Assembly: GCA_937959375.1 (NCBI GenBank) | Contig: CALGLS010000016.1 | Span: 1-36,283, forward strand | Length of the DNA: 36,283 nt | DNA from: an uncultured Saprospiraceae bacterium | GTDB lineage: Bacteria; Bacteroidota; Bacteroidia; Chitinophagales; Saprospiraceae | Direction: 5' to 3' | In this document: positions 1-36,283 of the stretch, piece by piece | Layout: every line of letters starts with the position of its first letter | How positions within the stretch are numbered: position 1 is the stretch's first letter | The notes under the pieces: model-generated | Told to the model about the DNA's origin: nothing | Seen by the model: only the letters and a program-made list of their open reading frames with translations | Database searches by the model: none | Position numbers and translations under genes: made by a program

Positions 1-76
1 GTTGAATTCTGAATTTTGAATCGCTGATTTTTGCCTTCTACCGTGTTAAGGGGAAAATCAAAATTCCGAATTCAAC
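1..76. repeat. Inverted repeat (19-bp arms)
   Basis: GTTGAATTCTGAATTTTGA (1-19) vs TCAAAATTCCGAATTCAAC (58-76), one mismatch. Confidence 0.75.
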
Positions 77-226
77 GATTCATTATTATCCTTCTTTTAC
101 CCCGAATGAGCATTTAAAATAGACTTATGTATATACAGTAGGCTGACCAGACGGGCATTTTACATTTAGACCCTGTTCCGAATGCCAAACTCAATTAACG
201 GTCAGCCTGTTCCGGCTTCGGTCTCC

Positions 227-2167
227 TTAATCCCTCACCAGATTTAATTTCTGATTAGCAATTAGTGCATTTTTATCATTCACTGTCAGGTAATAAATTC
301 CAGCATTTAGCCCTAAGCTTGACAGATCAATAAATGACTCTCTTTCATTTCTAGCATCAATTTCTGTAATAAAAACTTGCTTACCGGTTGTATTGGTAAT
401 AATCATCTGAATACTTTCTTTCCCAAAATCTCCTATCCATCTAACATTAATTCCGCGACTAGCGACTACCGGATTTGGGAAAACATTAATTTTTGCTTCT
501 TCCATTTTGATTATCGCTGTTACTATTTTCGAATATTCAAATTGACCGTCAAAGTCAACTTGCTTTAATCGATAATAGTTTTCACCAAAATAAGGTTTAT
601 CATGTTCGTAGGTATAATATTGGATTTCATCAGTAGTTCCATTACCTGTTACATGACCTACAGGAACATAGTCTCTACCGTCCACACTGTGTTCAACAAT
701 AAAGTAATCGTTGTTTAATTCCGTTGCTGTTTCCCAAGTCAAAACGACTGCTTCATTATCTACTACTTGCGACCTAAAGCTCACCAATTCTACTGGTAAT
801 GCCGACGGATTAGGTTGTCTGGTTGACAATTGGAAAGCACCTCCTACATTATCATTAAAAGCATACATTCGAATGTAGATATACTCGTTGGCCAAGTCTG
901 CATCATTGATTTCCAACTTAGCTCCAAATGGATTTTGACTACCAAAATAATTACAAGCAAATTGAGTTAGATTTCCACAAACTCCAGTGTAGGCAGTTAG
1001 TACTGGTTTTACATCGTAGGTTTCATCTACTTTAGTATCAATAACCAACTCTCCATTTGAAGGCACCTGTACATAAAACCAAATGTCTTTACCTGTAAAC
1101 AGTCCACAGGTAGGTTCCGCTCCATCATCTTGCGAGTACTGATTGGTATAAGGCGTGTACCTATCGATGTCTGAGATATCCTTTAACTCAATGGCATCCG
1201 AACAGACATCAAGACGAGGTTCTACAACTAACATATCGAAGGTTCCTCCCCATTTATCATTATCCCCAAAAACTTGAATCATGATGTCTTCTCCAGCTAG
1301 ATCAGCATCGTCAATAATTACTTCTCCTCCAGCATCTCTTGAACCATAATCGCTACACTCATAAAGCGTCATTGCATCATAGTTTTCGCCTTCGACAGTA
1401 TAAACTACAACAACAGGATTAATGGTTCCTGGGTTCGTTTCAACAACCAACTTACCACTCATCGGTACTTCTGATTTAAACCAAAGGTCACCTCCTTTGT
1501 ACTTTCCACATTCAGGGTTATTGTAACCATATGTTTCACTTGTAGATTCAGTACTAAAAGTTTGAAACTCGAATGTACATTGCTTATCACTCAATTTTAA
1601 TGCTGAGGAAGGGCCATCGTTAGGCGGTGCAACATCTTCAAGAATAGAGGCCCTTATTTGAAACTCTCCTCCTACGTTAGATCCATACCTAAACACTCGA
1701 ACATAAATATATTCTCCAGCAAGATCTATATCCTGAATTCGAATTAGACTATTTATATTCCCTTCTTGAAGACCTATTTCTGAACAAACATATTCTGTCA
1801 AATTACTAGGAGTTCCTGTGTAAGCAGACATCACTACTTTAGGATTTGTATTAGTTTTAGCTTCAATCTGCATATTCCCAGAAGCTGGTACAATCATTTT
1901 AATCCATACGTCTGCCCCACTATATGAGCCACAAGAAGGAAGTGGTTGCACCAAAGAATTGGAAGCTAACTCATTTGTAAATGTATGCATTTGATTGCTA
2001 AACGCTACAGGAATTTCTATAGCATTTGTTGGATTATCATTAATGGGTTGTGCATAACTAACAGTTGTCGCTAATATAAAAAATAGCGCTAAGCAGATTG
2101 TTTTTTGGATTGCTCCGATGATGTAATAATTGTTTTCTTTTCTAGTATTTGGTTTGGCTTTACTCAT
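227..2167 (-). CDS. Secreted T9SS type A sorting-domain protein, tandem paralog 1 (three internal ~130-aa repeats)
   Basis: ORF 646 aa; hydrophobic signal-like N-terminus ending SYAQP; repeats with D-W-F/K...G(G)xF...; C-terminus 'INVFPNPV...GIYYLTVNDKNALIANQKLNLVRD' typical of Por/T9SS type A sorting domain. Confidence 0.85.
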   Translation of the reverse strand: MSKAKPNTRKENNYYIIGAIQKTICLALFFILATTVSYAQPINDNPTNAIEIPVAFSNQMHTFTNELASNSLVQPLPSCGSYSGADVWIKMIVPASGNMQIEAKTNTNPKVVMSAYTGTPSNLTEYVCSEIGLQEGNINSLIRIQDIDLAGEYIYVRVFRYGSNVGGEFQIRASILEDVAPPNDGPSSALKLSDKQCTFEFQTFSTESTSETYGYNNPECGKYKGGDLWFKSEVPMSGKLVVETNPGTINPVVVVYTVEGENYDAMTLYECSDYGSRDAGGEVIIDDADLAGEDIMIQVFGDNDKWGGTFDMLVVEPRLDVCSDAIELKDISDIDRYTPYTNQYSQDDGAEPTCGLFTGKDIWFYVQVPSNGELVIDTKVDETYDVKPVLTAYTGVCGNLTQFACNYFGSQNPFGAKLEINDADLANEYIYIRMYAFNDNVGGAFQLSTRQPNPSALPVELVSFRSQVVDNEAVVLTWETATELNNDYFIVEHSVDGRDYVPVGHVTGNGTTDEIQYYTYEHDKPYFGENYYRLKQVDFDGQFEYSKIVTAIIKMEEAKINVFPNPVVASRGINVRWIGDFGKESIQMIITNTTGKQVFITEIDARNERESFIDLSSLGLNAGIYYLTVNDKNALIANQKLNLVRD

Positions 2168-2297
2168 AAAAAAATTCTAATTGAATTATTATCGGGGAGT
2201 AACTTTTTGATTACAGGTTAGTAAAGGGGGAAGAAAAAAGAGGGGAAAAATAGTTATCTCACTTAAAGTAAAATGGACTATAGACTTTTACTTCATG

Positions 2298-2344
2298 AGC
2301 CAAAAATATGCCACCTAAGCTATTAGAAATAAAAAGTGTGACAG
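2298..2344 (-). promoter_or_regulatory. Conserved upstream block of paralog 1 with -24/-12-like motif
   Basis: Minus-strand GTGGCATATTTTTGGCT plus upstream CTGTCAC; same block upstream of paralogs 2 and 3. Confidence 0.5.
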
Positions 2345-2480
2345 TTCATCCTCGCTGAAAAGTAAAAAAAGTAACTGCTGCCAAGGGTTTTCATGATTAA
2401 ATAACCTTAAATTTACATTTGTTAAAATTTAGTCCCAGAAAATAAGTAAATGCTCATAACTAAAAAATTGTCTCAAACAA

Positions 2481-2520
2481 AAAAGAGTTAGTAACTCTCC
2501 TACGATTACTAACTCCTTTT
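2481..2520 (-). terminator. Terminator of paralog 2
   Basis: Minus strand GAGTTAGTAA ... TTACTAACTC TTTTTT. Confidence 0.75.
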
Positions 2521-2550
2521 GACAAAAAATTAATTATGTAACTAAAACAT

Positions 2551-4503
2551 TTAATCTCTCACCAGATTCAATTTCTGATTAGCAATCAATGCATTTTTAT
2601 CATTCACTGTCAAGTAATAAATCCCAGCATTTAGCCCTAAGCTTGAAAGATCAATAAACGATTCTCTTTCATTTCGAGCATCAATTTCTGTAACAAATAC
2701 TTGCTTACCTGTTGTATTGGTAATAATCATCTGAATATTTTCTTTTCCAAAATCTCCAATCCACCTAACATTGATTCCGCGACTAGCAACTACCGGATTT
2801 GGGAAAACATTAATTTTTGCTTCTTCCATTTTAATGATTGCTGTTACTATATTCGAGTATTCAAATTGACCATCAAAATCTACTTGCTTTAGTCGGTAAT
2901 AGTTTTCACCAAAATAAGGCTTTACATGCTCGTAAGTATAGTACTGAATCTCATCAGTCGTTCCATTACCTGTTATATGTCCAACTGGAACATAATTTTT
3001 GCCATCCACGCTATGCTCAACAATGAAGTAATCATTGTTCAATTCAGTTGCCGTTTCCCAAGTCAGTATTACTGCTTCGTTATCTACAACCTGTGATCTA
3101 AAACTTACTAGTTCTACTGGTAGTGCAGAAGGATTTGGTTGTCTGGTTGACATTTGAAATACGCCTCCATTAGGATCACTGAAAGCATACATTCTAATGT
3201 AAATGTATTCGTTAGCTAGGTCTGCATCATTGATTGTTAATTTAGATGCGAATGCGTTTCCACTCCCAAATAAGTTACAATCATATTGAGTTAAGTTTCC
3301 ACAGGTTCCAGTAAAAGCTGAAAGTACTGGTTTAACATCGTAGGTAGCATCTACTTTAGAATCGATTACTAATTCTCCGTTTGCAGGTATTTGAACATAA
3401 AACCAAATGTCTTTATCAATGAACCCTCCACAAGTTGGTTCTGTTCCGTTTTGTTCAGCGTATTGATTGGTATAAGGAATATACTTGTCTATTGCTGAAA
3501 TATCTCTTAATTCAATGGCATCAGAACATACATCTAGCCGTGGTTCCATAACAACAATGTCGAAGGTACCTCCCCAATAATTATAATCTGCAAAAACCTG
3601 AATCATAATCTCTGTACCTGCAAGATCTGCATCATCTATAATAATTTCACCTCCTCTGTCTCTTTTCCCATTAATGCTACAACTATATTCTTCCATCGCT
3701 TCATAATCACCAGAAGCAAGATTTTCTTCGTCAATAGAATAAGCTACTACAACAGGATCCATTGAGCCTGGGTTTGTTTCAATCACTAATTTACCACTCA
3801 TCGGTACTTCTGCCCTGAACCAAACATCTCCTCCTTCATAATTACCACAGGATGGTTCATTAAAGCTTTCAGTTTCAGTAGCTGATACCGTTGTAAATGT
3901 TTGAAATGTAAATGTACATCCATCATCATTTAAAACAACGGCATTTGCAGGATTGTTATTTGAAGGTGCTATTCCATCTAAGAAATAGGCTGCCAACTCA
4001 AATTGTCCTCCTATGCTTGATCCATATCTAAATACTCGAACATAGATCTCCTCCCCTCCAATCGTTATATCATTTATTCTTAGAGAACTACTCTCATCAG
4101 TGTTTGATGCATCTTCCGAACAAGCATATTCTGAAAAACTACCTGGGCTACCTGTATAAACCGAAAAAACTACTTTAGGATTTATACTGGTCTTTGTTTT
4201 AATTGCCATGTGCCCAGATGATGGCACCGTCATTTTAAACCATACATCCGCTCCTGCATATGATCCACAAGAAGGAAGTGGCTGAACTAAGGAATTGGTA
4301 GCAAGTTCATTGGTAAACGTAAAGTAAACGTCACTAGGTGATACATCAAAAAGGATTGCTCCAGATGGTTTATCATTAATTGGTTGCGCATAGCTAATAA
4401 CAGTACCTAGAAAAACGAATAACGATAAGGCTATCACTTTTTTTATTGATCCGAGGATCAAAGGTTTTATTATTTTTTTAAAGTTTGGTTTAATTTTAAT
4501 CAT
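2551..4503 (-). CDS. Secreted T9SS type A sorting-domain protein, tandem paralog 2
   Basis: ORF 650 aa, colinear with paralog 1; C-terminal ~190 aa nearly identical to it; signal-like N-terminus. Confidence 0.85.
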   Translation of the reverse strand: MIKIKPNFKKIIKPLILGSIKKVIALSLFVFLGTVISYAQPINDKPSGAILFDVSPSDVYFTFTNELATNSLVQPLPSCGSYAGADVWFKMTVPSSGHMAIKTKTSINPKVVFSVYTGSPGSFSEYACSEDASNTDESSSLRINDITIGGEEIYVRVFRYGSSIGGQFELAAYFLDGIAPSNNNPANAVVLNDDGCTFTFQTFTTVSATETESFNEPSCGNYEGGDVWFRAEVPMSGKLVIETNPGSMDPVVVAYSIDEENLASGDYEAMEEYSCSINGKRDRGGEIIIDDADLAGTEIMIQVFADYNYWGGTFDIVVMEPRLDVCSDAIELRDISAIDKYIPYTNQYAEQNGTEPTCGGFIDKDIWFYVQIPANGELVIDSKVDATYDVKPVLSAFTGTCGNLTQYDCNLFGSGNAFASKLTINDADLANEYIYIRMYAFSDPNGGVFQMSTRQPNPSALPVELVSFRSQVVDNEAVILTWETATELNNDYFIVEHSVDGKNYVPVGHITGNGTTDEIQYYTYEHVKPYFGENYYRLKQVDFDGQFEYSNIVTAIIKMEEAKINVFPNPVVASRGINVRWIGDFGKENIQMIITNTTGKQVFVTEIDARNERESFIDLSSLGLNAGIYYLTVNDKNALIANQKLNLVRD

Positions 4504-4635
4504 GGTGTTTATTATTGGAATACAATCAATGAATAATTGAGGGAAATCAACCAGGGGATTAAATGGAGGATGTAAGAGAGAGGAAAGAACCGGGGGTTTC
4601 CAAAAATGGAATGGTTCGACTTACAATATTTGTCA

Positions 4636-4682
4636 AGCCAAAAATATGCCAAGTTAGTATTAGAAGGCTAAAATCGTGACAG
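4636..4682 (-). promoter_or_regulatory. Conserved upstream block of paralog 2 with -24/-12-like motif
   Basis: Minus-strand TTGGCATATTTTTGGCT plus upstream CTGTCAC. Confidence 0.5.
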
Positions 4683-4820
4683 AAGAAACAGCGAAAAAAA
4701 AATAAAAAGTGAACATTGGTAAGGGTTTTCATCTTCAAATCAAGACAAATGCTTACCTATAAAGTGCTTATAAAACTCACCTAATTTGTGTCGAAAATAA
4801 CTTTATTATCATTTTTTTAC

Positions 4821-4853
4821 AAAAAAAAGTGCTTATGCGACCAAGCATAAGCA
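4821..4853 (-). terminator. Terminator of paralog 3
   Basis: Minus strand GTGCTTATGC ... GCATAAGCAC TTTTTTTT. Confidence 0.82.
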
Positions 4854-4892
4854 CCGTTTATTTTTATTACAAATAAAAAACAAGTCACAATT

Positions 4893-6866
4893 CTAGTCTT
4901 TTAACAAGTTTAATTTTTGATGGGTAATCAATGCATTCTTATCACTAATGGTTAGATAATAATGACCTGCATCTAAATTAAGTTTTGAAAAATCGATATA
5001 TACTTCCCGCTGATTCTTAATGTCAACAGACTGTTTTACAACTTGTCTTCCAACCGAATTGGTTATACTGAGTTGAACGACTTCTTTACCAAAGTCTCCA
5101 TTCCAACGAATGCTAATACCTCCTGTAGCTAATGCGGGATTAGGATACACGTTGATTTTTGACTCTTCCATTTTTATAACACCATGTATCACTCTAGAAT
5201 ATTCATACTGACCATCGAAGTCAACTTGCTTTAGTCGGTAGTAGTTTTCACCAAAGAACGGTTCGTCATGAACAAAGCTATAGGTCTGTCGTTCTGAGGT
5301 CGTCCCCTTTCCTTTAATGTGTGTAACCGGTGTATAATCTTTTCCATCTGTACTATGCTCAACGATAAAGTAATCGTTATTCAACTCAGATGCGGTTTCC
5401 CAATACAAGGCGACTTCTTCATTATTAATCACCTCAGATTTGAAAGCAACCAAATCCACAGGCAATGCTGCAGGCTGCGTGGTTGACATCTCAAAACGGC
5501 CACCTACTGCATCCTCATAAGCGTACATTCTCACATAGATATATTGGTTCGAAAGATCCGAATCATTGATGTCGATTTTTGCTCCAAAAGGATTATCTAG
5601 ACTTCCGAAAAAATCACATGCATACTGAGTAAGATTTCCACAAGACCCTGTATAAGCAGTAAGAACAGGTTTTACACCATAGGTTTCATCTACCTTCGTA
5701 TCTATTACGAGCTTTCCATTTGATGGAACTCGCATGAGAAACCAAATATCTTTTCCATTAAAGACCCCACAGGTAGGCTCAGTTCCATTAACAGTTGCAT
5801 ACTGATTGGTGTAGCCAATATATTTTTCGACGAGTGCAGCATCGGCGAGTTCAATCGCATCTTCACATACATCCTGCTGAGGTTCCACTATTGCTATGTC
5901 AAAAGTCCCCTCTCCTCCTACCTGCGTACTAATAGCTCGAATACGGATGTTTTTCCCAGCTAGATTTAAATCATCAATTATTACTTCTCCTCCAGTATCA
6001 ATCATACCATTTTTGCTAAAGGCATATTCTTCTAATTCTCCACAATTACCTTTATATACAACTATCGCCGGTATAATAGTACCTGGGTTTGTTTCTATAT
6101 TTAGCTTCCCACTAGCTGGCACAGTTGCCATAAACCAAATATCTTTTACATCACAACCTACACATTCCACAGGGATATTTAGATCAGTTGTTGCGGAAGC
6201 ATCTACTGTAGAAAAAGATTGAAAATCAAAGGATCCTTTTTCTGTCGTTAATTCTATCGCCTGACTGCATTTGTCATTTGCAACATTAATTGACTGAAAA
6301 TTATATACGCTAATATCAAAAGTTCCTCCTACTGTTGAACCAAATCGGAATACTCTTATATAAATTTCATCTCCAGCCTCCACATCAGCATCATCCAAAT
6401 TAGGGTTAAGTTTAACACGACTACTAACACCTAAATCAGTTGATGGTGTACTTTTAGAGCATTTGATTTCTTCTAGATTATTGCAATTATTTTTGTAGAT
6501 ACTCACTACTACTTTAGGATTCAAAGTAGTGGCTAAATCAATAGCAATCTTATTTTCGGGCATTACTATTTTAAACCAAACATCCGCTCCTTGGTATTGT
6601 CCACATTCGGGTGCCGATACATTGGATCCAGTTGCTAATTCATTGGTATAGGTCGCATATGTTCGCTCTGACATAACATCTAATGCAATTGCTCCAGAGC
6701 AATCATCATTAATAGGTTGTGCAAAAGCGGTTGAAGTTCCCATCAAAAGAAACACTACAATTAGTGTAATGCTGTGGATTGATTTAATCATCAATTTAGT
6801 GTTTAGGTAACTTTCGTAAAAAGTTAATGCGCCAATGGCTTTTTTGTTCTGAATTGTTTTGCTCAT
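4893..6866 (-). CDS. Secreted T9SS type A sorting-domain protein, tandem paralog 3
   Basis: ORF 657 aa colinear with paralogs 1 and 2 but more diverged; 'INVYPNPALATGGISIRWNGDFGKE...HYYLTISDKNALITHQKLNLLKD' C-terminus. Start could be the internal Met at MIKSIHSI, but the conserved upstream spacing favours 6866. Confidence 0.83.
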   Translation of the reverse strand: MSKTIQNKKAIGALTFYESYLNTKLMIKSIHSITLIVVFLLMGTSTAFAQPINDDCSGAIALDVMSERTYATYTNELATGSNVSAPECGQYQGADVWFKIVMPENKIAIDLATTLNPKVVVSIYKNNCNNLEEIKCSKSTPSTDLGVSSRVKLNPNLDDADVEAGDEIYIRVFRFGSTVGGTFDISVYNFQSINVANDKCSQAIELTTEKGSFDFQSFSTVDASATTDLNIPVECVGCDVKDIWFMATVPASGKLNIETNPGTIIPAIVVYKGNCGELEEYAFSKNGMIDTGGEVIIDDLNLAGKNIRIRAISTQVGGEGTFDIAIVEPQQDVCEDAIELADAALVEKYIGYTNQYATVNGTEPTCGVFNGKDIWFLMRVPSNGKLVIDTKVDETYGVKPVLTAYTGSCGNLTQYACDFFGSLDNPFGAKIDINDSDLSNQYIYVRMYAYEDAVGGRFEMSTTQPAALPVDLVAFKSEVINNEEVALYWETASELNNDYFIVEHSTDGKDYTPVTHIKGKGTTSERQTYSFVHDEPFFGENYYRLKQVDFDGQYEYSRVIHGVIKMEESKINVYPNPALATGGISIRWNGDFGKEVVQLSITNSVGRQVVKQSVDIKNQREVYIDFSKLNLDAGHYYLTISDKNALITHQKLNLLKD

Positions 6867-6991
6867 GATAAATGGTCTTAATTAAAAAAAAACAAGGGGA
6901 GCAAATAAATAGGAGGAGTAATTGTTTGTGGGAGGAGAATAAAACAATCGTGCCATAGAAAATAGCACTAGTGATTTTATACTTTTTAAGT

Positions 6992-7038
6992 AGCGAAAAT
7001 AATGCCAAGCAAGTAGCACATTCCAATAAGTGTGACAT
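6992..7038 (-). promoter_or_regulatory. Conserved upstream block of paralog 3 with -24/-12-like motif
   Basis: Minus-strand TTGGCATTATTTTCGCT plus upstream ATGTCACAC. Confidence 0.48.
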
Positions 7039-7071
7039 GCAAAATAATGCAAAAATCAAATTAGTACCAAT

Positions 7072-7111
7072 AAAAACAGGATGTTCTGATATGGAATCAG
7101 AACATCCTGTT
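7072..7111 (-). terminator. Terminator of the subtilase gene
   Basis: AACAGGATGTTCTGAT ... ATCAGAACATCCTGTT; minus strand followed by TTTTTATT. Confidence 0.8.
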
Positions 7112-7225
7112 ATATGTTAAAATCAATGATTTTTGACGAAAGTGTTCAATGTAGAGAGCCTCTTTGCCTCATACATCTCTGATTTTAGAAGATAGTTAAA
7201 TCTACAGACATCCTATAAAATCTAA

Positions 7226-9091
7226 TTACTTCAAATCTTTAATTGCTCGAATGAAGCCTTTCACGTCTTTTGCTAGCATTCTTTTTTGCAATGCTTGAGC
7301 GTCCGCTTTTCGTGAAAAAGCGCCAACAACTATTTTATAAACGGTACGACCATCTAACTCGTTGATACTTACAATTATCGGTTCACTAAACATATTCTGA
7401 AGCTTTTCAGCTTGAATTAGAACATTTCCATATTCTGCGAAAGCACCAATTTGCACTCCAAAGCCTTTCGCCTCTTGTTTGGCCACATTAAATCTAAAAA
7501 TTCCACGTCCGGTAGAAATCGTATCTCCAACTTCAGGTTCTGGATCTGCCACGCCATCTCTCATTCGAATTGCTTCGGCCACAGCCTTATCTGCGTTGAT
7601 TCGTCCATGACCATATTTTTTAGAATGCCCGTTGACATATTCAGAAGGCGAACCAATTTTATCTGCTGTTTTTGTGATGATTTTTTTAACTTCTGCTGCG
7701 GTCAATTCTGGATTTACCGAAAGGATAAGCGCACAAATTCCAGCTACTAATGGACAAGAACTAGAAGTTCCACCAAAATGTTTGTAGCGATCACCTCTTG
7801 ACTTTCCATCTCGCCAATAGCGAAAATCTCCGGTTTCCCATGACACACCTTCATCCCACCAAGCTCGTGCAGCCGTAATTGGCCAATCACCATTAGAAGG
7901 GGCACAGATGGTTACCTCTCTTCCACGGTTAGAGTAAGACGCGTGTTCATCTTTACTTGTACATGCAGCTACTGCGATAACATCAGGATGTGCAGAATAG
8001 AAACTTACAAAATCAAGATCATCGTTACCAACTGCATATATAATGATGCAACCTTTTCCGTTTCGTCCTTTACGTGCTGCTTTAGAGATGGCCTCTTCTT
8101 TAAGTGGGCTTAGCGCAAATGCTGGATCGGTTGTTCCCCAACTGCAACTAATGATATCAGCTCCATTGTCGATACAGTAATCAAACATTTGTTCTGTTGC
8201 CCGAAGGCTAAAAGATGTACCACTAACAGGCATAAACTTAGCGTTAGGTGCAGCCCCAACAATACCAGTTCCATTACTTGCAGCGACAGCGACACTTGCG
8301 CATGGCGTACCATGTGTAAAGCGAGAATCTCCTTGCTCCAGTTCACTTGAATTGGTCCAAAGATCAAATGGTTTGTGTACTTTATCCTTGAGATCGGGGT
8401 GCGAGAGATCGAATCCGTTATCGACTACTGCCACAACTATTGAAGGCGATCCTAGGTTGCCAAGTCGTTTCCATGCGTCTACTACTTTTGCATCAGCTCC
8501 TCTTTTTATTGGCCAATTCGCATCTATAATATTTCCATTATTTTCAAGGTGCCATTGATGATCTACTAAGGTATCTATAGGTTCATCAAAGTCGTATTCA
8601 TCAACGAAGGTGTCGATATCAGGTTCAGCAACCTTAACTAAAGAAGTATCTTGAAGCCATTGAGCGACTTTAAGTGGGTTAGGGGAATTTTTGGTAACAC
8701 GTGCCACTACCTGCGTATCGCTACGTCGCTCCACTAATTCGAGTTTATACTCATCAAGCGCCAAATGCTGTTCTTCTTTACTCGTTCCATCTTGGAAAAT
8801 GATGTAGATCTCACCAGTGGGAACTAGCGGTCTGCTGCTGGCACCTTCTATATAATAAACATGGGTACCAACGTCAACTTCCTTTTTCTTTCGGACCTCA
8901 TCCAGTTTATTATCTAATGAATTGCTTCCTTTGTCGAGGGTGACAATATTAAATCCGCCAAGATTTTTAAACACTTCTTTCTTGACGTAATTTTTATCTG
9001 CAATTGATTTTTTTGATTTGATACCAACAAAACGGCCACTTTTCTTTAAAGTGACTTCTCCTTTGCCGCTTCTAATTTTAATCTTGCTCAT
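7226..9091 (-). CDS. S8 family (subtilisin-like) serine peptidase with C-terminal SPOR-like domain
   Basis: Catalytic triad motifs VAVVDNGFDLSH (Asp), HGTPCASVA (His), GGTSSSCPLVAG (Ser); C-terminal 'GFGVQIGAFAEYGNV...VYKIVVGAFSRKADAQALQKRM' resembles SPOR. Confidence 0.88.
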   Translation of the reverse strand: MSKIKIRSGKGEVTLKKSGRFVGIKSKKSIADKNYVKKEVFKNLGGFNIVTLDKGSNSLDNKLDEVRKKKEVDVGTHVYYIEGASSRPLVPTGEIYIIFQDGTSKEEQHLALDEYKLELVERRSDTQVVARVTKNSPNPLKVAQWLQDTSLVKVAEPDIDTFVDEYDFDEPIDTLVDHQWHLENNGNIIDANWPIKRGADAKVVDAWKRLGNLGSPSIVVAVVDNGFDLSHPDLKDKVHKPFDLWTNSSELEQGDSRFTHGTPCASVAVAASNGTGIVGAAPNAKFMPVSGTSFSLRATEQMFDYCIDNGADIISCSWGTTDPAFALSPLKEEAISKAARKGRNGKGCIIIYAVGNDDLDFVSFYSAHPDVIAVAACTSKDEHASYSNRGREVTICAPSNGDWPITAARAWWDEGVSWETGDFRYWRDGKSRGDRYKHFGGTSSSCPLVAGICALILSVNPELTAAEVKKIITKTADKIGSPSEYVNGHSKKYGHGRINADKAVAEAIRMRDGVADPEPEVGDTISTGRGIFRFNVAKQEAKGFGVQIGAFAEYGNVLIQAEKLQNMFSEPIIVSINELDGRTVYKIVVGAFSRKADAQALQKRMLAKDVKGFIRAIKDLK

Positions 9092-9296
9092 TGTCTTCTA
9101 TTGTATGAGTTAATTGGGTATAAACATATGCAATATGCTTTTATTACCCATGCAAGATAATAAAGAAACAGTTGTATATCCAAATCAATGAAAATAAAGG
9201 TTTCTATGTATGTTATGTTCATCTTATTTATTTCCTGATGAAAATAAATGTGACAGAAATCATTAAAAAGTTTTTTGCTTTTATATATTAAATAAA

Positions 9297-9327
9297 TTGA
9301 CATATGTGTTTTAAACACTTACATTTG
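9297..9327 (+). promoter_or_regulatory. Bacteroidota housekeeping-type promoter candidate
   Basis: TTG-N20-TACATTTG (matches TTTG/TANNTTTG type) upstream of the 9465 ORF. Confidence 0.5.
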
Positions 9328-9464
9328 TAACCAGAGATGACCGTTTGTACAATTTTGGGATTAGGTTTTAGAAAAAAGAAGTTGTTTAAATAGGTCTCAT
9401 CCATCAAATTTTCGCAAAGCATTTGGTTGCGGAAATGATTGCTTAAAAATCACTGTGAACACTT

Positions 9465-9869
9465 ATGAAACATCAAAACAACTCCGAGCAGCTGTCCCAG
9501 CTGTCTCCTCAACTCATTATTAAGGACGTATATTCTATCATCGATTCTCGTATTCAATACATTGAATATCAAGCACATTGTCGATTGAGGAATAGCATCA
9601 AAAACAGTGTACAAGTATCTACAGCTAAAACAGCTATGGGTTCAAATAGTGATACTTCAACTATGCTTGCGAATAACTTTGATCAAATGCTAAGTTTTGT
9701 AAGTGGCTTAGAAACACCTCTAAAGCTTTTGCAGATATTGAAGACCTGGTTAAGAGAAGATAATCTTGCTTTGATCATGAGTTTGCTTTACAACAATACC
9801 TATCTCAAATACTCAGAGGATCACCTTGAACAAATGCTAAAAGAAGAAAGAGTAGAAATTTTAGCTTAA
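9465..9869 (+). CDS. Hypothetical protein (134 aa)
   Basis: Intact ORF, preceded by a Bacteroidota-type promoter match, co-directional with the histidine kinase. Confidence 0.6.
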   Translation: MKHQNNSEQLSQLSPQLIIKDVYSIIDSRIQYIEYQAHCRLRNSIKNSVQVSTAKTAMGSNSDTSTMLANNFDQMLSFVSGLETPLKLLQILKTWLREDNLALIMSLLYNNTYLKYSEDHLEQMLKEERVEILA

Positions 9870-10033
9870 AAATTTAATTTGGAATAAGCTAGAGTATTCT
9901 TAGCTAATTCAAATTTCTACTTTTTGTTTCATTGTTAATTTATCCATCCGTTGCAACCGCTTTGCTTTTGTATCGTATCAAATTACGATTCAAAAATCAG
10001 AGTAATCCTCCAACAAATCAAAGACATTAATTC

Positions 10034-10807
10034 ATGCAAAAATCTATGCTTTTTAAAACTCAGACCAGAAGATTTGAAGACGACTTGGATGAGAAGATCC
10101 GAGAACTCGAAAAAGATACAGAGCAACTATCACAACTCAATACGAATGTGCATGACATCGTAAATTCGGCTGCACACAATCTCCGAACTTCTCTTGTTGT
10201 AATAAAAGCTTATTCTAATTTGCTAATGCACTATGATGGTGAAGAGAAACGAGAAGCGCTAGATCACATGAAGAACTCTGCATTAAAGATGGAGCGCATT
10301 GTCAATCGAATGATTGAGCTCACAGATATACAACGCAATGAGGAATTTACGGAGCAAATGCTCAATTTCGATGAAATCGTTGAGGAGGTAAAGCTACATT
10401 TGGCAGATGATATTCAAGTAACTGAGCCAAAGTTTACCTATACCTATGACATTGAAAACATTCATTATAACAAACTCAGCTTATTCACTATTCTTTTCAA
10501 TCTAATAAGCAATTCAATTTTATATCGAAGCGATGAACCATTGCACATTGATATCAGAACGAGGAGAGAAGATGGTTTTGTAGTACTTAGCGTAACTGAC
10601 AACGGCAAAGGCATTGATTTAAATCGTGACTTACAACGATTATTTAAACCCTTCACAAGAGTTACGATAGAAAATGATGGCTTGGGTACTGGATTATTCC
10701 TCATCCGATCTATTGTAGAGAAGAACGGTGGCAAAATTAAAATTGACTCCTTACCAAACACAGGAACAACGGTACAAATATTTTTAACGCCATCTGTAGA
10801 ATTCTAA
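10034..10807 (+). CDS. Sensor histidine kinase without recognisable sensor/TM domain
   Basis: H-box-like AAHNLRTSL, N-box NLISNSILYR, G1 DNGKGI, G2 GLGTGLFLI; N-terminal coiled coil, no TM segment. Confidence 0.85.
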   Translation: MQKSMLFKTQTRRFEDDLDEKIRELEKDTEQLSQLNTNVHDIVNSAAHNLRTSLVVIKAYSNLLMHYDGEEKREALDHMKNSALKMERIVNRMIELTDIQRNEEFTEQMLNFDEIVEEVKLHLADDIQVTEPKFTYTYDIENIHYNKLSLFTILFNLISNSILYRSDEPLHIDIRTRREDGFVVLSVTDNGKGIDLNRDLQRLFKPFTRVTIENDGLGTGLFLIRSIVEKNGGKIKIDSLPNTGTTVQIFLTPSVEF

Positions 10808-10961
10808 GCTTATTAAAAAAAGATACCTATTATATTCTGAATAAATCTGCAATTACCGAATTAGATTTCACAGCGACCAAAACAATTTAATTACATAAAA
10901 AAATGGTACAATCTATGCTTAAAGTTTAGTGTACTTTTTCCTAATAATTAAATAGTTTTCC

Positions 10962-11372
10962 ATGAATGATCACTTTAATTGCCTATTTATCCTACCCCAA
11001 ACTAGAAACGAAAACAATCAAAACTACTATACTGCTTCAAAGCACTTTCCAGTAAACACTCATTTTGAGTATGGGCATGAAGCCGCTTTAAATTATATAA
11101 AGCATTGCTCTTCTGAAGCATATCCTTCTATTATCGTTTTTGAAGAATCCTTAGGTTTTGAAAAGAACGTAGCATTTATTGAAGAATATCGCGCACAATT
11201 CTACCTTTTCAATATTGATACCCTCTTGTTTAGTTGTGATTTAAATGCTTCTAAACAGCAAAAAGAAGTCAAACAATATCCTGCCATGATTTCAGGTACC
11301 TTGCCACTTCCTTTTAACAAGCAAGTATTTATGAAAAACGTGTTCCCGTTACTCACAGTTTACATGGTTTAA
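10962..11372 (+). CDS. Hypothetical protein (136 aa), possibly receiver-like fold
   Basis: Intact ORF following the histidine kinase; alternating beta/alpha-like pattern (SIIVFEES..., LFSCDLN...), no clear phospho-acceptor signature. Confidence 0.5.
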   Translation: MNDHFNCLFILPQTRNENNQNYYTASKHFPVNTHFEYGHEAALNYIKHCSSEAYPSIIVFEESLGFEKNVAFIEEYRAQFYLFNIDTLLFSCDLNASKQQKEVKQYPAMISGTLPLPFNKQVFMKNVFPLLTVYMV

Positions 11373-11382
11373 TATGAATCGT

Positions 11383-11428
11383 CACATTTCTAATTTAAGG
11401 TCTGATCAGATCTTAAATTAGAAATGTG
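11383..11428. repeat. 46-bp near-perfect palindrome
   Basis: CACATTTCTAATTTAAGGTCTGA|TCAGATCTTAAATTAGAAATGTG, one G/T mismatch pair. Confidence 0.9.
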
Positions 11429-11609
11429 TCTATCAAGTCAACATTCCTCTTTTTTATTCCCACATCACTGTTACTATTTTCAACACAAGTGAGCATATTG
11501 TCTAAATCTCCGGACACCTCGCTTTTCAGGTATTTCATTTCTGACCTTTTACCCTTAACTTTAAATTACAATCATCTACGTCACAAGAATTAAAACAAGA
11601 TTCTGACGA

Positions 11610-11625
11610 TGGCGCGATTGTTGCT
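11610..11625 (+). promoter_or_regulatory. Sigma-54-like -24/-12 promoter candidate upstream of the lipoprotein/DUF5723 operon
   Basis: TGGCGCGATTGTTGCT versus consensus TGGCACG-N4-TTGCW: one mismatch. Confidence 0.55.
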
Positions 11626-11737
11626 TTTTTGGCTCTTAGAAGCGTCTTTATCCTTAGTTAAACGGGTAAAATTCTACTAAAAGACGACTCAACAACTACT
11701 GACAAGCACACCTGTTCAACAAGTTATTCTTAATACT

Positions 11738-13276
11738 ATGAGAAATTTAAAAACTATCAAGGCGCTAGCCTTTGTACTAGCGATCTGTATCTTTTTTGCT
11801 TCCTGCAAAAACTTTGAAGACTTTAATGAAATTGAAGAAATTGAATTGAATGGTGAATATGCCATTCCTTTGATTAACTCTTCTGCAAGTTTGCAAGACA
11901 TCCTTGACGAGACTGGCCAGCAAAACGACTTATCGGGTTTGGTCATTGAAGATGATGGCAGCATGAAAGTCACCTATCAAAATGAAGCAATTACGCAGCA
12001 CATGTCAGATTTCTTCGACGAAATTCCTTCTTTTCCACTTGTAATTCCTTTCAACTCTAATCAAATTCCATTTGATATTTTTGAAAATGTAGAGGTTAAA
12101 CAATTTAATCTTAAAGCAGGAACACTTTCATTTGATTTGGAATCTAATTATGAAGAAAACATCAACGTGCTCATTACCATTCCTAATCTAGTGAAGGATG
12201 GCATTGCATTTAATGTGACTCAGACTATTGAGTATAATGGCAATGCACCTGCTACTGCGAGTATTCCACCTATTGACTTGGCAGGATATGCTTTTAATTT
12301 ACCGAATGGTGAACTAGAAGTTTACTACCAAGCCAATAATAACAGTGGTGATAATCTACCAATCAATCCTATCATGGGAATGGCTGAAGGATGGGATTAC
12401 GAATACATGGAAGGTATTTGGGAAAAAGATACCATCAGTCTTGCTAATGACACACTAGACATTGACATTTTTGAAAACTGGGTGGACGGTAACATCAGTT
12501 TTGCGGATCCAAGTTTATCTATAATGATTGAAAATTCTTTTGGCTTCCCAACCATGGCTCAGATTGAAACATTAAAAGTCATCACTGGTTCTGGAGAAGA
12601 AATGATCTTAGAAAGTTCACTTTTTGATACGCCTTTATATTTGGAATACCCAGCATTGAACGAACCGAATACTATGAAACAAACTGTTTTGACTTTCAAT
12701 AGTACCAATTCAAATATTGCAGATGTTCTAAACTCAAAACCAACTCAAGTTATTTACAGCATAACGGCTGTCATCAATCCGGCTGAGAATGCTATCGTAA
12801 ACGGTTTTATGACTGATCAAAGCACCATGTCTATTGCATTAGAAACGGAGCTTCCAATCCACGGATCAGCGAGTGGTTTTGAAATTGAAGAACCACTAGA
12901 AAGTGATTTATCAGATTTAGACAATATCGAATGGGCTGAATTCAAAATCATTACAGACAATGGGCTACCTGTTGACTTAGGCATACAATTGTATTTCACA
13001 AATGATGAAGGTGAAAAGATAGACTCCCTTTACAACGGTTACGAAAGATTGACAGAATCTGCGGCAGTCAATAATACTGGAGATGTCGTAAACGCTACTC
13101 AAAAAGTAACATTAGTTGAAGTTTCTGCAGAGCGAATGGAAAACATAAAACAAAGTAATAACCTAATGGTGGGAGTAACTTTCTCAACCGTAGATGGTGG
13201 AAACACACCCGTTAAAATTTTGACAAGCCACCAACTTGACGTAAAAGTCGGGATGAAAGTAGGTGTCAAAAACTAA
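11738..13276 (+). CDS. Hypothetical lipoprotein (512 aa)
   Basis: N-terminus 'MRNLKTIKALAFVLAICIFFASCKN' is a lipoprotein signal (lipobox FASC); paired with the downstream DUF5723-like gene. Confidence 0.75.
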   Translation: MRNLKTIKALAFVLAICIFFASCKNFEDFNEIEEIELNGEYAIPLINSSASLQDILDETGQQNDLSGLVIEDDGSMKVTYQNEAITQHMSDFFDEIPSFPLVIPFNSNQIPFDIFENVEVKQFNLKAGTLSFDLESNYEENINVLITIPNLVKDGIAFNVTQTIEYNGNAPATASIPPIDLAGYAFNLPNGELEVYYQANNNSGDNLPINPIMGMAEGWDYEYMEGIWEKDTISLANDTLDIDIFENWVDGNISFADPSLSIMIENSFGFPTMAQIETLKVITGSGEEMILESSLFDTPLYLEYPALNEPNTMKQTVLTFNSTNSNIADVLNSKPTQVIYSITAVINPAENAIVNGFMTDQSTMSIALETELPIHGSASGFEIEEPLESDLSDLDNIEWAEFKIITDNGLPVDLGIQLYFTNDEGEKIDSLYNGYERLTESAAVNNTGDVVNATQKVTLVEVSAERMENIKQSNNLMVGVTFSTVDGGNTPVKILTSHQLDVKVGMKVGVKN

Positions 13277-13333
13277 CTTGTTTTATTAAATCTAGTGTTG
13301 TTTAAAACCAACTTCAATCAAAAAAATAATCCA

Positions 13334-14659
13334 ATGATTAAGAAAATAATATTTAGCCTATCGTTTTGTTTGATTGCTTCGATAACCATACATGCGCAGC
13401 AATTAGGTTTATACTTTTTGGATGGTGTCATTCAGGCCAACCATCTCAACCCAGCTTTTGCACCAAAGCAAAAAGTAGTGAACTCATTCCCTGGACTTAA
13501 TGCTGGATTTAGCACAACCTTGGGAGCATACAATGATTTTGTCACTGTTAATTCAGAAGGTGTTGGTGTGTTGAATGGAGATGTCGTAATGCAACAACTC
13601 TCTGATAAGAATTTTATCCGTGGAGGATTCAACCTGCATACGATGCATAGCGTAATTGGCAAAAAGAACTGGCGCATCATTGTTAGCAATAGTATAAAAT
13701 TTGATACTTATGTAAATATTCCTCGTGACCTAGCTAGCTTAGCAATCGAAGGAAATGCCGCAGCGGTGGGCCAGACATTTAATATTGGTCCTGACCTCAA
13801 CATAAATGCCTATAGTGAAACTGGTTTTGGTTTTATGTGGAAATTTGGTGAAGTAAATGTTGGTGGTAAAATAAAATTACTAAGTGGATTGGCGAATGTC
13901 AGCACCGACAAAACAGCTGCTTCAGTTACTACTGATGAAGAATATTACCAACTCGAAGCGATGACCGATTACCGTATCAATGCTGCTGGATTAGTCGATA
14001 TCAAAAACCCGACAGACCTTAGCACATTTGAAATGGATTGGAAACTGGATGAAATTACATTTAGTGATATGTTTGACAATTTAAGCGTTGGCCTTGACCT
14101 AGGAGCAAGTGCAAAGTTTATTGACAAGAAGCTAACGGTATCGGCCTCAATACTTGACATCGGTAAAATCAAATGGAAAAACAATCCTTATAACTTCTAC
14201 AGTCAAGGTGCATATCGATTTGAGGGAATTGATGCTAGAGATTTAGTTGAAGAAGATGAATTGTCTTTTGAAGGTACCTTGGATACGCTTGACGGCATTT
14301 TCAACTTTGCAGAAACAAATAGTACCTACAAAACTTCATTACCAACAAAAGCATACTTTAGTACAAACTACAAGATTCACAAATTTTTTAGTGCTGGAGG
14401 TATGCTTTATTATGAAAAGTATAGAGGACAAAATTTTGGAGGATATGCCTTAAACGCTAGTGCACATTTCTCTCAGGTACTTAATGTTGGTTTAACTTGG
14501 TCTTCTGTTTACAAAACAAGTAGTCTAGGGGCACATTTTGCATTAAAGGTTGGGCCAGTACAACTGGTTGCACTTACAGATAACATCATGGCTGCAATGA
14601 AGCCTTATGACAATCAAAACTTTAATGCGCAGTTTGGTTTGAACCTCGCGTTTAAGTAA
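13334..14659 (+). CDS. DUF5723-like outer-membrane protein
   Basis: ORF track gives 13295, but ATG at 13334 starts a signal peptide (MIKKIIFSLSFCLIASITIHAQ); 'LNPAFAPKQKVVNSFPGLNAGFS' and beta-barrel-like strands. Confidence 0.7.
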   Translation: MIKKIIFSLSFCLIASITIHAQQLGLYFLDGVIQANHLNPAFAPKQKVVNSFPGLNAGFSTTLGAYNDFVTVNSEGVGVLNGDVVMQQLSDKNFIRGGFNLHTMHSVIGKKNWRIIVSNSIKFDTYVNIPRDLASLAIEGNAAAVGQTFNIGPDLNINAYSETGFGFMWKFGEVNVGGKIKLLSGLANVSTDKTAASVTTDEEYYQLEAMTDYRINAAGLVDIKNPTDLSTFEMDWKLDEITFSDMFDNLSVGLDLGASAKFIDKKLTVSASILDIGKIKWKNNPYNFYSQGAYRFEGIDARDLVEEDELSFEGTLDTLDGIFNFAETNSTYKTSLPTKAYFSTNYKIHKFFSAGGMLYYEKYRGQNFGGYALNASAHFSQVLNVGLTWSSVYKTSSLGAHFALKVGPVQLVALTDNIMAAMKPYDNQNFNAQFGLNLAFK

Positions 14660-14684
14660 GGAAAAAACCGCCTTTTTTACTAAG

Positions 14685-14723
14685 CAGCCCAAGCTCAACA
14701 AAGTGAGTTTGGGCTGTTTTTTT
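14685..14723 (+). terminator. Rho-independent terminator after the DUF5723-like gene
   Basis: CAGCCCAAGCTCA ... TGAGTTTGGGCTG (one G.U) followed by TTTTTTT. Confidence 0.8.
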
Positions 14724-15067
14724 ATATAAAAAGCGTCTAATACATTTCCTGTCACTCCGTAATTCGCAACAACCGTTCACCATTAACCAATAACCGTTTT
14801 CTCAAAGTACATTGTCTATGTCTTTTCTTTAAAACATTTTTACCAAACATTCGTAAAATCGATAGTACATCAAAGTAAAAAACGGATTATTGGTTTGATC
14901 CTAAGAAATAGAATTTGATGCAGATTAAGAAAAACATCTGTTTATCTCTCCTGCACCTATTTACCGATTTTTAGTTTAGAGATTCAATATGTAAGGCACA
15001 ATACCCAGTTTGAGTATTGGCCTTTTTTTATGTCCTTATCACAGTGATCGATAAAGGAGAAAAGGTC

Positions 15068-16573
15068 TTATTTATTAGAGGCAGTTGCAGGATAAGAAAT
15101 AATCAACAAGCCTAGGAAAGTAATAAGACCATTGACGATCAACAATTCAAAATCGAATTGGTATCCAAATAGAAGAAGTTCTGAGTATTTATTTAAGAAG
15201 AAGGTGATTATCGGAGCCGCGATACAAACGATTGGAGTCAAACGATCTTGAATGTTTCTTTTCATAAAGAAACCAAAAGAGTACAATCCCAATAATGGCC
15301 CGTAGGTATAACCTGCAATTTTAAAGATCTGCGCGATTACCGCCTTGTCATTAATATTCCAAAAAACGAGAATAACCAAAAACAACAAAAAAGAGAAACC
15401 AAGATGTACCAAAAACCGCGTTTTCTTCATCGCAGCCTCCTCCCCTTCTCTCTTTTCAAAATCTAAAAAGTCAATACAAAAAGAAGTCGTCAAAGCTGTC
15501 AATGCTGAATCTGCACTAGAGTAAGCAGCAGCGATTAGACCGAGTATAAAGACAATGCCAATGGTGGGTGTCAAATGTTGTAATGCAATTGTTGGATACA
15601 ATAAATCTGTTGCTACTTTCATTTCACCATCTACCATTTGAGTTGGTATTTCGATTCCAACTTCCCCTGCATAGATAAAAAGCAATGCCCCAAGTGTAAG
15701 GAAAAGTAAATTTGCAAATACCAAAACGATACTAAACCAGAACATATTTTTTTGTGCCTCTCCTATCGATTTACAACTCAAATTTTTCTGCATCATATCC
15801 TGATCCAATCCAGTCATAACAATGGCAATTGAAGCTCCTGCTAAAAACTGTTTAAAGAAATTCTTCTTATCTCCCCAGCCCCCTTCAAAATAAAAAATCT
15901 GAGAATACTCACTATTTCTAACGGTTTCAACCAATCCTCCAACAGATAAATCTAATTTCTGACCAATCACAATAACGGTAAGCGTCACCGCTAATAGCAT
16001 ACAAAACGTCTGCAAAGCATCCGTCCAAACAATCGTTTTAATACCTCCTCTAAATGTATAAATCCAAATCAAACCAATAGTCATCAACACCGTTCCCCAA
16101 AAGGGAATTCCATAGTGATGCATCACAAATTCTTGTAAAACAATCGCTACCAAATACAATCGAAAGGAAGCACCAATCGTACGAGACAGCAGAAAGAAAG
16201 CTGATCCTGTCTTGTAAGAAGCTACTCCAAATCGCTCTTCTAGATAAGTATAAATGGAGGTAAGGTTAAGGCGATAATACATCGGCATCAATACTGTGGC
16301 TATCACAAAATATCCCAGTAGATAACCCAATACCATTTGCATATAAGAGAACTGCCGTAGCTCTACCCAACCAGGAACTGAGATGAAAGTAACACCTGAT
16401 AGAGAAGCTCCAATCATTCCAAAAGCAACAAGGTACCAAGGAGATTGGCGATTGGCTAGAAAGAAATCTTTGTTATTAGTATCCTTCCCCGTAAAATACG
16501 ACACAAGCACCAGCACAAAAAAGTATGCTGCAATGATAAACAATATGAGACTTGGTGAAAGTTGTTCAATCAT
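15068..16573 (-). CDS. Sodium:solute symporter family transporter
   Basis: 501 aa multi-spanning protein; 'FGMIGASLSGVTFISVPGWV', 'GLIAAAYSSADSALTALTTSF' characteristic of the SSS family. Confidence 0.88.
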   Translation of the reverse strand: MIEQLSPSLILFIIAAYFFVLVLVSYFTGKDTNNKDFFLANRQSPWYLVAFGMIGASLSGVTFISVPGWVELRQFSYMQMVLGYLLGYFVIATVLMPMYYRLNLTSIYTYLEERFGVASYKTGSAFFLLSRTIGASFRLYLVAIVLQEFVMHHYGIPFWGTVLMTIGLIWIYTFRGGIKTIVWTDALQTFCMLLAVTLTVIVIGQKLDLSVGGLVETVRNSEYSQIFYFEGGWGDKKNFFKQFLAGASIAIVMTGLDQDMMQKNLSCKSIGEAQKNMFWFSIVLVFANLLFLTLGALLFIYAGEVGIEIPTQMVDGEMKVATDLLYPTIALQHLTPTIGIVFILGLIAAAYSSADSALTALTTSFCIDFLDFEKREGEEAAMKKTRFLVHLGFSFLLFLVILVFWNINDKAVIAQIFKIAGYTYGPLLGLYSFGFFMKRNIQDRLTPIVCIAAPIITFFLNKYSELLLFGYQFDFELLIVNGLITFLGLLIISYPATASNK

Positions 16574-16662
16574 AGATGTTGGAAGTTCGTTTATTAGCTA
16601 AGCACCTCTAAATTAGTGCGGGACGAAGTTACTAAAATCTTCAAAATAAGATACAAATCTTA

Positions 16663-17313
16663 CTAGTCTTGTAATTTTGAACCAAAAGCTAAATCACCTG
16701 CATCTCCCAAACCAGGAACGATGTAAGATTTAGCCGTCAATTCTTCGTCAACAGCACCTAACCAAAATTTAGCTTCGGGATAGAGACGTTTAAGGTAATT
16801 ATAACCATAGGTAGAACAAACTACTGAGGCAATATGCAACTGCTTAGGTGTACCATAATCGGCTAAGGCTTTTATGCCTACATCCATTGACGCTCCAGTA
16901 GCCAACATCGGGTCTACGATTATCAAATGGCAGTCATCTAGGTTAGGACAAGAGATATAATCAAGCTTGATTTCGAAGGTACCATCCTTGTGATGTTTCC
17001 GAAAGGCAGATAAAAAAGCATTTTGAGACTTATCAAAATAGTTGAGAAAACCTTGATGAAATGGTAAACCAGCTCGCATGATGGTCGCTAATACAACTCG
17101 TTCAGCAGGTAGATCGATCTTGGCAACTCCCATAGGAGTCTCGACATCATTGGACTTATAAATCAGTGTTTTACTGATTTCATAGGCAAGGATTTCTCCT
17201 ATTCGTTCCAGATTTCGTCTGAAACGCATGCTATCTTTCTGTACTGTGCTATCTCTCAGCTCTGCGAGAAAAGTATTTGCAAGTGAATTCCGATCGTCGA
17301 GTATAAAGGCCAT
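16663..17313 (-). CDS. upp: Uracil phosphoribosyltransferase
   Basis: 216 aa; PRPP-binding 'LIIVDPMLATGASMD', 'PGLGDAGD' C-terminal signature. Confidence 0.92.
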   Translation of the reverse strand: MAFILDDRNSLANTFLAELRDSTVQKDSMRFRRNLERIGEILAYEISKTLIYKSNDVETPMGVAKIDLPAERVVLATIMRAGLPFHQGFLNYFDKSQNAFLSAFRKHHKDGTFEIKLDYISCPNLDDCHLIIVDPMLATGASMDVGIKALADYGTPKQLHIASVVCSTYGYNYLKRLYPEAKFWLGAVDEELTAKSYIVPGLGDAGDLAFGSKLQD

Positions 17314-17450
17314 AGTTATTTGCTTTGCGCCAAATCTAATGAAAATAATTTGGAACTGAGGTTTGGAAATACCTTAAGTATTGAATGAAGTGGTTTGAAA
17401 GCTTGTTGGACTAGCCAGACAGCCTCCGACAAAGACTAGGTGTTCGTATT

Positions 17451-18776
17451 TTATGCCTTCTTCTCGCTTGCTGCGGCTGCGAATGAAGTGTACATGCTCT
17501 GCCATCCATCCCAGCCCATCAGAGAAGAGAATGAACTATTGTGCCAAATGCTAATAAGCGTTCCGTCAACCGCTTGCACTTCATCGATGATTCTTTGACA
17601 GGATTCAAGAGCCGCTGAAGGACTAAGTCCCAGATAGTTTTTAAGTGTTACGTCCATGATTTGAAATGGAAAAACTATTAATGCTGTTTCTTTCTCATTT
17701 TCTAGGTCATACCATTGGAAAGGGTGGCTAGTGGATGCTCGAAAGCCAAGTGACTCAGCGTAGCCCATTGTATAATCAGCATTGATACCAAGCGCCAAAA
17801 GACGTTGATAAGTATCTGGGAAGGATAATTTTAAAAAATGTTGTCGACTCGTTTTTATAGGTTGACCGCTAATAGACCGGAGGTCCTTTATTTCTTTTTC
17901 CAATTGATTGGCATCTGTATTAGAGGCGTAAGAGGGGTGAATCCCAATTTGGCTTTTGGCACAAAGCCTATGGACTAGATCGTGCATGGCTGGATGTTCT
18001 GGCGCTGTATTTTTGTCATAAGTTCCATAAGCTCCGAATAAGAAGAAATAAATAGCTTTCAGCTCATGTTTTTCATGCAAATGATCTAAAAAATCGAACT
18101 TAAAATATGGGTCGGGTTCACTTTTATTGAGGACTGTAAGTCTTGTCGAGAAATCACCAAATTGGCCTTTCAGCAAATCCTTCATTGCTCCTCCGAAAGT
18201 TCTCCAAGGTTTTTTATGTAAATAAGCCCAACCAAAGTCTATGTCAATGGTAGGTATAAATGCATAAGCTTTTGATTTAACTGGAGTAAATTGGAACCGA
18301 TTTACCAATTGGCCGTTAATGTACATTAGCCACTGATCGACAAGTGGCTGCTCTAAAAAACCATATTTGAAAGCCTGACTTTGCCTGGCCGTAAAACGTC
18401 CGTGATTGTCGGGGTCGAAAGGTAAATATTCCTCATACCTACTGAGTAGATAAAAAGCCATTGATAAAAAATCGAAGGAAAGATCTGCACCAGTATTATC
18501 AATTCCAAAAAGTGTAGGTAATTGATCTGCTGAGCTAAAATTGATTTTTTGAGGGCGAATATCATTTTCCAATATGAAATCATGTAAAGGAATAATGAAG
18601 GATTTTACCTTGGCATTTTGAGAATTGCCGTAGTGAATTCGAATTTTATCAGAGGCCGCAAAATGTTTGTAATCACAGGTAAACTCAATAGAATAGGCCA
18701 ATACCTTTGAAAAAAGGTGTTTGACAATATATTCAATGCGTGGATTAAGCTTTTTTGTATAAAAAATCAAATTCAT
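17451..18776 (-). CDS. Polysaccharide deacetylase family protein
   Basis: 441 aa; 'FIPTIDIDFGWAY', 'IGIHPSYASN', 'SIWHNSSFS' motifs of the Bacteroidota polysaccharide-deacetylase-like family. Confidence 0.75.
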   Translation of the reverse strand: MNLIFYTKKLNPRIEYIVKHLFSKVLAYSIEFTCDYKHFAASDKIRIHYGNSQNAKVKSFIIPLHDFILENDIRPQKINFSSADQLPTLFGIDNTGADLSFDFLSMAFYLLSRYEEYLPFDPDNHGRFTARQSQAFKYGFLEQPLVDQWLMYINGQLVNRFQFTPVKSKAYAFIPTIDIDFGWAYLHKKPWRTFGGAMKDLLKGQFGDFSTRLTVLNKSEPDPYFKFDFLDHLHEKHELKAIYFFLFGAYGTYDKNTAPEHPAMHDLVHRLCAKSQIGIHPSYASNTDANQLEKEIKDLRSISGQPIKTSRQHFLKLSFPDTYQRLLALGINADYTMGYAESLGFRASTSHPFQWYDLENEKETALIVFPFQIMDVTLKNYLGLSPSAALESCQRIIDEVQAVDGTLISIWHNSSFSSLMGWDGWQSMYTSFAAAASEKKA

Positions 18777-18954
18777 CCCATAATTTATGGTGTAAAAAGA
18801 AGGAATGCCCTAAATTCGGATTTTTTATTATATTTATAGTCTTATCCCCCAAGCAAAATAGTTGGTAATCAAATAATAACGAAACCAGCTAGTCACAAAT
18901 ACTTCTATTTTCTCTTGTTAGTTTACCCTTTCAATACTTTATTAATATTTAATT

Positions 18955-19311
18955 ATGTCAAAAAAAGAGAACAACAACGCTACCATGATGCCAGGTGAAA
19001 TAGGAATGATTAGAGATATTCTAATGGGTCCTCAAATGGTAAAGATCGAAGAGCGGTTCGAAGCTTTAAATGCTAAATTTCAAGAATTAGAGGAAAGTTT
19101 GGATAGAAAAAGCCAAGACCTAGAGCAAAAAGCAACGCAGCTTAGCTCACTCGAAAAAGAGGTAGATACTCAATTTTCTGCTATCGAAAAGAAATTGGAA
19201 AGCAGTGTCGAAAAACTCGAAAAAATGATTGAGAAAGTAGACACTACCAGTAAAGCTAAACTCGGTAAAATGCTAAGCGATATTGGTCAGAAACTAATGG
19301 ACAATAGATAG
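18955..19311 (+). CDS. Small coiled-coil protein, first gene of the GTPase cassette
   Basis: 118 aa; heptad-rich 'ERFEALNAKFQELEESLDRKSQDLEQKATQLSSLEKEV'; N-terminal 'IGMIRDILMGPQMVKIEERF' motif; 17 bp upstream of the next gene. Confidence 0.72.
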   Translation: MSKKENNNATMMPGEIGMIRDILMGPQMVKIEERFEALNAKFQELEESLDRKSQDLEQKATQLSSLEKEVDTQFSAIEKKLESSVEKLEKMIEKVDTTSKAKLGKMLSDIGQKLMDNR

Positions 19312-19328
19312 TCGGCGATTTCCTGCTA

Positions 19329-20204
19329 ATGAACAAGATCCAACATAGCGCAGAGGAGGAACTAATGCTCAAAAGGTTACGCGAGATAATTCTTCGTGAT
19401 GACCGGGCAGAGCTTTCGAATTTGCAAAATTTGATCAATGATCCTAAGCAACTTTCAAGTAAGGTCTCTCCTATTATTGATGAGCACATCGATTTTCTAA
19501 AACAGAATTTTCCTGTAGAATTTGAAAAAGCAGTAGACAAACTGGTAGAAAAAAAGATCGTAGATTCTCAAGATCAAATCGTCAATCTAATATATCCCAA
19601 ATTAGATGTGATGATCAAGAAGTATGTCACTTCTATGTTCCAAAAACTAAAAGATTCGATTGATGAACGTCTTGATGGTGTAAAAACGACTTTCAGTTTT
19701 AATGGTATTAAAGCTCGAGTTACCTCCATTTTTACTGGTGTCAAACAAAGTGACATCATACTAACAGATATCGGTGCGGTGGTCATTGAAGAAATATTTA
19801 TTATCCAGCAAGACTCTGGACTGTTGGTTGCTGCCGCTTCTAAATCAAAGCACCTAGATCAGGATGTAATAGCTGGCATGCTTACTGCAATTAAGTCATT
19901 TGTTGAAGATGCGTTTGACAAGGGAAGTGAAGATTTGGAAATGATTCGATATGAAAATTCTAAAATCTTTCTACTTAACTTTCAATCTTATTATTTCGCA
20001 GTTTCCCTTACAGGCTCCTTATCCGAGATAGAAAAAGAGAAATTGTCAGAAGAACTGATTACATTTGCAAAAGAAGATCTCCCATTCAATATGAATGACA
20101 TTACAGAGGCGTCATTTAAAGAGACTTCAGATAAACTAGACCAAAGCTTCTTTGCAGAAGCTCGCACTAAAGAAAATCAAAAAATCGACTCCCAAAATGA
20201 TTAG
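19329..20204 (+). CDS. Putative roadblock/longin-like regulatory protein, second gene of the GTPase cassette
   Basis: 291 aa; helical N-half, then 'VIEEIFIIQQDSGLLVAAASKSKHLDQDVIAGMLTAIKSFVEDAF...LEMIRYENSKIFLLNFQSYYFAVSLTG', a pattern resembling the N-terminal part of OmpA-annotated proteins of other phyla (from memory); no OmpA domain here. Confidence 0.65.
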   Translation: MNKIQHSAEEELMLKRLREIILRDDRAELSNLQNLINDPKQLSSKVSPIIDEHIDFLKQNFPVEFEKAVDKLVEKKIVDSQDQIVNLIYPKLDVMIKKYVTSMFQKLKDSIDERLDGVKTTFSFNGIKARVTSIFTGVKQSDIILTDIGAVVIEEIFIIQQDSGLLVAAASKSKHLDQDVIAGMLTAIKSFVEDAFDKGSEDLEMIRYENSKIFLLNFQSYYFAVSLTGSLSEIEKEKLSEELITFAKEDLPFNMNDITEASFKETSDKLDQSFFAEARTKENQKIDSQND

Positions 20205-20679
20205 TAAAAAAGTAATATTAACAGGAAGTTTTGGCGTAGGAAAAACTTCACTTTTCAATAAATTCATACACGACAAGTTCAGTGACAAGTACTTAACGAC
20301 TATTGGAGTAAAGGTGAATAAGAAAAGCGTAACAGTAGATGGCCAGGAGCTCTCTCTCTTACTTTGGGATATCGCAGGTGAAGTATCTCAAGAAAAGGTC
20401 CCCACCTCTTTTTACCTTGGAGCAAGTGCCATTATCTTTGTTTTTGATCTTACTCGTCCTTCTACTTTCAATCAAATTGCATCTAACATTAACTACCTAA
20501 AAGGTATTTCTGGTGATGCGATTATAAAAGTTGTTGGAAACAAGCATGACCTTGTAGATGCCGAAGACATTGCTCAAATTAAAGAAACAATTGAAACACC
20601 TTGGGATATTTTGACTTCTGCCAAAACTGGTGCGAATGTAGAGGAACTATTCCACGGACTTGCTAAAGAACTTTTATAA
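20197..20679 (+). CDS. Ras/Rab-like small GTPase
   Basis: ATG at 20197 (ORF track start 20152 is upstream in the same frame); G1 GSFGVGKTS, G2 TTIGV, G3 WDIAG, G4 NKHD, G5 TSAKTG; overlaps the preceding CDS by 8 bp (ATGATTAG). Confidence 0.92.
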   Translation: MISKKVILTGSFGVGKTSLFNKFIHDKFSDKYLTTIGVKVNKKSVTVDGQELSLLLWDIAGEVSQEKVPTSFYLGASAIIFVFDLTRPSTFNQIASNINYLKGISGDAIIKVVGNKHDLVDAEDIAQIKETIETPWDILTSAKTGANVEELFHGLAKELL

Positions 20680-20700
20680 GAGATTCTTTTACAAAAGCTT

Positions 20701-20745
20701 AAAACTCCTGCAAGGCATCAAATGTATGTTTTGCAGGAGTTTTTA
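20701..20745 (+). terminator. Rho-independent terminator after the GTPase cassette
   Basis: AAAACTCCTGCAA ... TTGCAGGAGTTTTT. Confidence 0.8.
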
Positions 20746-21006
20746 TTTAGGCTAAGCCTTATCAAGTATTGTCCCTATTTTTTGAAAGAAATATCTGCTT
20801 TTTTCGATCATATCGAAATTATTCCGTCCTCCTACCTACTTTTTGACGGTTTTTATTTGTTATCACATGCATCTTGGGTTTAATTTTTGCGTTAAAATGC
20901 ATATATTAAGACTTTATCCTTGGTATTTTCATTGGACTTTAAACAATGTACAACAATCGAGAATAAATTGCTGTTATAAGATTTTCAAGAACTATCACCA
21001 GAGATT

Positions 21007-21816
21007 ATGAAAAAATCCTTATTCCTAAGCCTTTTTGCCTGCTTTCTTGGCCTATCTGTCCAAGGACAAGTTACCTTTCAGCCTAAGCAATTCAATAGTC
21101 CTCAAAGCAAAGGCATCGTTTACGATAAAGAATTCTCTGTAGATGTTCGTCTACATACCAATGGACTTGCCTTCGCCGCAAATTTTGGTAAAATCAAAAC
21201 CTTCTATAAAACTCGTTACTACCACTTTGAAATTGGCGAGCTTCGCCATCCAAAGCAAGAACGTCAAAATCGTGATTGGGCAGGTGGAAATAATTCAAAG
21301 TCATCAAAGTCATTCTTTCTTGGTAAAAAGAACAATTTCTATGTGGTTAGAGCTGGTATTGGTGTAAAAAAATACTTTTCTGAAAAAGCTCGTGAAAGAG
21401 GTCTTGCCATAGGCATGTCTTATGCTGCTGGTCCATCACTTGGACTGATTAAACCATACTACCTTGAAATAATCAGACCTACTGACGAACCGCTCTACCC
21501 AGAAGTAGTCAGCGAAAAATACTCTTCTGAGAATGCAGGTGAGTTTCTCGACTTTTACTCGATATATGGTGCTTCTGGCTTTACAAAAGGCCTTAGTGAG
21601 ATTCGCCCATTACCTGGTTTACACGGAAAACTAGGGGTTCACTTCGACTGGGGAGCCTTCGATGAATACGTAAAAGCAATAGATGTTGGGGTTATGGTAG
21701 ACGTTTACCTCAAGAAAGTACCTTTGATGGTTGAAAATGACGCTATTACTAACACCGAAAATCATCCTTTTTTCATCAATCTTTACTTAACTTTGCAATT
21801 AGGCAAGCGCTGGTAG
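21007..21816 (+). CDS. Putative outer-membrane beta-barrel protein
   Basis: 269 aa; signal peptide MKKSLFLSLFACFLGLSVQGQ, ends in 'FINLYLTLQLGKRW' (barrel-type C-terminal aromatic). Confidence 0.65.
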   Translation: MKKSLFLSLFACFLGLSVQGQVTFQPKQFNSPQSKGIVYDKEFSVDVRLHTNGLAFAANFGKIKTFYKTRYYHFEIGELRHPKQERQNRDWAGGNNSKSSKSFFLGKKNNFYVVRAGIGVKKYFSEKARERGLAIGMSYAAGPSLGLIKPYYLEIIRPTDEPLYPEVVSEKYSSENAGEFLDFYSIYGASGFTKGLSEIRPLPGLHGKLGVHFDWGAFDEYVKAIDVGVMVDVYLKKVPLMVENDAITNTENHPFFINLYLTLQLGKRW

Positions 21817-22021
21817 TAGCGCCTTTCAGAGTTATACTCCATTTTAAGTCATTACTTATTCCTTCTTGCCACTTTTATAAGTCCTTTTGTCTATATCTGA
21901 CCATAAAGGCTGAACACTAATCACTCATAGTTGTTGAATTATTCATTGAGCTTTCGCTGAACGACTGATACAACCACTAGCGATTACTTGTTATTTGATA
22001 AAACACTTTGCCAGAAATATT

Positions 22022-22894
22022 ATGATAGAATTACCAATCGTAGATAAAAGAGAGCCTAGAAGAAGAAAGCCGGACTGGCTTCGTGTAAAATTACCTATTG
22101 GCGAAAACTTCAAAAAAGTACGCGCACTGGTTGATGAATACAACTTACATACTATCTGCCAAAGCGGAAACTGCCCTAACATGGGTGAGTGCTGGGGCGC
22201 TGGTACTGCGACCTTCATGATTTTGGGTAACACTTGTACACGCTCATGTTCATTCTGTGCTGTAAAAACTGGGCGACCACCTGAATACGATGCGGATGAA
22301 CCACGGCGTGTTGCAGAAGCCATTTCACTGATGCAGGTTAAGCATGCTGTAATTACTTCCGTAAATAGAGATGAACTCAAAGATCGTGGTGCTGAAATTT
22401 GGCACCAAACGATCAAGTCGATCAAAGAACTTTCTCCAACTACTACCATTGAGACTTTAATTCCTGATGTACGCGCCAACTGGGAAGCATTAGAACGAAT
22501 GATTAGTGCTGGTCAAGAAGTTGTTTCGCACAATATTGAAACCGTGGAACGACTTTACAGAATGGTTCGGCCACAGGCAAAATATGCACGAAGTCTGGAG
22601 CAAATCAAACGAACCAAAGCTTTTGGTAAACGAACAAAGACTGGTTTCATGGTTGGTCTTGGCGAAACAGAAGATGAGGTACTGAAGACAATGGATGACC
22701 TGATTGAAAATGATTGTGACGTACTGACTATCGGTCAATACCTACAACCAACAAAGATGCACTTGGAAGTTGCAGAATATGTTCATCCTGATGTGTTTGC
22801 AAAATATCATGAAGAAGGAATGAAGCGAGGTTTTGATTTTGTGGAGAGTGGCCCTTTGGTTCGGTCTTCTTATCACGCAGAGCGTCATTTGTAG
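22022..22894 (+). CDS. lipA: Lipoyl synthase
   Basis: ATG at 22022; N-terminal CxxxxCPNMGEC cluster and radical-SAM 'CTRSCSFC', 'GLGETEDEV', 'YLQPTKMHL...[11 protein letters not shown]'. Confidence 0.95.
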
Positions 22895-22913
22895 AAACTA
22901 TGTTATAATTCAT

Positions 22914-22960
22914 AAAAAAGCACACTAACGGATACATCATCTGCTAGTGTGCTTTTTTTA
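22914..22960. terminator. Bidirectional terminator between lipA and the alkaline phosphatase gene
   Basis: AAAAAAGCACACTA ... TAGTGTGCTTTTTTT between convergent genes. Confidence 0.8.
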
Positions 22961-22978
22961 TTTTATGCTATAACTTAC

Positions 22979-24145
22979 TTAGTCTTTTTCCTCCACAATC
23001 AACTCACGTCCTGGTCCTTTAAAGCCAAATGCTTCACGAATCTTATCATAAATAGCGGTGTTTTCATAAATACCACTGAAGATTTCTGCTTGAGGACCGT
23101 AAGCAAATACTGGAATCAAGTCTGCAGTGTGATAACCTGTTGTAAATTTAGTTGCCAAGCTATCCATTTTAGAACCTTGCACAATTGAGTAACCTCCAGT
23201 CTCGTGGTCCGCAGTAACGATAACAAGTGTTTCACCATTCTTTTCTGCAAACTTATGCACGGCACCAATCGTTTTATCAAAATCAAGCATTTCTGTAATG
23301 ATGTACTCCGAATTGTTTGCATGACCTCCCCAATCAATTTGTGATCCTTCAATCATCAAAAAGAATCCTTCATCACTTCGCTTTAGCAAATGCTTGATGC
23401 CCATTTTGCTGGCTGCACGTAAATAACCTCTACCTTTCGATACTGGTAGTGGATCTGCATCTGCTGTGAAATATCCAAAATTTTGATTCTTTGGTATAAA
23501 CACTTTTCCTAGTTCTTCTGTGAAGTAATCAGAAATGGTGTAGTTTTTATCTTTCAATTCAGCAATCAAATCTCGGTCATCGCTTTCGCGGCGATCAAAA
23601 TATTTTTTTCCACCACCAACGAAAAAATCAATTTCGGTATCCAAAAAATCATCTGCAATATCTTCGTACATATTTCTTCTTTTCTCATGTGCGATAAATG
23701 CTGCTGGAGTTGCATGTACAATAGTAGAAGTGGCGACCATCCCCGTAGCAAGATTATTTTCCTCTGCCTCTTCCAATATCGTTTTAACTCCAATGGTATC
23801 ATTATTTACACCAATTGCTCCATTATACGTTTTAATTCCGCTAGCAAAAGAAGTTGCAGCTGCAGCAGAATCCGTAATGAGTCCACTACTGGCATGTGTT
23901 TTATGTAATCCAATGACGGGAAATTTTTCTAAGTTTAGTTTATTACCATTCATGTACATTCCAGCAGTGATCTGGGTTATTCCCATACCATCTCCAATCA
24001 TTAATATGATGTTTTTGGGTTTGGTTATACCTCCATTCATATGGACACCTGAGTTTGGAGGAAGTGCCCCCTCACTTGAAGCATGTGGTTTGGGATTGCA
24101 AGAAATGACAGAAATAAGTAGAAAAAGTAGCGCCAGATTCTTCAT
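22979..24145 (-). CDS. Alkaline phosphatase (lipoprotein)
   Basis: 'NIILMIGDGMG', 'ITDSAAAATSFASGIKTYNGAIGV', 'VTADHETGG'; N-terminal lipobox VISC. Confidence 0.93.
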   Translation of the reverse strand: MKNLALLFLLISVISCNPKPHASSEGALPPNSGVHMNGGITKPKNIILMIGDGMGITQITAGMYMNGNKLNLEKFPVIGLHKTHASSGLITDSAAAATSFASGIKTYNGAIGVNNDTIGVKTILEEAEENNLATGMVATSTIVHATPAAFIAHEKRRNMYEDIADDFLDTEIDFFVGGGKKYFDRRESDDRDLIAELKDKNYTISDYFTEELGKVFIPKNQNFGYFTADADPLPVSKGRGYLRAASKMGIKHLLKRSDEGFFLMIEGSQIDWGGHANNSEYIITEMLDFDKTIGAVHKFAEKNGETLVIVTADHETGGYSIVQGSKMDSLATKFTTGYHTADLIPVFAYGPQAEIFSGIYENTAIYDKIREAFGFKGPGRELIVEEKD

Positions 24146-24247
24146 AGTAATGAAAGCCTTTTTTTGTGATTGCTAAAATATAAGGCTCTAAGTTAATTGT
24201 TTTTAACTGAATTACTTACGAAGTTCTTTAAAAACAAGCACAAAGGA

Positions 24248-25345
24248 TCAGGCTAACAGATAACGTTTACCAGGTAAAGATTTAATCAAACCTTTAAATT
24301 CCAAGTCCAAAAGCTCTCCAGCCATCTCACTATTTGTGAGTGCTAGTACGCTATTTATTTGGTCAACACTAAGTTGTTCGGTTTTCGTGAGGAGTTCTAT
24401 AATTTCTTTCTGGTTATTATTAAGCTCTACAAATAATGATTTTTGAATTTGTTTTGGTTTTGACTTTGCTCCCCATTGCATCACATAAGCCAAGTCTTTA
24501 GCTCCTTCGAGCAATGCTGCTTTATGTGATTTGATCAGTAAATTACACCCTTCACTTTGTTTATCTTTTATCCTTCCAGGAAAAGCAAAAACGTCTTTGT
24601 GATATTGATTGGCATAATTGGTTGTGATCATTGACCCACCTCTTCTTGGAGTTTCAACAACGACTAAGGCATCACAAAGTCCTGCTACAACTCGATTCCG
24701 CATAGGGAAGTGTGGTCCATCTGGTCCGTAGGTATGTGCAAACTCTGTCAAGAGTCCTCCCTGTGCCGTCATCTCCTTGGCAATTTTTCTATGAGCAGCA
24801 GGATAGATCGTACCAAGGCCATGCCCGAGTACACCTATTGTTGGAATTTCTGTTTCCACACATTTTTTATGTGCAACGACATCAATTCCAAATGCAAGTC
24901 CACTAATGATCGTAACGTTGTAACTTTTCAATTCTTCTACAAATTCTTCACAGATTATTTTTCCCGTAGCCGTTGGTTTTCTGGTACCAATAATCCCGAC
25001 GGTTCGTTCTGCATCAAGATTAGCATTGCCTTTAAAGTAAAGCAATATTGGTGCATCAGGAAGATGTTTTAATCTCGAAGGATAATTGTCATCTAGAAAA
25101 TAATATGGTTTAACATCATGTTCTTCCATAAACCTCATTTCTAATTCAGCTAGTGCCAACACATCTTGCTTGACAATAGAGTTGGCCGTTTCTGCACCAA
25201 TACCTGGAATTTTTAGAAGTGCCTTTTTTGAACTTTTAAAAACAGCTTCTACCGATCCGCAATAACTTATCAGATTTTTACCATTGACCGCACCTACACG
25301 AGGTATCAGAGTAAGTGCAATTTGGTAGAGTATTTTTTGATCCAT
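24248..25345 (-). CDS. dprA: DNA-processing protein DprA
   Basis: N-terminal HhH-like 'LLKIPGIGAETANSIVKQD', Rossmann 'VGIIGTRKPT', 'SGLAFGID', 'GHGLGTIYPAAHRKIA', 'PGRIKDKQSEGCN'; C-terminal winged-helix-like segment. Confidence 0.94.
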   Translation of the reverse strand: MDQKILYQIALTLIPRVGAVNGKNLISYCGSVEAVFKSSKKALLKIPGIGAETANSIVKQDVLALAELEMRFMEEHDVKPYYFLDDNYPSRLKHLPDAPILLYFKGNANLDAERTVGIIGTRKPTATGKIICEEFVEELKSYNVTIISGLAFGIDVVAHKKCVETEIPTIGVLGHGLGTIYPAAHRKIAKEMTAQGGLLTEFAHTYGPDGPHFPMRNRVVAGLCDALVVVETPRRGGSMITTNYANQYHKDVFAFPGRIKDKQSEGCNLLIKSHKAALLEGAKDLAYVMQWGAKSKPKQIQKSLFVELNNNQKEIIELLTKTEQLSVDQINSVLALTNSEMAGELLDLEFKGLIKSLPGKRYLLA

Positions 25346-25724
25346 AGTTTTTCTTTCAATTCTAAAATGATTCCATTTGGTTTAGAAAGATTTGAAGGTC
25401 TGAAGGGGGACACCATCGCGAGCCTGTTTAAAATCAGATAGATTCCGCATATGACGTGTCCTGCAAACCTTATATCCTTCTAACTTTCAAAATCTTCATT
25501 CCTCTCTCCTTCTTAAGAGTATCTAACTAAACAAAAATCGTCTAGCTTCTTTTTTTTCAAGCGTTCTTATTCACAATTTATCGTAATTTCTTTTCAAAAA
25601 GAGGAGATTTACTTAATTTTCATCGATGTTAAACGAATAAGTTGTTAATAATTGAAGACCTTTACAAACATCAAAGCTACTTTTGCTAAAAAGCTTTAAT
25701 TCAATCATACTTTAAGAAAAGACC

Positions 25725-26324
25725 ATGGCAAAAAAAACAAAGAAGCGTGTTTTACCAGGAATCGAAATCATTATTGTTCTTGTTTTCTTTTTGAGTTTTA
25801 TCATGTGGGCAATGGCACAATGCAGTGCTAAAAAGTCATCTTACGTTGACGAAACAGAAGAAGAACTTACTGATGATGCAACAACTGAAAGCTCTCCGGT
25901 TAGTTCGATCATTTCTGATTTAACGCAATCTAATACTTCACAGCGACCAACCTCTGAAGCCAACCAACAAATGAATGGTTCAACTGCTGGACAAGCAAAT
26001 AGAAGCACTTCTCGTCCAGTAGCTCCTCCAAAAGTAGAAACTGTATATGCGACCAAACTCTTTGTCACGATTGATGGCTTAAAGTTTAGAACAGGTCCAA
26101 GCATGGATAGTACTATTCTATTTATTTTACCAATCGATCAGGAACTTGAATTTATGAATGAAGTTTCCGACAGTACTCAAGCAATTTCACTAGGCAATGG
26201 CGTCATTGCAAATGAACGTTGGGTCAAGGTGCGCCACCGAAAAGGCCATGAAGGTTGGGTTTATGGAGCTGGTGTGAATTATTTCAAAACAGCACCTCCT
26301 GCTCCTTCATCTTCTACACAATAA
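25725..26324 (+). CDS. Single-TM protein with SH3-like (bacterial SH3) domain
   Basis: TM near the N-terminus, Ser/Thr-rich linker, 'VTIDGLKFRTGPSMDSTILF...RWVKVRHRKGHEGWVYGAGV' typical of bacterial SH3. Confidence 0.78.
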   Translation: MAKKTKKRVLPGIEIIIVLVFFLSFIMWAMAQCSAKKSSYVDETEEELTDDATTESSPVSSIISDLTQSNTSQRPTSEANQQMNGSTAGQANRSTSRPVAPPKVETVYATKLFVTIDGLKFRTGPSMDSTILFILPIDQELEFMNEVSDSTQAISLGNGVIANERWVKVRHRKGHEGWVYGAGVNYFKTAPPAPSSSTQ

Positions 26325-26364
26325 AATAAATAATCCATTGCCCAGTTCTTTAAATAAAAGAAAG

Positions 26365-26391
26365 CCGGAATTGTCTTTTCAACAATTCCGG
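26365..26391 (-). terminator. Terminator-like hairpin downstream of the glucosaminidase gene
   Basis: CCGGAATTGT ... ACAATTCCGG; minus-strand read continues CTTTCTTTTATTT. Confidence 0.6.
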
Positions 26392-26486
26392 TCTGACGTA
26401 AAACTATAACTATACTTATCTATAATGGAAGTCAAATTAAGTCCTTGAACAAATTAAGCTCAGGGACTTAGTTTTAGTTTTTGTGA

Positions 26487-27257
26487 CTATTTCTGGTCAT
26501 ACTTTGTCAAATCATATTTATCAATAATTGAAATTAACTTACTTGCCAAATTGTCTATGTCAAATGATTTGGATTTTTCTAAACCTTTCGCCCAAGCTTT
26601 ATAATCTTTATTACCTAAAGCAAGCAACTTTTGATTCGGACCTGTAGTAACGTAAAGTGAATGATCTCTGAAACTTGTCCATGCATTTTCATAATGCCGG
26701 AAGCAAGCATCATTGTAGGTTCCACTCCCACCTTTCCAACCACTCACACAAGGCAAGGCAAAATGATTATTTCCACTCAAAGACATATCTCTTTGTCCAG
26801 CAAAACTTTGCAACATCGCATTCGCTAAAATTATGGAAGATGGAACTCCGAATTTTTTTCTTTCATTGATGGCTACGTTAGCAAAACGATTTAAATAAGC
26901 TCGCTTCGTCGACTCATCAATTGTTTTAACCTCAGGTTCTGAAACTTTCACAGCTTTGCCTTTTCCAATAAACGGAATATCTATCATGTCAAAAAGAGAA
27001 GTACTATTACTACTACCAGCTTTAGCAACATCAGTGATCTTAGCACTTGGCTTAGCTTTTTTCTCCAACTTCTTATGATGCACCTCTTCTTTAAGTGGCA
27101 CATGTTCTTCTTGTCCATCTAAAGGACTATTCAGATTAAAACTGAAACTCAAATCTTTTCTTAAAAAAACGAAGGCAATAAGGGCGATCATTATGATTTT
27201 AAACCAATTGGCCCGTACGTACGCCTCCACCCCACTCTTTGTTATTGTTCGTTGCAT
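26487..27257 (-). CDS. Glucosaminidase-domain (mannosyl-glycoprotein endo-beta-N-acetylglucosaminidase-like) protein
   Basis: ORF track start 27320; internal ATG at 27257 (MQRTITKSG...) precedes a TM segment; 'SIILANAMLQSFAGQRDMSLSGNNHFAL...YENAWTSFRDHSLYV'. Confidence 0.8.
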   Translation of the reverse strand: MQRTITKSGVEAYVRANWFKIIMIALIAFVFLRKDLSFSFNLNSPLDGQEEHVPLKEEVHHKKLEKKAKPSAKITDVAKAGSSNSTSLFDMIDIPFIGKGKAVKVSEPEVKTIDESTKRAYLNRFANVAINERKKFGVPSSIILANAMLQSFAGQRDMSLSGNNHFALPCVSGWKGGSGTYNDACFRHYENAWTSFRDHSLYVTTGPNQKLLALGNKDYKAWAKGLEKSKSFDIDNLASKLISIIDKYDLTKYDQK

Positions 27258-27550
27258 GATTGTAAAATTTAAAAGAGGAATAAAATTGTAAGCACAAGAT
27301 AAAACATTTTGTTTATACAAAACAAGTAATTTTTAAAATAAATTGTTTTAAAAATGATTTTTCAAAACACACCTTCATTTACAGACAGTTACATATGCTT
27401 CATATAATAAATATCAAATTCATCATGACAGACAATCCTAAGACTTTCTTAAAAGCTTATAAATGCAATTGAAAATTTACCTAATTTTGTAATCCTAAGC
27501 AGTTTATGTGTTGAGCTACTAGCTTAAACAAATCACCTAATACAAATAAC

Positions 27551-28261
27551 ATGAAACTACACGCACCTATATATAACAGCAATTGGAACTTAGTACTTCT
27601 TTGTTTCTTTTGTCTTCAATTCCTTTCTACGCAATCCAATGCTCAATTTAATATCAAAACGGGTTATAGCTTTTCGTATAATGCGCCAGAGGTCAGTAGC
27701 AAAATATTCAGTGACTTCAATGACGCCAATGCTGCTTGGCTAGATAATAAATTCAAAGACTTTCGTTGGATGCATGGATTGCATTTGGGAGCTCGCTATC
27801 GCTTTGCTGATGCAATTGGGATTGAGTTTGGCTGGGTTTCTAGATTTGACAAAACAGATGCAGAAGGGGTCGACATGACAAGTAATGAGGATTTTTACAA
27901 AAAGTATTTCTTTTCCCAAAATCAAATTCATTTTGCATTGGAAACGCTATTTACTGAACATATAGGAATTGGTGCTTCTTTCAATTATGACATACTCTCC
28001 ATAAAAGCACGAAACGAAAGTAAAGGAAGCAAATCCAAGATATTAAAAGAGAATAACTATAGCAGTGATTTTTTCTTCACTTATTATACCGCTTCCAACA
28101 ATGGTGTTCGATTTGGAATTAGACCATATGTTCGTATTCCTTGGACGGAAATAGATTATAGAAGCTTAGCAAACGATCTTAATGAAGCCACTGTTACAAC
28201 GCCCCTGAAAGATAAAACAATGCATTTTGGCATTAGCCTACTCTTCTTCAACGGAAATTAA
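27551..28261 (+). CDS. Putative outer-membrane beta-barrel protein
   Basis: 236 aa; signal-like N-terminus ending SNAQ, 'FNIKTGYSFSYN', C-terminal 'MHFGISLLFFNGN'. Confidence 0.65.
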   Translation: MKLHAPIYNSNWNLVLLCFFCLQFLSTQSNAQFNIKTGYSFSYNAPEVSSKIFSDFNDANAAWLDNKFKDFRWMHGLHLGARYRFADAIGIEFGWVSRFDKTDAEGVDMTSNEDFYKKYFFSQNQIHFALETLFTEHIGIGASFNYDILSIKARNESKGSKSKILKENNYSSDFFFTYYTASNNGVRFGIRPYVRIPWTEIDYRSLANDLNEATVTTPLKDKTMHFGISLLFFNGN

Positions 28262-28303
28262 TAAGGTACTTACTAAAGAAGAAAAGTAACAAGGACACAA
28301 ACC

Positions 28304-28338
28304 ACAAAAGCCCGATCTTAAAAAGATCGGGCTTTTGT
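28304..28338 (+). terminator. Strong terminator hairpin
   Basis: ACAAAAGCCCGATCTT aaaa AAGATCGGGCTTTTGT. Confidence 0.75.
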
Positions 28339-28601
28339 AATAGTAAGTCCTTTTGTTATCCAAAGAGCTTCTTTGGAAGATTCGTTTAGTTGAAAGCGAC
28401 CACAATATATGGTGCGCTTTTTTAATGGTTGTAAAGTTCTCCTGAGCCTGAAAGTCGCTTGTGGTTAGCAAGCTTGTAATTGTAAGTTTTGTAAGATTCG
28501 TTACTACAAATTTAAACTAAAATTACTCGCTGCGCATACCCCTCAAGCGGTATTTATCATATTAGCTCAGATCAATATAAGGAAGTGATCAAATTACGTT
28601 A

Positions 28602-31600
28602 TTAATTAAAGACACTAAACTTTATAACTTCCAATCCACCTTCATAGCTAATTTGAATATAATACATACCCCCCTCATTTGGAGCTTCGAAGCTCTCCGT
28701 GTTGTTTCCAATCATTAAATTCAGATCAGTCGATTTTACTATTCTACCATTATTATCAACCACTTTCAGCTCTACATTTTGCATTTCTGGCGATGTGATG
28801 TGAACATTTACAAGCCCTCCTCTATTTACCAAATTGGGTGTTATGTCCATTGTCATGGAAATCTTCCCAATAGAACCTGTAGAAGTCGTAAATCCAACTT
28901 CATAAACAAATTCAGCAGTACAACCCTGACCATCTGTAATGGTTAATGTATAATTACCTGCTGGTAATCCCATCAAATCTTCTTCTGTCGAACCTGTACT
29001 CCATAGATAAGTATAGGGGGTTTGTCCTCCGCTTGGTGTAATATTCAGCATGCCATTGTTGATGCCATTATCATCTGTTATCTCAACCTCTGTTTCAATC
29101 TCACTCAATACCACAAGGTTCAAAGTCACCATCGTTTCGCAACCTGAGTTAGACGTAACCAGTTGTTCATAAACGCCATCTGTATCGTAAATCATTCCAT
29201 CCAACTCATACAGCTCTCCAATACAAATAGATGCATCAATTGTTGTCTCCGTCGGAATTACCGTCAAGGTCAAATAAACGGTACTATCACAACCATTGTA
29301 TGAATCCAAATTGATTTCAAACATACCCGTTTGATCATAGCTTTCGCCACCCACCTCATAACTTGCACCTGCACAAATAGTCTCACCTATAAATACTTCC
29401 ACCTCGTTTACAGTCAATTCTAAAATGACAATACTATCACAACCATTAGGCGTTGGATAAGCAGCCTGGTAAATCCCACTTTCATAATAGGGTACATTGT
29501 CAAAAACAAAATGATCGCCCTGACAGATCGATGCTTCTATAGTAGAGCTGCCTGCTGGCAAAACACTTAACACTAAATTGACGGCAACTTCGCAACCACT
29601 ATTCAAAACAAGTTCACCATCATAAGTCCCTGCAGTTGTCAATGTATCTTCACCAAATACGTAAACACTACCTTGGCAAATTTCTTCTTCTAAATAATAA
29701 GTAGTCGGTGCAAAACTAAGTTGCATGATTACTGTACTATCGCATCCGTCGGCTGAAATAAATGTATTGGTGTAAGTTCCATTCTCAATATAATTACTGG
29801 TTCCAAATACATAAAATTGTTCATCGCAGGCAGTAATCGAAACGGTTTCTGTTAGCTCTTGCAAAACAGTTAAGTTTAATAACACGGCACTATCACAACC
29901 AAATGTTGAGGTCAGCAAGACTTCGTATGTTCCGCTTTCAGAATAGCTATTCGATTCCCAATCGTAGGTTTCTCCATTACAAATAGTCGCTTCAAATTCT
30001 GTGAGTGTGAATTCATTCACAACTGTTAAGCTAAGGTTGACAATACTATCACAACCAGTGCTAGCAGTCAAAGTTTGGGTGTATTCACCAGTTGTATTGT
30101 AATCTACTGTTCCAAGGGTATAGACATCACCGTTGCAAATTTCTACGGCTACATCAACATCTGTTGGGCTTACCAATAAGTTGAGTACACTAATTGTTTT
30201 ACAAGCTCCATTATCTTCAACATGCTCATACTCTCCCGCCAGATAAATATCTTGACCTCCGAAAGCATAACTATCTCCTTCACAAATAGTGACGGCTAGG
30301 TTTTCTGTAATCGTACAGCTAAAAATCCCAATTGCATTTTCTGAAAAACCTGTTGCATAAATATGCTGACCATTGGAAGTTAAGTTAACGGAACTCGCAC
30401 CTTGGATTCCATTCGTGTTTTCCATTCCATCAATTGCAACTGATAGTTGATTTAATTCACCTGTTGTTAAATCACGTTCGAACACACTTACTGCGTTTGC
30501 CGCAAAGGCAGAAACATATAAGTAAGTTCCGTCATTGCTAACTTGCAAATCAGTAGCACCATTCAAACCTTCTAACATGCCTCCAGCAGCAACATCTTGA
30601 TATATAGCCATTGGCGTGAGTGTACCATCGGTTTGATTTCTTGCAAATAGATTGACCGCATTATCGTCTTCACTAGTAGTATATAAAAATTGTCCGTCTG
30701 AACTAATGCTAATTGCATTGATTCCATCGAGGCCATCCAGACCAGCTTCACCATCTTTTAGTCTTTCGACAAAAGTCAAATCCCCTGTACTAAGGTTTCT
30801 TTGAAAAACTGCGATACTAGCTTCTTCACTACCTGCAGCATATAGGAACTGACCATCTGCACTAATTTCTAAATCAACAACACCTTCAATTCCATCCACA
30901 CCAAGTACACCATCAAAGTAGACCGTTTCATAATTCAACATTCCATTGCTTGTATTTCTAGAAAAGACACCAATCCCATTTTCCAATGAGGCGGCACTGT
31001 ATACAAACATTCCATCGGGACTAACAAGCACTTTACTAACACCACTCAATCCATCCGTTCCAAAGAGTCCATCTTTCATTCGCCCTAAATAAGAAAGCAT
31101 TCCTGTATTTGCATTACGCTCAAAAATTGCGATGGATGCATCCCAAAAACCTGCAGCATAAACATGGTCGCCGTCAGGACTTACCATCAGTTGTTTGATT
31201 CCGTTCAAGCCATCATTGGCACTACCGTCTTCAATCATTCCAAGATAATTGAGCATACCCGTGCTTGCATCACGTTCGAAAATCGTCAGTGCATCATCTA
31301 TCTCTCCTGCAACATATACATGCTGGTTATCTGGGCTTATTGCCAAATTGCTGGTTCCTTCTATTCCAGAAAGGCCCGTTGTATTACTTGAGTTAATGAC
31401 ATTATTAAACGTCAAAGAACCGCTTGTATTTTCAACATCAAAATGAAGTACTCCATTCCCACCTAAACTAGTGACATACATTTCTGAATGATCATTTGCG
31501 AAAGCGAGATTAGTTGGATAGTCCAAACCAGTTACGCCACCTGTTCCATTTTGAATCACATTTTGCTCTGTCAAGTTACCAGTCAATTGATTCATTCCAA

Positions 31601-32585
31601 ATATAGTAATCGCATCATCCAATGCAGAGAGTGTATAAATATAGTTTCCTGTTTTGCTAACACCGATTGCCTCAACCGAAGAAAGTGCATCCGAATCTAC
31701 TCCATCCATATAACTTGTTAGATAACTTAATTGCCCCGTTGAAGATGAGCGTTGAAATACAACGACTGCATTTTCACCAGAGGCAAAAACATATTTTCCA
31801 TCAGGGCTAATCGCAATTGCGGTAGCGCCATTGATCCCTTGTACATTTCCTTGCCCGTTTACTACTGCGCTTTCATATATTAGTGTTCCAGTTTCTGGAG
31901 ATATTGAAAACGTTGTGATGGCATTATCTCCAAAACTAGTCACATAGGCATGTCGACCATCAGCGCTTAGTACTAAATCTAAAGGATAAGTCATATAATT
32001 ACCACCATTACCAGCGTCTTCAACGAGTTGTTGTGTCGTCAATTGACCGGTGATTACATTTCGTTTAAAAACTGTAACGGCATCATCATTGGAGCTGACT
32101 AGGTAGATGTAGTTTCCATCTTTTGTAGATCTAATTTTTAGCGCTCCTTCCATTCCAGTAATTCCACCTTCATTGTCTTTTAATATTTCTACTAGTGAAA
32201 GTTTACCAGTGATTTCATCTCTTTCGAAAATAGTCAAAGCACTTTCGGTAAAACCACTGGTGTAAACATGTCTTCCATCGGGGCTTACTAAAACGGCTTG
32301 TGTTCCTTCCAGACCACCAACACCGTTTACACCATTTCGATAAGCTTCAACATAGCTAAGCGCGCCAGTATTGAGATCTCGTTCAAATAGACTCAGGGCC
32401 ATGTCATCAAAACTGGTAATGTAAACATGTTCTCCATTAGGACTAACAGAGACAGAAGAGGCATTGTCAAGGAATGGACTTCCATAGCCTTCATAGACAA
32501 ATTGCTCATAATGCAATTGAGCATTTAGAGGAAATACAACAATTGCAACAAGTGCAAGACAATACAAAAGAGTAGAACTTTTCAT
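28602..32585 (-). CDS. Large secreted protein: lactonase-like beta-propeller repeats, eight Cys-containing repeats, SprB-repeat-like segment, T9SS type A sorting domain
   Basis: 1327 aa; signal peptide; many 'SPDGxxVYxxGxxDNAIxxFxRxxxTGxL' repeats; then 8x 'ICxGxxYxxGxxxYxxxGxY...GCDSxVxLxLTV'; '[46 protein letters not shown]'; C-terminal sorting-like domain. Confidence 0.85.
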
Positions 32586-32831
32586 GTCATGGAAATTTAA
32601 TGAAACTGAAATGTGGTTTTATATGTGGTAGTTTAGGCAGGACTATGCAAACGCTAAACTACTTAAGTAACCAAGCCTATGCTTTCCAATTGGTTTGCAT
32701 ATTCTTGATTATCTTTTAAAATATTCTTGAGTTAGAATGACCATTTTAGATAGGAATGGCTGATCCCAAAATAAAATAGGAGTCAAAATTCCGTTGAATT
32801 GGAAATTCAAAATTCAAGTTTATTTATATTA

Positions 32832-32874
32832 AGAGCCGGCTCGGGTTTTGGGAAAAAAGTTTTTCGCCGGCTCT
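32832..32874. repeat. Intergenic GC-rich hairpin
   Basis: AGAGCCGGC ... GCCGGCTCT with inner GAAAAA/TTTTTC. Confidence 0.65.
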
Positions 32875-33144
32875 ATTTCTTTAGATGAGCGTAAATCACA
32901 GAAGAGATCAGCTCATAGTATGTTTAGCAGTTTAAATTCAATATTATTTTAATACCAAAACCTATACCAAATAGTATTAATATTTTAATATCAAAATATC
33001 TAAACTATAAGCTACATGACAAATAACATTTAAACATATTTGTATAAGACTGGCTGTTAATTCTTTTAATTAGATTCTAAAGAAATATTCGAGATAGGAT
33101 TAAAAGTGAATTATTTCACATATTTATTTCGCTAAAATCAAGAA

Positions 33145-33180
33145 ACCCATTCGAATTACATGATAATCCGAATGGGTTGC
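33145..33180 (-). terminator. Terminator-like hairpin downstream of the porP/sprF-like gene
   Basis: AACCCATTCG ... CGAATGGGTT inverted repeat just after the minus-strand stop. Confidence 0.65.
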
Positions 33181-33203
33181 TATATTTTATGAAAATTAGC
33201 TGA

Positions 33204-34226
33204 TTAAAAATTAGGACAGCGAATTTTAGTTGGCCTTTTATTACCCCAAGAATCAAGGATATGGATGACTGAAAATTCTGGTCCACCAGCTCCTCTACTT
33301 GCTTTTGTTAAACTTGAAATATTAATATCGTATGTCAAACTTAAGAAGGTATTTTTAAAATCCATTCTTACAGCTGCTACTATGGCATCCGTTCCGAGAT
33401 AATTTTTCTCAGCGTACCACCTTAACCATCCTCCAAAATATAATGCGGATGCTGAGGTTGAATTCCGATTACTATTCATAGAGGTTTTGTATTTCCAATA
33501 CGAACCTATAGTAATTTCTCTATGTGGTCCTTGATCCATAAAAATGAAACTCGGCATTACAGTATTCTTGCGATTAACTTCTACATCTGCACCACCATGA
33601 AAAACATATTTTCGGTAAGCAACTAAACTTTCACTCAACTCATCATCCTTATAAAAAGAAACATCTGGCCGATTAAGATGCGAAGCAGAAACCCCTAAAT
33701 AGATATTGGAATAGCGGTCGAAGTTGTAAAACCAAGCTAAGCCTGTATTGATATCAACATATCTGATTTTATCCGGCGCATTTCCTGGTTCTGTATCGAA
33801 AGCAACAATTTTAGAAAAATCTACTCTATTACTAATCATTCCACTTTGTAAACCAAAAGCAAAGTAATGGCTACCCAAAGTTTTCAAAACTGATACACTT
33901 CCTAAAACGGCAGTGGTAGTAAAGTCAAGATCTCCTGCCTTATCTGAAATGATATTCAAACCTCCGGCAATAATGTCCTCTCGATTAAATTCAAACATTC
34001 GCATGTCCACAGAACCTGCAAAAGTCCTATATCCTTTTGTCAATCCATTCCATTGGCCTCTGGAGTTACCTATAAAGCGAACCTGACCGTTAAAAAGCCC
34101 TGTCATAGCAGGATTCAATATGGTTGGCGATGCATGGATATGAGAAAAATGCACGTCCTGTGAAAACAGCGAAGCTGGTAACATACAAAGTATGCTCAGC
34201 AAAAGCTGGTATACAATTTTATTCAT
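33204..34226 (-). CDS. PorP/SprF family T9SS membrane protein
   Basis: 340 aa; signal peptide, 'QDVHFSHIHASPTILNPAMTGLFNGQVRFIGNSRGQWNGL' characteristic of PorP/SprF; located directly downstream of a type B cargo gene. Confidence 0.9.
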   Translation of the reverse strand: MNKIVYQLLLSILCMLPASLFSQDVHFSHIHASPTILNPAMTGLFNGQVRFIGNSRGQWNGLTKGYRTFAGSVDMRMFEFNREDIIAGGLNIISDKAGDLDFTTTAVLGSVSVLKTLGSHYFAFGLQSGMISNRVDFSKIVAFDTEPGNAPDKIRYVDINTGLAWFYNFDRYSNIYLGVSASHLNRPDVSFYKDDELSESLVAYRKYVFHGGADVEVNRKNTVMPSFIFMDQGPHREITIGSYWKYKTSMNSNRNSTSASALYFGGWLRWYAEKNYLGTDAIVAAVRMDFKNTFLSLTYDINISSLTKASRGAGGPEFSVIHILDSWGNKRPTKIRCPNF

Positions 34227-34424
34227 GGTTATGATGTTGGTCTATGTATTCTAAAATAAACTCAGGGGGAATATTACAATGGGGGAAATATAAACTTGTT
34301 GAATGCTTCTTAGATTAATAAGTTATTTTGAGTCGTAGTACTCAATATACTTTCTAATTACAAACTGGGGGAAAGGGGATAAAAATACGGGGAGTAAAGA
34401 ATGGGAGAAGTACACTTATTAAAA

Positions 34425-34441
34425 GGCAAACCTCATGCCAA
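34425..34441 (-). promoter_or_regulatory. Sigma-54-like -24/-12 promoter candidate upstream of the porP/sprF-like gene
   Basis: Minus-strand TTGGCATGAGGTTTGCC, correct GG/GC spacing. Confidence 0.5.
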
Positions 34442-34444
34442 TAA

Positions 34445-34470
34445 AAAAGTCCCGAACAAAGTTCGGGACT
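34445..34470 (-). terminator. Rho-independent terminator downstream of the type B cargo gene
   Basis: Minus strand AGTCCCGAAC TTT GTTCGGGACT TTTTTA. Confidence 0.8.
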
Positions 34471-34669
34471 CGATAATAGAACAAAATGGTTTACAAAAAA
34501 TAATTAGTTCTTCATGGAAAAAACCTGATAAACGCTGAGTTTTTCTCGATTATTTTCCATCTATATTTCTTTATTAGCCTTACCTAAAACTTCATCGAAG
34601 CGAAGCCTTATTTAAGCTATTTCAAGCGATTAAATCCACTCATTTACAGTGAATTTAATCCATGTTAAT

Positions 34670-36283
34670 TTATTTCAATATCGTTACGTTACCCGTCACT
34701 GTAAACGGTTTATCATTCAAACATGTACCTTCTAGATAGTAAACATATACACCAGGACTCAATGCTTGTCCTCGGAATGTACCATCCCACAAGTCACCTG
34801 TTATGTCATTCGTTTCAAATATCAATTCACCCCAACGATTATAGATTCTTAGTAAGCTCACATCATTCACTCCCTCATACTTAATTAAGAATTCATCATT
34901 AGCACCGTCACCGTTTGGAGAAACAATATTAGGTATCTCTAAGTTACTGTAGATACAGGCATCTTCTACTCTCAAAACAAATTGATCTGAGTTAGAACAT
35001 CCTGCCTCACTGTAAGCTTCTAAGTTATAAGCTGTCGTTGATTCTGGACTCACTGTGATTTCTGTACACCCTACACAAATCTCAACACCTTGATCATTTG
35101 TCCAAACTAAGGTCGCATCCGGATCACTCACTTCTGCAAACAAAGTAACCGAATCACCTTTTATTACTGATTCCTCAGAGATAATCGCCACTTCAGGTAT
35201 TGTATTTACATAAACCGTAACTTCTATTTCAACTATAGCTCCTTGACATCCAATCGTCGTAACTGTATAGGTCGTTGTCTCTGATGGCGAAGCAACAGGA
35301 TCTATACAATCTGTACAACTCAGTCCGATCGCAGGTGCCCAAGTAACTGAATCACTTCCACTTACAAACAGATCAATTGATTCTCCTAAACAGATTGACT
35401 CATCTGCTGATAGCAGCTCAATCGTTGGTAATACATTCAGCGTTACCGTTACTAAACTATCACATCCTGTATTGGTAGTTAGATTATCAGTGTAGATACC
35501 TTCTTCTGTTTGGTAAACTCCGTTGATCAAAATGCTATCACCATCACAAATGGTTTCTTCATATGTCATTTCATAAACTGGATTAACAATCAACTCTGAC
35601 ACAACGATACTATCACAACCATTCGCGTTGCTAATCAAGGTATCGATATAGAAACCAGATTCGCTTTGCAAGCCGCCTCCTAATTCAATACTCTCACCTT
35701 CACAAATATTCACTATAGATGATCCGTAGAATACTTGCATGACTTCTAACACAGTTACAATCACACTATCACAATTATAACTATTGGTCAAAGTATCTAT
35801 ATAGGTTCCTGATTCAGTCTGATCAGCTCCAGCAGCATAATAGCTTTCTCCATCACATATAAACACTTCTGAAGTATCTTGATGTGTAGGATTCACTAAT
35901 AAATTGGTAACGATGATACTATCACAATTATTGATCGTTAGCAAGCTGTCTACATATACACCTGTTGCAGTTTGGAAGTCACCTCCAGCTAAATATTCAT
36001 CACCTTCACAGATCACTACATTCATAGTATCCTGATAAACTGGATTCACATAGAGTGTAGTTATGATGTACTGAGGACATCCATTTCCTCCAATCAAAGT
36101 ATCGCTATAAATTCCAGGTTCTGTCTGGTCATCTCCACCTGCAAAGTAGGTTTCACCTTCACAAATGAATGCGTTCAAATTAAATGTAAATACATCGATG
36201 ATTGTCAATTCTAGATTCACAATACTATCGCAGCCTTCTGCACTTGTCAACACATTTGTGTAGTTACCTCCTACTGTGTAAAG
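34670..36283 (-). CDS. T9SS type B (gliding motility-associated C-terminal domain) Cys-repeat surface protein; 5' end beyond window
   Basis: Frame stays open to the window edge (upstream of the listed GTG start it reads LYTVGGNYTN); at least five 'ICxGxxY...GCDSIV' repeats; C-terminal 'IPNIVSPNGDGANDEFLI...LRIYNRWGELIFET...GVYVYYLEGTC' CHU_C-type domain. Confidence 0.88.
   Translation of the reverse strand, partial: LYTVGGNYTNVLTSAEGCDSIVNLELTIIDVFTFNLNAFICEGETYFAGGDDQTEPGIYSDTLIGGNGCPQYIITTLYVNPVYQDTMNVVICEGDEYLAGGDFQTATGVYVDSLLTINNCDSIIVTNLLVNPTHQDTSEVFICDGESYYAAGADQTESGTYIDTLTNSYNCDSVIVTVLEVMQVFYGSSIVNICEGESIELGGGLQSESGFYIDTLISNANGCDSIVVSELIVNPVYEMTYEETICDGDSILINGVYQTEEGIYTDNLTTNTGCDSLVTVTLNVLPTIELLSADESICLGESIDLFVSGSDSVTWAPAIGLSCTDCIDPVASPSETTTYTVTTIGCQGAIVEIEVTVYVNTIPEVAIISEESVIKGDSVTLFAEVSDPDATLVWTNDQGVEICVGCTEITVSPESTTAYNLEAYSEAGCSNSDQFVLRVEDACIYSNLEIPNIVSPNGDGANDEFLIKYEGVNDVSLLRIYNRWGELIFETNDITGDLWDGTFRGQALSPGVYVYYLEGTCLNDKPFTVTGNVTILK

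What the first reader, a model, noticed from the sequence alone, without database searches (positions are those of the whole stretch)
18955..20679. Three-gene small-GTPase cassette: coiled-coil protein, roadblock/longin-like candidate, Ras/Rab-like GTPase
Seen: three co-directional ORFs with a 17-bp gap then an 8-bp ATGATTAG overlap, followed by one strong terminator, so they form one transcription unit. The third has a full Ras-type G1-G5 set. Established: prokaryotic Ras-like GTPases (MglA, Rup types) often work with roadblock/longin-fold partners such as MglB. Inference: the C-terminal half of the second protein ('EEIFIIQQDSGLLVAAAS...DVIAGMLTAIKSFVEDAF...') looks like such a partner, and its N-terminal half resembles the first part of OmpA-annotated proteins of other phyla as I recall them. 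Here the OmpA domain is absent and a short coiled-coil gene precedes it. This would be a self-contained GTPase/regulator/scaffold module of unknown function, possibly for envelope or polarity signalling.
Basis: partly seen in the sequence, partly recalled or inferred. Interest (0 to 1): 0.72.

Follow-up and report, generated by a model that had tools for sequence, protein, structure and literature searches.

The report
Bacterial Rab-like GTPase with longin partner
Three adjacent bacterial genes encode a Rab-like molecular switch, a partner with the fold that controls Rab switches in our own cells, and a coiled-coil protein; the set is a stripped-down version of a signalling system catalogued in 2014 but, as far as found here, never studied in the laboratory.

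Summary
In detail: three co-directional genes (17-bp gap, 8-bp overlap) end at a real terminator. Across 82 loci, gene 2 and the GTPase are adjacent on one strand in all 82, and the coiled-coil gene precedes them in 78; the other four lie at contig ends. Gene 2's C-terminal half, a "domain of unknown function" in 2014, is predicted to have the longin/roadblock fold (best PDB matches TRAPP, Inturned-Fuzzy, MglB, Mon1-Ccz1). Its most conserved segment is the helix that binds GTPase switches in those complexes. The GTPase is Rab-like, but its G3 glutamine is glutamate (81/82). "Self-contained" is wrong: most relatives have a fourth gene directly downstream (a sensor-like domain, alone or with a histidine-kinase remnant); this genome carries it on another contig as a 121-aa protein. 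Contact and a GEF role are inferred; a fused fold prediction was inconclusive (pTM 0.52). New variant of a known kind, interesting because it pairs a Rab-like GTPase with a longin-type partner in one bacterial operon.

The parts
18955..19311 (+). Gene 1: coiled-coil protein, 118 aa, with a conserved N-terminal motif (GxIxxIRxILMGxQM)
   Evidence: present upstream of gene 2 in 78 of 82 loci; dN/dS 0.039
19329..20204 (+). Gene 2: 291-aa longin/roadblock-domain protein with helical N-terminal arm; no OmpA domain and no convincing TM helix
   Evidence: AlphaFold2 mean pLDDT 82.5; Foldseek PDB; Pfam longin families among weak hits of relatives; hydropathy
19335..19763 (+). Gene 2 residues 3-145: helical arm, shared with the N-terminal part of OmpA-annotated homologues
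19782..20195 (+). Gene 2 residues 152-289: strands and helices in the order bb-a-bbb-a-a, the longin order
   Evidence: topology compared with PMC10933270
19860..19913 (+). Gene 2 residues 178-195 (QDVIAGMLTAIKSFVEDA): predicted GTPase-docking helix, most conserved segment
   Evidence: Mean column entropy 0.91 bits against 1.06-2.85 for other segments; equivalent helices bind the GTPase in Mon1-Ccz1/TRAPP and MglB
20197..20679 (+). Gene 3: Rab-like small GTPase, 160 aa
   Evidence: Pfam Ras 7.4e-32; best PDB matches Rab2, Sec4, Rab14
20197..20204 (+). 8-bp overlap of gene 2 stop and gene 3 start (ATGATTAG)
20224..20250 (+). G1 / P-loop GSFGVGKTS
20365..20382 (+). G3 WDIAGE; Glu62 in place of the catalytic Gln
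   Evidence: WDxAGE in 81 of 82 loci
20701..20747 (+). Intrinsic terminator hairpin and T-run
   Evidence: z -5.2; conserved in sister species L001, z -7.6

Best explanation
The three genes are the core of a Group 1 Rup-type GTPase system that has lost its OmpA/membrane half and, in this genus, has its sensor component at another locus. Gene 2 most likely forms a longin dimer whose two conserved helices (residues 178-195) make a platform that grips the switch regions of the Rab-like GTPase. It probably promotes nucleotide exchange (GEF) and holds the GTPase at a site set by the helical arm and the coiled-coil gene 1 protein. Because the GTPase has Glu in place of the catalytic Gln, its GTP state should be long-lived or should need a residue supplied in trans. 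The detached 121-aa sensor-like protein, or its kinase-linked forms in relatives, is the likely upstream or downstream partner. Shown: gene structure, conservation, purifying selection, GTPase family. Predicted by computation: the longin/roadblock fold. Inferred: dimer, contact, GEF role, scaffold and sensor roles.
For: Order and strand conserved in 82/82 loci for genes 2-3, and 78/82 for gene 1 with the four exceptions at contig ends. AlphaFold2 with 90 homologues gives longin topology. PDB fold matches are dominated by GTPase regulators: TRAPP 1.2e-4, Fuzzy-Inturned 1.7e-4, MglB in complex with MglA 2.3e-4, Mon1-Ccz1-Ypt7 6.3e-4, Ragulator 6.3e-4. Independent sequence signal: Intu_longin_1 in 9 and Fuz_longin_1 in 7 of 90 homologues, best E 9e-4, below Pfam cut-offs. 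The most conserved segment is the helix that docks on GTPases in Mon1-Ccz1/TRAPP (PMC5216073) and MglB (PMC6876712). The neighbourhood matches the published Group 1 Rup description, including loss of the G3 Gln. A detached sensor gene is present in this genome and in its genus-mate with a conserved flank.
Against: The read-through gene 2-GTPase fold prediction gave pTM 0.52 and no error matrix, so contact is not shown. Whole-model pTM for gene 2 alone is 0.55, although the longin half is confident by pLDDT. No Pfam longin or roadblock match passes its cut-off. Longin/roadblock domains can also act as GAPs, scaffolds or effectors, so GEF is one of several options. In OmpA-type relatives the GTPase is sometimes on the opposite strand or not found nearby.
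Confidence: 0.6

Rival explanations
1. Gene 2 is a GAP (MglB-like) rather than a GEF: the longin/roadblock dimer reshapes the switches and helps supply the catalysis that the missing Gln cannot.
For: MglB is among the best fold matches. MglB activates MglA without inserting a residue (PMC6876712). The G3 Gln is replaced by Glu in 81 of 82 loci, so a GAP in trans is plausible, as Wuichet & Sogaard-Andersen proposed.
Against: No Robl_LC7 match in gene 2 or in the held assembly (assembly about 72% complete). Weak sequence hits and the two C-terminal helices favour longin over roadblock. MglB is reported to have both GAP and GEF activity (PMC11016934 abstract), so fold alone cannot separate the roles.
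Confidence: 0.2
2. The longin domain is a structural or effector platform (Ragulator-like) that holds the GTPase without changing its nucleotide cycle; the switch is driven by intrinsic rates or by the sensor protein.
For: Ragulator subunits are among the fold matches. The long helical arm and the coiled-coil gene suggest assembly. The OmpA-linked form looks like a membrane or wall tether.
Against: The strongest fold matches are subunits of exchange or activating factors; no direct test.
Confidence: 0.15
3. The module is a decaying relic in this lineage, after loss of the OmpA half, the kinase and the linked sensor gene.
For: Reduction of the output gene across relatives.
Against: dN/dS 0.03-0.04 for all three genes against the sister species; intact GTPase motifs; a conserved terminator; the sensor gene is retained elsewhere in both genus members.
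Confidence: 0.04

Closest known systems
Group 1 Rup systems (Wuichet & Sogaard-Andersen 2014, PMC4316618)
   Same: Ras/Rab-like single-domain GTPase without the G3 Gln; neighbouring coiled-coil gene; neighbouring conserved-domain gene; a fourth signalling gene in most relatives
   Different: No OmpA or TM segment; fourth gene not linked in this genus and usually reduced to a lone sensor-like domain or a kinase remnant in the family; the 'unknown' domain is now predicted to be longin/roadblock-type
MglA-MglB (Myxococcus, Thermus)
   Same: Bacterial Ras-like GTPase with a longin/roadblock-fold partner; MglB is a top fold match
   Different: Gene 2 has no Robl_LC7 match, has an extra helical arm and longin-order helices; the GTPase's best sequence matches are Rabs
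Eukaryotic Rabs with longin-based exchange factors (TRAPP-Ypt1/Rab1, Mon1-Ccz1-Ypt7, Inturned-Fuzzy-Rab23)
   Same: Rab-like GTPase and longin fold; conserved helix equivalent to the docking helix
   Different: Eukaryotic factors are heteromeric; here there is one longin gene, presumably a homodimer; sequence similarity of the longin part is only marginal
Actinobacterial conservons (Cvn)
   Same: Operon of GTPase, MglB-type partner and a kinase-like protein
   Different: MglA-family GTPase and roadblock partner; different accessory genes (PMC4316618, PMC13343842)
Asgard archaeal Rab-like GTPases with roadblock/longin proteins (PMC10933270)
   Same: Same pairing of folds in a prokaryote
   Different: There the genes are generally not in operons; here they are strictly linked

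Membership tests
Group 1 Rup GTPase system | Small GTPase with Ras-superfamily G1-G5 motifs | tested here: met
Group 1 Rup GTPase system | G3 lacks the conserved glutamine | tested here: met
   WDIAGE; WDxAGE in 81 of 82 loci; definition
Group 1 Rup GTPase system | Neighbouring cytoplasmic coiled-coil gene | tested here: met
Group 1 Rup GTPase system | Neighbouring conserved-domain protein, 'often' followed by TM and OmpA | tested here: met
   Domain shared with OmpA-annotated homologues; the optional TM/OmpA part is absent
Group 1 Rup GTPase system | Fourth neighbouring output-module gene (cyclase/phosphodiesterase or histidine kinase) | tested here: not met
   No such gene or remnant next to the window unit; a lone sensor-like protein is encoded on another contig. 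In relatives a fourth gene is linked in at least 65 of 82 loci. Because of this the window unit is filed as a variant, not a full member
Group 1 Rup GTPase system | Places with Group 1 in the published Rup tree | not tested
   Published Group 1 sequences were not aligned; a Nostoc homologue with the same gene order was found
Longin domain | bb-a-bbb-a-a fold with five-stranded sheet | tested here: met
   Predicted model only; fold matches
Longin domain | Match to a curated longin family above cut-off | tested here: not met
   Best member E 9e-4 Fuz_longin_1; window E 0.03 Intu_longin_1, 15 bits against cut-off 23.7
Roadblock/LC7 (MglB) | Robl_LC7 profile match | tested here: not met
   None in gene 2 or the own assembly
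Roadblock or longin GTPase regulator | Direct binding to the GTPase switches | tested here: inconclusive
   Fused read-through prediction pTM 0.52
Roadblock or longin GTPase regulator | GEF or GAP activity | not testable with these tools
   Needs biochemistry

The most novel reading that the evidence does not exclude
Bacteria carry an operon-encoded Rab-like GTPase with a cognate longin-type exchange factor, working like TRAPP or Mon1-Ccz1 on Rabs, and in Saprospiraceae this switch has been uncoupled from its ancestral kinase output and OmpA tether so that it runs as a soluble GTPase-longin-coiled-coil module.
Probability: 0.35. Interest if true: 0.8.

Novelty: new variant of a known kind. Interest (0 to 1): 0.6.

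Why it matters
The 2014 paper stated that no Rup GTPase had been characterized experimentally, and no open-access paper found here names a fold for their partner domain. [quoted passage not shown] A small bacterial set with both parts in one operon makes the age and ancestral activity of the Rab-longin pairing directly testable. The repeated reduction of the fourth gene also shows that the GTPase-longin core persists without an active linked kinase.

Tried and rejected
(1) Roadblock membership by sequence: Robl_LC7 not found in the gene or the held assembly. (2) PDB sequence search with gene 2 or its 90-member profile: only chance matches. (3) A shared ancestry of gene 1 and the N-terminus of gene 2, suggested by similar 'LRxILL/IRxILMG' motifs: profile comparison gave probability 1%, so not claimed. 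(4) Read-through of in-frame gene 2-stop-GTPase stretches as a stand-in for a complex: inconclusive, pTM 0.52, and its fold search lists only Rab-type matches at the top. (5) Calling the fourth protein a PAS domain: no Pfam or PDB support; described only as sensor-like. (6) Equating it with the N-terminal region of output proteins in Nostoc or Mesorhizobium: no profile match. (7) Phylum hit L056: lies in an ORF that looks like alanyl-tRNA synthetase, treated as false.

Full report
WHAT IS THERE. The window is a contig of a Saprospiraceae genome (G000; the closest relative found is titled 'uncultured Saprospiraceae bacterium', 92% identical in gene 2). The three genes lie at 18955-19311, 19329-20204 and 20197-20679 on +, with a 17-bp gap and an 8-bp overlap. 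A hairpin at about 20701-20747 with a T-run follows (z -5.2; -7.6 in the sister species). Against the sister species all three genes show dN/dS of 0.03-0.04, so they are real, constrained proteins.

THE GTPASE. Gene 3 is a Ras-family GTPase (Pfam Ras 7.4e-32) whose best solved relatives are Rab2, Sec4 and Rab14. G1, G2, G4 and G5 are canonical. G3 reads WDIAGE: the catalytic glutamine is glutamate, and WDxAGE holds in 81 of 82 loci.

CONSERVATION OF THE UNIT. Gene 2 homologues occur in 104 of 348 sampled genomes of the same family (67 of 243 good-quality ones), and in 15 of 396 genomes across the phylum at E <= 0.001, one of them a likely false hit. In the 82 loci examined (the window plus 81 others) gene 2 and the GTPase are always adjacent on the same strand (median gap 23 nt). 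Gene 1 precedes in 78; in the other four the contig ends there. In other Bacteroidota the gene 2 homologue is a ~600-aa protein that carries an OmpA domain in the one tested (L070). There the coiled-coil gene is usually upstream, but the GTPase is on the same strand, on the opposite strand, or not found nearby. A Mesorhizobium plasmid has a hypothetical (coiled-coil-type) protein, an OmpA family protein, a 'Rab family GTPase' and a cyclase in a row; a Nostoc plasmid has the same order with a histidine kinase.

THE KNOWN SYSTEM.

GENE 2 IS LONGIN/ROADBLOCK-LIKE. AlphaFold2 on the window protein with 89 homologues gave mean pLDDT 82.5. A helical arm covers residues 3-145, then residues 152-289 run bb-a-bbb-a-a. 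That is the longin order, with the extra helix at the C-terminus rather than the N-terminus as in roadblock (PMC10933270). The PDB fold search is dominated by GTPase regulators: TRAPP (1.2e-4), Fuzzy-Inturned, MglB bound to MglA, Mon1-Ccz1 with Ypt7, and Ragulator. TM-scores normalised by target are about 0.5-0.7 for most of these, so superfamily-level similarity is firm and the longin/roadblock distinction is softer. Sequence gives an independent hint: 9 of 90 homologues weakly match Intu_longin_1 and 7 match Fuz_longin_1 (best 9e-4), all below curated cut-offs. The most conserved segment is helix 178-195 (entropy 0.91 bits). In Mon1-Ccz1 and TRAPP the GTPase binds a surface formed by the equivalent helices of both longin domains (PMC5216073), and both MglB monomers use helix 2 on the MglA switches (PMC6876712). 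The mechanism proposed here, a longin dimer gripping the switches and promoting exchange, is inference from this. The direct attempt, a read-through prediction of gene 2 plus GTPase from loci where they happen to be in frame, was inconclusive (pTM 0.52, no error matrix).

THE FOURTH COMPONENT. In relatives a further gene follows the GTPase, detected by profile in 65 of 82 loci and by eye in three divergent ones. Thirty-one encode a lone sensor-like domain (about 70-160 aa), thirty-two a 330-395-aa protein, and two a full histidine kinase; L040 and L041 also have kinase domains or kinase-like sequence. In the 31 aligned mid-length proteins the motif around the phospho-acceptor histidine is not kept and the nucleotide-binding motifs are degraded (by inspection); two of them tested have no Pfam kinase match. 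On a tree of the two core proteins this trait needs at least 14 changes (quick method). The window groups with a genus whose loci also lack the linked gene (support 97). In the window's genome the component is a 121-aa ORF on contig C6 (E 7.6e-24). A genus-mate has it with a conserved upstream gene, while the neighbouring genus has no detectable copy. So the cassette is not self-contained, and the GTPase-longin core outlasts its kinase.

VERDICT. The unit is real, conserved and of a known kind, with a new and testable assignment for its partner protein. I rate Group 1 Rup-type identity about 0.9, the longin/roadblock fold about 0.9, direct contact about 0.8, and GEF as the main activity about 0.45; these are judgements, not computed values.

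Noticed in passing
L063, L064, L024-L038, L115-L169 (fourth gene): The histidine kinase after the sensor-like domain appears degraded in many Saprospiraceae (acceptor His and ATP-binding boxes not kept) and is lost entirely in about half.
   Followed up: partly
G000 contig C6 (L109) 2460-2825: Detached 121-aa sensor-like protein, the likely fourth component, next to a thioredoxin-like gene that is conserved in the genus-mate.
   Followed up: partly
G467 contig C317, 7298-8035 (L170, L172, L174): Two sensor-like genes in divergent orientation, away from the triplet.
   Followed up: no
L030 6898-7902 and L142 3228-4253: Gene 2 homologues of one genus have an apparent tandem duplication in the helical arm.
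   Followed up: no
window 17451-18776 and 16663-17313: The divergent upstream gene and a uracil phosphoribosyltransferase-like gene are conserved neighbours in 14 and 9 related loci, suggesting vertical inheritance of the locus.
   Followed up: no
G000:C157:7020-7487 and G000:C557:9122-9655: Two further Ras-profile matches in the genome, inside 962-aa and 406-aa open frames.
   Followed up: no
L072, L073, L074, L076: In some OmpA-type loci the GTPase gene is on the opposite strand from the OmpA-type gene, so linkage is looser there.
   Followed up: no
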